Shown here: positions 1 to 64,000 of the stretch, one piece after another
Position numbering within the stretch: position 1 is the stretch's first letter
Layout: the number at the start of each line of letters is the position of its first letter
Assembly: GCA_026391775.1 (NCBI GenBank)
Contig: JAPLDK010000011.1
Location: 1 to 64,000 of the forward strand
Length of the DNA stretch: 64,000 nt
DNA from: Bacteroidota bacterium
GTDB taxonomy: Bacteria; Bacteroidota; Bacteroidia; Bacteroidales; FEN-979
Reading direction: 5' to 3'
Notes under the pieces: generated by a model
What the model was told of the DNA's origin: nothing
Databases searched by the model: none
Seen by the model: the letters and a program-made list of their open reading frames with translations, nothing else
Position numbers and translations under genes: made by a program

Positions 1-80
1 GAATTACGATTACCGGTCTTTGTCAAATTAATAAGAAACTCACGATCTTTGGATTTTAATTTAAATATTTCTTTTGTCAT
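1..80 (-). CDS. Transposase N-terminus, IS630-like (cut by window edge)
   Basis: Only the first 26 codons are in the window. They start at ATG (80-78) and read MTKEIFKLKSKDREFLINL followed by TKTGNRN. A short Lys/Glu-rich start leading into a helix-turn-helix is typical of IS630-family transposases, where this segment begins the DNA-binding domain. A canonical Bacteroidota promoter lies just upstream. The element end falls near 137-139, where the sequence changes abruptly into a glycosyltransferase reading frame. The family assignment rests on a short N-terminus and could be wrong; that it is a mobile element gene is more secure because it interrupts a conserved gene. Confidence 0.5.
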   Translation of the reverse strand, partial: MTKEIFKLKSKDREFLINLTKTGNRN

Positions 81-101
81 CGCTTTGCGGTTTTAATACC
101 A

Positions 102-132
102 CAAAGATAATGTTTCTAAACTAATTTGTCAA
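102..132 (-). promoter_or_regulatory. Bacteroidota-type promoter of the IS transposase
   Basis: On the minus strand TTG (132-130) is followed after 20 nt by TATCTTTG (109-102), an exact TAnnTTTG -7 box, about 22 nt before the transposase ATG. It lies inside the IS end and points away from the polysaccharide genes. Confidence 0.6.
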
Positions 133-139
133 GACACTA

Positions 140-856
140 GGGTATAAGGCAATCCAGGTACACCGGACAGCAAAGAACCAGAATACTGCCTTTGCTGTGC
201 TTGATACTGTCAGTGAAGAAATTAATAATCAGATATTCCGTAAAGGCCATTGGGTACTTGGCCTTTCATCAGCATTGATCGGATCGGGAATGGCTTTTGA
301 CTACCTCTTGTTCAAAGATTATATTACCAGTATGGATTTTATTCTCGGCGAAGAAAAGGAACTGGAAATGAGAATGATCAAAGACCAGATCAAGATCGCC
401 TATGTGAATGACGCCATCGTGTATGATGAGAAAGTACAAAAGTCAAACGTATTTATGGTGCAGAGAGCCCGCTGGCTTGCCACTCAGTTTATTTTTGCAA
501 AGCTCTACTTCTTTCCCGGGATCAAAGAACTGTTTACAAAAGGTAATATTGATTTCCTGGATAAAGTCATTCAGCAGTTGTTACCTCCAAGGATATTTCT
601 TCTGGGCTTTCTGATATTGTTTTCAGCTTTGTCATTGTTCATCAATCCGCTTTTATATACATGGGCCTGGCTCATTCTTACTATCGTATGTATCCTGACC
701 CTGATGTTTTCTACTCCCCGGAGGTTTTACAATTTTAAAACCTTTAAGGCCATATTCCTTCTTCCTAAAGGATTTTTCATGATGCTGCTTTCACTGACCA
801 GGATCTATAAGGCCAAGAAAAAGTGGGACCATACTGCCCACGGTTTGGAAAACTGA
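140..856 (+). pseudogene. Glycosyltransferase family 2, 5'-truncated by the IS
   Basis: The open frame runs from the IS junction at 140 to the stop at 856; a GTG at 197 could restart translation but would give a 219-aa fragment without the nucleotide-binding half. What remains aligns with residues 157 onward of the intact neighbour: the acidic acceptor-side site (GEEKELEMRM), then QRARW, a match to the QxxRW motif of processive GT2 enzymes, then three C-terminal membrane segments. The GT-A half with the DxD motif is missing, so the product cannot be an active transferase by itself. The gene was probably disrupted recently, because the remaining frame has no stops or frameshifts. Confidence 0.8.
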
Positions 857-888
857 TATTCTTACATTGTTAATAGAAAACCGGGCCA

Positions 889-2073
889 ATGCAAAGTTGC
901 CACCAAATCATCAATGTCTTTCAGATAATGATCTTAGCTTATCTCGGTGGCAATGCATTATACCTTCTTTTTTTTGCACTTTGCGGTTTTTTTAAACCAG
1001 AAAGCAGGCAAAATGCATTCAACAGATTCAGGCATATTACAATAGTGATCACGGCTTTCAAGGAAGATCTTATCATGGACGCAGTCATCAAATCGGCCTT
1101 ACAACAGGATTATCCGGGCGAAATGATCGAGATTATGCTTATTGCAGATACATTCAGCGAGGAGTCTCTTCAGCGGCTCAGTCACTATCCCATTAAACTG
1201 ATTGAAGCCAGATTCGAGGAAAGTACTAAAGTTCAGTCTTTGAAGCTTTCCAATGCAAATTTAAATGACAAAACCGAGGTTGTTGTGATCCTCGATGCAG
1301 ATAACCTGATGGAGATGAGTTTCCTCAGGAAACTGAACCTTTGTTTTGATTCAGGGTTCAGGGTTGTACAATGCCATCGTTCAGCCAAAAATACAAATAC
1401 ACCTTTCGCGCTTTTAGATGCAATCAGTGAGGAGGTTAACAACAACATTTTCCGGAGTGGGCATGTGGCCGTTGGCCTTGCATCAGCCCTGATCGGCTCT
1501 GCAATGGCATTTCATGCGGATGTTTACAAAAAATACATCCCTCAGCTTACGGCAGTGGGCGGCTTTGACAAGGAACTTGAACTGAAATTATTGAGAGACG
1601 GTATTTTCGTTGCTTACCTTGAAGATGCTTTTGTTCTGGATGAGAAGGTCCAGACTTCAAAAATTTTTTATAAGCAAAGAAAACGTTGGATGACTGCACA
1701 ATTCGTCTACTTTGGAAGAGATTTCTTTCATAGTCTCTGGGCTCTTATCAAGCACGGGAACATCAATTACTTTGACAAAACTTTACAGTTTTCTTTACTT
1801 CCGAGGGTTTTATTATTAGGGATACTTGGCATGATCAGTGTTTTGAATATCTTCATTCATAACCCTGTTTTCAACTGGCTCTGGCTTGGAGCTTTAATTG
1901 CCTGCACGCTTTCTATCCTTATCTCGACCCCTAATCATTTCTACAGGAAAGAAACCATCTATGCAGTGCTTTACCTGCCTATGGCTTTTTTCCTGATGTT
2001 TTCACTGCTGTTTAGAATTCGTAAGACAGATAAGCACTTCATCCATACAGAGCACGACATTCAGACACCATAG
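889..2073 (+). CDS. Membrane glycosyltransferase family 2 (processive type)
   Basis: A 394-aa inner membrane enzyme predicted to transfer a sugar from an activated nucleotide donor onto a growing surface polysaccharide. One membrane segment (about residues 10-35) precedes the GT-A domain. The donor and metal site is seen as VVILDADN (DAD at 136-138), an acidic catalytic site as GGFDKELEL (about 224-232) and QRKRW (263-267) as QxxRW. Three hydrophobic segments follow (about 305-325, 328-347, 358-376). It is a clear paralogue of the truncated gene just upstream, 32 nt away, and is followed 12 nt later by a GT4 gene. Family and membrane topology are secure; donor, acceptor and linkage cannot be told. 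Confidence 0.88.
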   Translation: MQSCHQIINVFQIMILAYLGGNALYLLFFALCGFFKPESRQNAFNRFRHITIVITAFKEDLIMDAVIKSALQQDYPGEMIEIMLIADTFSEESLQRLSHYPIKLIEARFEESTKVQSLKLSNANLNDKTEVVVILDADNLMEMSFLRKLNLCFDSGFRVVQCHRSAKNTNTPFALLDAISEEVNNNIFRSGHVAVGLASALIGSAMAFHADVYKKYIPQLTAVGGFDKELELKLLRDGIFVAYLEDAFVLDEKVQTSKIFYKQRKRWMTAQFVYFGRDFFHSLWALIKHGNINYFDKTLQFSLLPRVLLLGILGMISVLNIFIHNPVFNWLWLGALIACTLSILISTPNHFYRKETIYAVLYLPMAFFLMFSLLFRIRKTDKHFIHTEHDIQTP

Positions 2074-2085
2074 AAACGATATACT

Positions 2086-3225
2086 ATGCGCATAGGAATT
2101 GAAGGACAGCGTTTATTCAGGAAAAAGAAGCACGGGATGGATATGGTTGCCCTTGAACTTATCAGGAATCTACAGATCATTGACAAAGAGAATGAATATT
2201 CCGTTTTTGTCAAACAGGATGAAGATCATTGCCTTCAATCAAACGCCAACTTTGAGATCGTTGAACTGAAAAGTGCCCCCTATCCTGTATGGGAGCAGTA
2301 TACACTCCCTGCTGCAGCAAAAAAAGCAAACTGCAGTATCCTTCATTGTACAAGCAACACAGCTCCCATCTATACCTCAATTCCGCTTGTGGTCACCCTG
2401 CATGATATCATTTACATGGAAAAGCTCAGCCTGCTGAGCAAGGGGTTCACCAATTATCAGAAATTCGGTAACCTTTACCGCAGAATGATAGTCCCGGGAG
2501 TGGTTAAGAAATGTAAAAAGCTGATCACAGTCTCGGAATTTGAGAAGCAACGGATTGCTGATTTCTTTCAGATCAATCCCGAAAAAGTAAAAGCAATATA
2601 TAATGGAGTAAGCGAACATTTCCATCAGGTTACTGACGAGGAAATTCTCATTAATGTAAAACAGAAATACAATCTCCCCGACCGGTTTTTCTTTTTCTTT
2701 GGAAATACAGATCCGAAAAAAAATACTATGGGTGTTCTTAGGGCATTGTCACTGTTCCTCAAGAGATCCGATGAGAAGATACCCCTGGTAATGCTTGATT
2801 ATGACCGGGAGGCACTTGCAAAACTGATCGAAGAAGTGGGTGATCCGACATTACATGACTATATTATACTTACCGGCTATGTACCGAATACGGAGCTTCC
2901 CGGCATATACAGCCTAAGCACAATCTTTCTCTACCCTTCACTCAGAGAAAGCTTTGGGATCCCAATGCTGGAAGCCATGGCATGCGGAACCCCTGTTATA
3001 ACTTCCAATACTTCATCAATGCCTGAGGTTGCAGGAACCGCAGCATTGTTTATTGATCCCTTCAAACCAGAACAGATCACTGAAAGTATTTTTAAACTGA
3101 TTGCCAATCAGGCTTTACGTGCAGAACTTGTTGCCTCTGGCCTTGAGCATGCAAAGAAATTTACCTGGAGAAATATGACACTTGGGGTGTTACAGGTATA
3201 CAGTGAAATAATGTCAAACAAATAA
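2086..3225 (+). CDS. Glycosyltransferase family 4
   Basis: A 379-aa cytosolic or membrane-associated GT-B retaining transferase. The N-terminal domain begins MRIGIEGQRLF, and the C-terminal Rossmann domain contains FFFGNTDPKKN, followed by the E-x7-E signature ESFGIPMLE and the loop ACGTPVITSNTSSMPEVAG, which bind the nucleotide-sugar donor in this family. Length is normal for GT4. It sits 12 nt after a GT2 gene and 10 nt before another transferase, so it is co-transcribed in the polysaccharide unit. The sequence resembles mannosyl- and glucosyltransferases of O-antigen and capsule loci; the exact sugar is unknown. Confidence 0.88.
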   Translation: MRIGIEGQRLFRKKKHGMDMVALELIRNLQIIDKENEYSVFVKQDEDHCLQSNANFEIVELKSAPYPVWEQYTLPAAAKKANCSILHCTSNTAPIYTSIPLVVTLHDIIYMEKLSLLSKGFTNYQKFGNLYRRMIVPGVVKKCKKLITVSEFEKQRIADFFQINPEKVKAIYNGVSEHFHQVTDEEILINVKQKYNLPDRFFFFFGNTDPKKNTMGVLRALSLFLKRSDEKIPLVMLDYDREALAKLIEEVGDPTLHDYIILTGYVPNTELPGIYSLSTIFLYPSLRESFGIPMLEAMACGTPVITSNTSSMPEVAGTAALFIDPFKPEQITESIFKLIANQALRAELVASGLEHAKKFTWRNMTLGVLQVYSEIMSNK

Positions 3226-3235
3226 TCATATCTAT

Positions 3236-4435
3236 ATGCCAACAGGAAGAGATTTTATTGTTCACAGTATTCAGCCATGGGATACTTTTGTTGCCACAGT
3301 TTTGAAATATATTACAATGGAACTGTGCAAGACAAACCGGGTTATCTTTCTTGATACTCCCCTTCAGCGGAGCTTCCAGCTTTTCAGGCGGGATGCACCG
3401 GAGACTAAGAAGTACCGCAAGGTATTCAGCGGGCAGGATACAGACTTGCTACAGATCAATGAGAACCTCTGGGTATTGTATCCAAAAACTGTTCTTGAAT
3501 CGATTAACTGGATATCTAACCCCGGACTGTTCGACACCTTAAACAAGATGAACGATAAACGTTTTGCCCGCCAGGTAAAAACAGCTGTCGACAGGCTGAA
3601 TTTTCGTGATTACGTTATCCTGAATGATACTTCCATGATCAATGGGTTTAATTTCAAGGAATTGCTTAATCCCTCAGTCCAGATGTATTTTCTCAGGGAC
3701 CATGTCACAAAGGTCGCCTATCACGCCAGGCACGGGATTCGCCTGGAGCCACTGCTGATCAAAAAATCGGATCTGGTTGTTACGAATTCACCTTACTTTT
3801 CAGATTATGCCCGGGAATTCAATCCAAATTCCCACTTCATTGGCCAGGGTTGTGATATTGATCTTTATAGAGATGATGAGGGTACTATGAAGGTTCCTGA
3901 CGAACTCAGCTCAATACCTCATCCAAGAATCGGGTATACCGGTAATCTCACAAGCATCAGGCTCGATATTGATCTGCTGGTTCATGTTGCTGAACAGCGT
4001 CCCGACTGGAGTATGGTGCTTGTAGGGCCCGAAGACCAGGCATTCAAAGACAGCAAACTCCACCAGCTTAAAAATGTGTATTTTCTTGGGGGCAAACCCG
4101 GAACAGAGTTGCCCGGATATGTTAAGGGTTTTGATGTTGCTATTAATCCCCAAATAATAAATGAGATTACCAATATCAATTATCCTCTGAAACTGGACGA
4201 GTACCTGGCTATGGGAGTACCAGTTGTTGCAACCAAGACATGGTTCATGAACTTCTATTTCTCAAATGATTCATACCTGGCGCCGACAAAAGAGGATTAT
4301 ATTATAGAAATCGGGAAAGCCCTGGCAGAAGATAGCCCTGACAAGAGGAAGGAAAGAATTCGGGTTGCCAGAAGTCATTCCTGGGCAAATTTTGTCGATA
4401 AAATCTTCGAACAGATAAAGCTTTTAAAAAAATAA
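3236..4435 (+). CDS. GT-B glycosyltransferase, first of a tandem pair
   Basis: A 399-aa protein without signal peptide or membrane segments. The C-terminal half carries a donor-binding Rossmann fold with YTGNLTSIRLDIDLL, WSMVLVGPEDQ and the conserved YPLKLDEYLAMGVPVVATKT loop, where the Glu follows the usual family 1/4 pattern (TuaH-like). The next gene is a full-length paralogue, with matching blocks such as PKTxLESI, NPNSxxxGQGCD and FDVAINPQI. The pair probably adds related sugars or acts at successive steps. The start at 3236 is the first ATG of the frame and leaves a 10-nt gap to the preceding gene. Donor and acceptor are unknown. Confidence 0.82.
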   Translation: MPTGRDFIVHSIQPWDTFVATVLKYITMELCKTNRVIFLDTPLQRSFQLFRRDAPETKKYRKVFSGQDTDLLQINENLWVLYPKTVLESINWISNPGLFDTLNKMNDKRFARQVKTAVDRLNFRDYVILNDTSMINGFNFKELLNPSVQMYFLRDHVTKVAYHARHGIRLEPLLIKKSDLVVTNSPYFSDYAREFNPNSHFIGQGCDIDLYRDDEGTMKVPDELSSIPHPRIGYTGNLTSIRLDIDLLVHVAEQRPDWSMVLVGPEDQAFKDSKLHQLKNVYFLGGKPGTELPGYVKGFDVAINPQIINEITNINYPLKLDEYLAMGVPVVATKTWFMNFYFSNDSYLAPTKEDYIIEIGKALAEDSPDKRKERIRVARSHSWANFVDKIFEQIKLLKK

Positions 4436-4447
4436 AGCCTGATAACT

Positions 4448-5638
4448 ATGGAAGATGGTGGGAATTTTGATTTTGTAATTACAAGCCTGCAAGGGATTAA
4501 TTATTCGGCTGGTTCCAATCCTGTGAACCTGGCACACGAATTTTCAAGGAAATACAGGGTGTTGTATGTCAATTATCCCGCCGACCGGATGTCGGTACTG
4601 CGCCACCGTCAAGACCCCGAGATCAGGAAAAGGATCAATGTAATCAAAGGAAAGGAAGATTCACTTGTCAAAATCAAGGACAATTTGTGGACCTTATATC
4701 CGAAAACCATACTTGAATCCATCAGCCAGATCGGGAGCAACCTGATATTTGATTTTCTGAATAAGATCAACAACAGACGGTTTGCCAAAGAGATCAGCAA
4801 GGCAGTACATACCCTCGGCTTCAGGAATATTGTAGTTTTCTGTGACAGTGACATGTTCAGGAGTTTTTATCTGAAAGATCTGCTGAAACCTGCAAAATTC
4901 GTTTATTATTCCAGGGATAATATGATAGCTGTTGAATGGTGGAAAAAGCAAGGAGTGAGGATAGAGGCTGCCCTGATAAGAAAAGCTGATTTGGCTGTAG
5001 CCAATTCGGTCTTCCTGTCAAATTATTGTAAAAAATTCAATCCTAATTCATTCTATGTTGGTCAGGGCTGTGATGTCAGTTCGTTTGATTCCAGTCTGAT
5101 CACTGACCCTCCGCCAGCTGACATAAGGGATATCAGGAAGCCAATTATCGGGTATATCGGTGTGTTGTATAAACTCAGGCTCGACATTGAAGCTATTTTA
5201 TTTATTGCAAAGCAAAGACCAGAATGGAGTATTGTTCTGATAGGTCCAGAGGATGAAGCGTTTAAAAATTCCAATCTTCATAGTCTTCCAAATGTTTATT
5301 TCCTTGGAAGCAAACCACCGGCTTCTCTTCCCCCCTACCTTAATTGTTTTGATGTTGCAATAAACCCCCAGATACTTAATGAAGTCACTATTGGAAATTA
5401 CCCCCGTAAGATCGATGAGTACCTTGCTATTGGGAAGCCGACAGTAGCGACACTGACCGAAGCAATGAGCGTTTTTAAAGATCATGTTTACCTGGCTACG
5501 TCAAAGGAGGATTACCTAAATTTGATCGGTCTCGGGCTAAAAGAAAATACTCCGGAAAAAACTCTGGCGCGCGAAAAATTTGCAAGAGGACATACATGGG
5601 AAGCTAATGCAAATGAAATATATAAAGCAATAGGATAA
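4448..5638 (+). CDS. GT-B glycosyltransferase, second of a tandem pair
   Basis: This 396-aa protein is the tandem paralogue of the preceding gene and shares its layout: an N-terminal acceptor domain, then a donor domain with IGYIGVLYKLRLDIEAI, WSIVLIGPEDE and YPRKIDEYLAIGKPTVATLT. The two copies have diverged well beyond a recent duplication, most strongly in the N-terminal acceptor half, which suggests different acceptors. Its stop codon (5636-5638) is directly followed by the ATG of the acyltransferase gene with no spacer, so translation of the two is probably coupled. Confidence 0.82.
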   Translation: MEDGGNFDFVITSLQGINYSAGSNPVNLAHEFSRKYRVLYVNYPADRMSVLRHRQDPEIRKRINVIKGKEDSLVKIKDNLWTLYPKTILESISQIGSNLIFDFLNKINNRRFAKEISKAVHTLGFRNIVVFCDSDMFRSFYLKDLLKPAKFVYYSRDNMIAVEWWKKQGVRIEAALIRKADLAVANSVFLSNYCKKFNPNSFYVGQGCDVSSFDSSLITDPPPADIRDIRKPIIGYIGVLYKLRLDIEAILFIAKQRPEWSIVLIGPEDEAFKNSNLHSLPNVYFLGSKPPASLPPYLNCFDVAINPQILNEVTIGNYPRKIDEYLAIGKPTVATLTEAMSVFKDHVYLATSKEDYLNLIGLGLKENTPEKTLAREKFARGHTWEANANEIYKAIG

Positions 5639-6298
5639 ATGGAAAATGGAAATAATACGACACAAGGGGCTGCCGTCGGAGGGTCCTTCATAAGCAGAAT
5701 AAAGGCAAACCCAAAGCTTAAGCTGTTAGTCATCAATATGCTGACTCCAAGAAACCAGGCCAGGCCAAGGTTGTGGGTGAAGTTATTCCTTAATCCTTTT
5801 AAGCATAAACGGGGTCGCCATTCCTGTATTCGCCGGAGGACCAGGATTGATGTGTTCCCCTGGAATGATTTTGTGCTTGGAAAGGATTCCACAGTTGAAG
5901 ATTTTGCTACTGTTAATAATGGAGCGGGGCCAGTATATATCGGAGAACGTTCAAGAGTTGGCTTAAGTTGTACCGTGATCGGCCCTGTCACAATAGGGAA
6001 TGACATCATGCTGGCCCAGAATATTGTTCTTTCGGGGCTCAATCATTCCTATGAGGATATCACCAAACCGATAAGCCAGCAGAAACAGTCTACCGCCATG
6101 ATCACAGTTGAGGACGAGGTTTGGATTGGAGCAAACGCTGTAATTGTTGCCGGTGTAAGAGTTGGAAAACATTCTGTGATCGCAGCCGGCAGCATTGTTA
6201 CCAAAGATGTCCCCCCCTGTTCCATTGTAGGCGGAAACCCTGCAAAGGTTTTAAAAGCTTATAACCCTGAAACAAAGCAATGGGAACGAAAGATTTAA
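5639..6298 (+). CDS. Hexapeptide-repeat acyltransferase (left-handed beta-helix)
   Basis: A 219-aa protein of the LbetaH acyltransferase family. From about residue 75 it shows repeating hexapeptides with small hydrophobic residues at each turn, as in VGLSCTVIGPVTIGNDIM and WIGANAVIVAGVRVGKHS, closing with IVGGNPAKVLKAY, the usual C-terminal turn of CoA-dependent sugar O- or N-acetyltransferases. The loop SGLNHSYEDITKPI holds the His expected as catalytic base. It most likely acetylates a sugar of the polysaccharide made by the flanking transferases. The first 60 residues are basic and poorly conserved; the ATG overlaps no other gene and abuts the upstream stop. Confidence 0.85.
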   Translation: MENGNNTTQGAAVGGSFISRIKANPKLKLLVINMLTPRNQARPRLWVKLFLNPFKHKRGRHSCIRRRTRIDVFPWNDFVLGKDSTVEDFATVNNGAGPVYIGERSRVGLSCTVIGPVTIGNDIMLAQNIVLSGLNHSYEDITKPISQQKQSTAMITVEDEVWIGANAVIVAGVRVGKHSVIAAGSIVTKDVPPCSIVGGNPAKVLKAYNPETKQWERKI

Positions 6299-6321
6299 TT
6301 TAGAACCTCAATCTGTAATTT

Positions 6322-7500
6322 ATGCTGGTCCTGAAAATTATCATCTGGGTTTTTCTTTTCATCATCTTCTATGCCTATCTGGGGTATGGAATTTTACTTT
6401 TTTTCCTGATCCGGCTTAAGCGGATTGCGAGAAAGAAAAAACCTGTCCCTATAGAAGGATACGAGCCGGAAGTAACTTTATTTGTTGCCGCTTATAATGA
6501 AAAGGACTTTGTAGATGAAAAGATCAGGAATTCCTTTGACCTGGATTACCCAGGGGAAAAAGTCAGGCATGTTTGGATTACAGATGGTTCCGATGACGGC
6601 ACACCCGACATCCTGAGAAAATATGCGGGTGTTGATGTTTACCATCAGGCACAGAGAGCAGGAAAGATAGCTGCGATGAACCGGGGGATGCAGTTTGTCA
6701 AAACCCCGATCGTGATCTTTTCCGATGGCAATACCATGCTTGGCAGGGAATCTGTAAGAAGGATTGTCAGCTTATTCAGGGATCCACGGGTAGGCTGCGT
6801 TTCCGGAGAGAAACGGGTTTTCAATAAAGATTCAGCAGCAGCAACGGAAGGAATTTACTGGAAATATGAATCCACTCTGAAAAGGTGGGATGCTGAATTG
6901 TATTCGGTGGTTGGTGCTGCGGGGGAACTCTTTGCACTCAGGACAGAATTATTCAGGCCTCTTGAGCCGGACACTTTACTTGATGATTTTATTATTTCCT
7001 TGCGGATTGCCGAACAAGGGTTCACTATCCAGTATGACCCAGAAGCGTATGCAATTGAAAATCCTTCTGCCAGCGTCGGGGAAGAGCTTAAAAGAAAGAT
7101 TCGTATTTCAGCAGGAGGCATACAGTCGGTAATACGGTTGAAGGAATTACTGAATCCCTTCCGCTTTGGCCTGCTATCCTTCCAGTATATCTCCCACCGG
7201 GTACTAAGATGGACCCTGGCCCCTCTTGGCCTTCTTATAATACTGGTATGTTCAGGCATTGTCGCCATTACAGCAGGCCCGTTCAATTTCAGCAGCATTT
7301 ATGTATGGCTTTTCTGGGGGCAGCTTATATTTTACTTAACTGCACTGTTGGGATGGTTTTTGGAAGAGAGGAAAATTAAAATCAAATTACTATATATTCC
7401 TTACTACTTCTTCATTATGAATCTTGCCGTATATCTGGGATTTGCCCGGTATATAAAGAAAAAGCAATCGGTGAACTGGGAAAGGGCGAAACGAGGCTGA
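6322..7500 (+). CDS. Glycosyltransferase family 2, membrane (poly-GlcNAc/cellulose synthase-like)
   Basis: A 392-aa GT2 enzyme. One N-terminal membrane segment (about 5-30) is followed by the GT-A core VTLFVAAYNEKDFVD, the donor residues WITDGSDDGT (about 85-94), FSDGNTML, and the acidic site TLLDDFIIS (about 218-226). The motif RKIRISAGG stands where QxxRW occurs in processive enzymes and is common in this subfamily. Two to three hydrophobic segments end the protein. It is not closely related to the pair at 140-2073, so the cluster contains two GT2 lineages. It lies 23 nt after the acyltransferase gene and 13 nt before the beta-helix gene. Confidence 0.85.
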   Translation: MLVLKIIIWVFLFIIFYAYLGYGILLFFLIRLKRIARKKKPVPIEGYEPEVTLFVAAYNEKDFVDEKIRNSFDLDYPGEKVRHVWITDGSDDGTPDILRKYAGVDVYHQAQRAGKIAAMNRGMQFVKTPIVIFSDGNTMLGRESVRRIVSLFRDPRVGCVSGEKRVFNKDSAAATEGIYWKYESTLKRWDAELYSVVGAAGELFALRTELFRPLEPDTLLDDFIISLRIAEQGFTIQYDPEAYAIENPSASVGEELKRKIRISAGGIQSVIRLKELLNPFRFGLLSFQYISHRVLRWTLAPLGLLIILVCSGIVAITAGPFNFSSIYVWLFWGQLIFYLTALLGWFLEERKIKIKLLYIPYYFFIMNLAVYLGFARYIKKKQSVNWERAKRG

Positions 7501-7513
7501 ATTAATAAAATAA

Positions 7514-9145
7514 ATGACCATGAAACAAATACCTGCTTATCTGATCTTCCTGGCCGTCCTTATACAGGTTTGCCAACCTTCATACCTTCTGGGGACGCAA
7601 TTTATTTTCGGGCCTGACAAACCTGTAATAGACGGCCGGGGCAATGCATCGGCAGTGAAACCGGGCGATACAATTTATCTCTCTGCTTCAACCCGCCAAT
7701 ATGTGTTGCTGCGTAGCCTGCACGGAACATCATCCAGGCCTATCCTGGTTCAGAATATCGGGGGGCCTGTTATTTTCACCAACTCAAATTACGGTATAAA
7801 ATTCGACACCTGTTCATGGATCAGGTGTATTGGAAAAGCTGACTCGGGATCTTATGGATTCCTCATAAGTGTAGTCAATGCAGGAGTGGCGATACAGGGA
7901 TTAAGCACTTGTATCGAGGTTGCAGGGTTTGAAATATCTGCGGCCTCATGGACCGGCATTGTTGCAAAAACAGATCCCGATTGCAGCTTTAAATCGACAA
8001 GAGGAAATTATGTCATGAGAAATATCAGCATTCATGATAACTACCTGCATGATATTACTAACGAGGGAATGTACATAGGGCACTCTTACTTTAGCGGTTA
8101 TCTATTACATTGTAACGGGAAAGATACTGTGGTATACCCACATCTTATCAGGGGTTTGAACATCTACAATAACAAGGTGAAAAATACGGGATGGGATGGG
8201 ATCCAGGTTTCCAGTGCCGATTCTGCCTGTTATGTGAATAATAATTTTATTTATCTGGACAGCCAGGCTGAGGCCAGCGGGCAAATGAGCGGCTTTCTCC
8301 TTGGAGGTGGATCTTCCTGCAATTGCTTCTCAAACTTTGTCAAAGACGGGAAAGGCGATGGCATTGATGAACTCGGCCAGGGCGGAAACTTTATTTATAA
8401 CAACCTTATTGTAAATCCCGGGAAGAACCTTACGGGTTCAGGCCAGAAACATGGTATTTACGTAGGGACTCAAACGCCTGCAGCCGGAAGGGGCTATCAG
8501 ATTGTATTTAATACCATTGTTTCTCCACGGACAAATGGTATCGATTTCCGGAGTACAGCCGCAGTAAACAGTGTGGCATTTGACAATATTATCGCCAATC
8601 CGGCAGGATCTTATATCAAACTTGCCACCGGAACAACACTTGCCCAACAGGACAATTTACAGGTCCCAAACGTAAGCGATGTGAAATTTATCAATTCCTC
8701 CAGTGATAATTATGACTTGCTACCTTCTTCACCGGCTGTTAATAAAGGTTCGGCTGTTGCAGGTTTTACATTGAACTCGGATATCATTGGCAGATTCAGG
8801 CCATGGCCGTGGAGATATGACATAGGGGCATTTGAATGCCATGATTCATCACTTCTTTCAGTTAATGAGAAAATCAATCCTGTGGGTATACAAATCATTC
8901 GTTGTTTTGTTAAATATGGGGTCTTGAATGTTTGTTTAAGCCTCGACGAAAGAGAATCTCTTTATACAGATGTATATTCATTGCAGGGAAAGCATATTTC
9001 CGCTATCTGCAATTCATTGAAAGGCCCTGGCCTGGTCGAATTTGAAAAATTTGTAGGACAGCTTGAGGATGCCTGCTATATTTGTATTTTCCGCCTTGGA
9101 GGTTGTTCTGTATCAAGAAAAATATACGCCGGTTCATTTAAATAG
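7514..9145 (+). CDS. Secreted right-handed parallel beta-helix protein
   Basis: A 543-aa protein with a signal peptide (MKQIPAYLIFLAVLIQVC; the ATG at 7520 is an alternative to 7514). Residues of about 30-440 show beta-helix rungs rich in N, G and T, for example ISIHDNYLHDIT, LNIYNNKVKNTGWDGIQV and NLIVNPGK, as in pectate lyase-like and alginate lyase-like folds. The last 80 residues resemble a degraded T9SS type A sorting domain ending in SRKIYAGSFK. No catalytic residues of a known lyase family could be assigned. Placement inside the polysaccharide unit suggests it binds, trims or epimerises the exported polymer, which is inference. Confidence 0.72.
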   Translation: MTMKQIPAYLIFLAVLIQVCQPSYLLGTQFIFGPDKPVIDGRGNASAVKPGDTIYLSASTRQYVLLRSLHGTSSRPILVQNIGGPVIFTNSNYGIKFDTCSWIRCIGKADSGSYGFLISVVNAGVAIQGLSTCIEVAGFEISAASWTGIVAKTDPDCSFKSTRGNYVMRNISIHDNYLHDITNEGMYIGHSYFSGYLLHCNGKDTVVYPHLIRGLNIYNNKVKNTGWDGIQVSSADSACYVNNNFIYLDSQAEASGQMSGFLLGGGSSCNCFSNFVKDGKGDGIDELGQGGNFIYNNLIVNPGKNLTGSGQKHGIYVGTQTPAAGRGYQIVFNTIVSPRTNGIDFRSTAAVNSVAFDNIIANPAGSYIKLATGTTLAQQDNLQVPNVSDVKFINSSSDNYDLLPSSPAVNKGSAVAGFTLNSDIIGRFRPWPWRYDIGAFECHDSSLLSVNEKINPVGIQIIRCFVKYGVLNVCLSLDERESLYTDVYSLQGKHISAICNSLKGPGLVEFEKFVGQLEDACYICIFRLGGCSVSRKIYAGSFK

Positions 9146-9163
9146 AGCATATAAAAGATAGAC

Positions 9164-9970
9164 ATGAAATTATCCCTGAAGAAATTTGTTCCGTTCTGGC
9201 TTGCGAAAAAGCTGAGAGGAGCTTATCAGAAGACCTCAGCGATTTTCCTGCGTGGCGATGCCTATTATTGCCCTTACTGCGGATATTCATTCCGTAAATT
9301 TCGCCCAGGAGGTATAGACTTACCTGTAATCTATGAGCAACAGATCATCGGAGCCGGATATCGTCTTAATGACGTCTGCCCCCGATGCCATTCACTTGAC
9401 AGGGACCGGCTTGTTTATCTTTTCATGAGCCAAAAGACGAACATTTTTTCTACTCCGGTAAAAGTTTTTCACGTTGCCCCTGAAGGTTGTATCAGAGCGA
9501 TGCTGAGTCGCATGCCCAATATTTCCTATGAGGCAGGAATGAAGTACCATGAAGGATTTTATTATGAACGGAATACAAATACCCTGGATATTACAGACCT
9601 TAAATTTGAAGATGAGGTTTTTGACGTCATTATCTGCAATCATGTGCTTGAGCATATTGAGGATGACCTGAAGGCCATTGGTGAGCTTTACCGTGTATTG
9701 AAACCCGGGGGTTGGGCCATATTGCAGGTTCCGATCTCAAAAATCCAAGAGAAAACCTTTGAGGATCATACGGTAAAAACTCCTGAACAAAGAGAGAAAG
9801 TTTTTGGCCAGTATGACCACGTTCGGATTTACGGACAGGATTATCAGAGTAGGCTTGAGAAAAGAGGGTTTATTGTTAAACGGCATAATCCATACCGCGA
9901 CAAATGGCCTGTTGAACTTGATCAATATGCGATTAACCCCGAAGAAGATTTATATATTGCTTACAAATAA
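9164..9970 (+). CDS. SAM-dependent methyltransferase with N-terminal zinc-ribbon-like segment
   Basis: A 268-aa class I methyltransferase. The N-terminal part has two Cys pairs, CPYCGYSF and CPRCHSLDRDR, which probably bind zinc. The central part shows VFDVIICNHVLEHIEDD, the post-II motif, followed by ELYRVLKPGGWAILQVP, typical of Methyltransf_11 proteins. Motif I is weaker (VFHVAPEGCIRAML). Proteins of this layout are common in capsule and O-antigen loci, where they may methylate a sugar. It follows the beta-helix gene by 18 nt and precedes a sensor kinase gene by 6 nt. The acceptor is unknown. Confidence 0.8.
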   Translation: MKLSLKKFVPFWLAKKLRGAYQKTSAIFLRGDAYYCPYCGYSFRKFRPGGIDLPVIYEQQIIGAGYRLNDVCPRCHSLDRDRLVYLFMSQKTNIFSTPVKVFHVAPEGCIRAMLSRMPNISYEAGMKYHEGFYYERNTNTLDITDLKFEDEVFDVIICNHVLEHIEDDLKAIGELYRVLKPGGWAILQVPISKIQEKTFEDHTVKTPEQREKVFGQYDHVRIYGQDYQSRLEKRGFIVKRHNPYRDKWPVELDQYAINPEEDLYIAYK

Positions 9971-9976
9971 TCCAAC

Positions 9977-11392
9977 ATGAACACCTTAAGCATCATACTC
10001 ATAATAGTATTGTTACTACTGATTTTAATTGCGGTTTTGCAGATCATCTCCGCCAGGAAGCAATCAGTAAGTCTTAAGAATAAGGTGAAAGAGAAGGAAG
10101 GAGAGCTTCAAAATGCCCTGGCAAAGATCAGGGACTATGAGGTGGGAATTGAGAAGCAGGTAAGTCAGAGAACTCTTGTAATTAAAGAAGAGTATGACGA
10201 GAAAAGGGAAAGGGATATGATTTTGAAGAAGGCTTTGAAAAAAGCAGAAGACGCCAATTTTCTTCTCAATTCTTTTCTCTCAAATGTGAGTTCAGAGATC
10301 AGAACGCCGTTAAATAACATCATTGGCTTTGCAAGCCTTCTTGAAGCGGAGCTTTCGGTGATGGAAAACAAGGAGTTGTTTGATTATGCCCATGCTGTCT
10401 TAGAAAGCGGTGACAGGTTGCTTCATTTGCTGAATAACATTATAGATATCAGCAGGGTTGAGTCTAATGATTTTACTCTTAAACCCATACCCTCCGCTCT
10501 GAATGGGATCGTAGCAAATACCATCCAGGTATATCTTTTTCAGGCCAACAAGAAAAAGCTTAAATTGAATTTTAAACCGGGTGATATCCCCGAAGGCCTT
10601 GCTGATGAGACAGGGCTCTCAAAAGCACTTAGTATTGTTTTGGATAACTCCATCAAATTTACTGAACAAGGCTTTATTAATATCTCAACTGACTTCCATA
10701 AAGAAAGAAACCTGATCTCTGTAAGGGTCAAGGATACCGGAGTCGGTATAGACCCTGCATTTTTGCCGGAACTTCTTGCGGCATTTAAAACCGAGAATAC
10801 AGGGTTTTCAAAAGAAGGCAAGGGTGCAGGCCTGGGATTGCCCCTGGCAAAAAGTCTTCTTGAAATGATGCAGGGAATATTGGAGATCCAATCTGAAAAA
10901 GGTGTGGGAACTACTGTAACCCTTTTCTTAAGGGCTTGCACTGCACATTCCCTGGAATTTGCACCTCCTCCTCAGGAGTCAAAAAAGAAGGCCAGAGGAC
11001 TGCACGACCTCGATATCTTTATTGTGGAAGACGACATGATGAATAAACTAGTACTTACCGAAATGACCAAATCACTGGGCCAGGTTGTGGCAGCAGTTAA
11101 TGGGGATGAAACCCTGAAAATAATTAAAGGGAAAGTCGCCGAGAACAAATTTTTCGATATCATGCTCTTCGACATCAACCTTCCCCCTCCCTGGGACGGA
11201 GTAAAGCTGATGCAGGAAATCCGCAAAACCTGGAAGCAGTACAGATCAATTCCTTTTGTTGCCCAAACAGCTTATGCAATGGCCGGAGACCGTGAAAAAC
11301 TACTTGAAGCCGGATTTGATGATTATATCTCCAAACCCATCAACCAGCAGCAGCTATATTCAATAATGAAGAACCAACTGAATAAGTATTGA
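9977..11392 (+). CDS. Hybrid histidine kinase-like protein lacking the phospho-acceptor His
   Basis: A 471-aa protein: an N-terminal membrane segment (about 3-25), a coiled coil (30-95), a HisKA-like dimerisation helix (about 95-165), a HATPase domain (N box VLDNSIKFTEQG, G1 DTGVGID, G2 GKGAGLGLPLAKS) and a receiver domain (about 345-465; VEDD, phospho-acceptor Asp399 in LFDINLPP, Lys in SKPI). The H box reads NVSSEIRTPLNNI, so the usual His is Ser106 (codon TCA, 10292-10294). The ATP-binding domain looks intact. It has no periplasmic sensor domain. It may signal by partnering with the intact kinase encoded 4 nt downstream, or have only a structural role; both are inference. Confidence 0.85.
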   Translation: MNTLSIILIIVLLLLILIAVLQIISARKQSVSLKNKVKEKEGELQNALAKIRDYEVGIEKQVSQRTLVIKEEYDEKRERDMILKKALKKAEDANFLLNSFLSNVSSEIRTPLNNIIGFASLLEAELSVMENKELFDYAHAVLESGDRLLHLLNNIIDISRVESNDFTLKPIPSALNGIVANTIQVYLFQANKKKLKLNFKPGDIPEGLADETGLSKALSIVLDNSIKFTEQGFINISTDFHKERNLISVRVKDTGVGIDPAFLPELLAAFKTENTGFSKEGKGAGLGLPLAKSLLEMMQGILEIQSEKGVGTTVTLFLRACTAHSLEFAPPPQESKKKARGLHDLDIFIVEDDMMNKLVLTEMTKSLGQVVAAVNGDETLKIIKGKVAENKFFDIMLFDINLPPPWDGVKLMQEIRKTWKQYRSIPFVAQTAYAMAGDREKLLEAGFDDYISKPINQQQLYSIMKNQLNKY

Positions 11393-11396
11393 TTTT

Positions 11397-12725
11397 ATGG
11401 ATGATTTGAAAATAAAAGAACTCGAATTACAGATTAAAGAGCTGGAAGTTAACTATTCTCAGGCAATAAAGGACCTGGAGAAGGCTAAGATTAAAGCATA
11501 CGATGCCGAACGCACCAAAACAATTTTCCTGGCCAATATGAGCCATGAGATCAGAACTCCGATGAACAGCATCATTGGAATTTATAATATTCTTGACCAG
11601 ACCAATCTTAGCCCTGAACAACGTGAACTTCTTGAGGTTATTAATATTTCCAGCCATAATCTGTTGGCCATAATCAATGATATTCTTGATTTTTCAAAAA
11701 TAAAGGCCGGCCAGCTAAAACTCGAAAACAAACCATTCCTGCTTCACGAAGAAATTCATCAGGTGATAAAGATGTTATCCCTCAGGGCCAGAGGCAAAGG
11801 GATTGAACTTTCATACAGGATTCAGTCCTCAGTTCCGGAATGCATTATAGGAGATGCTGTTCGTTTACATCAGATATTGGTTAACCTCACCAACAACGCA
11901 TTAAAGTTTACCCTGGAGGGCTCCGTTGTTGTTTCAGTGGAGATTCTTGATGCAGCCCGGCTTGATGACCTTCGGCTAACTGAGTACTTGCCTGATAATG
12001 TATTTAAAATGAATACCCTGCCTCAGGGAAATGTCCTGCTTAAATTTGAAGTGAGCGATACTGGGGTCGGAATTCCTGAGGAAGATCAGGCAAATCTGTT
12101 CAAGGAATATGCACAGTTGGACAGCCCTTTGATAAAGCAATTCGAAGGTACTGGTCTTGGCTTATCGATCTCAAAGAATCTGATCGATCTGATGAAGGGC
12201 AAAATCGGAGTAATAAGTAAAAAGGATAGTGGCTCTACGTTCTGGTTTACTTTATTGTACGAGGCTGGCGACATAGAAGCCTTCAGGAATAACATCAGCC
12301 AGAAACAAAAGAAAGTCAGGAAAAGCAGACCTTTGACTATACTGCTGGTAGAGGATAACATCCTCAATCAGAAATTTGCTGCCACAACTCTAAACCGAGC
12401 CGGGCACCAGGTTGAGATTGCAGAAAATGGGAAAGTCGCCTTTGAAAAATTCCGTGAAACGCATTATGATCTTATCATCATGGATATTGCCATGCCAATA
12501 ATGGATGGTCTGGAATCAACCCATGTAATCAGGAACTATGAGAAAGAGCAAAAGGAAAAAGACCCTGTTAATGCAAAGCTGCCAATAAAGATAATAGCAG
12601 TAACTGCCCATGTTATCATGACGGACCGGGATAAATGTCTTGCGGCAGGAATGGATGAATATCTGGCAAAGCCATACCGGCCGAAAGAACTCACTGATGT
12701 TATCGATTTGCTTGAGATCGAATAA
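11397..12725 (+). CDS. Cytosolic hybrid histidine kinase (HisKA-HATPase-REC)
   Basis: A 442-aa protein without membrane segments or a PAS/GAF domain. A short coiled coil (1-40) leads into HisKA with an intact H box (ANMSHEIRTPMNSI, His50), then HATPase (N box LTNNALKFT, G1 DTGVGIP, G2 GTGLGLSIS) and a receiver domain with LLVEDN, phospho-acceptor Asp363 in IMDIAMPIMDG and Lys in AKPY. It starts 4 nt after the preceding kinase-like gene and is the last gene of the polysaccharide unit. The two proteins are paralogous in layout; this one keeps all catalytic residues and so may be the active partner. Its stop faces that of the next gene on the other strand, 1 nt apart. Confidence 0.88.
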   Translation: MDDLKIKELELQIKELEVNYSQAIKDLEKAKIKAYDAERTKTIFLANMSHEIRTPMNSIIGIYNILDQTNLSPEQRELLEVINISSHNLLAIINDILDFSKIKAGQLKLENKPFLLHEEIHQVIKMLSLRARGKGIELSYRIQSSVPECIIGDAVRLHQILVNLTNNALKFTLEGSVVVSVEILDAARLDDLRLTEYLPDNVFKMNTLPQGNVLLKFEVSDTGVGIPEEDQANLFKEYAQLDSPLIKQFEGTGLGLSISKNLIDLMKGKIGVISKKDSGSTFWFTLLYEAGDIEAFRNNISQKQKKVRKSRPLTILLVEDNILNQKFAATTLNRAGHQVEIAENGKVAFEKFRETHYDLIIMDIAMPIMDGLESTHVIRNYEKEQKEKDPVNAKLPIKIIAVTAHVIMTDRDKCLAAGMDEYLAKPYRPKELTDVIDLLEIE

Positions 12726-12726
12726 A

Positions 12727-15700
12727 TCAGAGCTTCACAACCTTTAAATAATATTGCCTGTCGTTATGCTTTAGGAGCAGTAAATAAAGACCTGTTTTTA
12801 AAGTTGTTACCTGTAGTATTGTAGTTTTATCCTTTATTGGTCTTGATGTGATCAATTCCCCCCTGAGATCAAGCAAAGAGACATTATCTGCTGACCCTGC
12901 CTGCTCCTTCATAAGAATACTTATACTTGCATTGAATGGATTCGGATAAACTGTAAACAACTCACCGAAGGTTATATCGTTGATTGCGTCGGGGCATTTA
13001 ATAAAATTGATCCAGGCAGTGTCTATGGAAACACAACTCGCTTTTGTTACATATATCCAAACAGCCAGAAGCCCGAGGCCATGATTCAAAGAATCCACTT
13101 TCGTGAATTGGGTAGTATCTCCGTTTGACCAGAGGTAATTATCAGCACCGGTACCTCCATTCAGGTATATGCTTTTGTTTGCACAAAGGTTGGTGTCGGG
13201 CTGTTTCGGAATTACTGGAAGCGGGTTGATGTTAACATAGATCGTATCAGCATTATAACACCCCTTGAGGCTTTTGGCCTGGTACCAAACCGTGTCTCTT
13301 CCGATCCTAGCCAGATTGGGGCAAAACATGCTTCCCTGAACCCCGGAGCTGCCTCCGAAATGGCCGTACCATGGAGTTCCTGTCATAAGATGGCAGGAGT
13401 CGTCATTTGCGCAATATTGTGGAAGAAGGCCTGAAAGCGTCACGATTGGAATTTTCTCAACATGTATCCTCGTTGTGTCATCTGCCGAACAATCCCATTG
13501 GTTAGATACGTGGACAGTATACCTGGTTAGAGTGTCCGGCCGTACAGTTATTGATGCTGTTGTATCGCCGGTACTCCATAAGAAACGACTTCCTTCATGG
13601 ACTGTAAGAACAATTGAATCACCCATACAGATAGTCGAGTCCCGGAAAAGGCCGGGTATGGGAAAAGGATGCCGTATAATTAATATGCTATCACGAAAGA
13701 TATTCCCCAGGAGGTTGTAAACCTTAACCCTGTACAATGTGGTGATTTTAGGAGAAACTGTTGGGTTATAGATCGCAGTATCACTCATTGTTGAATCATA
13801 AGGAACTGAAGTCCAAACAATATAGTCTGAGCTGGTAATGGTATCAAGTATTGAGATGTTAATGCTTGTACCCGAACAAGCTTCAGGTATGGAATCTGAC
13901 CTGAACCTGAAAAAGCAACTATCCTTCATTCCATCCTGACTATGGGCAATTGCATACATGCTGTCTCTCCCAATCCAGAAAGAATACGGTTTATTCACTT
14001 TCATCATTCCGGATGAATCAACTGAAAATGACAGGTAATGATTTCCAATGAAGGTCCATGAAATGCTTGAGGGAGAATAAATTGAATCAATCACAAGTGA
14101 GTGCATATCGATGGAGGGAAAGAGGGCGTTAGCAGTCTCCTGTTGAAGGGGATAGCTGGACTTTTTAAAGAAGCCTGAGGAACGCAATCCAAATCCGCTG
14201 ATCTTCACTGTGTCGTGAAATGCCGTATCATGTGTTATTGTGAAATTCGCAATACTGGCCGAATCAGGCACTTCGATAATTCCGGAATACTGTATCCAAA
14301 GAGTTGTGTCGGAGTTAATTTCTAGTGACTGTGTCTGACTGAATCCGGGGAAGGTTACAGTAAGACGGACCATGCTTTGATGACTTCTTGAACACTTGGT
14401 ATAGATTTTAAACTGGTTAGATCTCTTTTCAAGACCGGCGAGTCCGGTTACCTGGCAAATCGTGCCACCTCCCTCTATTTTAAAACATTTTCCTCCACTG
14501 GAAGGCACACCGTCAGTTGCATCGAATTTGCCCTGAATAGTCACTATATCATAGTCGAATCCATCAGGCCAGCCGTCATTATCAAGATCAACATTAAGTT
14601 TTGGGAAAATATTGACTACCTTCTGGGGTATGCTGTCGTAAAGCAATGCCTTCCACTGTGAATAAGTCCTGATAGGTATGCTTTTTGAGGAACACCAGAC
14701 CAAAAGGCTGTCCATACGCTGAAGGTAGGCATTCCATCCCCCGTAGGAATATGTCAGCCTTGCCAGATCAAAAAGGACATAATGCCTGGCAATAGCATTT
14801 GCAATGATATGAGAATTGTATTTAAAGCTCGAATTTTCCATCGACAGGGCTTCACTGTTTATAGAAAACTGCCTGGTCTTGCCTGGATTGAATTCGTTAT
14901 AACAGAATAAGGAAGGATTAATAAAAGAAGTGGCTTGTTTAAACCCGAGAAAATCGCCCAGGCAAGCTTTTATATTCACCGGGTTGATCCATGGATACTT
15001 CCCATCGGGGTGAATCCAGGTCAAAGGCCTGCTGAGATTAACCGAGTCAAAGATATCAAGCGACCTCCTGCCAAGGATCTCAACCGCTGAGTCATGCATC
15101 ACAACGTTATTATTCTGAAGTTTGTGGTAGCGGAAATACCAATGATCGGAAAAGCTGATAGGCTCATCCCAGAATGATTTGATATAGAGAGTATCGGGAT
15201 CGGAAATGTTAACAGACTGAACATCATAAAATAAGCAAAGATGGTTAACAGGTTCATTTAGGAATACTGCAAAAAAAGGCGATGGGGAAAGCAGGTCATG
15301 GAATTCGCCGGGATTATAACTGATCACTTTATTTCCAAAAACATTGATATACCCTTCACCATAGGAATGAGTAGTGTCATATGATACATATTTAAGGCAT
15401 ATTTTCTGGCCTGTAATGTGGTCAACCCCTGGTTTATTCCTGAAAATATTTGTGTCCTGATAGGATAATACATTGAAAAACTGTGTTGCATGGGTCGGAG
15501 TATTATCCATTAGTTCTATTCCACGATTGGACAGCGCCCTTAAAGTATCAACATATTGAGGAACCAGCGGAAGCACATAAGAAGTGACGGCGAAGGAATA
15601 CTTTCGTCCATATTTTGAGAACAATGAATCATAGGAATGTACTTTGTTTATGGGAGGATTTTCGTCGATCCTGAACCCAATACCTCCCCTCTTCGTCGCA

Positions 15701-15783
15701 TTCTGGCTAATTCCAGTGGAGGGAAGTAGCACCGCTAAAGCAATGATCAGCAGAAGATTGTATTTAATTCCTTGTATCATCAT
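12727..15783 (-). CDS. Large T9SS-secreted protein with deacetylase-like N-terminus and Ig-like repeats
   Basis: A 1018-aa protein with a signal peptide (IKYNLLLIIALAVLLPSTG). Residues of about 30-400 resemble a polysaccharide deacetylase/NodB-like barrel (GIGFRIDENPP, then SNRGIELMDNTPTHATQF), but the classical metal ligands are not clearly conserved. The middle has LDNDGWPDGFDY and beta-sandwich segments, then two or three Ig/PKD-like domains with paired Cys (SGTSINIS, CMGDSIVLT). The C-terminus is a T9SS type A sorting domain (LFTVYPNPFNASISI through LKTGLYLLLLKHN). It is the last gene of an operon with PorP/SprF and a PKD protein. The catalytic role is unproven. Confidence 0.72.
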   Translation of the reverse strand: MMIQGIKYNLLLIIALAVLLPSTGISQNATKRGGIGFRIDENPPINKVHSYDSLFSKYGRKYSFAVTSYVLPLVPQYVDTLRALSNRGIELMDNTPTHATQFFNVLSYQDTNIFRNKPGVDHITGQKICLKYVSYDTTHSYGEGYINVFGNKVISYNPGEFHDLLSPSPFFAVFLNEPVNHLCLFYDVQSVNISDPDTLYIKSFWDEPISFSDHWYFRYHKLQNNNVVMHDSAVEILGRRSLDIFDSVNLSRPLTWIHPDGKYPWINPVNIKACLGDFLGFKQATSFINPSLFCYNEFNPGKTRQFSINSEALSMENSSFKYNSHIIANAIARHYVLFDLARLTYSYGGWNAYLQRMDSLLVWCSSKSIPIRTYSQWKALLYDSIPQKVVNIFPKLNVDLDNDGWPDGFDYDIVTIQGKFDATDGVPSSGGKCFKIEGGGTICQVTGLAGLEKRSNQFKIYTKCSRSHQSMVRLTVTFPGFSQTQSLEINSDTTLWIQYSGIIEVPDSASIANFTITHDTAFHDTVKISGFGLRSSGFFKKSSYPLQQETANALFPSIDMHSLVIDSIYSPSSISWTFIGNHYLSFSVDSSGMMKVNKPYSFWIGRDSMYAIAHSQDGMKDSCFFRFRSDSIPEACSGTSINISILDTITSSDYIVWTSVPYDSTMSDTAIYNPTVSPKITTLYRVKVYNLLGNIFRDSILIIRHPFPIPGLFRDSTICMGDSIVLTVHEGSRFLWSTGDTTASITVRPDTLTRYTVHVSNQWDCSADDTTRIHVEKIPIVTLSGLLPQYCANDDSCHLMTGTPWYGHFGGSSGVQGSMFCPNLARIGRDTVWYQAKSLKGCYNADTIYVNINPLPVIPKQPDTNLCANKSIYLNGGTGADNYLWSNGDTTQFTKVDSLNHGLGLLAVWIYVTKASCVSIDTAWINFIKCPDAINDITFGELFTVYPNPFNASISILMKEQAGSADNVSLLDLRGELITSRPIKDKTTILQVTTLKTGLYLLLLKHNDRQYYLKVVKL

Positions 15784-15785
15784 TT

Positions 15786-16718
15786 TCAGTAGTCTTTTAT
15801 CTTTAGAGGGTTCGCTTTTTTCTGTTTTTTCCCTTGAAGTGTATAACCCAGAGTGATTTCATGTGTACCGCTGCTTTTTCCCATCATTGCACTACCCGAA
15901 AATTCATAGTTATACCCTAAAACGAAAGAATTTGCAATGGAGAAACCGGCGTTTGCCACGATAGTGTTCCCTTTGCGGTATAGGAGCCCCAACCAGAAAC
16001 TTTCTTTATATTTAATCATCAAACCCGCATCGATAATCCAGGGGGTGCCCTGCATGTTACGGTAAAGCACATCAAACTGCATCCCCCAGTCCTTACCAAA
16101 CATAAGCAAATAATTCAGGTAAGCCTGGAAGTTCGTCCCCATTGTAAGATAGTTGGAATACTGGGTTTCCTGATACAGTGATTTGTTATTAAAAAGGTAT
16201 GGGAATCCAACACAGATATTCAGAGTTTTAAAGGAATACATAAGGCTTGCACCGCAGTTAATGTAGGTTTCGGTGGTCTTCCCTGATCCATTGATCATAG
16301 GATCGTTTGGATCAGCAATAATCAGGTTTGACAGGTCAATTGAGTTTTGGTATAAACCCGGACTGATACCGAAGTGAAGAAAATGATCGGTGGCCAGGTG
16401 AAGGTGATAAGCATAATTCAGATTAAAGGAGAAGTATCTGACTATTCCGGCCTTGTTAAGCAAAACATTAGCTCCAAGGCCCATATTTTGGTAAGGAGTT
16501 CCTTCAATATTGACAGCTCCTGTCACGGGAGCTCCGGGTACGCCGGTCCATTCATTCCGCTGAGTCAGATACACCTGGAATAAGGAAGAAATTCCGGTGA
16601 AGGACGGGGCAAGAATCCCCGGATTAATACGGTATTCATCCAAAACCGGATATTGCTGGGCGTTGATGATTCGCGGGGCAAACATTAAAATTAGGAACAA
16701 CAACCGGTAATTACGCAT
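15786..16718 (-). CDS. PorP/SprF family outer membrane protein
   Basis: A 310-aa protein with a signal peptide ending at INAQQ and the family hallmarks: an N-terminal QQYPVLDEYRINPGILAPSFTG segment, of which the NP.. AG-like pattern is typical, then QRNEWTGVPGAP, followed by alternating strands of a beta-barrel up to GYTLQGKK. PorP/SprF proteins anchor or help export T9SS cargo carrying type B (CHU_C) sorting domains. The gene directly upstream encodes such a cargo protein, which is the usual pairing. It lies 2 nt before the large T9SS protein gene in the same operon. Confidence 0.85.
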   Translation of the reverse strand: MRNYRLLFLILMFAPRIINAQQYPVLDEYRINPGILAPSFTGISSLFQVYLTQRNEWTGVPGAPVTGAVNIEGTPYQNMGLGANVLLNKAGIVRYFSFNLNYAYHLHLATDHFLHFGISPGLYQNSIDLSNLIIADPNDPMINGSGKTTETYINCGASLMYSFKTLNICVGFPYLFNNKSLYQETQYSNYLTMGTNFQAYLNYLLMFGKDWGMQFDVLYRNMQGTPWIIDAGLMIKYKESFWLGLLYRKGNTIVANAGFSIANSFVLGYNYEFSGSAMMGKSSGTHEITLGYTLQGKKQKKANPLKIKDY

Positions 16719-16737
16719 AGTTCAGGAGTTCATCTGA

Positions 16738-17799
16738 TCATTTTAATATATTCACGTTACCTTTGTAAAGATTTTGATTAAAACAGCGGACGAAATAATA
16801 GTAAGTGTCATTTGCCAGTTGTTTCCCGTTAAATGAACCGTCCCAGTCGTTCCTGTAATCGCCGCTTGAAAATACTTCAATTCCGTATCGGTTATAAACA
16901 TTGACCTGGCAAGGTTTAAAATCACTAAGATTTAAGATTTCCCAACGGTCATTATAGCCGTCTCCGTTAGGTGTAAACAGATTGCTGATAACCGGTTCCG
17001 GGCCTCGTTCAGTGACAGTAACATTGAATCCTTCCTGGCCGGAGCATGAGAATTTGAAAGCTTCTACTGAATAATGGCCTGCTTTTGTGACCAAAATGGT
17101 ATATGTCGTTTCTTTTGTTGACCATCGTATACTGTCGTATGTTCCCTGAACACTAACAAATAGCGAATCACCTTTACGCATAACGGTATCCCTGGAGAAA
17201 TCGAGGACAACGGCCGGAGGGCCTGCCACATAAACTGAATGAGACACAGAATCCTCGCAGCCAACAAGGAATCCTGCCACAAGTGTCACATGAAATGTGC
17301 CTGAGTCAGGATAGAAATGTACCGGGTTTTTAACACCTGAAAGTGTAGTCCCATCGCCGAATCTCCAAAAATAATGAACTGTAGTATCTCCGTGGATGAG
17401 AGTTTGGTTTGAAAACCTCGCTGGTTCCTGAACACAGCCGGAGCTCGAAGTGAATAACGGGGTCAGAAAATCTACCGGAACCAGTTTGTATAAAGCTTTT
17501 GCCAGGCCGTTTTTTGTGATTGCTTTTAACCCGACATTATGGAGGCCGGGAGATTGAAAATTGGCAGTATTTACTGAATCGTTGCCATCGTTGAATTTTC
17601 CGTTACCATCAAGATCCCAGGCTAGTGAGACGATGCTGTCTCTTGGTTGTACTGCAGTATCTGAAATAGTACATTTGCTTGTAAAATGGGTGATTCCTCC
17701 AAGGCAAACGGTATCGAAGGTGAAATTGACCACAAGTTCCTGCCCAAGGGAGGGCAGGAACCAGGTCAATACTATGATTGCCAGCAGAATTTTCCTCAT
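16738..17799 (-). CDS. PKD-domain protein with type B T9SS sorting domain
   Basis: A 353-aa secreted protein: a signal peptide (MRKILLAIIVLTWFLPSLG), a calcium-binding-like LDGNGKFNDGND stretch, a PKD domain (HYFWRFGDGTTLSGVKNP), a further beta-sandwich, and the C-terminal gliding-motility-associated CHU_C domain (ISNLFTPNGDGYNDRWEI, then YNRYGIEVF, and NDWDGSFNG). The last directs export by T9SS and usually requires a partner PorP/SprF protein, here encoded 19 nt downstream. Probable role is a cell-surface adhesin or matrix protein; no enzyme domain is visible. Confidence 0.85.
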   Translation of the reverse strand: MRKILLAIIVLTWFLPSLGQELVVNFTFDTVCLGGITHFTSKCTISDTAVQPRDSIVSLAWDLDGNGKFNDGNDSVNTANFQSPGLHNVGLKAITKNGLAKALYKLVPVDFLTPLFTSSSGCVQEPARFSNQTLIHGDTTVHYFWRFGDGTTLSGVKNPVHFYPDSGTFHVTLVAGFLVGCEDSVSHSVYVAGPPAVVLDFSRDTVMRKGDSLFVSVQGTYDSIRWSTKETTYTILVTKAGHYSVEAFKFSCSGQEGFNVTVTERGPEPVISNLFTPNGDGYNDRWEILNLSDFKPCQVNVYNRYGIEVFSSGDYRNDWDGSFNGKQLANDTYYYFVRCFNQNLYKGNVNILK

Positions 17800-17808
17800 T
17801 TTCGGATC

Positions 17809-19137
17809 TTACTTCTTTGGAGTTGCCGGTTTTGCATCTTTCACATCGAGAAGCTCTACATCGAAAATCACCGTCGAATAAGGAGGAATTTTTCCCATAT
17901 CCCGATCCCCCCATCCCATACTTGAAGGAATGATAAGTAAAGCTTTTCCGCCTACATTCATCATCCCGACTCCTTCCTCCCATCCTTTGATCACCTGACC
18001 CTGGCCAAGGGTGAATTCGAAAGGCTGGTTGCGATCGCGGCTTGAGTCAAATTTGGTTCCGTTTAAAAGAGTGCCTGTATAATTGACTGTAACAGTCTTA
18101 CCCGCTATAGCCTTTACGCCGGTTCCTTTTACCTTTTCAATGTAATAAATTCCGCTTGCAGTTGGTTTGGCTGTAATGTTTTTCTCTTTAAGATATTTGT
18201 TGAGATTAGCAGTTTCATCACTCTTGTTCTGCTTCAGTTTTTCATCTGCTTTCTTCTTTTCTTCGGCAAGAGTCTTATCATGTTCCGCCTTGGTCTGCAC
18301 ATTGATAATCTCCAGTTCATAAATCATGGTTGAGAAAGGAGGCACAACGGCACCTCTTCCGGTCTCACCAAAAGCAAGTTTTGAAGGAACAATCACCGTT
18401 GCTTTTCCGCTTTTCTTCATCATCCCAATGGCTTCTTCAACGCCAGGCGTGTCAAAACGCTTCCCATACTCAAAAGCAATGGGCTCTCCCCTTTCATAGG
18501 ATGAAAACAGCTGTTTGCCGTCGATCAGGAATACTTTGAAATGAACGCTGACCCAAGCTCCTGTATCAATTTTTATACCTTTTCCGGCAATAGATTCAAT
18601 AAAATATATGCCGGAAGTTGTAGGCTGAACAGCTATGTTCTTATCCTTAATATATTTTGCAAGGTTATCCTGCTCTTTTTTAATGAGGTTCTGGGGATTG
18701 TCGACCGTGAGCAATTTAAGATAGAATGTAATTACCGAATTCGTATCAATAAATTTCGGACGTGAAGGCTGACGGAATGTTTTCTTGAACAATGAATCGG
18801 CATTTATCAGAAAGACAGCGCTGTCACCGGCTGACAAAAGTTTTAAGCCCTCGTAAATATCACCTTTAAAGTCAGATGCCGGTAGCTGAAACCTGACCGG
18901 TGAACCACCCTGGCTTTTGCGGCTGTCGAACATGACAGAGTCTTTATATTGCCAACGCATCTGCAATGATACCCAGTCACCTATCCTTGGTTTGACGGTA
19001 TCCGTTGATCCTTTGATAATTTTATAATACAAGCCATTGGCAGTTTTATCATATCCGGCATACTTGGATGAACAAGCAAAAGTCGTCAACGCCAACAGCA
19101 ATAAAAATCCCAAGGATTTAAGGAAATTGTTTTTCAT
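17809..19137 (-). CDS. Lipoprotein with three FKBP-like domains
   Basis: A 442-aa predicted lipoprotein (signal peptide with LTTFAC at the lipobox). Three FKBP-like domains follow in tandem at about 30-160, 175-290 and 325-435. The third is canonical (VTVNYTGTLLNGTKFDSS, then VIKGWEEGVGMM and IPPYSTVIFDVELL); the second keeps FDTPGVEEAIGMMKKSG and the VPPFSTMIYELEI end; the first has lost most active-site aromatics and is probably structural. It likely acts as a prolyl isomerase/chaperone for outer membrane or secreted proteins in the periplasm. It heads an operon with the T9SS cargo and PorP/SprF genes, 9 nt upstream of the PKD protein gene. Confidence 0.85.
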   Translation of the reverse strand: MKNNFLKSLGFLLLLALTTFACSSKYAGYDKTANGLYYKIIKGSTDTVKPRIGDWVSLQMRWQYKDSVMFDSRKSQGGSPVRFQLPASDFKGDIYEGLKLLSAGDSAVFLINADSLFKKTFRQPSRPKFIDTNSVITFYLKLLTVDNPQNLIKKEQDNLAKYIKDKNIAVQPTTSGIYFIESIAGKGIKIDTGAWVSVHFKVFLIDGKQLFSSYERGEPIAFEYGKRFDTPGVEEAIGMMKKSGKATVIVPSKLAFGETGRGAVVPPFSTMIYELEIINVQTKAEHDKTLAEEKKKADEKLKQNKSDETANLNKYLKEKNITAKPTASGIYYIEKVKGTGVKAIAGKTVTVNYTGTLLNGTKFDSSRDRNQPFEFTLGQGQVIKGWEEGVGMMNVGGKALLIIPSSMGWGDRDMGKIPPYSTVIFDVELLDVKDAKPATPKK

Positions 19138-19339
19138 GTTTTTGATTTTAATTGTTTTTAATGATTATTAAGAGATTAAAATGTATATAAATAAGATATT
19201 GTTAATTGATTCATTATCAATATTATAGAATTTTTTTTTAGTCTTTCAAACATTTTTAAAGACTTGAACAAGATAGTAAAGTCCGTTACAGCCAGATCAA
19301 TAAAACCAGGCTTACTTATTAACACTTTGGCAAAGGTTA
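19138..19339. other. 202-nt AT-rich spacer between the two FKBP genes
   Basis: No open frame of useful length. The stretch next to the 17809-19137 gene is very AT-rich and probably holds its promoter, but no exact TAnnTTTG box could be placed on the minus strand. No convincing terminator hairpin was seen. Confidence 0.5.
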
Positions 19340-19918
19340 TTAACGTCCTCTCTGGACCGGGTCAAGGATTTGAATATCATAAACCAGGGTGGCGCCGGCA
19401 GGGATTTTTTTCAGGTCTCCAAGCAGCCCGTATGCAAGATGAGAAGGGACAATCAGTTTGGCATGGTCCCCCAACAACATGAACAGGAGGGCTTCCTGCA
19501 AACCGGTTTCCCCCTCGGTAGTCCCGGGATATATGATTTTTATTCCAAGTGAATCGGAATTATAAATTGCATTGCCATTAAGAAGTGTAAGGCTGTATTT
19601 CAGGCGGACTTCCCCACCCATTTTTATCTTTTTACCCTTTCCTTTTTCATAGATCATATACCTCAAACCGGTAGTTGTTTTAAGCATTTTCCACTGATGC
19701 CTTGAAATATACTCCTCGATTTCATCATTCTCAGACCTCACAAGCTGTTGATTATAATTGAGCAGTTTATCATCCATCATTCGGATATGGTCGGTTGCCC
19801 GGGCACGCCTTGTTTCCGGTTCACATGAAGTAAACATGCATACGAAACTCATACTGGAAACGGCTATGAAAAGCAGCTTGCATGCCCCTGAAATTCCCGG
19901 AAAAGAAGAACCAGCCAT
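19340..19918 (-). CDS. FKBP-type prolyl isomerase lipoprotein, GldI-like
   Basis: A 192-aa lipoprotein (ATG at 19918; lipobox FTSC). After an acidic helical segment it has one FKBP domain: GLRYMIYEKGKGKKIKMG, then EVRLKYSLTLLNGNAIYNS, LQEALLFMLLGDHAKLIVP and IPAGATLVYDIQIL. This layout matches GldI, the gliding-motility/T9SS-associated isomerase of Bacteroidota. A TTG six nt upstream is also open but the ATG is more likely. The upstream nrnA gene ends 2 nt before, so the two form a unit. GldI assignment is by family resemblance only. Confidence 0.75.
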   Translation of the reverse strand: MAGSSFPGISGACKLLFIAVSSMSFVCMFTSCEPETRRARATDHIRMMDDKLLNYNQQLVRSENDEIEEYISRHQWKMLKTTTGLRYMIYEKGKGKKIKMGGEVRLKYSLTLLNGNAIYNSDSLGIKIIYPGTTEGETGLQEALLFMLLGDHAKLIVPSHLAYGLLGDLKKIPAGATLVYDIQILDPVQRGR

Positions 19919-19920
19919 CC

Positions 19921-20958
19921 TCAATCGTTATATACATGTTTCAGCTGTTCTCTGAATTCCGGGAGTAATTCTAGGAATCTTTCAACAGTTTTCCGGAGCG
20001 ACATGGAGCAATTGGCTCCTGAAGCATTGCTGTGCCCGCCTCCTCCGAAATGTTCACGGGCAAGGCGATCCACAGAGAAGTTGCCTTTTGAACGGAAGGA
20101 AACCTTAACATGGTCATCCCTTTCCATAAACAGAGCGGCAAGATTTATATCTTTAATCGAAAGAGCATAATTAACAACACCTTCGGTATCGCCTACCTGA
20201 TATCTGAACCGTTCAAGGTTTTCTTTTGTAAGTACGATATATGCGGAATGGAATTCATGAAGAACTGTAAGCCCGTCACTGACTGCATATCCCAGAAGCC
20301 TTAAGCGGCTTTCAGAGTATGTGTCGTAAATAAGACGGTGTATATGTTCACCGTCTATACCCAGGCGGAACAGTTCGGCTGTTATAAGGTAAGTCTTGAC
20401 GTAATTACAGGCATAGCTGTAAGATCCTGTGTCAGTAACGATCCCGGTGTACAGGCAAGAAGCAATCTCTTTGTCTAACAGATTCTTGTACCCTGATTCA
20501 CAGATAAAATCATAAACCAATTCAGAAGTGGACGAGATTTTGCTGAATGAAATCCTGTAAGCGAAGTCTTCAGCAGGATATAAGTGATGATCTATCAGAA
20601 TCTTAACTGATTCAGATTTTTTTATCACCTTACCCAGGTCATTGAGCCTGCTCAGATTATTGAAATCAACACAAATAATGAGATCTGACTCCTTAACAAT
20701 TTTTTTACATGAACCAGGATCCTTTTCATATATCATGATTTCTTTCGCACTGGGCAACCAGGCCAGAAACTCTGGATAAAGATCAGGTATGATGACCTTG
20801 ACGCTGAACCCTCTTTTTTTAAGGTACAGGAACATAGCCAGGCTTGAGCCGATGGCATCCCCATCAGGATTAGTATGGGTTGTCAAAATTATCTTACCGG
20901 ATTTGTCCAGTACTTCCCGGATCTTGTTAAAATCCGTATTTTCCAAATAGTTTTCCAT
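19921..20958 (-). CDS. nrnA: DHH-family phosphoesterase (oligoribonuclease/pAp phosphatase)
   Basis: A 345-aa protein starting at MENYLENTDFN (ATG at 20958); longer open frames upstream run through the promoter. The DHH domain shows THTNPDGDAIGSS, ICVDFNNLSRL and ILIDHHLYP, whose Asp and His residues bind two Mn ions; the DHHA1 domain ends in HFGGGGHSNASGANC. The family degrades 2-5 nt RNA fragments and dephosphorylates 3'-phosphoadenosine 5'-phosphate in the cytosol. Length is close to the usual 310-345 aa. It is divergent from ndk, with overlapping promoter regions, and is followed by the GldI-like gene. Confidence 0.9.
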   Translation of the reverse strand: MENYLENTDFNKIREVLDKSGKIILTTHTNPDGDAIGSSLAMFLYLKKRGFSVKVIIPDLYPEFLAWLPSAKEIMIYEKDPGSCKKIVKESDLIICVDFNNLSRLNDLGKVIKKSESVKILIDHHLYPAEDFAYRISFSKISSTSELVYDFICESGYKNLLDKEIASCLYTGIVTDTGSYSYACNYVKTYLITAELFRLGIDGEHIHRLIYDTYSESRLRLLGYAVSDGLTVLHEFHSAYIVLTKENLERFRYQVGDTEGVVNYALSIKDINLAALFMERDDHVKVSFRSKGNFSVDRLAREHFGGGGHSNASGANCSMSLRKTVERFLELLPEFREQLKHVYND

Positions 20959-20969
20959 CAATGAGGGCA

Positions 20970-21005
20970 CAAAAGTACATATTTTTAAAAATAGTCTTAC
21001 TTTTG
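20970..21005. promoter_or_regulatory. Divergent -7 boxes for nrnA and ndk
   Basis: TACTTTTG occurs on the minus strand at 20977-20970, 12 nt before the nrnA ATG, and on the + strand at 20998-21005, 27 nt before the ndk ATG. Both match the TAnnTTTG box. No TTG at the expected -33 distance is seen for either, so strength is uncertain. Confidence 0.5.
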
Positions 21006-21032
21006 CCGCCGTCTTAATCAAAATATAATACA

Positions 21033-21452
21033 ATGGCTGGAAACCGCACATTTACAATGATAAAGCCTTCGGCGATGGCCACCGGGCATGCAGGAGATAT
21101 ACTGGCAATGATGGAAAAAGCCGGATTCAGGCTTATTGCAATGAGACTTGTCCACCTGAGCAGGCATCAGGCTGGTATTTTTTATGCAGAACACAGTGCC
21201 AAAGGATTTTACGAAGAATTAACCCGGTTTATGTCATCAGGGCCAATCATCGCAGCAATCCTTGAAAAAGACAATGCCGTAGCTGAATTCCGCAAGCTTA
21301 TAGGGGCAACTGACCCTGCAAAGGCTGATCCCGGAACCGTAAGAAGCCTGTATGGTAAAAGCATCACAGAAAACGCAGTACATGGTTCTGATGCTGATTC
21401 AACTGCCGAAAGGGAAGGTGCTTTCTTCTTTTCCCAGCTCGACCGAGTTTGA
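21033..21452 (+). CDS. ndk: Nucleoside diphosphate kinase
   Basis: A 139-aa protein of normal family length. It transfers the gamma phosphate of ATP to nucleoside diphosphates through a phospho-His intermediate. The N-terminus reads RTFTMIKPSAMATGHAG, and the active site is NAVHGSDADSTAERE with the catalytic His in NAVHGSD. It is monocistronic: the following gene is convergent and only 17 nt separate the two stops. Confidence 0.96.
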   Translation: MAGNRTFTMIKPSAMATGHAGDILAMMEKAGFRLIAMRLVHLSRHQAGIFYAEHSAKGFYEELTRFMSSGPIIAAILEKDNAVAEFRKLIGATDPAKADPGTVRSLYGKSITENAVHGSDADSTAEREGAFFFSQLDRV

Positions 21453-21469
21453 TTTAAAAATAAAATTGA

Positions 21470-22018
21470 TTATTCGGGAAGAAATTCCCTGAATGTCTTG
21501 TTTTTATAAAAGATAACAATCCTCTCAGGGGATTCATCTTTAAACGCATCCGGAGTTGAAGATTCATTTCCGGATGTTTCTTTTTTCAGGGTTCCAGTTT
21601 CCTGTCCCTGGGATATTCTTTGCTTAATACTTTGTTCTTTAATACGTTGATCGCTTTCTTTGAGTTCAGATTTTTCCTTATTGCTTGGTAGGGGAAACAA
21701 TTCGTCTAAAAACAAAGGTTGCGTATCTGGTATTTTTTCATTCAAAAATATACTGTCTGATCCTTTTTGCTTATCCGGAATAGCAATTTTATTAAAATCT
21801 GAAACCGGGTTCCTGAATACAGGGTCCTTACCAAAAAGGAGCCAATCCGGGTTTAAATCAGGAAAGTAGTTCAATATCCTTAAAATAAATTCCAGGCTGG
21901 GTTTGTTCCTGCCGGAAACGAAATGTGAAATACCCGATCGCTGTACTTTTATGGCATCTGCCAACTGCGAAGATGACAGGTTTTTCATCCGCATAAGCTC
22001 CAAAAGCCGTTCAATCAT
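21470..22018 (-). CDS. XRE-family helix-turn-helix regulator
   Basis: A 182-aa protein. The first 65 residues form an HTH_3 domain (LSSSQLADAIKVQRSGISHF, then VSGRNKPSLEFILRIL). A charged, low-complexity linker (about 95-155) connects to a short conserved-looking tail, ERIVIFYKNKTFREFLPE. This two-part layout is common in Bacteroidota regulators of unknown targets. Upstream (22091-22328) lie a minus strand TAAATTTG box and three copies of an inverted TTACAT..ATGTAA motif, which suggests autoregulation. No effector-binding domain is visible. Confidence 0.8.
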   Translation of the reverse strand: MIERLLELMRMKNLSSSQLADAIKVQRSGISHFVSGRNKPSLEFILRILNYFPDLNPDWLLFGKDPVFRNPVSDFNKIAIPDKQKGSDSIFLNEKIPDTQPLFLDELFPLPSNKEKSELKESDQRIKEQSIKQRISQGQETGTLKKETSGNESSTPDAFKDESPERIVIFYKNKTFREFLPE

Positions 22019-22344
22019 CTTCTCTTAAATTATAAGTTTAACTATCTATTGTTAAATAATAGGTTATCAATTATATAAATAAATATTATTCAAATTTAAA
22101 TAATTAATTACATATGTAAACATACAACAAAATCTTTGTTTACCTTTGTATCATATCACATTTAGAATTGTAAAGATATGATAATTACATTTGTAAATTA
22201 AATTAGTAGGAATTTAACTGTAATAACTCCTGGTATTAAACTTCAAACGAAAATAACAATAATAATAAAGAGATTTCATCATTAACTAATGGTCATATAC
22301 GTTTACAAATGTAATTACATTTGTAAACATGCATACAAAAGAAA
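22019..22344. promoter_or_regulatory. Palindrome-rich control region upstream of the XRE gene
   Basis: There is no protein-coding frame. The element TTACATATGTAA (22108-22119, perfect palindrome), TTACATTTGTAAA (22185-22197) and a perfect 28-bp palindrome at 22301-22328 (each arm is GTTTACAAATGTAA or its complement) recur across about 220 bp. A minus strand box TAAATTTG (22098-22091) could serve the XRE gene, with the first palindrome just upstream of it. A + strand box TACCTTTG lies at 22141-22148. The core TACATTTG inside the repeats also fits TAnnTTTG, so some copies could be promoters rather than operators. Confidence 0.55.
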
Positions 22345-22380
22345 ACCCGGTTGGAAATCTCTTATCAACCGGGTATTTTT
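22345..22380. terminator. Bidirectional rho-independent terminator
   Basis: A 9-bp stem ACCCGGTTG/CAACCGGGT (22345-22353 and 22366-22374) with a 12-nt loop, followed by six T on the + strand and a T-rich tail on the minus strand. It lies 18 nt after the stop of the subtilase gene and also closes the + strand of the palindromic region. Confidence 0.8.
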
Positions 22381-22397
22381 TATGAATTCTTAAGGAT

Positions 22398-24074
22398 CTA
22401 GTCTGGCAATTTTACCAATTTACCTCTTGCATGCAGGAAATCAGAATCCAGAGTAACAATATACATACCGGGTTTTAATCCAGCCAAGTCATTAATAATT
22501 AACCTGTTCTCCCCTGCCGTCGTCCTATATACCCTTACTCCTATAGTTTTACCGATGGCATCTATGAATTTTATTGTTATCCTTCCTGCAATCTCAGAAT
22601 TGAACATGAGGGTTGCTTCTGATACAACAGGATTGGGATTGATACTTAAAGTAATAGTTTTTTTAGGAATGTTTACACTCATGATATTCATTGCATTAAC
22701 AAAATCAGGAATTCCATATCCGGTAAGGCTATCGGGCAAGGAACTATGACTCCCTGCGCGTTCAATAGCTTTTTTAATAAAGGTATTGGCATAACCCGGC
22801 TTTGCCTGCATCAGACAAGCTGTCATGCCGGCAATAATGGGTGCAGAAAAAGAGGTGCCATTTCCCCTTCTTATGGAACCTCCTGCATCCTGGATGACCG
22901 TGAGATATCCCATTGCTGCAACATTGGGTTTGATACGGCCACCGGTATCCACCCCCAGTGAACTGAATCCTATCCTTAGGCCATTCGAATCTACAGCGGC
23001 ACAGGCAATGGCGAAATCCGCATCTGCAGGAGCACTTACACAACGCCAGGTGGTGTCATTCCCTGAATTTCCGGCACTTACGATCACAACAATGCCCTTG
23101 CTAAAGGCTATATTTGCCCCCCTGCTGCAAACTGTAGTATGTCCATTCATATCAGCGCAGGTATGATCCTTAAAAGTTGAATCAAATACAGTGTAACCCA
23201 GGGAGGATGTAATAATATCAGCCCCTACGCTGTCGGCAAATTCCGCTCCTGATACCCAGTTATATTCTTCGGTTTCGTACTCATAAGGCCTTTCTTCTGT
23301 TTTCAACAACCAATAACTGGCCTTTGGTGCAGTACCAATTAAATGGCCGGGAAGTATTCCTCCCATGATTGAAAGCACCCACATCCCATGCTGATCACTG
23401 GGGTCATCAAAGATGGGAAGTCCGTTTTTTACAAAATCCTTGTGTCCAAGTATCTGATTATTAGCTATCAGGCTATCAAAGGCAGGCAGAACCGGTACAT
23501 GATAAAATCCCGCATCCAGCTGAGCTATCACTTTTCCTTGCCCGCGAAAGCCATTCTGATGCATCAGATCCCCTTTTACCATATGGATCTGCTCAAAAGA
23601 CTCCCCATAATCATAGGCTGATACATTTTTTGTGGAAGGTGATGACCTTTTAACCGAAACTATTTGATCTTCAATGTTAAATTTATTGAATGATTCCCAC
23701 TCCCTGTTATATACAACTGTATTTTTAACCACGGATTTTACAAAGGGCAGAACTTTAATTGTATTGATCAGGGTAGTATCAGCCAGGTATATGGTTGTTC
23801 CATTGAGCCATTTTGTCGAATTAAGTATCTGGGCACCAATATTTTGCAATGACTGTAGATATGCAGGGGTAACCGGAAGGTCATTTTGCTCATACCCTAT
23901 TCCCATGACCTGCCGGCGTTGCATGGCCCTCTCGGTCAGAAATTGTTCCGGATGGTCAAGTGAATAAGGATTCTGATTCTTGTCTGTAAATTCAATAAAA
24001 TATTTATGTGGGGCAACCTGCGCGGATATTGTGAATCCGGTAAGTATCAGGACCAGGGTGATGAGTTTTTTCAT
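22398..24074 (-). CDS. Secreted subtilisin-like S8 peptidase with T9SS type A sorting domain
   Basis: A 558-aa protein: a signal peptide (MKKLITLVLILTGFTISAQ), an I9-like propeptide region (about 22-120), then the S8 domain with the triad Asp187 (AQLDAGF), His229 (SDQHGMW) and Ser408 (NGTSFSAP), plus Asn336 of the oxyanion hole (SAGNSGND). All four residues are present, so it should be active. The last 85 residues are a T9SS type A domain (INPNPVVSEATLMF through LKPGMYIVTLDSD). It should be exported across the outer membrane and cleaved or anchored at the surface. It is a single-gene unit ending at the hairpin at 22345-22380. Confidence 0.9.
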   Translation of the reverse strand: MKKLITLVLILTGFTISAQVAPHKYFIEFTDKNQNPYSLDHPEQFLTERAMQRRQVMGIGYEQNDLPVTPAYLQSLQNIGAQILNSTKWLNGTTIYLADTTLINTIKVLPFVKSVVKNTVVYNREWESFNKFNIEDQIVSVKRSSPSTKNVSAYDYGESFEQIHMVKGDLMHQNGFRGQGKVIAQLDAGFYHVPVLPAFDSLIANNQILGHKDFVKNGLPIFDDPSDQHGMWVLSIMGGILPGHLIGTAPKASYWLLKTEERPYEYETEEYNWVSGAEFADSVGADIITSSLGYTVFDSTFKDHTCADMNGHTTVCSRGANIAFSKGIVVIVSAGNSGNDTTWRCVSAPADADFAIACAAVDSNGLRIGFSSLGVDTGGRIKPNVAAMGYLTVIQDAGGSIRRGNGTSFSAPIIAGMTACLMQAKPGYANTFIKKAIERAGSHSSLPDSLTGYGIPDFVNAMNIMSVNIPKKTITLSINPNPVVSEATLMFNSEIAGRITIKFIDAIGKTIGVRVYRTTAGENRLIINDLAGLKPGMYIVTLDSDFLHARGKLVKLPD

Positions 24075-24219
24075 CTGAGTATATTATTTCAATGAATACT
24101 TATTTTTAATGGATAAATGGCTATAGAACAAATAATCCTACGATATTTTACAAATTTGATAAAAATTCCATTAAAAGTGGAGGATTCGTCATGATTTAAG
24201 CAAGATTAAAGCTGTTTTG

Positions 24220-24227
24220 TATCTTCG
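24220..24227 (+). promoter_or_regulatory. Probable -7 box for the DUF4301 gene
   Basis: TATCTTCG, one mismatch to TAnnTTTG, lies 14 nt before the ATG at 24242. No TTG was found at the usual upstream distance. Confidence 0.35.
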
Positions 24228-24241
24228 CGAAAAAAATTCCT

Positions 24242-25795
24242 ATGTTTTCAGATAGCGACTTTACCCAGATCAGTGAGCGTGGAATGACTGTTGAAGCCCT
24301 TGAACCCCAGATCAGCCATTTCATTCATGGGTTCCCATTTATTGATCTTGCAAAACCGGCTACTTCCGGTGACGGTATTGTTTGTCCGGGAGAGGAAGAC
24401 AAGAAAAAGTTCATCAGCTGGTTTGATCAAAGTATTGAAGGACTGGAGGTGGTGAAGTTTGTTCCAGCATCCGGGGCTGCAAGCAGGATGTTCAAACAGT
24501 TGTTCGAATTCAGAGAGACATACGAGGCCGGCACTTCAGGTGAGGCATTGTTCAATAAAGACAATGGCTTCAATTCGGTCAGGTATTTTATCACACATCT
24601 TGAAGAGATCGCTTTTTACGGTGAGTTATCATTAAAGCTTGAAGGCAATGGTTTAAGTCTTAATGAACTGATTAACAAGCATGATTATAATACGATTATT
24701 GATCATGTTCTTACTGCGCAAGGTCTTGATTACTCGAACCTGCCAAAGGGCCTCATCAGGTTTCACGATTACCCTGATGGCGCAAGGACCTCTGCAGAGG
24801 AACATATGGTGGAAGCTGCTTTATATGCAAGCAACAGCAACAGGCTGGCCAGGCTTCATTTTACAATTTCTCCTGAACACAGGTCCAGATTCGAAAACCT
24901 GGTCAGCAATGTCAGGGATTTCTATGAATCCAAACTGAAGGTTAGTTTTGATATCAGTTATTCCGTTCAAGAGCCTTCGACAGATACCATTGCCGTTGAT
25001 GAGGAGAATAAGCCCTTCAGAAATACTGACGGCAGCATGCTTTTCAGGCCCGGCGGACATGGAGCACTGCTTCAGAACCTGAATGATATTAATGCTGATG
25101 TCGTTTTTGTAAAGAATATTGACAACATTATACCTGACCGCTTAAAAGACCCTACTGTTTTTAATAAAAAACTTATTGGCGGATACCTTTTATGGATCAG
25201 GAAACATATTTTTGAATTTCTGGGGAAGGCTCAGGGAGACAATTGCACAACTGAGGATATTGCCAATGTTATAGAATTTTGCAGGAAGTATCTTTCACTT
25301 AAATTACCGGAAGATTTTTTCGGCTTTACGGAAAAAATTCAGATCCAATGGCTGGTCCACCGGCTTAACAGGCCGATACGGGTTTGCGGGATGGTTAAGA
25401 ATGAAGGAGAACCTGGAGGAGGCCCTTACTGGGTAAAGAATAAGGAAGGTGAAATTTCCCTGCAGATTGTTGAAACTTCCCAGGTAAACATGTTCGATCC
25501 GGAACAGCTGTCTGTTTTCCGTTCAGCTACACACTTCAATCCGGTTGACCTTGTATGCTCATTCCGTGATTATCAAGGCAATAAATTCGATCTTTCCCGT
25601 TATGTTGATGAAGAAACTGGCTTGATTTCGTTGAAATCAAGCAGCGGAAAGAACCTTAAGGCCCTTGAGCGACCGGGTTTATGGAACGGGGCAATGGCAG
25701 AGTGGATCACGGTGTTTATGGAAGTGCCTGTCATCACGTTCAATCCTGTTAAAACAGTGAATGATCTTTTGCGAAAAGAACATCTTAGAGCATAG
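24242..25795 (+). CDS. DUF4301 family protein
   Basis: A 517-aa cytosolic protein that matches the DUF4301 family, known almost only from Bacteroidota. The region VVKFVPASGAASRMFKQLFEF (about residues 77-97) resembles the G-x-G/A-x-R-M nucleotidyltransferase-type loop, and FRPGGHGALLQNLND is another conserved block. Both suggest a sugar-phosphate nucleotidyltransferase-like fold, but no activity has been assigned to the family. No signal peptide or membrane segment. It is followed after 6 nt by a YdcF-like membrane protein gene. Confidence 0.78.
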   Translation: MFSDSDFTQISERGMTVEALEPQISHFIHGFPFIDLAKPATSGDGIVCPGEEDKKKFISWFDQSIEGLEVVKFVPASGAASRMFKQLFEFRETYEAGTSGEALFNKDNGFNSVRYFITHLEEIAFYGELSLKLEGNGLSLNELINKHDYNTIIDHVLTAQGLDYSNLPKGLIRFHDYPDGARTSAEEHMVEAALYASNSNRLARLHFTISPEHRSRFENLVSNVRDFYESKLKVSFDISYSVQEPSTDTIAVDEENKPFRNTDGSMLFRPGGHGALLQNLNDINADVVFVKNIDNIIPDRLKDPTVFNKKLIGGYLLWIRKHIFEFLGKAQGDNCTTEDIANVIEFCRKYLSLKLPEDFFGFTEKIQIQWLVHRLNRPIRVCGMVKNEGEPGGGPYWVKNKEGEISLQIVETSQVNMFDPEQLSVFRSATHFNPVDLVCSFRDYQGNKFDLSRYVDEETGLISLKSSSGKNLKALERPGLWNGAMAEWITVFMEVPVITFNPVKTVNDLLRKEHLRA

Positions 25796-25801
25796 CCGGG
25801 T

Positions 25802-26497
25802 ATGGATTACGAAAGGAAAAATTATTTGCTGATAGACCGGAAAGTAAGATGGGGACTGACGGTCTGGGGCTGGATATTGCTGATCCTGATACTTATTATT
25901 CCCGCTTGTCTTTTTTTCAGAAACCTGTATTCGATTCTATCCCCCGTTCAGCGTGAAAAAACCACCATACTTGCTCTGGAAGGATTTGTAAGTGATTATG
26001 TTCTGACCGATGCAATCCGTGAATTCAGGCAAGGACACTATTCATTGCTTGTGACAACAGGGACACCCATCGAATCCGGTGGCCTCTTATCAGTATACAA
26101 GAATACTGCGAGGGTGGCTGCAGAATCCCTTAAAAAACTTGGATTTGACTCAACGAAGCTGGTTGTTGTGGAAACGGATGAGATAATGCATGACAGAACT
26201 TACAATTCCGGGCTTGCGTTTAAATATTGGCTGCGGGCCCACAGGCCTGATATAAAAGCTGTTAATCTGATGACAATGAGCGTTCACGGAGCCCGTTCCA
26301 GAGTTTTGTTTCAGGCTGCAATGGGCGATTCCATAAGGGTTGGGATTATTTCGCTCCCGAATATTTTTTACGGGCCTTCCGACTGGTGGCATTCAAGTAA
26401 AGGATTCCGGGAAGTCATAAATGAAGCTATCGGCTACTATTATGTAAAAATATTCTTCCGGTCTTATAAGAAAGAATTGAAGGGAAGAAGAAACTAA
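25802..26497 (+). CDS. YdcF/ElyC/SanA-like membrane protein (DUF218-like)
   Basis: A 231-aa protein with one N-terminal membrane segment (about 16-40) and a soluble domain. It begins ILALEGFVSDYVLTDAI, continues with LLVTTGTPIESGG, then LVVVETDEIMHDRTYNSG and VNLMTMSVHGARSRVLFQ, which follow the order of conserved blocks in the DUF218 superfamily (envelope-related proteins ElyC, SanA, YdcF). The Asp/Glu/Arg pattern is loosely conserved, so it is a divergent member. It is co-transcribed with the DUF4301 gene. Confidence 0.65.
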   Translation: MDYERKNYLLIDRKVRWGLTVWGWILLILILIIPACLFFRNLYSILSPVQREKTTILALEGFVSDYVLTDAIREFRQGHYSLLVTTGTPIESGGLLSVYKNTARVAAESLKKLGFDSTKLVVVETDEIMHDRTYNSGLAFKYWLRAHRPDIKAVNLMTMSVHGARSRVLFQAAMGDSIRVGIISLPNIFYGPSDWWHSSKGFREVINEAIGYYYVKIFFRSYKKELKGRRN

Positions 26498-26510
26498 TTG
26501 AAGAATATCG

Positions 26511-27929
26511 ATGAAAATCTTTAGCAAACTGGTTTTAATGGGTCTTTTATGCAGTTGTATTACTCCTGCGTCTGCCCAAAAGGCGTACAAAGTGCAATTC
26601 CATATCAAAGGAATGAAAGATACAACATGCCTTATAGCAAATTATTATGGAAATGGGACATACATTAAAGACACATTAAAAATTGATAAATCTGGGAAGT
26701 GTACGTTCACAGGTGCTGAGGATCTCCCAAAGGGTATTTATATTTTTATTATTACCGAGAAGAATTACTTTGACTTCATTATCAACAATGATAAGGAATT
26801 CAGCATGGAGGCTGACAAGGTCAACACCTTGAAAACCATGACCATCAAGGGTTCTCCTGAGAACACACTATTTTATGATTATCTTAAATTCAACAAGCAG
26901 GAATACAATAAAGTACAAGTTTTTCAGAAAGAGCTGGATAAACATTCAAAGAATCCAGACTCAGCGAAGTTGCTTTCCGACAGTATTTTTAAATTCAACA
27001 GAATCATTATACAGTATAAGCTGAATTTAGTAAAGCAATACCCAAAGTCGTTTCTTGCGTTTATGATAAATATCATGAAGGAACCGGAAGTGCCGGAGAC
27101 TCCTACCCTGCCGAATGGCCGTAAAGATTCGACTTTCTCATACAGGTATTACAGGAACCATTTCTGGGATGATGTGAGTTTCACGGATGACCGGGCTCTT
27201 CGTACACCGGTTTTTCATGCCAAACTCTTGAAGTATTTTGATAAAGTCCTTCCGCAGTCACCCGATACAATTATTAATGAAGCTGATTTTTTGATCGAAA
27301 AATCTCGCATAAACTCTGAAATGTTTAAGTATATAGTATGGTTTGTCACCAGGCAGTATGAGAATTCCGAGATTATGGGTTTTGACAAGATTTTTGTTCA
27401 TGTAGTCAATAAATACTACATAACGAACCAGACCACATGGGTTAATGAGACAGTGAAGAAGGAGATCATTAAAAAAGCCGCCAAGATGGAGTCTCTTCTT
27501 ATCGGGAAACGACCACCTAACATGATCATGCAGGATACCAGCCTTCAGCTCGTCTCAATGTATAACATTAATGCCAGGACACTGCTTATTCTTTTCTGGG
27601 ACCCCGAATGCAATCATTGTGAGCAGGAAATACCAAAATTAAAAGACTTCTTTGATACAAGCCGGGACAAATACGGTTTAGATATATTTGCCGTTTGTTC
27701 CGATACATCACTGGTCAAGATGAAGAATTACATTAAAAAGAAGAATCTGACCTGGATCAATGTTGACGGGCCACGCACATTGACGGGGGAATATCACGGG
27801 CAATATGATATTACTTCCACCCCTGTCATTTACATTCTCAACGAGCAGAAGGAGATCATCGCCAAAAGACTGGCAGTTGATCAGATAGAAAAATTTCTCG
27901 AAAATTATTACAGGAAAAAGGAAAAGTAA
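26511..27929 (+). CDS. Exported thioredoxin-fold protein (DUF4369/DUF5106-like, TlpA-type)
   Basis: A 472-aa periplasmic protein with a signal peptide (about 1-22, ending at SAQK). The N-terminal domain (YKVQFHIKGMKDTTCLIANY) is DUF4369-like; the middle is helical and DUF5106-like; residues of about 340-470 are a thioredoxin fold with LFWDPECNHCEQEIPKL, giving a CNHC active site, and the cis-Pro segment DITSTPVIYIL. It probably reduces or isomerises disulfides in exported proteins. It lies 13 nt after the YdcF-like gene and ends before a strong terminator. Confidence 0.82.
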   Translation: MKIFSKLVLMGLLCSCITPASAQKAYKVQFHIKGMKDTTCLIANYYGNGTYIKDTLKIDKSGKCTFTGAEDLPKGIYIFIITEKNYFDFIINNDKEFSMEADKVNTLKTMTIKGSPENTLFYDYLKFNKQEYNKVQVFQKELDKHSKNPDSAKLLSDSIFKFNRIIIQYKLNLVKQYPKSFLAFMINIMKEPEVPETPTLPNGRKDSTFSYRYYRNHFWDDVSFTDDRALRTPVFHAKLLKYFDKVLPQSPDTIINEADFLIEKSRINSEMFKYIVWFVTRQYENSEIMGFDKIFVHVVNKYYITNQTTWVNETVKKEIIKKAAKMESLLIGKRPPNMIMQDTSLQLVSMYNINARTLLILFWDPECNHCEQEIPKLKDFFDTSRDKYGLDIFAVCSDTSLVKMKNYIKKKNLTWINVDGPRTLTGEYHGQYDITSTPVIYILNEQKEIIAKRLAVDQIEKFLENYYRKKEK

Positions 27930-27930
27930 A

Positions 27931-27960
27931 AAAAAGGCGCCGTATACAGGCGCCCTTTCC
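27931..27960. terminator. Bidirectional terminator between the thioredoxin-fold gene and rplT
   Basis: GGCGCC repeats at 27936-27941 and 27949-27954 form a 6-bp G/C stem with a 7-nt loop. A run of A precedes it and pyrimidines follow, so it works best for rplT on the minus strand. Confidence 0.7.
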
Positions 27961-27975
27961 TTTATTTATAATTTC

Positions 27976-28323
27976 CTACTTGTTGATTTCCTCAACAATA
28001 GCTTTAAAGGCTTCAGGATGGTTCATTGCGAGATCTGCAAGGGTTTTGCGGTTCAGGGCGATATTGTGTTCAGCAATTTTTCCCATGAAAACCGAATACG
28101 ACAACCCAAACTGGCGCACACCTGCATTGATACGGGTTATCCACAGACCGCGGAAATCTCTTTTCTTGGTGCGGCGGTCGCGATAAGCGTAGGTCAGACC
28201 TTTCTCAACCGAGTTTTTGGCTACGGTCAGGACATTTTTTCTTCTTCCAAATTGCCCCTTGGCTTGTTTCAGAACCTTTTTCCTTCTGGCCCTGGAGGCA
28301 ACTGCATTTACTGATCTTGGCAT
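27976..28323 (-). CDS. rplT: 50S ribosomal protein L20
   Basis: A 115-aa basic protein of normal length. It binds 23S rRNA early in large-subunit assembly. [19 protein letters not shown] and the [20 protein letters not shown] block are diagnostic. It is the last gene of thrS-infC-rpmI-rplT, the order conserved across bacteria, and ends before a hairpin. Confidence 0.97.
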
Positions 28324-28395
28324 TGTTTTACATTTTTTTGTATCAGCGCCCTGTGTTTAGCAAGATCTTAAAGCTGAATACAAGTTCGACATAAT

Positions 28396-28590
28396 TTAAT
28401 TTTGAAGCATTTCCTTAACATTAGCGGCATCGGCTTTGTCAACAATAGTTGAGTAAGTAAGATTACGCTTCCGTTTCTTTGACTTTTTGGTCAGGATGTG
28501 GCTTTTAAAAGCATGCTTCCTCTTGATTTTTCCGGTACCGGTCAGAGTGAACCGTTTTTTTGCACCGGATTTCGACTTCATTTTTGGCAT
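28396..28590 (-). CDS. rpmI: 50S ribosomal protein L35
   Basis: A 64-aa very basic protein, with [14 protein letters not shown] and the [17 protein letters not shown] core of L35. It lies 72 nt upstream of rplT and 41 nt downstream of infC. Confidence 0.97.
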
Positions 28591-28631
28591 GATTGTTATT
28601 ATTTACGATTTACGATTTATTGAATCATGAA

Positions 28632-29186
28632 TTATTTTTTTGGGGCTATGATCATGATCATTCGCTTCCCTTCAAGCCGGGGCATTTGTTCTATCTTGCC
28701 GAAATCAACAACCGATTGAGCAAATTTCAGTAGGATTAGTTCGCCCTGTTCTTTATAAATAATCGAACGGCCTTTGAAGAACACATCAACCTTGACTTTG
28801 GCCCCCTCTTTAAGGAATTTGATAGCATGGTTCAGTTTAAAATTGAAATCATGGTCATCGGTATTGGGACCCAGCCGGATCTCTTTGATGACAATCTTTG
28901 CCGTTTTGGCTTTCATTTCCTTCTGTTTCTTCTTCAGCTCATAAAGGAATTTCTTATAATCCACAACCTTACAAACAGGTGGATTTGCAGTCGGTGATAT
29001 TTCAACCAGGTCGAGGCCGATATTTTCTGCAATATTCAGCGCTTCCCTGAGGTTATAAATACCCGGTGTAATGTTCTCTCCAACCACACGCACGACAGGC
29101 GATTTGATGTTCTGGTTGATGTTGTGGAGATCTTCCTTCTTCTGCGGTCTTGTAAACCTCCTCGGATGTTGATAAGGTGTTGCTAT
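28632..29186 (-). CDS. infC: Translation initiation factor IF-3, apparently from an AUA start
   Basis: The conserved N-terminal helix of IF-3 (HNINQNIKSPVVRVVGEN) continues upstream of the first conventional start (GTG, 29093) and the frame stays open to a TAA at 29201-29199. In between there is no ATG, GTG or TTG. An excellent Shine-Dalgarno AAAGGAGG (29198-29191) stands 4 nt before ATA (29186-29184), giving 184 aa that begin (M)ATPYQHPRRF. E. coli infC uses AUU, which lets IF-3 repress its own synthesis; AUA here may do the same. The C-terminal domain is complete. The factor acts on the 30S subunit in start-codon selection. Confidence 0.88.
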   Translation of the reverse strand: MATPYQHPRRFTRPQKKEDLHNINQNIKSPVVRVVGENITPGIYNLREALNIAENIGLDLVEISPTANPPVCKVVDYKKFLYELKKKQKEMKAKTAKIVIKEIRLGPNTDDHDFNFKLNHAIKFLKEGAKVKVDVFFKGRSIIYKEQGELILLKFAQSVVDFGKIEQMPRLEGKRMIMIIAPKK

Positions 29187-29267
29187 ATTTCCTCCTTTTT
29201 TAAATGTGAACGTGACCCGTTATCTGCGGACCATGATCAGGTCCCGGTTCACGATTCCCGGTTCACG
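29187..29267. repeat. Short direct repeats between infC and thrS
   Basis: CCCGGTTCACG occurs twice (29243-29253 and 29257-29267), with a related GTGAACGTGACCCG just upstream. A similar small tandem, TTTACGA repeated, lies between rpmI and infC near 28603-28616. Function unknown; such simple spacers are common in this phylum. Confidence 0.5.
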
Positions 29268-31211
29268 TTAATTAAGTTCGCCTAATTCCTTATTTACTTC
29301 AGTTTTTATATAATTTATAAACTCTTCAATTTTCTGTGGACCAAGATCTCCCTGGCCATGTTTGCGAACCGAGACGCTACCTTCGTTTTCTTCCCTCTCC
29401 CCTACTACCAGCATAAATGGTATCTTGGAGAGTTCAGCATCACGTATCTTCTTGCCGGCCTTTTCGTTACGGTCGTCAATCCGGGTACGAATTTCGGAAT
29501 TATTCAGCAAATTCAAAACTTTTTTTGCATAATTAATGTATTTCTCACTGATTGGCAGTATGATAGCTTGATCCGGGGTAAGCCATAACGGGAAGTTCCC
29601 GGCAGTATGTTCAAGCAGCACTGCAACAAAACGTTCCATGGACCCGAACGGAGCACGGTGGATCATTACAGGACGGTGTTTCTGGTTGTCGGCACCTATA
29701 TATTCAAGTTCAAAGCGTTCAGGGAGGTTATAGTCTACCTGTATAGTACCCAGCTGCCATTTCCTTCCTAAAGCGTCTTTGACCATGAAATCCATCTTGG
29801 GGCCATAGAATGCCGCTTCTCCGGGAACGATAACCGTGTTCAGATTACATTCGGCAGCAACCTCCAGGATAGCAGATTCGGCTTTCTCCCAGTTTTCATC
29901 AGAACCAAGGTATTTCTCCGTGTTCTTCGAATCGCGAAGCGAAATCTGAACGATAAAATCCTTAAAATCAAGCGCTTTAAAAATGAGCATAACGATGTCC
30001 ATCACACCCTTGAACTCATCCTTAACCTGTTCAGGAGTGCAGAAAATATGCGCATCATCCTGTGTAAATCCGCGTACACGCGTCAACCCGTGAAGTTCTC
30101 CGCTCTGTTCATAGCGGTATACAGTGCCGAATTCAGCCAGCCTGACAGGCAATTCACGATATGAATGTGGTTTGGACTTATATATTTCGCAATGATGCGG
30201 ACAATTCATGGGTTTAAGAAAGAACTCTTCGCCGGGAACAGGAGTTGAGATCGGCCTGAAAGAACTTTCACCGTATTTCTGATAATGTCCCGATATCTTG
30301 TAGAGCTCGACATTTCCTATATGGGGGCAGATCACCGGCTCATATCCTGCTTCCTTCTGAACCTTCTTCAGGAACATTTCAAGGCGTTCGCGGAGTTGGG
30401 CCCCACGGGGCAGCCAAAGCGGAAGTCCAAGGCCCACCTTCTGTGAAAATGTAAACAACTCCATTTCCTTCCCAAGTTTGCGATGGTCACGCTTTTTAGC
30501 TTCCTCGAGCAAGACGAGGTATTCATCAAGTTCCTTCTGTTTTGGGAATGTAATACCATAAATACGGGTAAGCTGTTTGCGGGTCTCATCACCACGCCAG
30601 TAGGCACCGGCAATATTCAGGAGTTTTACAGCCTTTATGAAACTTGTATCGGGAAGATGCGGGCCCCTGCAAAGATCAGTAAAATGGCCGGATTCATAAA
30701 AAGTGATCTCCCCGTCGGTCAGGTCATTCAGCAATTCGATCTTATATTCATCGCCTTTCCTGGTAAAATAGCCGATAGCTTCAGCTTTGGAAACATCTTT
30801 CCTTATATATGCCTGCTTTTCCTTTGCAAGCTCCAGTATCTTTGCTTCTATTTTTGGAAAATCTTCTGAGGATATCGGCCAGTCGCCAAAATCGATATCG
30901 TAATAAAACCCGTTTTCAATGTCCGGACCAATGCCGAATTTCACTCCCGGGTAAAGCTGTTCAATAGCTTCTGCCATAAGGTGAGCGGAAGAATGCCACA
31001 TCGTGGCTTTGCCTTCTGCATCGTTCCAGGTAAGGAGTTTGAGGGTGGAATCAGAGGTAATAGGCTTTGTTGCATCCCGTACCTCGTTATTAACTTTTGC
31101 AGCCAGCACATTGCGTGCCAACCCTTCGCTTATACTTTTCGCAACTTCCAGCCCGGTGACACCTTTGGGGTATTCTTTTACGGAACCGTCTGGCAAAGTA
31201 ATATGGATCAT
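29268..31211 (-). CDS. thrS: Threonine-tRNA ligase
   Basis: A 647-aa class II synthetase of normal length, with a TGS domain ([19 protein letters not shown]), the editing/SAD domain ([18 protein letters not shown] and [12 protein letters not shown]), the catalytic core (motif 2 [20 protein letters not shown]; zinc ligands in [10 protein letters not shown]) and an anticodon-binding domain. It charges tRNA-Thr in the cytosol. It heads the thrS-infC-rpmI-rplT operon under a canonical promoter. Confidence 0.97.
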
Positions 31212-31238
31212 TACAATACCTCTGTCAAATTAGGGGTG

Positions 31239-31268
31239 CAAAATTACTAATAAAATAGGAAACCACAA
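31239..31268 (-). promoter_or_regulatory. Canonical promoter of thrS
   Basis: On the minus strand TTG (31268-31266), 19 nt, then TAATTTTG (31246-31239), an exact match to the Bacteroidota pattern. The ATG is 28 nt downstream. Confidence 0.8.
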
Positions 31269-31298
31269 AGTATTGAAGCAATTATATCTTAAGGGCCT

Positions 31299-33254
31299 TT
31301 ACAATGTCCCTGCGATCCTGAACTCAGTCCTCCTGTTATTGGCCCGGCCCTGCTCAGTATCATTACTGTCGATAGGCCGCGTTAAACCATATCCTGCATA
31401 ACTCAGCCTCCCTGCCGCAATGCCGTTCACTATAAGATAATCATACACGGCTTTTGCCCGGTTTCTTGATAATTCAATGTTATAGGCCGGTGTCCCCATA
31501 TTATCAGTATGTCCGCTGAGTTCCACTTTAATCTTTGAATTTTTACGCAGAAATTCGAGCAATTTCGAGAGCTCTCCCATTGATTCTGGTTTAAGAATAT
31601 ATTTATCCGTATCGAAGAAAATATTTCTAAGAACAACAGATTCCCCAACCATAACCGGCTTCAGCGCTATATTTTTTATAAAGGGCTTGTCGATGCCATG
31701 AAGGCCTTTCAGGGAGAAATTATCCGAATAGAAGAGGTAGCCGTCTTTGGAAACATTCAGGCCGTAATCCTTATCAATAGGCAATACCAGCAGGAACTCA
31801 CCGTTTACAGGGTCAGAAACCGAGTTGGCAACGGTACCACCGTCTCCGAGGTTTGTCAGTTCAAAACGGGCCTGCAGCCTTTTCTTTGTTTCACTGTCGA
31901 ACACAATACCTTTAAAATAAGTCGACGGAATTGGTCTGGCTTCCTTGTACAGCGGGAACTGATAAATATCCTGACGGCCCTTCCCTCCGAACTTGTCGGA
32001 TGAGATGTAAGCCTTGTCACCCCTTGAATTTACGATAAGAACCATTTCATCTGAATTAGTGTTTATCGGATACCCCAGGTTAATGGCCTTGCTCCAGGTA
32101 TTATCGGGTTTCCTGCGTGAGTAAAAAAGGTCAAACCCACCCATTCCAGGATGGCCTTTGGATGAGAAATAAAGTGTTTGGCCATCGCTGTGGATAAAAG
32201 GGGCCATTTCCTCAAAAGCTGTATTGATTGAATCTCCAAGGTTTACGGGCTCTGTCCAGCTTCCGTCGGCCTGTAACTCTGTTTTCCAGATATCCGAACT
32301 TCCTTTGCCCCCTGGACGTTTACTGGCAAAATATAAGGTTTTGCCATCCGATGAGAAACAGGGCTGGGAATCCCAGGTAGTGGAATTCACAACAGGACCC
32401 AGATTCTCAGGTTCAGTCCAGGAGTCACCGATCTTTCTTGACCAGTAGATGTCGCAGCTCCCCAAGCCGTCGGGACGCTCGCATCCTGCAAAGAAAAGAT
32501 ACCTCCCGTCGGGGGAAATGTTCAATGCCCCTTCGTTTCCTGCAGTGTTTATAGGTGGCCCCATATTCCTTGCCATGCGCCATGTGACAGAATCAACTTT
32601 TCTGGTCGCATAAAAGTCTTCCTCATACCCTTTCAAATCAGGTTTTTTCTCGTTTCTCGGTACCTTACGCGTAAAATAGAGCAGCTCCTCATCCGTAGTG
32701 ATCGCATTAATATATTCATCGAACCGGGTGTTGATGCTGTCGCCAAGGTTCACCGGGCTGAAAGGTACAGGATGTTCCAGGGCTTCCGCACCGAACCTGG
32801 CATTGGCAAGTTGCGCCATGGACTTCCTTCGTTTGACATCGGGCACATTTTTTCCTTCAAGATACTTTGCAAAGTCAATTTCCGAATCCCTGTACCTGCC
32901 AAGGTACAACTCAAGCCCGCCAATTATAAAATACAGGTTGTTCGAAAACGAAGCATTGCTCCTGAGTACCTTTTTGTATGCTTCTATTGCTTCGGAAGGC
33001 ATTTTTGCATCCGACAGAAGATCCCCTTTGAGTATCAGGGCTTCACAGAAGGTGGAATCGGCTTCCAAAGCTTTAATGATCCCGGCCATGGCCCTTGCAT
33101 TGTCCCTGTCCTGATAAGCCTGCATTGCTGCATCGAATTCTTTTTCAGCCTTTTTATTGTTTGTGGATAGCTGATTGGCGGGTTGCTGGGCTTGAGAGCC
33201 GATAGCAAGCAGGACGAGAAACAGGGTGACGGAGGCCGGATGCAGGATTTTCAT
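31299..33254 (-). CDS. OmpA-family lipoprotein-like outer membrane protein with TPR and PD40 repeats
   Basis: A 651-aa protein. The start at 33254 (MKILHPASVTLFLVLLAIGSQA) gives a clean signal peptide, while a longer open frame upstream overlaps queE. Residues of about 28-140 are TPR-like helices; about 210-440 are four WD40-like PD40 strands with repeated DGRYLFFAG, DGKTLYFASKRPGG and DGQTLYFSSKGHPG; a carboxypeptidase-regulatory-like segment follows; the end is an OmpA domain binding peptidoglycan (ELSGHTDNMGTPAYNIELS, then RRTEFRI). This layout is typical of Bacteroidota envelope proteins such as PorE relatives. Its ATG overlaps the queE stop as ATGA. Confidence 0.85.
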   Translation of the reverse strand: MKILHPASVTLFLVLLAIGSQAQQPANQLSTNNKKAEKEFDAAMQAYQDRDNARAMAGIIKALEADSTFCEALILKGDLLSDAKMPSEAIEAYKKVLRSNASFSNNLYFIIGGLELYLGRYRDSEIDFAKYLEGKNVPDVKRRKSMAQLANARFGAEALEHPVPFSPVNLGDSINTRFDEYINAITTDEELLYFTRKVPRNEKKPDLKGYEEDFYATRKVDSVTWRMARNMGPPINTAGNEGALNISPDGRYLFFAGCERPDGLGSCDIYWSRKIGDSWTEPENLGPVVNSTTWDSQPCFSSDGKTLYFASKRPGGKGSSDIWKTELQADGSWTEPVNLGDSINTAFEEMAPFIHSDGQTLYFSSKGHPGMGGFDLFYSRRKPDNTWSKAINLGYPINTNSDEMVLIVNSRGDKAYISSDKFGGKGRQDIYQFPLYKEARPIPSTYFKGIVFDSETKKRLQARFELTNLGDGGTVANSVSDPVNGEFLLVLPIDKDYGLNVSKDGYLFYSDNFSLKGLHGIDKPFIKNIALKPVMVGESVVLRNIFFDTDKYILKPESMGELSKLLEFLRKNSKIKVELSGHTDNMGTPAYNIELSRNRAKAVYDYLIVNGIAAGRLSYAGYGLTRPIDSNDTEQGRANNRRTEFRIAGTL

Positions 33255-33883
33255 GGTATCCTCATATATTTGTGGCTCTGAAGTGAAATCTTCCATCGCG
33301 GATGTTCCTTGATATAACTGATGATCCGGGGCAATATTGTATTCCTGCGGCTCCACTCCGGCTGAAGGTATAATTGGCAGCCTGCCTTCACTTTTTCCAT
33401 ATTTTCCTCAGCCCAGCAAAGATCGGTTTCATCCTGTATGATCACCTTAAGCTCATCAGCCTTAAGAAAGATCTCTTTCAGAGGTGGACTGCTTTTTTTA
33501 GGGGAAAGGCAGATCCAGTCTGGGGTTCCTCTCAAAGGCTGAGACCCGGAAGTTTCAATAAATATCTTAACACCATGCTGTTTAAGCCCCTGTGAAAGAT
33601 AATCAAGGTTGTAATTCAGGGGCTCACCCCCTGTGATGACCACTGCTTTTGCAGGGAATTCCAGAGCTCTTGATATGACTCCATCAGTTTCCACCGGAGG
33701 ATAAAGCTGGGCATTCCAGCTCTCCCTGATGTCACACCAGCTGCATCCCACATCGCAGCCTCCTATACGGATAAAATAAGCTGCCTGCCCCGTATTGTAT
33801 CCTTCGCCCTGAAGGGTATAAAATTCTTCCATGACGGGAAGCAATTTCCCTTCGGCCAATAAAATATCTGAAGTTTTATCCAA
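33251..33883 (-). CDS. queE: 7-carboxy-7-deazaguanine synthase
   Basis: A 210-aa radical SAM enzyme that makes the deazapurine core of queuosine from carboxy-tetrahydropterin. GGCDVGCSWCDIRESW holds the CxxxCxxC cluster motif, EEFYTLQGEGYNTG is the family N-terminus, and ITGGEPLNY is the GGE motif. The start shown is TTG at 33883; an ATG at 33832 (MEEFYTLQ) is the alternative. It lies 6 nt after folD and overlaps the OmpA-family gene by ATGA. Substrate and fold are well supported. Confidence 0.9.
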   Translation of the reverse strand: MDKTSDILLAEGKLLPVMEEFYTLQGEGYNTGQAAYFIRIGGCDVGCSWCDIRESWNAQLYPPVETDGVISRALEFPAKAVVITGGEPLNYNLDYLSQGLKQHGVKIFIETSGSQPLRGTPDWICLSPKKSSPPLKEIFLKADELKVIIQDETDLCWAEENMEKVKAGCQLYLQPEWSRRNTILPRIISYIKEHPRWKISLQSHKYMRIP

Positions 33884-33889
33884 AAAGGT

Positions 33890-34771
33890 TTATTTGATTT
33901 CTTTTTTTGAGGCTTTCAGGGTGTTCAAGAGCAGGGAAACGATGGTCATAAGGCCTACTCCGCCTGGTACCGGAGTTATGGCTGAACACTTTTTTGAAAC
34001 TTCATCGAAGACTACATCTCCCTTCAGTCTGAAGCCGGATTTTGTATCCCCGGCCGGTATACGGTGCATACCCACATCGACGACAACGGCATCTTTCTTA
34101 ACCATATCGGCGGTTACAATCCCCAGTTTGCCCATTGCAACAATTAAAATGTCGGCATCCAGGGTGTATTTTTTAATATCCGGAGTGTAACTGTGGCAAA
34201 GGGTAACTGTGGCATTCGCGTTTTTGGCTTTCCTTGAAAGCATGAGGCTGATAGGAGTTCCTACGATATTACTGCGGCCTAGGACAACAACATGCTTGCC
34301 TTCGGTTTCAATATGATATCGTTCAAGCAGTGTCATAATGCCAAAGGGCGTTGCCGGAAGGAATGACGGAAGGTTGAGCATCATACGGCCTACGTTTACC
34401 GGATGAAAGCCATCTACATCTTTCAGAGGATTAATCCTTTCAATGATCTTATGTTCATTGATATGCTTCGGCAGGGGAAGTTGCACAATAAAGCCGTCAA
34501 CATCCCCGTCCTTATTCAGAAAATCGACAACTTCAAGCAGGTTCTTCTCCGTGAAATTTTCAGGATATCTATAAACGGAAGAGGTAAATCCAACTTCCCT
34601 GCAGGATTTCTCCTTATTGGCCACATAAGTCTGGCTGGCAGGGTCCTCCCCAACAAGCACTGCTGCCAGGTGGGGTGCAGGTTTCCCTTTATCCAGGAAT
34701 TCCTTTTTAACTTCCTTGGTGATCTCCGATTTAATCTGTTCCGATAATGTTCTGCCGTCGAGAAGAATCAT
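33890..34771 (-). CDS. folD: Bifunctional methylenetetrahydrofolate dehydrogenase/cyclohydrolase
   Basis: A 293-aa protein of normal length. YVANKEKSCREVGF carries the catalytic Lys, VQLPLPKHI and GRSNIVGTPISLML are the folate and NADP signatures. It interconverts 5,10-methylene- and 10-formyl-tetrahydrofolate in the cytosol. It lies 9 nt after ffh. Confidence 0.96.
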   Translation of the reverse strand: MILLDGRTLSEQIKSEITKEVKKEFLDKGKPAPHLAAVLVGEDPASQTYVANKEKSCREVGFTSSVYRYPENFTEKNLLEVVDFLNKDGDVDGFIVQLPLPKHINEHKIIERINPLKDVDGFHPVNVGRMMLNLPSFLPATPFGIMTLLERYHIETEGKHVVVLGRSNIVGTPISLMLSRKAKNANATVTLCHSYTPDIKKYTLDADILIVAMGKLGIVTADMVKKDAVVVDVGMHRIPAGDTKSGFRLKGDVVFDEVSKKCSAITPVPGGVGLMTIVSLLLNTLKASKKEIK

Positions 34772-34780
34772 AAGCTTGAA

Positions 34781-36115
34781 TTAATTTTGGCGCATATTCC
34801 GCATGATGTTGGCCATGTTCCGGCCTTTGTTTGCCGTAACCATCTTCATCATTTTGCGGGTATCCTCGAATTGCTTGATCAGTTTATTCACATCCTGAAT
34901 GGTAGTCCCTGAACCCTCTGCAATACGTTTACGCCTGTTGCCATTCAGAATCGCAGGATCCGATCTCTCGGCGGGGGTCATGGAATGGATGATGGCTTCG
35001 ATTCCCTTGAAGGCATTGTCATCAATATCAAGGTCGCGCAAAGCTTTCCCCATTCCGGGCAGCATACCGAGGAGGTCTTTTACATTCCCCATTTTCTTGA
35101 TCTGTTTGATCTGTGCCAGGAAATCGTCAAAATTGAACTGATTTTTGGCGATTTTTTTCTGCAGCCTCTTGGCTTCTTCCTCGTCGAACTGTTCCTGGGC
35201 TTTTTCAACAAGAGAAACGATATCGCCCATCCCCAGGATACGGTCTGCCATACGTTCAGGGTAAAATACATCCAGGGCATCCATTTTCTCACCAATACCG
35301 ACGAATTTAATCGGTTTATTGACCACCGATTTAATACTCAGAGCCGCGCCCCCTCGGGTGTCGCCGTCTAGTTTGGTCAGCACAACTCCGTCAAAATCAA
35401 GCCTGTCGTTGAATGATTTGGCAGTATTCACTGCATCCTGGCCTGTCATTGAGTCAACGACAAAAAGGATTTCATGAGGGTTGACGGCCTGTTTAATATT
35501 GTAAATTTCGGCCATCATTTCCTCATCGATTGCCAGCCGTCCTGCGGTATCGATAATGACTACGTTATGACCATAATCCTTGGCAAAGGAAATGCCGTGT
35601 TTTATAATTTTTACAGGATCCTTGCTGTCTTCCTCAGTAAATACTTTAATATCGATCTGTTCACCAAGTACTTTCAACTGGTCAATAGCGGCAGGACGAT
35701 AGACGTCACCTGCGATAAGTAAAGGATTTCTTCCTCTTTTAGTCTTAAGGTAATTGCCCAGTTTTGCTGAAAAAGTTGTTTTACCGGAACCCTGGAGGCC
35801 TGCTATCAGGAATATCGCAGGATCGGCTTTCAGATTTATCTCGGTTTTCTGGCCTCCCATCAGTTCAACCAGTTCATCATGAACGATTTTTATCATTAGC
35901 TGACCGGGAGATACAGCTGTAAGAACATTCTCTCCGAGAGCCTTTTCCTTGACCTGGTCGGTGAATTGTTTGGCTATTTTAAAACTGACATCGGCGTCGA
36001 GCAGGGCTTTGCGCACATCTTTAAGAGTCTCTGCCACATTGATTTCCGTAATATGTCCGTGGCCTTTAAGGACTTTAAAGGCCCTGTCGAGTTTGTCACT
36101 TAGTCCTTCAAACAT
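34781..36115 (-). CDS. ffh: Signal recognition particle GTPase
   Basis: A 444-aa SRP54 protein. The N domain is followed by the G domain with GLQGSGKTTFSAKLG (P loop), DTAGRLAID and TKLDGDTRGGAAL, then the M domain with LGMLPGMGKALRDLDID and RRKRIAEGSGTTIQDVN, which bind 4.5S RNA and signal peptides. It delivers nascent inner membrane proteins to FtsY. It leads the operon ffh-folD-queE-OmpA family. Confidence 0.97.
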   Translation of the reverse strand: MFEGLSDKLDRAFKVLKGHGHITEINVAETLKDVRKALLDADVSFKIAKQFTDQVKEKALGENVLTAVSPGQLMIKIVHDELVELMGGQKTEINLKADPAIFLIAGLQGSGKTTFSAKLGNYLKTKRGRNPLLIAGDVYRPAAIDQLKVLGEQIDIKVFTEEDSKDPVKIIKHGISFAKDYGHNVVIIDTAGRLAIDEEMMAEIYNIKQAVNPHEILFVVDSMTGQDAVNTAKSFNDRLDFDGVVLTKLDGDTRGGAALSIKSVVNKPIKFVGIGEKMDALDVFYPERMADRILGMGDIVSLVEKAQEQFDEEEAKRLQKKIAKNQFNFDDFLAQIKQIKKMGNVKDLLGMLPGMGKALRDLDIDDNAFKGIEAIIHSMTPAERSDPAILNGNRRKRIAEGSGTTIQDVNKLIKQFEDTRKMMKMVTANKGRNMANIMRNMRQN

Positions 36116-36134
36116 CGGTTATTCTTTTGGGCTG

Positions 36135-36197
36135 CAAAGTTAATCATTCTTTTTATGTTAAATTTTGCTGGTTATGTTGATTTTCTTTGTATGTTTG
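36135..36197. promoter_or_regulatory. Divergent -7 boxes for ffh and the BNR/PKD gene
   Basis: TAACTTTG on the minus strand (36142-36135) precedes ffh by 19 nt. TATGTTTG on the + strand (36190-36197) precedes the ATG at 36226 by 28 nt, with a TTG at 36165-36167, a little farther than usual. Confidence 0.55.
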
Positions 36198-36225
36198 CTA
36201 AAATATAAACTTTAAATTAAACATT

Positions 36226-37842
36226 ATGAAGAGAACATTACTTTCGATTATCGCAATTATTGCTCTGAGCATGTTTAGCTTTGGCCAGCATTGGGTTGAC
36301 CAGGGTTTTAACTGGACCGCAACCTCAAGAGGTGTACAGAATATCAGTGCTGTGAGTGATCAAATCGCATGGGCTGCTGGTTATGACGGATCAGGTTCCG
36401 CAGCCGCCTGTCAGGATGTTGCTGTAACCTCGAACGGAGGAACAACCTGGACTGCTAAAAAAATCAACGGTGTAGCAGGCGTATCGATTTCAATGATTAC
36501 TGCATTCGATGCAAATACTGCGTGGTGTGCTACTTACAAAGTTACCGGAAGCATCAATGCCCAGGGAATTTATAAGACTGTCGATGGCGGCTCAACATGG
36601 GTTCGCCAGGGTACTGCCGGCATGTTCACCGGATCCGCATCATTCCCCGATATCGTTTATTTCTGGGATGCAAACAATGGTGTTTCAATGGGTGACCCCA
36701 ACCCCGCTAACTCAAAATTTGAAATTTACACAACCGTTGACGGCGGAACTACATGGACTGTGGTTAATACTGCAAACCTTCCCACAGTGTCAACCGGCGA
36801 ATACGGATATACTTCAAACTGTTATGTCGTAGGGGATCATATCTGGTTCGGCACAAACAAAGGCCATATTTACCATTCACCTGATAAGGGACTCACATGG
36901 ACTGCTGTTGCACCGGTCGGCATGACGGGTAAAAATACCTGGCCTGCAATGAAAGACGCTCTCAATGGTTTTTGCATGAAATACATCAGCGCTGCTGATA
37001 CGATCAACCTTCTTGACAAGACTACCGATGGTGGCGCAACATACACAGCCTTTACCTTCAACGGCCAGTTGTTCAATGGTGAAATGGACTTTATTACCGG
37101 CACTGCAAGTACGTATGCTGCAACTGGTGTTGACGGCACTTACGGAGACAGGCTTGGTATCGTATATTCATGGAATGACGGAGCAAACTTCAATTCAATT
37201 GATCCTGACCTTCAGGGCACTCAGGTCACTACACAGACGTGGGTTAACGATTCTGTTGCCTGGGCAGGTATATTCAATACTGCCACCACAGATGGTGTTA
37301 AAAAGCTCACTGCTCCTGCAGTGCCTGCCGTTGCCGACTTCACAGCAAATGCAACTGCAATTGCCAAGGATGGCAGTGTTGTTTTCACGAACATATCAAC
37401 CGGGAATGTTACAAGCCCCTGCAGTTACAGCTGGACATTCCAGGGCGGCACACCTCCATCTTCAAGTTCAAAGAACCCTTCGGCTGTTGTCTATCATACT
37501 CCCGGAACTTATAATGTGACCCTAAAAGTGACCAACGCTTTCGGATCAGTTAACACTATGGTTAAAAACGGTTATATCTATGTTGGCGGTGTAGGAGTTG
37601 GCGAAGCTTCACAGGCAAACATCAAGGTTTATCCGAATCCTGTTAAGGATATCATGACCATCGAATCAGGTTCAGGCATCCAGCAGGTTCAGGTCTTCAG
37701 CATTACCGGTCAGATGCTGATCAACCAGCAGGCCGACGGCAAAACCGTTACACTGAGTACTTCATTATTGAAATCAGGTGTTTATTTCCTGAAAGTCACA
37801 ACTGATAACGGTTCATTCGACAAGAAGATCGTTGTTCAGTAA
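36226..37842 (+). CDS. T9SS-secreted protein with BNR/YCF48-like repeats and a PKD domain
   Basis: A 538-aa protein with a signal peptide (LLSIIAIIALSMFSFG). Residues of about 20-360 form a beta-propeller with BNR-type repeats (VTSNGGTTWTAKK, KTVDGGSTWVRQG, TTVDGGTTWTVVN, HSPDKGLTWTAVA). A PKD domain (SYSWTFQGGTPPSSSSKNP) follows and a T9SS type A sorting domain (IKVYPNPVKDIMTIES through LKSGVYFLKVTTDNG) ends it. It is probably a surface or extracellular binding protein. The gene stands alone between ffh (divergent) and argS (convergent), with a strong shared terminator. Confidence 0.88.
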   Translation: MKRTLLSIIAIIALSMFSFGQHWVDQGFNWTATSRGVQNISAVSDQIAWAAGYDGSGSAAACQDVAVTSNGGTTWTAKKINGVAGVSISMITAFDANTAWCATYKVTGSINAQGIYKTVDGGSTWVRQGTAGMFTGSASFPDIVYFWDANNGVSMGDPNPANSKFEIYTTVDGGTTWTVVNTANLPTVSTGEYGYTSNCYVVGDHIWFGTNKGHIYHSPDKGLTWTAVAPVGMTGKNTWPAMKDALNGFCMKYISAADTINLLDKTTDGGATYTAFTFNGQLFNGEMDFITGTASTYAATGVDGTYGDRLGIVYSWNDGANFNSIDPDLQGTQVTTQTWVNDSVAWAGIFNTATTDGVKKLTAPAVPAVADFTANATAIAKDGSVVFTNISTGNVTSPCSYSWTFQGGTPPSSSSKNPSAVVYHTPGTYNVTLKVTNAFGSVNTMVKNGYIYVGGVGVGEASQANIKVYPNPVKDIMTIESGSGIQQVQVFSITGQMLINQQADGKTVTLSTSLLKSGVYFLKVTTDNGSFDKKIVVQ

Positions 37843-37870
37843 CATTTCATAAGCATATATTTACAGTGCT

Positions 37871-37908
37871 AAAAAAAAGCTGCCCGGAGACCCGGGCAGC
37901 TTTTTTTT
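37871..37908. terminator. Strong bidirectional terminator
   Basis: AGCTGCCCGG (37878-37887) pairs with CCGGGCAGCT (37892-37901) around a 4-nt loop, flanked by A and T runs that extend the stem. It ends both the BNR/PKD gene and argS. Confidence 0.9.
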
Positions 37909-37919
37909 TACATTATCCC

Positions 37920-39710
37920 TTACATCCTTTCCGGGCTGTCGATACCCAGTAATTTAAGTGACTTGTCTAACACGGAAGCCGTCAGGACTGAAAGCATTAG
38001 CCTAAGCTGACGTAATCCTGCATCTTCTTCTTTCAATACAGGTATCTCCTGGTAGAACTGGTTATATGATTTTGCTAATTCATAAACATAGTTTGCAACA
38101 ATAGCCGGATTGAGTTCATCGGCTGCCTGCTTGGTTATCTGGGGATAGATCATCAGCAATTTAACTGTTTCTTTCTCGGAAGGCAACAGTGATATCCCGC
38201 TGAGCTGCATATCCGGATGCGGCATCATATGCCGAGAAGCTGCTTTTGAAATCAATGACCTGATACGGGCAAAGGTATATTGTATAAAAGGCCCGGTATT
38301 TCCGTTAAAATCAATAGATTCTTTAGGGTCGAAAAGCATATTTTTTTTCGGATCTACCTTAAGGATATAATATTTCAAAGCCCCCAACCCGATTGTCTCA
38401 AATAACTTCCGTGCTTCTTTTTCAGGAAAATCACTGGCTTTGCCAAGCTCCCGGGTCATTAACTCCGCCGTGGAATACATCTCTTCCATCAGATCATCCG
38501 CATCAACAACTTTACCCTCCCTGGATTTCATTTTGCCTTCGGGAAGTTCGACCATGCCATATGATAAATGAAATATTCTGGACGCATAGGGTTTGTCAAG
38601 TTTCTGCAGCACTCTTTTAAGGATGTCAAAATGATAGTTCTGTTCATTGCCAACAACATATATCATCCGGGAAGGATGATAATCGTCATATCTAAGCTGG
38701 GCCGTCCCAAGATCCTGAGTCATATATACAGAAGTCCCGTCGGAACGGAGTAGCAGCTTTTCATCAAACCCATCAGAACTAAGGTCTATCCAGACACTTC
38801 CATCTTCATGTTTCCTCAAAATTCCTTTTTCCAGGCCTTCCAGCACCAGTTCTTTGCCTGACAGATAAGTGTCGCTCTCATAGTATATCCGGTCGAAATC
38901 AACTCCAAGCCTTTCATATGTCTCCTTAAAACCCTGATATGCCCATGTGTTCATCTGTTTCCAAAGGTGTATTGTTTCATGATCATGGGCCTCCCATTTC
39001 CTAAGTATTTCACGGGCCTCAAGAATCAGAGGTGACTGTTGCCCTGCTTCATCCTCTGTAAGACCTTTTTCCATAAGATCCCTGATCTCTTCCTTGTATT
39101 TCTTTTCGAAAAGCACATAGTATTTGCCGATCAGCTTATCCCCTTTCACACCTGCAGATTTCGGGGTTTCCCCTTCACCCCACTTCATGTATGCGAGCAT
39201 GGATTTACAGATGTGTATCCCACGGTCGTTGACAAGATTCACTTTGACTACCCTAAAACCGTTCGCTGTAAGTAATTGTGAAAGGGAGTACCCTATCAGA
39301 TTATTTCTGATATGCCCGAGATGAAGTGGTTTATTTGTGTTGGGAGAGCTGTATTCAAGTACTACTTTTTCTTCTCTTATGCTTTGGCTGACACCAAACT
39401 CCTTCCTGTTGTAATTCTCTGCCAGAAAAGATATCCAGTATTCATCCAAAAGAATCAGGTTAAGAAATCCTTTTATAACATGGAATGAACCGATCTCGGG
39501 CAACTCTTTAATAATTACTTCCCCAAGTTCATTAGCTGTCTGTTCAGGGTTCTTGCGTGAAAGTTTTAATAAAGGGAAGATGACAAGTGTGTAATCGCCT
39601 TCTATTTCTTTTTTCGTTCTTTCAATAGTGAGTATTGATAGATCAAACTCCTGTCCGTATAAAGTAATGATTGCTTTACCGGTTGCGTCAAGAAGGCGTC
39701 TTTCAAACAT
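37920..39710 (-). CDS. argS: Arginine-tRNA ligase
   Basis: A 596-aa class I synthetase starting at MFERRLLDATG (39710); the frame is open farther upstream but crosses the promoter. The N-terminal Add-1 domain precedes the HIGH motif HLGHIRNN, the KMSKS-like site reads GKMKSREGK, and the C-terminal DALR anticodon domain ends at SPERM. It charges tRNA-Arg in the cytosol. Divergent from the COG2403 gene. Confidence 0.96.
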   Translation of the reverse strand: MFERRLLDATGKAIITLYGQEFDLSILTIERTKKEIEGDYTLVIFPLLKLSRKNPEQTANELGEVIIKELPEIGSFHVIKGFLNLILLDEYWISFLAENYNRKEFGVSQSIREEKVVLEYSSPNTNKPLHLGHIRNNLIGYSLSQLLTANGFRVVKVNLVNDRGIHICKSMLAYMKWGEGETPKSAGVKGDKLIGKYYVLFEKKYKEEIRDLMEKGLTEDEAGQQSPLILEAREILRKWEAHDHETIHLWKQMNTWAYQGFKETYERLGVDFDRIYYESDTYLSGKELVLEGLEKGILRKHEDGSVWIDLSSDGFDEKLLLRSDGTSVYMTQDLGTAQLRYDDYHPSRMIYVVGNEQNYHFDILKRVLQKLDKPYASRIFHLSYGMVELPEGKMKSREGKVVDADDLMEEMYSTAELMTRELGKASDFPEKEARKLFETIGLGALKYYILKVDPKKNMLFDPKESIDFNGNTGPFIQYTFARIRSLISKAASRHMMPHPDMQLSGISLLPSEKETVKLLMIYPQITKQAADELNPAIVANYVYELAKSYNQFYQEIPVLKEEDAGLRQLRLMLSVLTASVLDKSLKLLGIDSPERM

Positions 39711-39728
39711 CTGTTTTAGTTTCTTTTG

Positions 39729-39781
39729 CAAAAGTAGGTGTTTTTTGGTTTTGTTTAATTTCCCAAATATCAGTACTTTTG
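39729..39781. promoter_or_regulatory. Divergent promoters of argS and the COG2403 GTPase gene
   Basis: Minus strand TACTTTTG (39736-39729) lies 18 nt before the argS ATG. On the + strand TTG (39751-39753), 20 nt, TACTTTTG (39774-39781) gives a full match 33 nt before the ATG at 39815. Confidence 0.7.
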
Positions 39782-39814
39782 CAAAAATCCGGACAATATT
39801 ATAACACACACTAT

Positions 39815-41152
39815 ATGAAGAAAAATGTAATTATTATCGGCGCGGCCGGAAGAGATTTTCACAATTTCAACACGTATTACCGCGATAATGCGAATTTCAA
39901 TGTAGTAGCTTTTACTGCAGCCCAGATCCCCGACATTGACGGGAGAAAATATCCTGCTGCACTGGCCGGAAAACTCTATCCCAAAGGCATCCCAATATTT
40001 GCAGAATCTGAATTACCAGAACTCATCAGGAAGCACAATGTTGAAATCTGCAACTTTGCATATAGCGATGTGCCCTATGCAAGGGTTATGAATATCAGTT
40101 CAATTGTCAATGCTGCCGGAGCAAACTTCCTGCTGATCGGGCCGAAAGATACTATGATAAAGAGCACAAAACCGGTGATTGCAGTTTGTGCTACACGTAC
40201 CGGTTGCGGAAAAAGCCAGACTTCACGCAGGATCATAGAGATCCTCATGGCCAAAGGTCTAAAGGTTGTGGCAGTTCGCCATCCGATGCCTTACGGTGAT
40301 CTTGTTGCACAGAAGGTTCAGCGCTTTGCCACTCTTAAGGACCTTGCTAAGCATAAATGCACAATCGAGGAAATGGAAGAATATGAACCGCACGTTGTCC
40401 GCGGCAATGTCATCTATGCCGGTGTTGATTATGAGGCTATTCTCCGCGCTGCCGAGAAAGACCCCAAAGGCTGCGATGTGATCCTCTGGGACGGTGGAAA
40501 CAACGATTTCCCCTTCTACAAACCGGATCTTATGATTACTGTTGCAGATCCTCACCGCCCGGGTGCCGAAGTTGGATATTACCCCGGCGAAGTAAATATC
40601 CGCATTGCAGATGTGGTTGTTCTGAATAAGATCGATTCAGCATATCCCGAGCATATTACAACGGTCCGCAACAACATCAACAAACTTAACCCGAAGGCTA
40701 TCGTTGTTGACGGAGCATCCCCCATACATGTTGACAATCCCGAGATAATCCGGGGTAAAAAAGTTCTGGTCATAGAAGACGGCCCCACATTAACCCATGG
40801 TGAAATGAAGATTGGCGCCGGTATCGTTGCTGCACAGAAATATGGTGCTGCCGAGATCATCGATCCCAGGCCTTTCGTAGTTGGAAAACTGGCCGAAACC
40901 TTCAAGCTCTATCCTAATATCGGCACCCTGTTACCTGCAATGGGTTACGGTGACCAGCAGGTTAAGGACCTTGAAGCCACAATCAACAAAACAAAATGCG
41001 ATTCTGTTATAATTGCAACACCAATAGACCTGAACCGCCTTATAAAGATCAAGAAACCCAACACAAGGGTTTACTATGATCTCCAGGAGATCGGCCAGCC
41101 TGACCTGACAGGAATCCTCAATGATTTTCTGAAAAAAAATAAAATCAAATAA
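39815..41152 (+). CDS. COG2403 GTPase-like protein (cyclic 2,3-diphosphoglycerate synthetase-like)
   Basis: A 445-aa protein starting at MKKNVIIIGAAGRDFHNF. The N-terminal part is a Rossmann-like domain; the C-terminal part is a P-loop NTPase with CATRTGCGKSQTSR (Walker A), VILWDGGNNDFPF and VVVLNKIDSAYPEH (NKxD-like guanine motif). The family is related to archaeal cyclic 2,3-diphosphoglycerate synthetase, but most bacterial members have no tested function. A terminator separates it from pyrB. Whether it makes a cyclic phosphoglycerate here is unknown. Confidence 0.8.
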   Translation: MKKNVIIIGAAGRDFHNFNTYYRDNANFNVVAFTAAQIPDIDGRKYPAALAGKLYPKGIPIFAESELPELIRKHNVEICNFAYSDVPYARVMNISSIVNAAGANFLLIGPKDTMIKSTKPVIAVCATRTGCGKSQTSRRIIEILMAKGLKVVAVRHPMPYGDLVAQKVQRFATLKDLAKHKCTIEEMEEYEPHVVRGNVIYAGVDYEAILRAAEKDPKGCDVILWDGGNNDFPFYKPDLMITVADPHRPGAEVGYYPGEVNIRIADVVVLNKIDSAYPEHITTVRNNINKLNPKAIVVDGASPIHVDNPEIIRGKKVLVIEDGPTLTHGEMKIGAGIVAAQKYGAAEIIDPRPFVVGKLAETFKLYPNIGTLLPAMGYGDQQVKDLEATINKTKCDSVIIATPIDLNRLIKIKKPNTRVYYDLQEIGQPDLTGILNDFLKKNKIK

Positions 41153-41153
41153 T

Positions 41154-41187
41154 AAAAAAAATCCCGGTTCTATCCGGGATTTTTTTT
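41154..41187 (+). terminator. Rho-independent terminator
   Basis: ATCCCGG/CCGGGAT with a 6-nt loop (41161-41180), preceded by seven A and followed by seven T, just after the COG2403 gene and before pyrB. Confidence 0.88.
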
Positions 41188-41218
41188 GCGATATTTGTTA
41201 TACATTAATTTCACTGCC

Positions 41219-42130
41219 ATGAAGAATAAGAGTTTGGTCTCCATCAATGATTATACCAGGGAGGAGCACATCCATATCCTTGACCTGGCCGGGGCTTTTG
41301 AAAGACGTCCCAAACAACGAATTCTCGAGGATTACGTTGTCGCAACACTGTTTTTTGAACCTTCAACAAGGACAAGGCTTAGTTTTGAAAGTGCCGCAAC
41401 AAGACTTGGGGCAAGAGTAATCGGTTTTTCAGAACCAGGAAGTTCCAGCGTCCAAAAAGGCGAATCTCTGCGGGATACAATCAGGACTGTCAGTAATTAT
41501 GCCGATATCATTGTTATGCGTCACCCGAGGGAAGGCAGTGCCAGGTTTGCCAGCGAAGTGAGCAAGGTCCCGGTGATCAATGCAGGTGATGGGGCAAACC
41601 AGCATCCTACACAGACTCTGCTTGACCTTTATTCGATCAGGAAAACACAAGGTACACTTGATAATCTTAATGTGGCTTTTATCGGGGACTTAAAATATGG
41701 ACGAACAGTACATTCGCTCACAATGGCATTGTGTAATTATAATACTACTTTTCATCTTGTGTCTCCTACCGAACTTAAATTGCCCAGTTCGGTGAAAATG
41801 CATATAAAAGCAAAACAGTTGGGATATCATCAGTATACTGAACTGAGTGAAGTAATTCCGAAAGTTGACATCCTTTATATGACCAGGATACAGAAAGAAA
41901 GATTCCAGGATCCAATGGAATATGAGAAGGTCAAAAATTCTTACATTCTGCGTAACAGCATGCTGGATAACGCCAAATCAAATTTAAGGATCATGCACCC
42001 CCTCCCAAGGGTCAATGAGATCACATACGACGTTGATGACAACCCGAAGGCATATTATTTTACACAGGCGCTGAATGGTGTTTTTGTACGCCAGGCGCTG
42101 CTTGCAGCTATACTTGGAGTTGTTGAATAA
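41219..42130 (+). CDS. pyrB: Aspartate carbamoyltransferase catalytic chain
   Basis: A 303-aa protein starting at MKNKSLVSINDY. FFEPSTRTRLSFE is the carbamoyl-phosphate site and NQHPTQTLLDLYSI the aspartate domain signature; MHPLPRVNE closes the active site. It makes carbamoyl-aspartate, the first committed step of pyrimidine synthesis, in a complex with the regulatory chain encoded 13 nt downstream. Confidence 0.97.
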   Translation: MKNKSLVSINDYTREEHIHILDLAGAFERRPKQRILEDYVVATLFFEPSTRTRLSFESAATRLGARVIGFSEPGSSSVQKGESLRDTIRTVSNYADIIVMRHPREGSARFASEVSKVPVINAGDGANQHPTQTLLDLYSIRKTQGTLDNLNVAFIGDLKYGRTVHSLTMALCNYNTTFHLVSPTELKLPSSVKMHIKAKQLGYHQYTELSEVIPKVDILYMTRIQKERFQDPMEYEKVKNSYILRNSMLDNAKSNLRIMHPLPRVNEITYDVDDNPKAYYFTQALNGVFVRQALLAAILGVVE

Positions 42131-42143
42131 AAAATCAGGAGCC

Positions 42144-42611
42144 ATGGAAAAAACAGATCAAAGGAAAGAATTAAAAGTATCGGCTATTGAAAACGGTACT
42201 GTGATCGATCATATCCCGGTACAGAGTGTTTACCAGGTATTGAGGATACTCAACCTGATGGAATATAACGACCAATTACTTATTGGCATAAACCTTGAGA
42301 GCCAGAAAATGGGCAAGAAAGGGATTATCAAGGTCAGTAACAAATTCTTCAAAAGTGATGAGATAAATAAAATAGCTCTTGTCGCTCCTTCAGCAACCCT
42401 TATCCTTATCAAGAACTTCAGTGTTAGTGAGAAAAAGCAGGTAGAGATCCCTGCCAAAGTGGAAAAAATAGTCAAGTGTTTCAATCCCAACTGTATCACC
42501 AACGTCGAAGAGGTTGTCACAAGGTTTGATGTAGTCAATAAAGATGAATTGAAGCTGCGTTGCCATTATTGCGAGAAAATTACTGCAAAAGACAACATGG
42601 CATTTAAATAA
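42144..42611 (+). CDS. pyrI: Aspartate carbamoyltransferase regulatory chain
   Basis: A 155-aa protein starting at MEKTDQRKELKV. It has the allosteric nucleotide-binding domain (IENGTVIDHIPVQSVYQVL) and a zinc domain with four Cys in CFNPNCIT and LRCHYCEK. This gives feedback control of PyrB by CTP/ATP. Immediately downstream of pyrB. Confidence 0.96.
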   Translation: MEKTDQRKELKVSAIENGTVIDHIPVQSVYQVLRILNLMEYNDQLLIGINLESQKMGKKGIIKVSNKFFKSDEINKIALVAPSATLILIKNFSVSEKKQVEIPAKVEKIVKCFNPNCITNVEEVVTRFDVVNKDELKLRCHYCEKITAKDNMAFK

Positions 42612-42627
42612 GCGTTTTGCCAAAGTG

Positions 42628-43311
42628 ATGCGGTTAATGGCATTGTTATTTTTCCTGACCCTGCTTTTTCATTGTGAAGCGCAGGAAAGGAATGCAATGC
42701 CATCTGCTGCCGCCTCAAACGACACTCTCAGCAAGCAGAGATCAAAGGTACTCTCACGGTATCAGATTAAAAAACCTGAATATCATGTAACAGTTGGTAT
42801 GGATTTTTCCACCGCCTCAGGCTATGGCTCCGGATTTACACAATATGTGGTGCCAACGGTCAGCTATCCGGTAGGGAAGAAATTTATAATTAGCGGGGGT
42901 ATCTCTATTGCCAATACAAATTACTTCAATGCCCGCCCGCTTTTTTCTGGTGACATTTTCCAGCCTTATAACGGCAATTACACAAGCCTGACGGTATTTT
43001 CGAGCGGAACTTATTTTGTAAATGATCGGCTGACGATCAGCGGCGCTTTTTACAAGGAAATTCCTATATCCGGTCAACCACTCTCCTATTCACCTTATTA
43101 TCCGGTCTCGCAACAAGGCTCCCAGGGGTTTAACGTCAATGTGCAGTATAAACTTGGAGAACATATGTTTATACAGGCTGGTTTCGAAATGAACCAGGTG
43201 AGGGATCCATACTACATTAATCCCTATGCACCTAACCATCGTCACGGGCTCGGGAACCTGAATTTAGAGGGGGTTCCGCAGAGTTTGTACAATATTTTCA
43301 ACGGGTTATAA
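42628..43311 (+). CDS. Exported barrel-like protein of unknown function
   Basis: A 227-aa protein with a signal peptide (MRLMALLFFLTLLFHCEAQ; the ATG at 42628 is preferred to the GTG just before). The mature part shows alternating hydrophobic and aromatic strands (YHVTVGMDFSTASGYG, YVVPTVSYPVGKKFIISGG, TVFSSGTYFVNDRLTISGA) as in small outer membrane beta-barrels. No family was recognised. It lies 16 nt after pyrI and is probably co-transcribed, although nothing links it to pyrimidine synthesis. Confidence 0.65.
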   Translation: MRLMALLFFLTLLFHCEAQERNAMPSAAASNDTLSKQRSKVLSRYQIKKPEYHVTVGMDFSTASGYGSGFTQYVVPTVSYPVGKKFIISGGISIANTNYFNARPLFSGDIFQPYNGNYTSLTVFSSGTYFVNDRLTISGAFYKEIPISGQPLSYSPYYPVSQQGSQGFNVNVQYKLGEHMFIQAGFEMNQVRDPYYINPYAPNHRHGLGNLNLEGVPQSLYNIFNGL

Positions 43312-43317
43312 ATCCCC

Positions 43318-44595
43318 TCAGTGCTGCTTGCCGGGAAAATGGTCTGAAATATATTGCAGTGCTTCACTTACAGCCAAAGCAATTGTACCGGGGCCAACAC
43401 GGATATAAAACTCCTCCTCAAACCCGGGTTGCCTGAGAAAAACAGGCCTGCCGGAGCGGTTGCATTTCACGGAACAGACCGTTTTTTCTTCTACAGGTTC
43501 AAGGTTTGTTTGAATGTTTGGGCTGACATCCGTTCCGAATGAAGTCCTTATAAGGGTCCAGAGGTGAAGCTGGAATTTATCCATATTGGGGAAACGGTCA
43601 CTTTCAATGCCCTCAATGCTTCCGTCATCCCTCACCCCTATCAGCAGAATTCCTCCGTTTGAATTTAAAAAGGCGGAAATGGTCTTCAAACATGCCCTTT
43701 CGACCTGCTGGTTTGTTTTTCCGGCTTTCAGATCCCACCTTAAAGTTGACTTGAACTCCAGATCATTTCCTTCTCCCTTTCCTAATATCCCTGCAAGGCC
43801 TTTTAATGGTAAAGATTTACAGGTAACAAGAAATTCAGCCGTACGGCGTACATCATCAAGAATTTCAGGAACATTGACCAGGAACGCTGATGCTTCCCTC
43901 CTTACCTCCGGCACTGCAAAGGGAGAAGTTGTAAAGGGATCAGGGTTGCGAAGATAAATGGCTGAAAGCCCGTTAACATACTCCATGGCATTAATATACC
44001 CGCAGGCAAGGAGCATAGGCAGGACAACACCCGAATTATGTGTAAATGATATCAGATTTATTGCTGCTTTCTGATAATCAATAAGGTCAGTATAGACACT
44101 TTTCAGGAAAGTGTCCCAATTGGAAATCGTTTTGCCAGAAAGTATTTTTTCCCTGTAATCAAGACTGAAAAGTGAAAAAGCTTCGAGTACCCCGCTAATA
44201 CCCCAAAACATCATGTTGAAAAGGACAGGTTCTCTTTCAGGCAGAGACTGTAAATTACTTTCTTTGCTCATCTCGCCTGCAGTAATACTGCCCTTTCTTA
44301 ACAGAATAAAAGGATCGGCCAATGAAAAGTCTTCAAAACGTTCGAGAAAAGGATCCCTTCCAAAACCGAGAAAATCAATACTTGCCGATTGCAAAGCGAA
44401 CACACACACTTTTTCATCAGTGATCATGTTCATGAGGCAGGATTCAATGATCAGTTGTTTGAGAATTCTCTGGTTCCCGTTTTTGATCTCATTTCCGGAG
44501 GAAGTAAGTAATGGCTGGTTTTTATAATATATCAGATAGTCATTATCCTGCATGACCAGGTCTATCATTCCGGCATCAACAGGAGATATTCTCAT
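43318..44595 (-). CDS. AlbA_2 (Schlafen-type) domain protein with a long unique N-terminus
   Basis: A 425-aa cytosolic protein. Residues of about 280-390 form an AlbA_2 domain (EGNDLEFKSTLRWD, then ISAFLNSNGGILLIGVRDDG and SIEGIESDRF), the putative DNA-binding or nuclease-like domain of Schlafen-type proteins. The first 270 residues match nothing I recognise; they are largely helical and have no membrane segments. The gene starts 3 nt after the yceI stop, so it is part of the cytochrome/DUF5777 operon rather than a separate defence-type unit. Function unknown. Confidence 0.7.
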   Translation of the reverse strand: MRISPVDAGMIDLVMQDNDYLIYYKNQPLLTSSGNEIKNGNQRILKQLIIESCLMNMITDEKVCVFALQSASIDFLGFGRDPFLERFEDFSLADPFILLRKGSITAGEMSKESNLQSLPEREPVLFNMMFWGISGVLEAFSLFSLDYREKILSGKTISNWDTFLKSVYTDLIDYQKAAINLISFTHNSGVVLPMLLACGYINAMEYVNGLSAIYLRNPDPFTTSPFAVPEVRREASAFLVNVPEILDDVRRTAEFLVTCKSLPLKGLAGILGKGEGNDLEFKSTLRWDLKAGKTNQQVERACLKTISAFLNSNGGILLIGVRDDGSIEGIESDRFPNMDKFQLHLWTLIRTSFGTDVSPNIQTNLEPVEEKTVCSVKCNRSGRPVFLRQPGFEEEFYIRVGPGTIALAVSEALQYISDHFPGKQH

Positions 44596-44598
44596 AGT

Positions 44599-45150
44599 CT
44601 AGTTTAATATATCGAGAATCACATCAACCGTGATTTCAATGGACTTGGAGATGTTGTTGGTGACAGCTCCGGGAATTTTAATGCTGTAATCGGAAAGTAA
44701 GATATTGAATTTCGCCTTCCCGGTAATTTTCCCTTCCTTAACCTCAAGGCTGCCTTTTTCTTTGACCTGCCGGGTGATGCCGTGAATGGTAAGTTTGCCT
44801 TCAACTGTCGCGTCATACAGACCGTCTTTGCCGGTATTGAAGTCTTTGATGTTGGATACTTTCCCAATAAATGTGGCATTCGGAAATTTATCGGATTCAA
44901 GGTAATTCTCGTTGAAATGCTCCTGCATCAGGGCTTTCACGAATTCAAAGGACTTCAATAATACAATGAATTGAAAATCGCCTGTTGCAACATCAAGTCC
45001 GGCCTTTACCTGCCTGTTGTGGGCTTCGATCTTTTCCAGAGGGCTGTCGGAATAGAATTTTATATGGCCTGTTTTGGTAATAAATTTCTGGGCATGCCCG
45101 GCAAGTGCAACGGCTGAAAGGCTTAAAATTATCAGGATCAGTTTTTTCAT
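44599..45150 (-). CDS. YceI family periplasmic lipid-binding protein
   Basis: A 183-aa protein with a signal peptide ending at GHAQK and a single YceI lipocalin-like barrel (GHIKFYSDSPLEKIEAHN, then FPNATFIGKVSN and TVEGKLTIHGITRQV). The family binds polyisoprenoids or amphiphiles in the periplasm. In Bacteroidota it often occurs with the DUF5777 and cytochrome genes found here. It lies 10 nt after the OB-fold gene. Confidence 0.85.
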   Translation of the reverse strand: MKKLILIILSLSAVALAGHAQKFITKTGHIKFYSDSPLEKIEAHNRQVKAGLDVATGDFQFIVLLKSFEFVKALMQEHFNENYLESDKFPNATFIGKVSNIKDFNTGKDGLYDATVEGKLTIHGITRQVKEKGSLEVKEGKITGKAKFNILLSDYSIKIPGAVTNNISKSIEITVDVILDILN

Positions 45151-45160
45151 GTACTTAGAC

Positions 45161-45598
45161 TTATTGTTTTACTATTGAACATTTATCAAGGATCACATCA
45201 GTATCGTTGAACCCTGTGCAATATCCCTTAAGCCTTACCTCTGTGTCAGGTGGAATTTTTTTCACCTGCCCGCAATAATTGGGCAACATTGTGCAGCGCA
45301 AGCCTTCATCTCCGAACATCCCCTTATTGAATACAAAAACACAGATTGTCAGCGAATCGGCAACCTCAACTTTCGAGAGTTTGCCGGTTATTGCAATTAC
45401 CTTTCCATTGTACATGGTTCCTGCTTCAGCTTTATTTGCCGTAAAGCTTTTATACAGATCAGCGGCTGAGACGGTATAGTCAGCATTCATGGTTTCGTAA
45501 TTGGGATGGGGTTTGTTATACAGGAAATAAAATACCAGGAACGATACGAGAACACTCGCGAAAATCAGTACTGAAAGGACTTTGATCCAGGTTTTCAT
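45161..45598 (-). CDS. Membrane-anchored OB-fold (tRNA_anti-like) protein
   Basis: A 145-aa protein with an N-terminal membrane segment (about 5-27) and an OB-fold of the tRNA_anti-like family (MYNGKVIAITGKLSKVEVAD, then DTEVRLKGYCTGFND). Three Cys in the exported part could form a disulfide. It probably acts in the periplasm; the nucleic acid-binding name of the domain should not be read as function. Position between the DUF5777 and yceI genes is conserved-looking. Confidence 0.7.
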   Translation of the reverse strand: MKTWIKVLSVLIFASVLVSFLVFYFLYNKPHPNYETMNADYTVSAADLYKSFTANKAEAGTMYNGKVIAITGKLSKVEVADSLTICVFVFNKGMFGDEGLRCTMLPNYCGQVKKIPPDTEVRLKGYCTGFNDTDVILDKCSIVKQ

Positions 45599-45669
45599 GT
45601 TGATTTAATTTAGTTTGAATTTAAATAACTACATAAGTCAACGCAAAATAGCCGTAACAAATTATAGGG

Positions 45670-46572
45670 CTACCTGAATTGTTTTGGCTTGACTACTGTA
45701 AATATCCTTGAAATGTTGAATCCCAGGAAGATGTCGCCGTTCCACCAGGTGCCCGTTGTTTGTGTGATAATGCTTTCCATATTTTCTCCCATTGCATTGG
45801 TGAGAAAAATCTGGAACACGTGGCCACCGGTTTCAATATCAACCCCAGCTGAAAACGTACTGTATGCCGGTGTTGAGACAATTTGCTTTGGGAAAAGGTA
45901 GTAATATTCGGCATTGATGGAAACGCGCTGGCTCACCTTAAAACGCGCTCCTCCTCCGAGGGAGAAAATGTTATTATGGTCATTGTAGGATGGTACCAGG
46001 TTTACATGCACATAGGTTGGTGCGATCTGTAAGGAAAACCTTTCGCCGAACTTCCTGGCGATGATCACTTGCGTTGCATAAGACATCCTCGATGTGAAAT
46101 AATTCTTCCTGTTGGGATCCTGCCATTTGGCAGTATAGATCGCGGTGCTTCCAAAAATGGTCAATGTAATGGGCATCCTTCTTGCTCCCTTGCTTTGGCG
46201 CAGGGCTTTGACTTTCAGGAAGCCATCCCAGGTATTATTCAGGGTATTCAATCCGACCCCTAATCCCAGCCAGTTAGTTATTCCGTATTCAAGGCCCAGG
46301 CGAACCTGGGATTGTTTTAAACCATACAGGTTCTCGTAGCCTGTATTAATAGCTCCGAAATGATGGGAAAATACGAAGATAAGGTTCCCCGGGGGAGGAT
46401 TTTCGCTGGACTCCCCAATGACTACCCTAGTGGTTTTAAAGGTAGCCGAAGTGTAATCGATTACAGGTTTCGCGTCCTTGTTTAAAAGGGCTGTCATTTC
46501 ATCCTGGGCAGTTGCTGTGAAAGCAAAAAGTGCCAGGAAAAGTATAAAGGCTATATGTATCCGTTTTTTCAT
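45670..46572 (-). CDS. DUF5777 family beta-barrel protein
   Basis: A 300-aa protein starting at MKKRIHIAFILFLAL, with a signal peptide ending at TATAQ. The mature sequence is an outer membrane-type barrel (GNLIFVFSHHFGAINTG, then YGLKQSQVRLGLEYGITNW and INAEYYYLFPKQI) typical of DUF5777. The family is almost always next to c-type cytochromes and YceI in Bacteroidota, suggesting a shared but unknown redox or transport role. Confidence 0.8.
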   Translation of the reverse strand: MKKRIHIAFILFLALFAFTATAQDEMTALLNKDAKPVIDYTSATFKTTRVVIGESSENPPPGNLIFVFSHHFGAINTGYENLYGLKQSQVRLGLEYGITNWLGLGVGLNTLNNTWDGFLKVKALRQSKGARRMPITLTIFGSTAIYTAKWQDPNRKNYFTSRMSYATQVIIARKFGERFSLQIAPTYVHVNLVPSYNDHNNIFSLGGGARFKVSQRVSINAEYYYLFPKQIVSTPAYSTFSAGVDIETGGHVFQIFLTNAMGENMESIITQTTGTWWNGDIFLGFNISRIFTVVKPKQFR

Positions 46573-46582
46573 GGCTGAAGTT

Positions 46583-46960
46583 TTAGTTGTTTGGAGCACC
46601 CTGGTTGATCCAATTTTTGATTTTACCCAGGTCACAGGGCAATAATTTACTGCCACCGTTCGGCATGTTTACGTACCCTGCTTCCCAGTTCACACCTCCC
46701 CAGAGTTTGCCATTGTTTGCAACGGTACTGAGCCCTGCCCAGGTTTCGGTGATCACATTGCCATCGTGTCTTGCAGTTGAATGACAAACACTGCAGTTGG
46801 CCGTCACAATAGGGACAATAGTCTTTGAATACGAAACATTAGTACTGTCACATTGGGTCCCTGAGAATGGATACAGGTCATATTCATTATCGTTATAGCA
46901 TGAGCTGAGTAACAAAAGTAAGGATGACAATATGAAACTGCCTTTTATAATTTTTTTCAT
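46583..46960 (-). CDS. Small c-type cytochrome lipoprotein
   Basis: A 125-aa lipoprotein (lipobox LLSSC) with one haem-binding motif, NCSVCHSTA (CxxCH). KTIVPIVTANC before it and WINQGAPN at the end follow the pattern of single-haem domains often annotated as planctomycete-type cytochrome c. It probably sits on the periplasmic face of the outer membrane. It lies 10 nt before the DUF5777 gene and 21 nt after a two-haem paralogue. Confidence 0.82.
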   Translation of the reverse strand: MKKIIKGSFILSSLLLLLSSCYNDNEYDLYPFSGTQCDSTNVSYSKTIVPIVTANCSVCHSTARHDGNVITETWAGLSTVANNGKLWGGVNWEAGYVNMPNGGSKLLPCDLGKIKNWINQGAPNN

Positions 46961-46981
46961 TTGATTTTGATTACTGGTTAA

Positions 46982-47668
46982 TTATGGTTTACCAATATTT
47001 ATCCATTTCTGGAACAAATTAATTTCGCAAGGAGAAAGCATTTCTCCTCCTTTGGGCATAGGGTAAAATCCGGAATCATGACGGAGGGCACCCATCAGCC
47101 TGTTGCTGTTGGCGCAGGCCACAACCTCGTCATAGGTCTCCAGGCTCAGGCCGTTGGCAGGTTTGGATCCGCCGTGACAGCCCACACACCAAGCCTGGGT
47201 GATAGGATAGATAGAGGCAGTGTATGTTACATTCGTTGAATCGCAGCCGGCTGAATCGCATTTGTTATTATAAGCGCCCTGTGCGATCCACCAGTAAATG
47301 ATGCTTTTTTGCTCGATGGTAAATGGAGTGCTGGGAGGCATCCTTTTTTCAGAGCCACTGAACAAAACGGTATACAGCTTACTGCTTTGAGGATCAAATG
47401 GGTTCACAAGAGAAATTATGCCTGCGTAATTGTCAAGAATGTGATCTGCTTTATGCTTTGATTCGTCATGGCATCCTGTTTTGGCACAGCCGGAAATGAT
47501 TATAGGTAACACTGAGTTCCTGAAATAGATAGTATCATGTGAACATTTAAATTCCGGTCCCGGAGGGGGAGGTTTTGGAGGCGCAACCGTCAGGTCAGCA
47601 TTGTGATGGCAGGAACTAAAGAATAATACCACAATTATCAAACATGGTACAAACGACGAAAATTTCAT
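46982..47668 (-). CDS. Two-domain c-type cytochrome lipoprotein
   Basis: A 228-aa lipoprotein (lipobox FFSSC). Domain 1 has GCAKTGCHDES, a Cx4CH motif; domain 2 has WCVGCHGG, a standard CxxCH motif. Both are followed by the family's PP or MPKGGEMLSPCE blocks. Cx4CH variants are common in this PSCyt1-like family, so the first site may still bind haem. It is the first gene of the six-gene operon; a possible minus strand box TAAATTTG lies at 47751-47744. Confidence 0.82.
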   Translation of the reverse strand: MKFSSFVPCLIIVVLFFSSCHHNADLTVAPPKPPPPGPEFKCSHDTIYFRNSVLPIIISGCAKTGCHDESKHKADHILDNYAGIISLVNPFDPQSSKLYTVLFSGSEKRMPPSTPFTIEQKSIIYWWIAQGAYNNKCDSAGCDSTNVTYTASIYPITQAWCVGCHGGSKPANGLSLETYDEVVACANSNRLMGALRHDSGFYPMPKGGEMLSPCEINLFQKWINIGKP

Positions 47669-48118
47669 AGTGATGAGAATTAAACTATTGATCTATCCTG
47701 TATTTGGGCAACCCTTGAACCTTAAAACTTACAGGGAAGCAAACAAATTTAATAAAATTTCCATCAGCTTTTATAAAACTGTAAGCGGTAACCTCAATAC
47801 CATGTCTTAAAATACTTTTCAACATCGAATTTTCTGCAGTAACCCTGGAAATTCATATATCTGATCATATCGAACACAGGGCGTTCCCCTCATGGACGGT
47901 CATGAACACCACCAATGGACCAGGCTACCTGGTTGAATAATAGAGAACACTTCTTGGTTTAATGCTTTATATTTGTATCTTGTATGATATAGAATACAAG
48001 TTGCAAACTCATTTATCGTTCTTAAACATAGATAAAATATTGCGTTGCTAGTATTTCTCTTCTGATAAACCGCCAAATTTTCAATAAGCATTAACACCCC
48101 TCAAAACAAGAAACAGTT
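47669..48118. other. 450-nt spacer with no gene
   Basis: No convincing gene. It holds a possible minus strand -7 box (TAAATTTG, 47751-47744) for the cytochrome operon and a + strand TATATTTG (47968-47975) that may have served kaiC. A short stretch on the minus strand (47889-47796) is open for 31 codons without a start codon. Confidence 0.5.
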
Positions 48119-48396
48119 ATGAAAAAAGACAAAATGCAATTTCAGCACAAAGTCCTTCCCAAAACTCCTACCGGTATTCAGGGATTGGACGAAGTTACGG
48201 ACGGAGGATTACCGAAAGGGAGGCCTACGCTTGTATGCGGAAACGCAGGTTGCGGAAAGACCCTTTTGGCAATGGAGTTTCTCGTTCGGGGCGCAACGCA
48301 ATATAATGAACCGGGTGTTTTATGACATTCGAGGAGACAGAAAAGGAACTCACGACAAATGTTGCCTCGCTGGGGTTCGATCTGGACTGTTTATCA
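48119..48396 (+). pseudogene. kaiC: kaiC-like ATPase remnant, frameshifted and truncated
   Basis: The first 68 codons encode the N-terminus of KaiC: TPTGIQGLDEVTDGGLPKGR, then the Walker A site CGNAGCGKTLLAMEFLVRGA and TQYNEPGV. A single T is missing in the T-run at 48318-48321; in the +1 frame the homology resumes as MTFEETEKELTTNVASLGFD and LDCL (to about 48392). After that the sequence joins the integrase remnant on the other strand. A functional KaiC is over 450 aa with two ATPase domains, so this copy is dead. Confidence 0.85.
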
Positions 48397-48703
48397 TCTT
48401 CCCTAAAAAGTGATTCCGGATAATTTCAGCCGTGATGGTTTTACCTGTTGTTTCAAGCTGCGTGAAGATTTTAAGGACCTGTGACCTTTTATTATCAAGG
48501 CTGGTATTGATGGTCCTCGCATCTTCCTTGGTTCCTTTGATGCATCCATGCTGGGAATCCCACCTTTCTGATTCTATAAACTGATGAGTTGCCAGGTCCA
48601 CCCTCCTACCATTTACTGTTATCCGCATGTAGATTGGTGCTTCCTCATTTTCAGCGACTTTACTTTTCCTGAGGTAAAAAAGAATAGACAAAGAATTTTT
48701 CAT
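48397..48703 (-). pseudogene. N-terminal fragment of a tyrosine-type site-specific integrase
   Basis: From ATG (48703) about 102 codons match the start of Bacteroidota site-specific integrases: an arm DNA-binding domain (MKNSLSILFYLRKSK, then YMRITVNGRRVDLATHQF) and the beginning of the SAM-like domain (TQLETTGKTITAEIIRNHFLG). The catalytic domain with R..HxxR..Y is absent. The frame runs on for 15 codons into antisense kaiC before stopping at 48350. The break is therefore at 48393-48400, the same point where kaiC ends. Confidence 0.8.
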
Positions 48704-48815
48704 ATTACATCGATCTTAATATATGAAATTAACATAAAGATACATAAAATAGATGGAATTTCCAAATTTTTTATATGATCTATCTAATTAATTATTAACA
48801 AAATACATCAAAATT

Positions 48816-48860
48816 CGGTGCACTTTCATAGAGCCACAAAAGTGCACCGAAAAGTGCACC
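48816..48860. repeat. Three GGTGCACTTT repeats, one inverted pair and one direct pair
   Basis: CGGTGCACTTT (48816-48826) is followed by its complement at 48839-48849 and again at 48851-48860, the last two with a 12-bp period. They lie between the integrase remnant and tRNA-Ser(CGA). Such arrays near integrase genes often are recombinase arm-type sites, which is inference here. Confidence 0.6.
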
Positions 48861-48905
48861 TTTTATTTGATTTTCTTTGAATATTTTGGCTGGGTAGAAA
48901 AAAGA

Positions 48906-48939
48906 AAAACCGCCTAAAACATTGATTTTAAGCGGTTTT
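48906..48939 (-). terminator. Terminator downstream of tRNA-Ser(CGA)
   Basis: AAAACCGCcTAAAA pairs with TTTTAaGCGGTTTT around a 6-nt loop. On the minus strand it is 24 nt past the tRNA 3' end and runs into T-rich sequence. Confidence 0.75.
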
Positions 48940-48962
48940 GTTGTAATTTGATACAACTTCTG

Positions 48963-49051
48963 CGGAGAGACAGGGATTCGAACCCTGGGACCCCCTTACG
49001 AGGGTCAACGGTTTTCGAGACCGCCCCATTCGACCGCTCTGGCATCTCTCC
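48963..49051 (-). tRNA. tRNA-Ser (anticodon CGA)
   Basis: An 89-nt class II tRNA. The acceptor stem GGAGAGA/TCTCTCC is perfect, the anticodon loop is CTCGAAA (CGA, reads UCG), a long variable arm follows and the T loop is GTTCGAATC. CCA is not encoded. A TATTTTTG box (49074-49067) lies 16 nt upstream. Confidence 0.95.
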
Positions 49052-49066
49052 GGTAAAATGAGGCTG

Positions 49067-49074
49067 CAAAAATA
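49067..49074 (-). promoter_or_regulatory. -7 box of tRNA-Ser(CGA)
   Basis: TATTTTTG on the minus strand fits TAnnTTTG and is placed correctly for the tRNA start; no TTG at the expected distance. Confidence 0.5.
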
Positions 49075-49104
49075 GAAAAAAATCCGGGTTATCTCAGACT
49101 TGGC

Positions 49105-49935
49105 TCAGTCTTCCTGCTTAAATAAGCTTTCAATAATACTAATGACCTCCTGTCGTTCAAAGGGCTTCGCTATGAATTCGTCAAATCCGGCTTTCAGGAA
49201 CTTATGCCGGTCTTCCCTACCGGCAAATCCGGTGACGGCTACAACAGGGATATTTTCATTCCCAATCTGTTTCCTGATCTCAAGCATAGCCTGTGTCCCG
49301 TCAATTCCCTGGCCGAGATTGATATCCATGAAGATCGCATCGATTTTTTCCCGTTTAGCCACCTCAATAGCCGCGTTCCCCGTTTGGGAGAAAAAGATAT
49401 GGCAGTATTTACGGATATGATGCTGCAGCAGATTGCTATTGACCATGTTGTCCTCCACAATCAGCACATTGGGAAGCTTTTTCCCTGCCGATTTTGCTTT
49501 TTTCCTGACTGGGATCTCATGGGGGGCCAGTGCATCAGAAGGTTCTTCCGGCCGGGATGTTTTGGAAGAATCTTCCGTAGGAGGTATTGAAAAGCGGTAT
49601 ACTGAGCTGTTATCAAGGAGCTGCATCAGCCTGAGAGCCGAAACATGGATCTGCTCAGCTTTCCACTTCAGCTCAGGATCTGTTAGTTCCTCCAGAAGTA
49701 TCTCAGTAAAACCAAGTATACCATTCATAGGGGACCGAAGGTCATGATCCAGCCTGGACCAGGGTAGAGGGTCGCTCTGATCTCCGGCTTCTTCAAATTT
49801 CACACCGGCCAGCAGCAATTCATCGATCATCCCGCGGATCAGGGCCGAAATAGCCATTGTATCCCTTTTGCCATTGACTGCTTCAAGGAAACCGAAAACC
49901 GCCTGTATTATTTTCGCGTTACTGTTGGTATCCAT
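49105..49935 (-). CDS. HisKA-receiver protein without an ATPase domain
   Basis: A 276-aa cytosolic protein. A helical N-terminus leads to a HisKA-type dimerisation domain with an intact H box (SRLDHDLRSPMNGILGF, His64) at about 55-110. A charged Pro/Ser-rich linker follows where a HATPase domain is expected. The end is a complete receiver domain (NVLIVEDNMVN, Asp204 in FMDINLG, TGFAG and AKPF). It cannot autophosphorylate, so it may act as a phosphotransfer and receiver protein served by another kinase. The ATG at 49935 is 3 nt past the tRNA-Ser(TGA) 3' end, so the gene is probably read from the tRNA promoter. Confidence 0.8.
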   Translation of the reverse strand: MDTNSNAKIIQAVFGFLEAVNGKRDTMAISALIRGMIDELLLAGVKFEEAGDQSDPLPWSRLDHDLRSPMNGILGFTEILLEELTDPELKWKAEQIHVSALRLMQLLDNSSVYRFSIPPTEDSSKTSRPEEPSDALAPHEIPVRKKAKSAGKKLPNVLIVEDNMVNSNLLQHHIRKYCHIFFSQTGNAAIEVAKREKIDAIFMDINLGQGIDGTQAMLEIRKQIGNENIPVVAVTGFAGREDRHKFLKAGFDEFIAKPFERQEVISIIESLFKQED

Positions 49936-49938
49936 CTG

Positions 49939-50023
49939 CGGAGAGAGAGGGATTCGAACCCCCGGAGGTATGAGCCTCAACGGTTTTCAAGACCGCCGCA
50001 ATCGACCACTCTGCCATCTCTCC
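49939..50023 (-). tRNA. tRNA-Ser (anticodon TGA)
   Basis: An 85-nt class II tRNA with acceptor stem GGAGAGA/TCTCTCC, anticodon loop CTTGAAA (TGA) and a long variable arm. CCA is not encoded. The ATG of the HisKA-receiver gene begins 3 nt after its 3' end, so the tRNA must be cut from a joint transcript. Confidence 0.95.
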
Positions 50024-50028
50024 GGGGG

Positions 50029-50058
50029 CAAAAGTACAACAATTTTCGGAACCGGCAA
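50029..50058 (-). promoter_or_regulatory. Canonical promoter of tRNA-Ser(TGA)
   Basis: Minus strand TTG (50058-50056), exactly 19 nt, TACTTTTG (50036-50029), 6 nt before the tRNA 5' end. It probably also drives the HisKA-receiver gene. Confidence 0.8.
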
Positions 50059-50123
50059 GAAGGCAAACTGACATTCCAGGGAAGTGTCTTTACCTTTCAT
50101 AATGCACACTTCACAGAATTTTC

Positions 50124-50154
50124 TTGTAAAATCATCGGATTTTCAATATATTTG
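50124..50154 (+). promoter_or_regulatory. Promoter of the GWxTD protein gene
   Basis: TTG (50124-50126), 20 nt, TATATTTG (50147-50154); the ATG is at 50223, giving a leader of about 60 nt. Confidence 0.65.
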
Positions 50155-50222
50155 TATATTAATTGTTACATTGACCAAAAAAGCCTTTTTAACCATTGAA
50201 ATAAAACCTCAATCCAAATTTT

Positions 50223-51701
50223 ATGAAAAAGAGTTTACTCCTGATGATCCTTGCCTGTTTTCTTATGGGAGGAACATCTGCTTCGGCAAAAAATCTTTGG
50301 GCTTATCTCACATACGCTACATTCAATTCCCCTGAAGGCCCTTATATTGAAACCTACCTGAGCATTGCCGGTAATAGTGTAAAATGGATCAAACAAAGTG
50401 ATGGCAAATATAAAGCCACTGTCAATGTCCTCATGACGTTTAAAGATAAGAATGATATCAAGGCTTTTAAAAAATATGAACTGAAAAGCAATGAGGTTGC
50501 AGATACTTCCAATCTGAACTTTCAGTTCATCGACCAGCAGAGGTTCCAGCTTGCAAACGGTACATACAATTTTCAGATCCAGCTTTCCGATAAAAATAAA
50601 AATGCACAGGCTCTTCCATATAACCAGAATATTGTGATTGATTTTCCAGCTGATAAACCATCCATGTCGGGTGTGGAGATGATTCAAAGCTATTCCAAGG
50701 CCGAAAAAGTCACGGACCTGTCAAAGAGTGGCTATAACCTGGTACCCAATATCTATAATTTTTATCCCGGGGCCGATGCAAAACTTGGATTCTATACGGA
50801 ACTTTACGGTCTTGACAAAACTATTCCTCAAGGCCAGATGTTCCTTCTCTCATATTACATTGAATGCTTTGAAAACAATTTAAAGCTTAACGAGTTTGCC
50901 AAAGCAAAAAAAGAGAGCCCTAAAGCGGTTAATGTTTTACTGGCCGACATCAACATCAGGGACCTTGCAAGCGGGAATTACAACCTGGTCATTGAGGCCA
51001 GGAATGCAAATAATGAAGTTATCCTGTCGAAAAAAGTTTTCTTTCAGAGAACCAATCCGAATGCCACTTATACACTGACAGAGATTGCTTCTGCCGATAT
51101 CCAGGGGACATTTGCCGAAAAGATCATAAATGCAGATTCATTGAAGGAGTTCATCAACAGTACTTATCCCATTTCAACCGGGTATGAGAAAGATTTTATC
51201 CGTTACCAGTTAAAAAAAGCTGATCTCCCGACCCTGCAAAAGTATTTCTATACCTTCTGGCAGCAAAGGAGTTCAAGCGAACCCGAGAAAGCATGGCAGG
51301 GATACAAGGCACAGGTTAACATTGCCCAGGCTAACTTTGCTACCAAAATCAAGAAAGGCTATCAAAGTGACCGGGGGCGAGTTTATCTTGAGTACGGCCC
51401 TCCAAACGCAAGGGAAGGCCATTACGCAGAGCCGAACACCTATCCTTACGAGATCTGGCAGTATTATACCCTTAACAACAGTCAGAGGAACAAGAGATTT
51501 GTGTTCTATTCACCCGACATGGTCACTGCTGATTTCATCCTGCTGCATTCCGATGCCATTGGTGAGCAGTATGAACCGAGGTGGAAAGTTGCCCTGAGAA
51601 GCAAAATGGTATCCCCTGTCGACATTAGTGAAACACAGGTTGTGAATGTCTGGGGCGACTATTCCGAAGATGCCTGGGACTTGCCCACTACCAATCTATG
51701 A
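50223..51701 (+). CDS. GWxTD domain-containing exported protein
   Basis: A 492-aa protein with a signal peptide (about 1-22, ending ASAKN). The N-terminal half has Ig-like strands; the C-terminal 130 residues match the GWxTD domain, here with the signature altered to GYQSDRGRVYLEYGPPN, followed by PYEIWQYYTL and RFVFYSPD. The role of GWxTD proteins is unknown; they occur mainly in Bacteroidota and related phyla. The gene is alone, with a 93-nt gap to the next gene and no clear terminator. Confidence 0.78.
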   Translation: MKKSLLLMILACFLMGGTSASAKNLWAYLTYATFNSPEGPYIETYLSIAGNSVKWIKQSDGKYKATVNVLMTFKDKNDIKAFKKYELKSNEVADTSNLNFQFIDQQRFQLANGTYNFQIQLSDKNKNAQALPYNQNIVIDFPADKPSMSGVEMIQSYSKAEKVTDLSKSGYNLVPNIYNFYPGADAKLGFYTELYGLDKTIPQGQMFLLSYYIECFENNLKLNEFAKAKKESPKAVNVLLADINIRDLASGNYNLVIEARNANNEVILSKKVFFQRTNPNATYTLTEIASADIQGTFAEKIINADSLKEFINSTYPISTGYEKDFIRYQLKKADLPTLQKYFYTFWQQRSSSEPEKAWQGYKAQVNIAQANFATKIKKGYQSDRGRVYLEYGPPNAREGHYAEPNTYPYEIWQYYTLNNSQRNKRFVFYSPDMVTADFILLHSDAIGEQYEPRWKVALRSKMVSPVDISETQVVNVWGDYSEDAWDLPTTNL

Positions 51702-51794
51702 CAGGAATCGACAAAGCCGGTCTTTTCTTTCATCCGCTTAGGATTTATTCTTATTTTTGAGCCTTTAATAGGATCCTGATTTTTCTTCAAAAGA

Positions 51795-52814
51795 GTGCGA
51801 GTCGCAGTAGTAATACTTAACTGGAACGGAAAAAATTTTCTTCAAAAATTCCTTCCGGCATTGATACAACATATTGAACCTGATACAGGTGTCATTGTTG
51901 CGGACAATGCTTCTACCGACAACTCCCTGGATTTCCTTAAAAACCATTTCCCTCAGATCCATATCATCAGTAATCCCGACAACGGTGGTTTTGCACGAGG
52001 ATATAATCTTGCATTGAAACAGGTTGAGGCAGAATATTATGTCCTCCTGAATTCCGACATTGAAGTTACTGAAAACTGGATAAAACCTGTCATCGAGATC
52101 ATGGACAGGGATGCTTCAATAGGAGCGTGCCAGCCGAAGATCCGTTCTTATCTCGAGCCAAAGAAATTTGAATATGCCGGTGCTGCGGGGGGATTTATCG
52201 ACAAGTATGGCTATCCTTTCTGCCGGGGCAGGATGTTTACTCAGATAGAGGAAGATCATGGTCAGTACGACAATGTTCATGAAATTTTCTGGGCATCGGG
52301 AGCCTGTTTGTTCGTGAAATCAAAACTTTATCATGAACTTGGTGGTTTTGATGAGGATTTTTTTGCTCACATGGAAGAAATTGATTTTTGCTGGAGGATG
52401 AACAATGCAGGTTACAGGATAATGTATTGCCCCGATTCAACAGTTTTCCATATCGGTGGGGGAACCTTGCCGAAAATCTCCTGGAGAAAAACTTACCTGA
52501 ATTTCAGGAATAATTTTATATTGCTTTATAAGAACCTTCCGGAATCCTGGCTGGTAAGAGTTTTTACTGTAAGGCTACTGCTCGACGGGGTTGCTGCAAT
52601 GAAATTTTTGATCCAGGCGGGGTTTAAGGATTTCTGGGCAGTGGCGAGGGCGCATTTCAGTTTTTACCGTTCCCTTTCAAAAACCAGGCAAAAACGTAAA
52701 TCGATAAAACAGGGCTCTGTCAGAAATATATACAGGGGAAGCCTTGTATTTGATTATTTCATACTGCGGAAGAGGAAATTTTCCCAGTTAAAACCATCCA
52801 AATTTAAAAGTTAA
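51795..52814 (+). CDS. Glycosyltransferase family 2 (rhamnosyltransferase-like)
   Basis: A 339-aa soluble GT2. It begins with GTG (51795), giving VAVVILNWNGKNFLQKFLP, the GT-A nucleotide-binding start. The DxD site is YYVLLNSDIEVTENW, and the catalytic acid region is GGFDEDFFAHMEEIDFCWR. The C-terminal 80 residues are basic and may bind membrane. It is typical of transferases that add deoxyhexoses to lipid-linked glycans. Its 3' end overlaps the convergent aroQ stop by 4 nt. Confidence 0.85.
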   Translation: MRVAVVILNWNGKNFLQKFLPALIQHIEPDTGVIVADNASTDNSLDFLKNHFPQIHIISNPDNGGFARGYNLALKQVEAEYYVLLNSDIEVTENWIKPVIEIMDRDASIGACQPKIRSYLEPKKFEYAGAAGGFIDKYGYPFCRGRMFTQIEEDHGQYDNVHEIFWASGACLFVKSKLYHELGGFDEDFFAHMEEIDFCWRMNNAGYRIMYCPDSTVFHIGGGTLPKISWRKTYLNFRNNFILLYKNLPESWLVRVFTVRLLLDGVAAMKFLIQAGFKDFWAVARAHFSFYRSLSKTRQKRKSIKQGSVRNIYRGSLVFDYFILRKRKFSQLKPSKFKS

Positions 52815-53233
52815 GCATACAGCAGGCTTTCTATAGCCAGCCTGTATGAATCAAGGCCGAAACCGGCGATTACACCCCGGGCCGCAGCGGCAATGAATGA
52901 AACATGCCTGTATGGTTCCCTGGAGTATACATTGGAAATATGAACTTCGATCACCGGCACAGAAATGGCCTTTACCGTATCCCCTATCGCAACTGATGTA
53001 TGAGTATATCCCCCTGCATTCAGAATAACGCCTGTGTATTTCCCATCGGCCTTTTGCAGGGCATCAATAAGCTCACCTTCAATATTACTCTGGAAGTACG
53101 AAATACCTGCATCGGGGAATACCGATTTGAGAGTTTTCAGATAGTTTTCAAATTTTTTATTGCCGTAAACTGAAGTTTCACGCTTCCCGAGCAGGTTGAG
53201 GTTGGGCCCGTTGATAATGAGTATTTTTTTCAT
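52811..53233 (-). CDS. aroQ: Type II 3-dehydroquinate dehydratase
   Basis: A 140-aa protein of normal length. INGPNLNLLGKRE carries the N-terminal signature with the catalytic Arg region; NAGGYTHTSVAI and EVHISNVYSREPYRH are the remaining active-site blocks. It forms 3-dehydroshikimate in the shikimate pathway. A TAAATTTG box (53246-53239) lies only 5 nt before the ATG, so the mRNA could be nearly leaderless. Confidence 0.96.
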   Translation of the reverse strand: MKKILIINGPNLNLLGKRETSVYGNKKFENYLKTLKSVFPDAGISYFQSNIEGELIDALQKADGKYTGVILNAGGYTHTSVAIGDTVKAISVPVIEVHISNVYSREPYRHVSFIAAAARGVIAGFGLDSYRLAIESLLYA

Positions 53234-53238
53234 GAAAG

Positions 53239-53266
53239 CAAATTTATGAAAAATCCCCTATCTTTG
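53239..53266. promoter_or_regulatory. Divergent -7 boxes for aroQ and the TPP-controlled receptor
   Basis: Minus strand TAAATTTG (53246-53239) faces aroQ. + strand TATCTTTG (53259-53266) is placed just before the TPP riboswitch. No TTG at the usual distance was seen for the + strand box. Confidence 0.5.
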
Positions 53267-53281
53267 TATCCAACTTTCCAA

Positions 53282-53352
53282 TAGGGGTGCCTTAAGACAC
53301 AGGCTGAGATCATACCCTCTGAACCTGATCCGGATAATGCCGGCGTAGGAAC
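53282..53352 (+). ncRNA. TPP riboswitch (THI element)
   Basis: The conserved core is present in order: GGGGTGC (53284-53290), GGCTGAGA (53302-53309) binding the pyrimidine, TACCC, GAACCTGATC (53321-53330) and CGGATAATGCCGGCGTAGGAA ending near 53350. These are the invariant positions of the TPP aptamer. The start codon of the receptor gene is 66 nt downstream. It should repress that gene when thiamine pyrophosphate is abundant; no clear expression-platform hairpin was identified. Confidence 0.93.
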
Positions 53353-53417
53353 AAGAGTATCACTTTACAGCATGCCTCTATTGTAGGTTATCAGTTTAGC
53401 ATTTAAACGTATAACTT

Positions 53418-55865
53418 ATGATGACGCAAAGAGACGACAAAAAAAATATGGCCGGGTTCATTACTGCATTGATCGCAGTAGTTTTCCTTGCAGGAACATC
53501 CTATGCACAGGTCAGGCTGGGAGGAACAATTTATGACAAACAGGACGGGAAAGCACTGTCAGGGGCGAACCTGATCCTTGAGAAAAGCGGGAAAAATGCA
53601 GTGAGCGACGAGAACGGACATTTTTCCATTTCAAAAATAGGTCCCGGATCCTATTTCCTGCGGGTATCATTTATAGGATATGCGAAGATCAGACTGGAAT
53701 TAAAGGTAAACAGCGACACGACCATCAGCATTATGATGGAGCCCGCTGCAATTCTCGGCGAAGAAGTGAATGTAACAGCAACACGGGCTCACGATAAATA
53801 CCCGGTTGCATACACCGATATCCAGGCAAAACAGATCCAACCGCTGAATATGGGAAAAGACCTTCCCTACCTCATTCAGAATTCACCATCCACTGTTGTC
53901 ACCTCAGATGCGGGGACAGGAATAGGCTATACCGGGATCAATATCCGTGGCACTGATCTTACCAGGATCAATGTGACACTGAACGGCATTCCCCAGAATG
54001 ATCCTGAATCCCAGGGTGTATGGTTCGTTGACCTCCCCGACATCGCTTCATCTTCAGACAACATACAGATACAACGTGGCGTGGGCACTTCAACCAACGG
54101 TGCAGGAGCTTTCGGGGCTTCCATCAACATACAGACAACAAAACTGAACCCCAATCCTTACGGTGAACTGGATTTATCCGCCGGGTCCTACAATACATTC
54201 AAATCCACTCTGAGGTTCGGTACCGGTTTGATGTCAGATCATCTCAGCTTCGATGGCCGTTTTTCCTATATACATTCTGATGGTTATATCGACAGGGCTT
54301 TTTCTGACCTGCGTTCCTGGTATCTTTCAGGCGGGTACTATGGACCGAATACAACATTCAGACTGATCCTGTTTTCAGGTACGGAAAAGACTTATCAGGC
54401 CTGGGGAGGTGTACCCAGGGATTCCCTTGAGACAAACCGCAGGTTCAATCCCATGGGACTGTATTACGGCCAGAACGGGCATATCCAGTATTATGATAAT
54501 GAAACCGACAACTATGTCCAGACCCATTTCCAGGCAATTTTCTCACAACAGATTATGAAAGGCTGGGACCTGAACCTTGCCGTTCATTATACAAAAGGTA
54601 AAGGCTATTATGAGAGTTACGAGCAAAACGCTTTTTTTTCAAATTATGGGCTTCCTGATGTAACACTGGGTGGGGTGACAATCGATTCGACCAACCTCGT
54701 CAACCGCAAAATTCTTGATAATGATTTCTGCGGATTTACCTTCTCCAGTAATTACAAACCGAATGAAAAGCTTAGTGTAACCTTGGGAGGCGCTTGGAGC
54801 CGGTATTCGGGCGATTCCTTCGGAAAGATCATCTGGGCGCAATTTGCATCAACCAGCAATAATGAATGGAACTGGTATGATGGTACAGGCCTGAAAAAAG
54901 ACTTCAACATCTTCGGAAAAGCAAACTATACCTTGTGGAAAAAGCTGTCTCTATTTGCCGACCTTCAGTACCGCTATGTCAATTACAAACTCAACGGGAC
55001 TATTGAAGATCTAAGGACACTGGACCAGACCCATATCTTCAATTTTTTCAATCCCAAGCTCGGGATTTTCGTTGCTTTCAGCAAAAACCACCAGGTCTAT
55101 TTTTCATTTGCCATAGGGAACAGGGAACCAAGCCGGGATAATTACAAGGATGCCGATACCAACCGTATGCCAACTTCAGAAAGGTTGTATGACTATGAAC
55201 TCGGATATACAGCAAAATACAGGTGGTTCATTGCAAACGCCAACCTGTTTTATATGGATTACAGAAACCAGCTTGTGCTTACCGGGGAGATCAATTCTGT
55301 AGGGGAAGCTGTCATGGTCAATACCCCCCACAGCTATCGCCTTGGGATTGAGATATCCGCAGGTATCGATATAATAAAGCAACTGCATCTCGATATAGCA
55401 GCGACTTTTAGCCGGAACAGGATCAGGGATTTTACACAATATATTGATGAATACGATTCGGCCTGGAATTTCACCGGTCAGCAACAGGCCTACCTGGGGA
55501 ACACCGATCTTTCGTTCTCTCCAAACATTATATTTACAGGGACGCTAACCTATAAACCTCTTAAAAATCTGTCTTTCTCCTGGAATTCCAGATACATCGG
55601 TATGCAGTATATCGATAATACTTCAAACCGTCAACGCGCTCTGCATGATTATTTTATTAACGGGCTGGGCGCCTCCTTTGCCATACATCCACGCTGGATG
55701 AAAGAGATTGCTTTTGCGATGACCATCAACAATATTTTCAGTTCCAGGTACGAATCAAATGCCTGGGTTTATCCATATATCCAGGATGGAACCTATTACG
55801 AATCCAACGGGTACTTTCCCCAGGCCCCTGTGAACTACCTTTTTGGCATTTCGCTTAAGATCTGA
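53418..55865 (+). CDS. TonB-dependent outer membrane receptor, thiamine-regulated
   Basis: An 815-aa protein with a signal peptide (about 15-31), an N-terminal carboxypeptidase-regulatory-like domain (LGGTIYDKQDGKALSGANL), a plug domain (INIRGTDLTRINVTLNGIP, then IQIQRGVGTSTNGAGAFGAS) and a 22-strand barrel ending in PVNYLFGISLKI with a terminal aromatic-Ile pattern. The TPP riboswitch in its leader suggests it imports thiamine or a precursor across the outer membrane, as for other TPP-controlled receptors of Bacteroidota. ATG at 53418 or 53421 is possible. Confidence 0.88.
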   Translation: MMTQRDDKKNMAGFITALIAVVFLAGTSYAQVRLGGTIYDKQDGKALSGANLILEKSGKNAVSDENGHFSISKIGPGSYFLRVSFIGYAKIRLELKVNSDTTISIMMEPAAILGEEVNVTATRAHDKYPVAYTDIQAKQIQPLNMGKDLPYLIQNSPSTVVTSDAGTGIGYTGINIRGTDLTRINVTLNGIPQNDPESQGVWFVDLPDIASSSDNIQIQRGVGTSTNGAGAFGASINIQTTKLNPNPYGELDLSAGSYNTFKSTLRFGTGLMSDHLSFDGRFSYIHSDGYIDRAFSDLRSWYLSGGYYGPNTTFRLILFSGTEKTYQAWGGVPRDSLETNRRFNPMGLYYGQNGHIQYYDNETDNYVQTHFQAIFSQQIMKGWDLNLAVHYTKGKGYYESYEQNAFFSNYGLPDVTLGGVTIDSTNLVNRKILDNDFCGFTFSSNYKPNEKLSVTLGGAWSRYSGDSFGKIIWAQFASTSNNEWNWYDGTGLKKDFNIFGKANYTLWKKLSLFADLQYRYVNYKLNGTIEDLRTLDQTHIFNFFNPKLGIFVAFSKNHQVYFSFAIGNREPSRDNYKDADTNRMPTSERLYDYELGYTAKYRWFIANANLFYMDYRNQLVLTGEINSVGEAVMVNTPHSYRLGIEISAGIDIIKQLHLDIAATFSRNRIRDFTQYIDEYDSAWNFTGQQQAYLGNTDLSFSPNIIFTGTLTYKPLKNLSFSWNSRYIGMQYIDNTSNRQRALHDYFINGLGASFAIHPRWMKEIAFAMTINNIFSSRYESNAWVYPYIQDGTYYESNGYFPQAPVNYLFGISLKI

Positions 55866-55911
55866 CATGTGGGATGGCTGGATAGCTGGATACGGGATGC
55901 GGCATTTTTAG

Positions 55912-55919
55912 TACCTTTG
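55912..55919 (+). promoter_or_regulatory. -7 box of smpB
   Basis: TACCTTTG lies 11 nt before the smpB ATG, implying a very short leader. Confidence 0.5.
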
Positions 55920-55930
55920 CTGCCGGGATT

Positions 55931-56377
55931 ATGGAGAAAACCATCAGCATAAAGAACAAACGGGTATCCTTTGAGTATTTCTTACTCCAGGAATTCACAG
56001 CGGGGATAATGCTTACCGGGACAGAGATCAAATCGGTTCGCGACGGAAAGGTTTCCATCGCCGATGCCTTCTGCAGCTTCAGGGGGAATGAGCTTTTTGT
56101 GATGAATATGCATATTGCAGAATACAGTTTAGGCACCATTTATAACCATGAACCTAAAAGGGCGCGTAAACTTCTGCTCACAAAACGCGAACTTCACAAA
56201 CTTCTGGTGAAGGTCAAGGAAAGAGGTCTGACCATAATACCAACTCTGTTTTTTATCAATGAGAAAGGGCTTGCAAAACTTACTATTGCCCTGGCCAAGG
56301 GAAAACATTCCTACGACAAGCGGGAAACCCTTAAAAAGAACGATATGAAAAGGGAAATTGAACGGTCAATGGATTAA
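55931..56377 (+). CDS. smpB: SsrA-binding protein SmpB
   Basis: A 148-aa protein of usual length. KNKRVSFEYFLLQEFTAGIM starts the family fold and ALAKGKHSYDKRETLKKNDM is the conserved C-terminal segment. It brings tmRNA to stalled ribosomes. The stop of the previous gene is 65 nt upstream. The next gene starts 10 nt after its stop. Confidence 0.96.
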   Translation: MEKTISIKNKRVSFEYFLLQEFTAGIMLTGTEIKSVRDGKVSIADAFCSFRGNELFVMNMHIAEYSLGTIYNHEPKRARKLLLTKRELHKLLVKVKERGLTIIPTLFFINEKGLAKLTIALAKGKHSYDKRETLKKNDMKREIERSMD

Positions 56378-56387
56378 ATTCGATCAC

Positions 56388-56948
56388 ATGAGAAACAGCA
56401 TCAGGCAATTTATACTAATACTTGCAATTATTTCACTGCCGGGGATTATCTTTTCCCAGGAAAACACAGGGAAAAAGGGTATTGTTCAGTGGTACAGCTT
56501 TGCAGATGCATACAAACTGAACAAAAAGAAGCCTAAAAAGATGATTGTTGACGTTTACACCGACTGGTGTGGCTGGTGCAAAAAGATGGACAAGGAAACA
56601 TTTCAGGATCCTGAAACTGCAAAATATATGCAGAAGCACTTTTATTGCGTGAAGCTTGATGCCGAGACCAAAGACACGATTGTGATCGACAGCGTTAAGT
56701 TTGTAAATAAAAATCTGAAAGCAAGGGGTGGGAACAACCAGCTGGCTGTTGAGCTGCTGAGAGGTAAAATGACTTATCCTTCCTATGTTTTTATCAATGA
56801 GAAGAACCAGGTGTTGACAGTGGTTCCGGGGTATATGAATGTTGCCGATTTTGCTCCAGTATTACATTATTTCGGGGAGAATGCCTTTAAGGATATAAAA
56901 TGGGAGGATTACAGGGCATCCTATAACAAGACCGATTTGAAAAAATGA
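56388..56948 (+). CDS. Exported thioredoxin-like protein (DUF255-like)
   Basis: A 186-aa protein, start at MRNSIRQFILILAI with a signal peptide ending near IFSQE. The thioredoxin fold has MIVDVYTDWCGWCKKMDKET, giving CGWC, and MTYPSYVFINEKN with the cis-Pro. It probably acts as a thiol oxidoreductase in the periplasm. An earlier in-frame ATG at 56358 lies inside smpB and is less likely. Confidence 0.85.
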   Translation: MRNSIRQFILILAIISLPGIIFSQENTGKKGIVQWYSFADAYKLNKKKPKKMIVDVYTDWCGWCKKMDKETFQDPETAKYMQKHFYCVKLDAETKDTIVIDSVKFVNKNLKARGGNNQLAVELLRGKMTYPSYVFINEKNQVLTVVPGYMNVADFAPVLHYFGENAFKDIKWEDYRASYNKTDLKK

Positions 56949-56971
56949 TTTGGGTATCCGGGCATTTAAAG

Positions 56972-57003
56972 AAAAAGCCGCCTCAAAGGGACGGCTTTTT
57001 TTG
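56972..57003. terminator. Terminator shared by the thioredoxin-like gene and tRNA-His
   Basis: AAAAAGCCG (56972-56980) pairs with CGGCTTTTT (56992-57000), flanked by A and T runs. It stands 23 nt after the thioredoxin-like gene and just past the tRNA-His 3' end on the minus strand. Confidence 0.8.
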
Positions 57004-57006
57004 TTG

Positions 57007-57081
57007 GGTGGAAGATGGGGCTCGAACCCACGGCCTTCAGAGCCACAATCTGACGCTCTAACCAGCTGAGCTACGACCACC
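57007..57081 (-). tRNA. tRNA-His (anticodon GTG) with two acceptor-stem mismatches
   Basis: The anticodon arm TCAGA-TTGTGGC-TCTGA gives GTG, and an encoded G-1 (57081) faces C73, the tRNA-His identity pair. The D and T arms are normal. The acceptor stem is GTGGTCG against CTTCCAC, so pairs 5-68 (T-T) and 6-67 (C-T) are mismatched; CGACCAC would be expected. CCA is not encoded. A canonical promoter lies upstream, so it is probably transcribed. Confidence 0.85.
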
Positions 57082-57092
57082 ATTTTGTGCTG

Positions 57093-57122
57093 CAAAAGTA
57101 CAAAAAAATTATACATTTGCAA
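57093..57122 (-). promoter_or_regulatory. Canonical promoter of tRNA-His, overlapping a + strand box
   Basis: Minus strand TTG (57122-57120), 19 nt, TACTTTTG (57100-57093). On the + strand TACATTTG (57112-57119) lies inside it and could start transcription of the permease gene at about 57126. Confidence 0.75.
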
Positions 57123-57137
57123 AAAGACCCTGCCGGA

Positions 57138-58247
57138 TTGAACCTGTTCAGAAAACCTCCTCAGACCATTTCAACCTCCCTGTCACGTCTCGCATGGGTC
57201 AGGTTCTGCCATGAACCGCTTGGTATAGGGTCTCTGCTCTTCATTGGACTGGTCTGCCTTGCAGCTATACTTGGTTATCTGATAACACCCGACAAAACCC
57301 CTTTTGCAAACCAGCAATTTTTGGAACTGGGATTAAAAAAACCAGGATTTAAGGTCGATATGCTGTATGTCATGAACGCTGATCCCTCAACCAGGTCAGT
57401 CTGGCTTCATACGATGTTAATGGGTGAAAAGGGTATTGCTTCTCCGCTACCTGTAAAAAGCTACCGGATCAGCAAGGATACGCTATATTACAGAGTTTAC
57501 TCAGAAACAGGTATAGCGATACCGGCCGAAAGCAAGATATCCCTGAAAAAGGTAAGGTTGTTGCAGACAAAGACATTCTGGCTTGGTACCGACCGGTTTG
57601 GGAGGGACTATCTCAGTCAGTTGATCATTGGAGCCAGGGTTAGTCTTTCGGTTGGTTTTATTTCTGTGTTTATTTCTCTGCTGATAGGCATTACACTTGG
57701 TGCGATCGCAGGGTATTTCAGAGGCTGGGCTGACAACCTGATCATGTGGTTCATTAACGTTGTATGGTCTATTCCAACCCTGCTTCTCGTGATTGCTATT
57801 ACATTTGCGCTTGGCAAGGGGTTCTGGCAGGTTTTTATTGCTGTCGGACTGACGATGTGGGTAGATGTGGCCAGGATGGTAAGGGGGCAGGTTATGAGCC
57901 TGAGGGAGAAAGAATTTGTTGAAGCGGGTCGTGCACTTGGATTTTCCGATTCAAGGATCATTATAAGACATATTCTGCCCAATGTGATGGCTGCGGTCAT
58001 TATAATATCTGCTGCGAATTTTGCTTCCGCCATCCTTCTTGAAGCCGGTCTAAGCTTCCTGGGTCTGGGTGTGCAGCCTCCGGTTCCCTCATGGGGATCC
58101 ATGATCAAGGAAAATTACGGTTATATTATTCTGGATTACGCCTACCTTGCAATCCTTCCTGGTATTGCAATAATGCTGCTCGTTCTGGCATTTATGCTGA
58201 TGGGGAATTCCCTGAGGGATGCGCTGGATGTTAAAACCCGGGACTGA
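57138..58247 (+). CDS. ABC transporter permease, OppC/DppC-like
   Basis: A 369-aa inner membrane protein if started at TTG 57138 (LNLFRKPPQTISTSLSRLAW); the open frame extends upstream to 57087 but that part covers the promoter. A first membrane segment (about 30-55) and a large periplasmic loop are followed by five more segments. The EAA loop EFVEAGRALGFSDSRIIIRH and LPNVMAAVIIISAANF, then LSFLGLGVQPPVPSWG, are diagnostic of peptide/nickel permeases. The partner permease, ATPases and binding protein are not adjacent. It ends directly against the convergent DUF5723 gene. Confidence 0.85.
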   Translation: MNLFRKPPQTISTSLSRLAWVRFCHEPLGIGSLLFIGLVCLAAILGYLITPDKTPFANQQFLELGLKKPGFKVDMLYVMNADPSTRSVWLHTMLMGEKGIASPLPVKSYRISKDTLYYRVYSETGIAIPAESKISLKKVRLLQTKTFWLGTDRFGRDYLSQLIIGARVSLSVGFISVFISLLIGITLGAIAGYFRGWADNLIMWFINVVWSIPTLLLVIAITFALGKGFWQVFIAVGLTMWVDVARMVRGQVMSLREKEFVEAGRALGFSDSRIIIRHILPNVMAAVIIISAANFASAILLEAGLSFLGLGVQPPVPSWGSMIKENYGYIILDYAYLAILPGIAIMLLVLAFMLMGNSLRDALDVKTRD

Positions 58248-59732
58248 TCAACCTGGCCGGAACTCGAGGTTACCGCAACGCCCATTGTTTTTGTTACGGC
58301 AGGAGCCCTTGTCGAGGAAGTATTTTATCGAAAAATACACATCTATACCGGTAAAGTCACTGAAATTAAAGAAACCCCCTAATTTATCACAACCAATCGT
58401 AAATCCGTATGCCCTGATGGCAAGGCCAACTCTTGGCAGGTACCAGTCATAGAGTGAAACCGGCAGGCTTACTTCCAGCCAGCGATTTTCATACCTGGGT
58501 GTGAGGGTAAGTTCGGCAGGCCTGTAGATGGTGGCTTTGGCAAAGGAAACCGGGTATATCAGGCTTGCATTGACATACGTGAATTTCGTTAGATGATAGT
58601 CAAACTGAACACTTAGTGCGGATGGAAGCCAGAGTGTGAATTTATCTGAGGCCTTTGCAGAACTGGCATCGCCGTAGAATTTATAACTGATGGTATCCAG
58701 CATCTGATCGATGCTCCTGAACTTAATCCTTGTGACCTGGTCCCAATACGAGGGACGGTTGTCAACAACCAGTTTCTGGGCATTGGTTTTGAAACGTATG
58801 CCTCCGACATCGATAAGTGCAACACCAACCCGATACAGGTAATCTTCATAACGCTGGGCGCAGAGTTTATTGAAATACTGTTCCTGATGTGGTTTTACCA
58901 AGCGGGTATACGTAACTCCAAGGTCAAATCCAAAGCCTCCTCCCCTGAAAGCAGTACCACCTGTAAACTGGTTCGTTTGGTAATCAACTGGCAGTGACAA
59001 TCCCATCTCCGCATTCAGGTTTTTGATCTGTACCGTGGAATCATCAATAACCGTATAATCAATATTTTTAACATTGGCGTACGTTCCGGCATATCCAAAA
59101 AGCCGTCGTACTGTCAATCCGGCATTGATCCGGTTAAATCCCCGGCCATAAACCTCATATGAATAGGTAAGGCCTATTTCGGCCCATGCCATCTGGGCAA
59201 CGTTAAACGGGCGGGTATCATTGTAGTTAATCTTTTGCTGTGGTTTGTAATTAAGACCAAGGTAAGCGAAATTCGCCAGCTCATAGGGCAAGTTATGAGC
59301 CGAAATGACATTTCGGAAAGCCGTGGTCAGCGCAAAAGCATGCTTGCCCCAGATAAGCATCGCTCCGGGACCGTTGACCCTTATATTGACAAAGGCACTT
59401 TTGAGCCTGTGATTATCGTAATTGTAAAGGATACGGACCTCGGTACCATAACTTTCGGGATGGGTTGGCCATTCATAGCTGCTCTGGAAAAAATGAGAAA
59501 ATTTATAGTCGGTTTTTTTCTGATAAAGCATGTTATTCTGGATGAAGACTCCTGCACCTAAAAATTGAACATCGAGCCAAGTCTTTGAATTCTGTAATGC
59601 ACTGGGGTTTAACTGAACACTGTTCACACCTGCATAATTTCCCAAAACAGTTCCGTACATAGACTGTCCGTTAACCAGGTCATGCATGGAGAAAAGGAGA
59701 AGTAAGGGCAATATGTGTCTGCGTAACCTCAT
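58248..59732 (-). CDS. DUF5723 family outer membrane beta-barrel protein
   Basis: A 494-aa protein, starting at MRLRRHILPLLLLFSM with a signal peptide ending near VNGQS. Residues NSVQLNPSALQNSKTWLDVQ and GYGTRV-like strands fit DUF5723, a family of predicted barrels in Bacteroidota with unknown role. About 14 amphipathic strands can be read, including YENRWLEVSLPVSLYDWYLP. The C-terminal tail (SCRNKNNGRCG) is short and hydrophilic. It is a single gene convergent with the permease. Confidence 0.7.
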   Translation of the reverse strand: MRLRRHILPLLLLFSMHDLVNGQSMYGTVLGNYAGVNSVQLNPSALQNSKTWLDVQFLGAGVFIQNNMLYQKKTDYKFSHFFQSSYEWPTHPESYGTEVRILYNYDNHRLKSAFVNIRVNGPGAMLIWGKHAFALTTAFRNVISAHNLPYELANFAYLGLNYKPQQKINYNDTRPFNVAQMAWAEIGLTYSYEVYGRGFNRINAGLTVRRLFGYAGTYANVKNIDYTVIDDSTVQIKNLNAEMGLSLPVDYQTNQFTGGTAFRGGGFGFDLGVTYTRLVKPHQEQYFNKLCAQRYEDYLYRVGVALIDVGGIRFKTNAQKLVVDNRPSYWDQVTRIKFRSIDQMLDTISYKFYGDASSAKASDKFTLWLPSALSVQFDYHLTKFTYVNASLIYPVSFAKATIYRPAELTLTPRYENRWLEVSLPVSLYDWYLPRVGLAIRAYGFTIGCDKLGGFFNFSDFTGIDVYFSIKYFLDKGSCRNKNNGRCGNLEFRPG

Positions 59733-59976
59733 ATGAATAATGGCTACATCGTAAGTTAAACAAAAATATTGTGTAAATGTTTTTCCCTTTAACGGAATTA
59801 TGAACACCTCCGAGGTGATATCCTGCTTGGATGCTTGTTCAGATTGATGACCTGATCCTGATGGTCATGGTTGCCCGGAGAAGCAAACAAAACCGCCGGA
59901 AGAGCTTCTGCACTTATAAGTAACGCCGAAAAGTAAAAATTTAGTACCTTTGCAGGCTTAAAATTTTGTACCTGAT
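59733..59976. other. 244-nt spacer before tRNA-Leu
   Basis: No gene seen. A minus strand box TATTTTTG (59768-59761) could serve the DUF5723 gene. Two small inverted repeats (CACCTC/GAGGTG near 59808-59820 and TGACC/GGTCA near 59848-59867) have no clear role. Confidence 0.45.
59945..59952 (+). promoter_or_regulatory. -7 box of tRNA-Leu(TAG)
   Basis: TACCTTTG, 24 nt before the tRNA 5' end. No TTG at the expected distance. Confidence 0.5.
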
Positions 59977-60058
59977 GCGGATGTGGCGTAATTGGTAGCC
60001 GCGCAAGACTTAGGATCTTGTGCCTTACGGAGTGGGGGTTCGAGTCCCTTCATCCGCA
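59977..60058 (+). tRNA. tRNA-Leu (anticodon TAG)
   Basis: An 82-nt class II tRNA: acceptor GCGGATG/CATCCGC, anticodon loop CTTAGGA (TAG), a variable arm TGCCTTACGGAGTG, and T loop TTCGAGTC. CCA is not encoded. It precedes the tig-clpP-clpX genes by 75 nt. Confidence 0.95.
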
Positions 60059-60133
60059 CAAAATCGATATAAACGGCCTGAACTGATAAGTTGTCAGGTA
60101 AAAATAACAGCCTATTAATCATAATAAAAATTC

Positions 60134-61357
60134 ATGAATTTATCCAGAGAAAACACAGGTGAACTTACCGCAACTATCCGGCTGGAAATAACACCGGAAG
60201 ACTACACTGAACAGGTAAACAAAGTGATCAAAGATTACCAGAAAAAAGCGAATATACCGGGTTTCCGTCCGGGACATATACCTGCAGGGCTGATCCGCAA
60301 AATGTACGGGAAAGCAGTTCTGGCCGAGGAAGTAAACAAGCTGATATCCGAGTCGCTTAATAATTACATTAAGGAACAGAATCTTGACATGCTTGGGAAC
60401 CCCATTCCCAACCAGGAAAAGAACTCAGCAGTCAATTTTGAGACCCAGACAAGTTTTGAGTTCTTTTTTGATATTGGGTTTGCACCTGAGTTTAAAATTC
60501 CGTTTGGGCCCGAGACAGAGGTAGAGGATCTTGAAATTACGGTTGATGACAGTATGATTGACAAATATGTGGATGAAACCAGGAAACGGTTCGGAACACC
60601 AGTAAAGGCTAAAGAAAGCGGACAACCCGCCGAATCTGACTCAGCTGCTGAGCCAATCACCGAAGTAGAAAATCCGGTTGAAACCAAGACTCCCGAAGTT
60701 ATCCCTGCAGAAATGACACCCGAGTTTTTTGAGAAGGTCTATCCGGGTGAAAAACTTGAAACCGAAGAACTGTTCAGGGAAAGGATCAGGAAAGATGCTT
60801 TTGCCAGTTTTGCCCAGGAGACAGACCGGATATTCTTTAACAAAGCCACTGACATTCTTGTAAAGAGCACGAATATTGATCTTCCTGACGAATTTCTGAA
60901 ACGCTGGCTGCTTGAATATAATGAGGGCAAATTCACCCAGGAACAGATCGACAAGGATTATCCTTCGTTCAGGGAATCAATGAAATGGCAGCTGATCGAG
61001 AACAGGATCATCCGTGAGAATGAAATAAAGGTAAGTGATGAAGACATAAGGAATTACATTCGGACTGTCATGCTTCACAGGGTCGGCTCGGAATTTGTCG
61101 ATCCCGAAATGGAGAAAAAATATGAATCTATCGTCGATGCATTCATGCAGAATAAGGAACAGGTGCAAAGGATCAACGACCAACTGTATAATGCACGCAT
61201 GCTGGGTCTTTTCAAAATAAAACTTAGCCTTCTTAAAAAAGAAGTCTCCTACGATGAATTCATTAAAATAGCATCGGAAACGCATGAGCATGAGCATCAC
61301 GACCACGAACACAGTCATGATCATGAACACGACCATAACCATAAACATGAACACTAA
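60134..61357 (+). CDS. tig: Trigger factor with no recognisable PPIase domain and a His-rich tail
   Basis: A 407-aa protein. The ribosome-binding domain (1-115) has the signature IPGFRPGHIPAGLIRKMYG. The C-terminal chaperone domain (about 196-380) is also clear (DEFLKRWLLEYNEGKFT). Between them the FKBP-like PPIase domain of about 95-110 residues expected in trigger factor is replaced by about 40 residues rich in Glu, Pro, Ser and Thr (155-195). The last 26 residues contain 13 His. It should still act as a ribosome-bound chaperone. It precedes clpP by 17 nt, the classic order. Confidence 0.9.
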   Translation: MNLSRENTGELTATIRLEITPEDYTEQVNKVIKDYQKKANIPGFRPGHIPAGLIRKMYGKAVLAEEVNKLISESLNNYIKEQNLDMLGNPIPNQEKNSAVNFETQTSFEFFFDIGFAPEFKIPFGPETEVEDLEITVDDSMIDKYVDETRKRFGTPVKAKESGQPAESDSAAEPITEVENPVETKTPEVIPAEMTPEFFEKVYPGEKLETEELFRERIRKDAFASFAQETDRIFFNKATDILVKSTNIDLPDEFLKRWLLEYNEGKFTQEQIDKDYPSFRESMKWQLIENRIIRENEIKVSDEDIRNYIRTVMLHRVGSEFVDPEMEKKYESIVDAFMQNKEQVQRINDQLYNARMLGLFKIKLSLLKKEVSYDEFIKIASETHEHEHHDHEHSHDHEHDHNHKHEH

Positions 61358-61374
61358 TTTTAATAATTGAGACT

Positions 61375-62052
61375 ATGGACGAATTTTCAAAATATGCAAT
61401 CCGGCACAGGGGCATCAGCGGACTGAGCCTTGAAAAGTATAAGAGTATTTCAGCCAATTACATTTCTCCTACAATCATAGAGGAAAGACAGCTTAACATT
61501 GCCACTATGGATGTTTTCAGCCGCCTGATGATGGACAGGATTATTTTCCTGGGAGTCCCCATTGACGATTATGTAGCCAATATCATCCAGGCCCAGTTAT
61601 TGTTCCTTGAATCTGTGGATTCCCATAAGGATATTCAGATTTACCTGAACACACCGGGTGGGGCTGTTTATGCCGGCCTTGGGATTTACGATACTATGCA
61701 GTATATCAATCCCCATGTTGCAACTATCTGTACAGGGATGGCTGCCTCAATGGGCGCTATTTTACTGAGTGCAGGCGAAAAAGGAAAAAGGACTGCCCTG
61801 AAACATTCCAGGATACTTATCCATCAGCCTATGGGCAGTGCGGAAGGCCAGGCCTCCGATATCGAAATCACAACCAGGGAAATCCAGAAGCTGAAAAAAG
61901 AGCTTTATGAGATCATATCCCTCCATTCGGGCCAGCCATACAAAAGGATACTGAAAGATGCCGATAGGGATTACTGGATGACTGCAGAAGAAGCAAAGGA
62001 ATATGGCATGATTGATGAGGTTCTTCTGAAGTCAAAAAAAGAAACGCAATAA
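61375..62052 (+). CDS. clpP: ATP-dependent Clp protease proteolytic subunit
   Basis: A 225-aa serine peptidase of normal length. [14 protein letters not shown] holds the catalytic Ser, RILIHQPMG the His, and a downstream Asp (REIQKL region) completes the triad. It forms the 14-mer chamber that degrades proteins fed by ClpX. The stop overlaps the clpX start as TAATG, so translation is coupled. Confidence 0.96.
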
Positions 62053-63287
62053 TGGCAAAGACTGAAGAACGGTGTTCCTTCTGCGGCCGGGAAAAACGTG
62101 AGGCCAGGGTGCTGATTGCAGGGCTGAATGGTCATATTTGTGACAATTGTGTTCAACAGGCCCAGACCATACTGGAGGAAGAACTTTCGTCAAAGAAACC
62201 CAAGAGTTTCCAGGAATACGCCTTGCTGAAGCCACATGAGATCAAGAAGTATCTCGATCAGTATGTTATTGGACAGGATGAGGCCAAACGAGTGATCTCT
62301 GTTGCCGTTTACAATCATTATAAACGGATCCGGCACGCAAAGGAAGCCAGCGAGGATGATATTGAGCTTGAAAAATCAAATATCATCATTGTTGGTGAGA
62401 CCGGTACAGGGAAAACCCTGCTGGCCAGAAGTATTGCAAAAATGCTGAATGTGCCATTCTGTATAGCAGATGCCACAGCCCTTACCGAAGCAGGATATGT
62501 TGGGGAAGACGTTGAGAGCATACTTGCAAGGTTGCTGCAGGTTGCCGACTATAACATGGAAGCCGCAGAAAGAGGCATTGTCTTTATTGATGAGATCGAT
62601 AAAATTGCAAGGAAAAGCGATAATCCTTCCATCACCAGGGATGTTTCCGGAGAAGGCGTCCAGCAGGCCCTACTGAAAATGCTTGAGGGCTCTGTGGTAA
62701 ACGTTCCTCCCCAGGGTGGGCGAAAACACCCGGAACAACGGATGATACAGATCAATACCCAGAACATCCTGTTCATCACAGGAGGTGCATTTGACGGCAT
62801 TGACAAAAAGATCGCAAACCGTTTACAGACTAACCGCATAGGGTATAAGATCGATAGGAAAAGAGAGGAAGTTGATAAAGACAATATTCTTCAGTATATA
62901 TCTCCGGTTGACCTGAAAGCATACGGTCTGATTCCTGAACTCGTGGGAAGGATGCCTATTGTAACCTTTATGCACGCCCTGGACAGGGCCACGCTGAAAC
63001 GGATCCTCCTGGAACCGAAAAATTCGCTGGTGAAGCAGTATACCAAGCTTTTTGAGATCGATAATATCAAGTTGAGTTTTGATGATGATGCATTGGATTT
63101 CATTGTCGAAAAATCAGTCGAATTCAAACTCGGTGCAAGAGGGCTGAGAGCTATTCTTGAAGGTGTCATGAATGATGCCATGTTCGAACTTCCTTCCAAA
63201 GCCAATGTAAAAAGCCTGAAGGTTAACATTGCCTTTGTTGAAGAGAAATTCAATAAAACCAGTTTATCCAGGCTTAGAGTTGCCTGA
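62052..63287 (+). CDS. clpX: ATP-dependent Clp protease ATP-binding subunit
   Basis: A 411-aa AAA+ unfoldase. The zinc domain [17 protein letters not shown] with CDNCV, then Walker [14 protein letters not shown], Walker [13 protein letters not shown] and the sensor region [20 protein letters not shown] are present. It unfolds tagged proteins, including SsrA-tagged ones, for ClpP. It overlaps clpP by one base. Confidence 0.97.
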
Positions 63288-63341
63288 TACTAAACTGTAA
63301 CACTCATCGTTAATTTTAGAGCGTAAGCACAGTTAATTCCG

Positions 63342-63926
63342 ATGAGAATATCATTACTTTCTTTCTTATTTATTTGTTCCTTCCAGTTATCCCTTTTTTC
63401 GCAGGATACAACTAGAATTACGCTACCGGTAAAGATCGTAAAGGGAGACACACTTCCTGCAGTTGACCTGAACGGGGTTACTATTTTCCCTCCTGGCAGG
63501 TTCGAAACCAGACGGGAAGCAGTACGATATGACCGCCTGGTTTATAACATCAAAATTGTATATCCATATGCCAAACTTGCTGGTTTCAAATTAAAACAAA
63601 TCAAAGCAGTTCTTGACACTATAACAAATGATAAGAAGAGAAAAGCCTTCCTCAGAAAATCGGAAAAAGAACTTGATGCCCAGTTCGGGGATCAGATTCG
63701 TGACCTGACCTTTTCCCAGGGGAAGATACTGATCAAGCTCATCTACAGGGAGACAGGTTCTTCAACCTTTGTCATCGTAAAGGAACTCAAGGGAGGATTC
63801 AATGCATTTATCTGGCAAACACTTGCCAGAATTTTCGGGTATGACCTGAAAACCATATACAACCCTAAAGGAGAAGATGAGCCCATTGAGAGGGTCGTAC
63901 AGATGATCGATGCAGGAGCTATCTGA
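63342..63926 (+). CDS. DUF4294 family exported protein
   Basis: A 194-aa protein with a signal peptide (SLLSFLFICSFQLSLFSQ). VRYDRLVYNIKIVYPYAKLA and FSQGKILIKLIYRETGSSTF fit DUF4294, a Bacteroidota family of unknown role. It is 54 nt after clpX. A regulatory or envelope function cannot be inferred from the sequence. Confidence 0.75.
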   Translation: MRISLLSFLFICSFQLSLFSQDTTRITLPVKIVKGDTLPAVDLNGVTIFPPGRFETRREAVRYDRLVYNIKIVYPYAKLAGFKLKQIKAVLDTITNDKKRKAFLRKSEKELDAQFGDQIRDLTFSQGKILIKLIYRETGSSTFVIVKELKGGFNAFIWQTLARIFGYDLKTIYNPKGEDEPIERVVQMIDAGAI

Positions 63927-63958
63927 ATAAGCATTAAATTTACAGGCCAGGTGCACAC

Positions 63959-64000
63959 ATGAAATTATCAATTGTCATCGTCAATTACAATGTAAGGTAC
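63959..64000 (+). CDS. Glycosyltransferase family 2, start only
   Basis: Fourteen codons (MKLSIVIVNYNVRY) are in the window. They match the start of many GT2 proteins (SIVIVNYN). It begins 32 nt after the DUF4294 gene and continues past the window end. Confidence 0.75.
   Translation, partial: MKLSIVIVNYNVRY

Follow-up and report, generated by a model that had tools for sequence, protein, structure and literature searches.

Trigger factor is a chaperone that receives new proteins at the ribosome. It occurs in a natural and recurrent variant that lacks its FKBP-like head, and one such gene lies in the window analysed here, a 64,000-nucleotide stretch of a Bacteroidota genome (Table 1). The 407-aa product is probably, at odds we put at roughly three in four, a headless true orthologue that would work as a ribosome-bound, holding-only chaperone, loss of the head having been permitted by an earlier decay of catalysis in the phylum.

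The tig frame is uninterrupted in the ORF list, and both domains flanking the missing head are retained. Pfam matched Trigger_N over residues 1-148 (E = 1.3e-34) and Trigger_C weakly (21.7 bits against a cut-off of 22.7), while FKBP_C gave no match in the 407-aa protein up to E = 1. Between the landmarks G154 and M194 lie 39 residues, an interval that spans 95-120 residues in the 34 complete with-domain relatives measured and 106-107 in relatives from the window's own family. Both the N- and the C-domain are folded in the AlphaFold2 model (mean pLDDT 88.2), with helices across residues 196-388 at high confidence; residues 164-179 are without secondary structure at pLDDT < 50, and pLDDT falls below 50 again from residue 391 to the end (391-407). 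In Foldseek searches, the N-domain matched 1oms/1p9y (TMt ~0.8), and the best PDB matches of the model were the full-length trigger factors 2vrh, 1w26, and 3gty, aligned over 445-451 columns at E values of 3e-11 or better; no FKBP appeared among the 50 matches listed of 110. The ribosome-binding signature GFRxGxxP is present in all 137 aligned rows, including 34 of 34 gap rows. Instead of the three-domain architecture with an FKBP-type PPIase, the 407-aa protein thus has a 39-residue spacer, no FKBP_C match, and no FKBP fold. This agrees with the original prediction, which from sequence had described clear ribosome-binding and chaperone domains around only about 40 residues in place of the FKBP-like domain and had proposed structure prediction as a check. 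It had set the gap at 60587-60726, and the gap is indeed there, but that span covers residues 152-198 and is wider than the spacer proper.

Table 1 Features of the trigger factor locus and of other prolyl isomerases in the window.
Feature	Coordinates	Strand	Basis
FKBP lipoprotein, 2 FKBP_C domains matched, predicted exported, not a cytosolic substitute	17809..19137	-	profile match; N-terminus
Single-domain FKBP, lipoprotein-like N-terminus	19340..19924	-	profile match; N-terminus
tRNA-Leu, upstream of tig	59977..60059	+	ARAGORN
tig, trigger factor, 407 aa	60134..61357	+	ORF; Pfam; NCBIfam TIGR00115
N-terminal ribosome-binding domain, residues 1-148	60134..60577	+	Trigger_N; structure matches
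GFRPGHIP ribosome-binding signature, residues 43-50 (pattern GFRxGxxP)	60260..60283	+	sequence
Spacer where the FKBP-like head would sit, residues 155-193	60596..60712	+	39 residues; pLDDT
C-terminal chaperone domain (helical linker + arms), residues 194-380	60713..61273	+	AlphaFold2; Foldseek
Disordered His/Glu/Asp-rich tail, residues 383-407	61280..61354	+	sequence; pLDDT
clpP, conserved neighbour	61375..62052	+	ORF; profile match
clpX, conserved neighbour	62052..63287	+	ORF; profile match

By its N-domain, its C-domain, its gene order, and its single copy, the 407-aa protein is a true trigger factor. The order tig-clpP-clpX is the same in the window and in E. coli, and the genome holds one Trigger_N place (draft, 80 contigs, 91% complete), so that no complete second trigger factor was found elsewhere at that level of completeness. 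The NCBIfam model TIGR00115 scored the protein at 169.8 bits, below its equivalog cut-off of 180.2, as it did five of five gap proteins (140.1-171.4 bits), whereas five of five with-domain proteins scored above it (189.0-477.2). Since this shortfall tracks the missing domain, it is no argument against orthology; it does mean that annotation based on TIGR00115 misses headless trigger factors.

The same gap is widespread in the family of the window genome. Among its 43 genomes, 30 have the gap (25 measured between landmarks and 5 judged by span), 12 keep the domain, and in one (G062) the gene is cut by a contig end; all eight genomes of the window's own genus are headless. Errors in sequencing, binning, or assembly, or decay into a pseudogene, might be suspected in a draft genome of 80 contigs and 91% completeness, but have a negligible probability given a single-copy gene with conserved flanks and a gap found in 30 of 43 family genomes with frames open throughout. 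Assembly error and frameshift in particular are ruled out by the recurrence of the gap across species of the family, and the original claim of a real reduction holds. Within genus g4, the gap is found in L025 and L026 while L036, L037, and L039 keep the domain. On the tree, L026 pairs with L037 as its sister (100/94 support). Their DNA aligns on either side of the absent segment, and remnants of the first strands survive in L026, the pattern expected of an in-frame deletion.

The gap also occurs beyond the family. In an even sample of 295 genomes from the order, 287 had a trigger factor match and 280 of these keep the domain; the seven that lack it comprise G000 and G012 from the window's own family and G088, G142, G282, G325, and G326 from four others (150 rows formed two groups, at -14 and -9 versus at least 48, and the remaining rows were judged by eye). 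These counts answer the survey for the same gap that had been proposed with the original prediction. In a named collection, further gap loci were found among the best 80 of 563 relatives, in rumen Paludibacteraceae-like genomes (L102, L107, L110, L111, L120) and in the Bacteroidales genome Emb289P1bin57 (L099), so that the tally of gap lineages is a lower bound. Judged by span, the domain is retained in 36 of 36 sampled genomes belonging to the class's other orders, which so far confines head losses to the order. The phylum sample also took in 111 genomes of other classes, of which 2 had no match and the proteins of 20 were read. At first sight a further loss, the trigger factor frame of G045 (family f10) breaks inside the middle domain into frames of 209 and 167 aa (L064, G045:C154), owing either to faulty sequencing or to decay of the domain.

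A tree of the N- and C-domains suggests some 9-11 separate origins of the gap among the lineages sampled, which extends the original prediction: the reduction it saw in this gene is real, but it is not a one-off. For 76 rows, selected from the existing set and 10 additional ones so as to cover each gap lineage and its kin, the tree required 11 changes between kept and lost states, 9 of them forced by well-supported (starred) branches, and bootstrap trees gave 11-11 changes (5-95% range). A 137-row tree gave 7 changes, 6 of them forced, after removal of a fragment (L064), four rows cut by contig ends (L101, L152, L156, L158), and four duplicate places by sequence, contig, and length (L087, L088, L091, L092). 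A single ancestral loss is rejected on the nine changes forced on starred branches. Because regain of a domain in place is unlikely, we infer that these changes were losses rather than gains, a direction on which the tree itself is neutral.

Relatives that keep the middle domain provide a likely reason why it could be lost. FKBP_C matched none of the 104 with-domain proteins scanned from the order and class, namely 34 at E 0.1, 9 at E 0.03, and 61 at E 0.005, the last set including one member labelled Chlorobiota and, with 25 of its 48 families listed, possibly hiding a single FKBP_C match in the E range 0.005-0.1. The same profile matched the E. coli trigger factor used as a control at E = 2.8e-18, and 3 of 20 with-domain proteins from other classes of the phylum. 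The domain is nonetheless probably FKBP-like in fold. In the model of the Bacteroides luti trigger factor (mean pLDDT 92.6), residues 158-262 align with many FKBPs, best with SlpA (2m2a; Z 7.3, 86 aligned, rmsd 3.3) and also with the E. coli head (1l1p; Z 5.7, 94 aligned, rmsd 4.2), although these Z values are middling and, by the tool's own warning, anything below 8 may reflect just a common arrangement. A profile comparison with hhalign placed the domains in register, with a whole-protein probability of 100.

PMC9527764 names Glu178, Ile195, Phe198, Tyr221, and Phe233 as the key residues for activity in E. coli. Across 115 with-domain rows, identity to E. coli at these positions was found in 70, 0, 2, 2, and 81 rows, respectively, on a mapping that rests on 18-20% identity and for which hhalign gave the same register. 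Three of the five are therefore replaced, while Glu178 and Phe233 are mostly kept, the latter position being aromatic in 108 of 115 rows; none of the 115 has a residue aligned with Met194, and Phe177 and Phe185 each persist in one row. The middle domain was also less conserved than both its neighbours in 21 of 23 disjoint pairs, a comparison without a control from catalytically active trigger factors. The FKBP-like domain against which the gap had originally been set is thus not an ordinary FKBP in these relatives. The replacements suggest a decay of catalysis in the head of with-domain relatives, and the domain removed from the 407-aa gene was probably already catalytically poor. Such decay may extend outside the phylum, as Thermotoga maritima, scanned as a control, has a Trigger_N match and no FKBP_C match.

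Other evidence weighs against a head that is wholly inert. Glu178 and Phe233 persist in the rows counted above, and the retention of the domain in 280 of 287 order genomes indicates that it does something there, perhaps substrate binding. Chloroplast CrTIG1 (PDB 7zgi) resembles these heads in having lost several key FKBP-domain residues, and differs from the 407-aa protein in that its FKBP domain is present and weakly active, at a level 100-fold below that of E. coli according to PMC9527764. CrTIG1 carries replacements at several of these positions and is still weakly active, so some activity may persist in the relatives' domain as well.

Could the sequence now occupying the gap have taken over the job of the head? 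The spacer might make acidic contacts with clients, or the His-rich tail might bind metal as SlyD does, either of which would leave the head redundant. A Glu/Pro/Ala-rich make-up does recur within the family (Glu 23%, Pro 14%, and Ala 14% over 28 family gap rows), and the tail is common there, 27 of the 28 gap rows having at least 6 His, but rare elsewhere, where 3 of 96 rows have it. The spacer varies freely, though. Its identity to that of the window is 6-63% within the genus, whereas the N-domain stands at 84-94% and the C-domain at 74-90%, and spacer length ranges over 11-57 residues in the family, down to 11 in G002 of the window's own genus, and over 9-19 residues in most gap lineages outside it; the spacer of L102 has 40 residues and is Lys- and Ala-rich. 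Such free variation in both sequence and length argues for a spacer without a specific partner. The tail, for its part, is present in 9 of 12 with-domain members of the family and missing in gap lineages outside it, a distribution indicating that it neither needs nor causes head loss and ruling it out as the cause. A takeover by spacer or tail is accordingly quite unlikely, and the original suggestion that an acidic linker had replaced the domain probably does not hold in the sense of a linker with a job of its own. The tail of SlyD binds metal, and by analogy the His/Glu/Asp-rich tail of trigger factor may do so too. His-rich sequence was further observed within the middle domain itself, as a stretch in the trigger factor of G058 (L053:616-2013) and as His-containing inserts in those of L176, L182, L185, and L190 from other classes.

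Alternatively, the isomerase function might have moved to another cytosolic protein, freeing the head to go. In the window's own genome, searches found two FKBP_C proteins, both lipoprotein-like, one cyclophilin (Pro_isomerase) with a signal-like N-terminus, and three frames matching parvulin models, two having a signal-like N-terminus and one a membrane anchor, parvulins having been sought in this genome only. All of these scored as exported in a hydropathy test, a home-made score (not SignalP) that takes the best start within the first 90 residues and for which 2 of 145 trigger factor control frames reached 2.29. Across 13 family genomes, the test covered 54 rows (some proteins twice), 4 of them cut at the 5' end; among the other 50, which include the cyclophilin of the window's genome, 49 scored at least 2.29. 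The exception, at 0.98, is the second cyclophilin of G022, a gap genome of genus g3 (L240, G022:C2; 178-aa frame), which has no export signal and is a candidate cytosolic isomerase. Read by eye, this second cyclophilin type looks exported in L241 and L242 and is ambiguous in L259. The mean number of cyclophilin matches is 1.6 for the 30 gap genomes versus 1.2 for the 12 with-domain genomes, an excess that comes from genus g3, so that some isomerase substitution is possible in that genus. Extra FKBPs as compensation were rejected, as FKBP_C matches are not commoner in gap genomes (3.7 per genome versus 4.0), and G013, a gap genome of the family that is 99% complete, has none at all. A transfer of function is quite unlikely as the explanation. 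The two exported FKBPs of the window form a cluster at 17809-19924 on the minus strand, and a like cluster occurs in most family genomes.

Because every isomerase found in the window's genome looks exported or membrane-anchored, its genus may have a cytosol with no recognised prolyl isomerase. That this cytosol actually runs without one, and that, more widely, the head in this phylum is a non-catalytic lid that was repeatedly deleted, is a tentative extension to which we give rather worse than even odds. In E. coli, strains from which all six cytoplasmic isomerases had been removed could be built, and were viable, on minimal medium only, according to PMC7353009.

Our preferred reading, a headless orthologue made possible by earlier catalytic decay, can be set out as a series of putative steps. 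Catalysis would have decayed early in the trigger factors of the whole phylum, and the head would then have been deleted repeatedly, the part lost being a slow-binding lid rather than an enzyme; that catalysis had already decayed is probably what permitted the loss. In the remaining protein, the N-domain would dock on the ribosome, the cradle and arms of the C-domain would hold the growing polypeptide, and the two would be joined by a disordered spacer whose sequence is dispensable. With its flanks intact and no FKBP fold, the protein is still best read as having only a holding function, as originally proposed, and this proposed mechanism is well supported by its anatomy and by published work on E. 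coli.

Several known proteins resemble the 407-aa protein in part. The headless C-domain fold is matched by MPN555 of Mycoplasma pneumoniae (PDB 1zxj; Foldseek probability 0.97), which differs in not being a trigger factor by sequence and is not known to have a ribosome-binding domain. Chloroplast Tig2, reportedly the ribosome-binding domain only, with its C-domain lost too, serves ribosome biogenesis. Like the 407-aa protein, Tig2 is a naturally truncated trigger factor (PMC11731035). The same layout is that of an engineered headless E. coli trigger factor, in which the N-domain is joined to the C-domain without the head and which retains chaperone function according to PMC8185961 (citing Kramer 2004 and Merz 2006); a 2010 paper on the engineered E. 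coli protein is cited in PMC4626277. That version is man-made from a parent with an active isomerase, whereas the 407-aa protein is natural and recurrent and the domain of its parents lacks the FKBP signature. Domain loss also marks extra trigger factor homologues of myxobacteria and others, but there it is the N-domain that is lost, in second copies, while here it is the head, in the only copy (sections of PMC11559001). The same sections describe N-domain loss in a survey of 15,575 genomes identified by TIGR00115, COG0544, or PRK01490, and no mention of head loss was noted in them. In the open-licence literature, subscription papers being mostly outside this scope, we found no report of a trigger factor that naturally lacks its head alone, or of the decayed head in Bacteroidota.

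The isomerase head of trigger factor was found to be dispensable in E. coli, and its purpose has been puzzling since. Natural lineages appear to have removed it about ten times, in some cases after the split of near neighbours such as L026 and L037, and species pairs whose otherwise similar chaperones differ in the presence of the head offer a natural test of the need for this module. The trigger factor of the phylum may never have needed isomerase activity, and, if it is true that the cytosol of the window's genus lacks isomerases, this would bear on whether cytosolic prolyl isomerisation must be catalysed.
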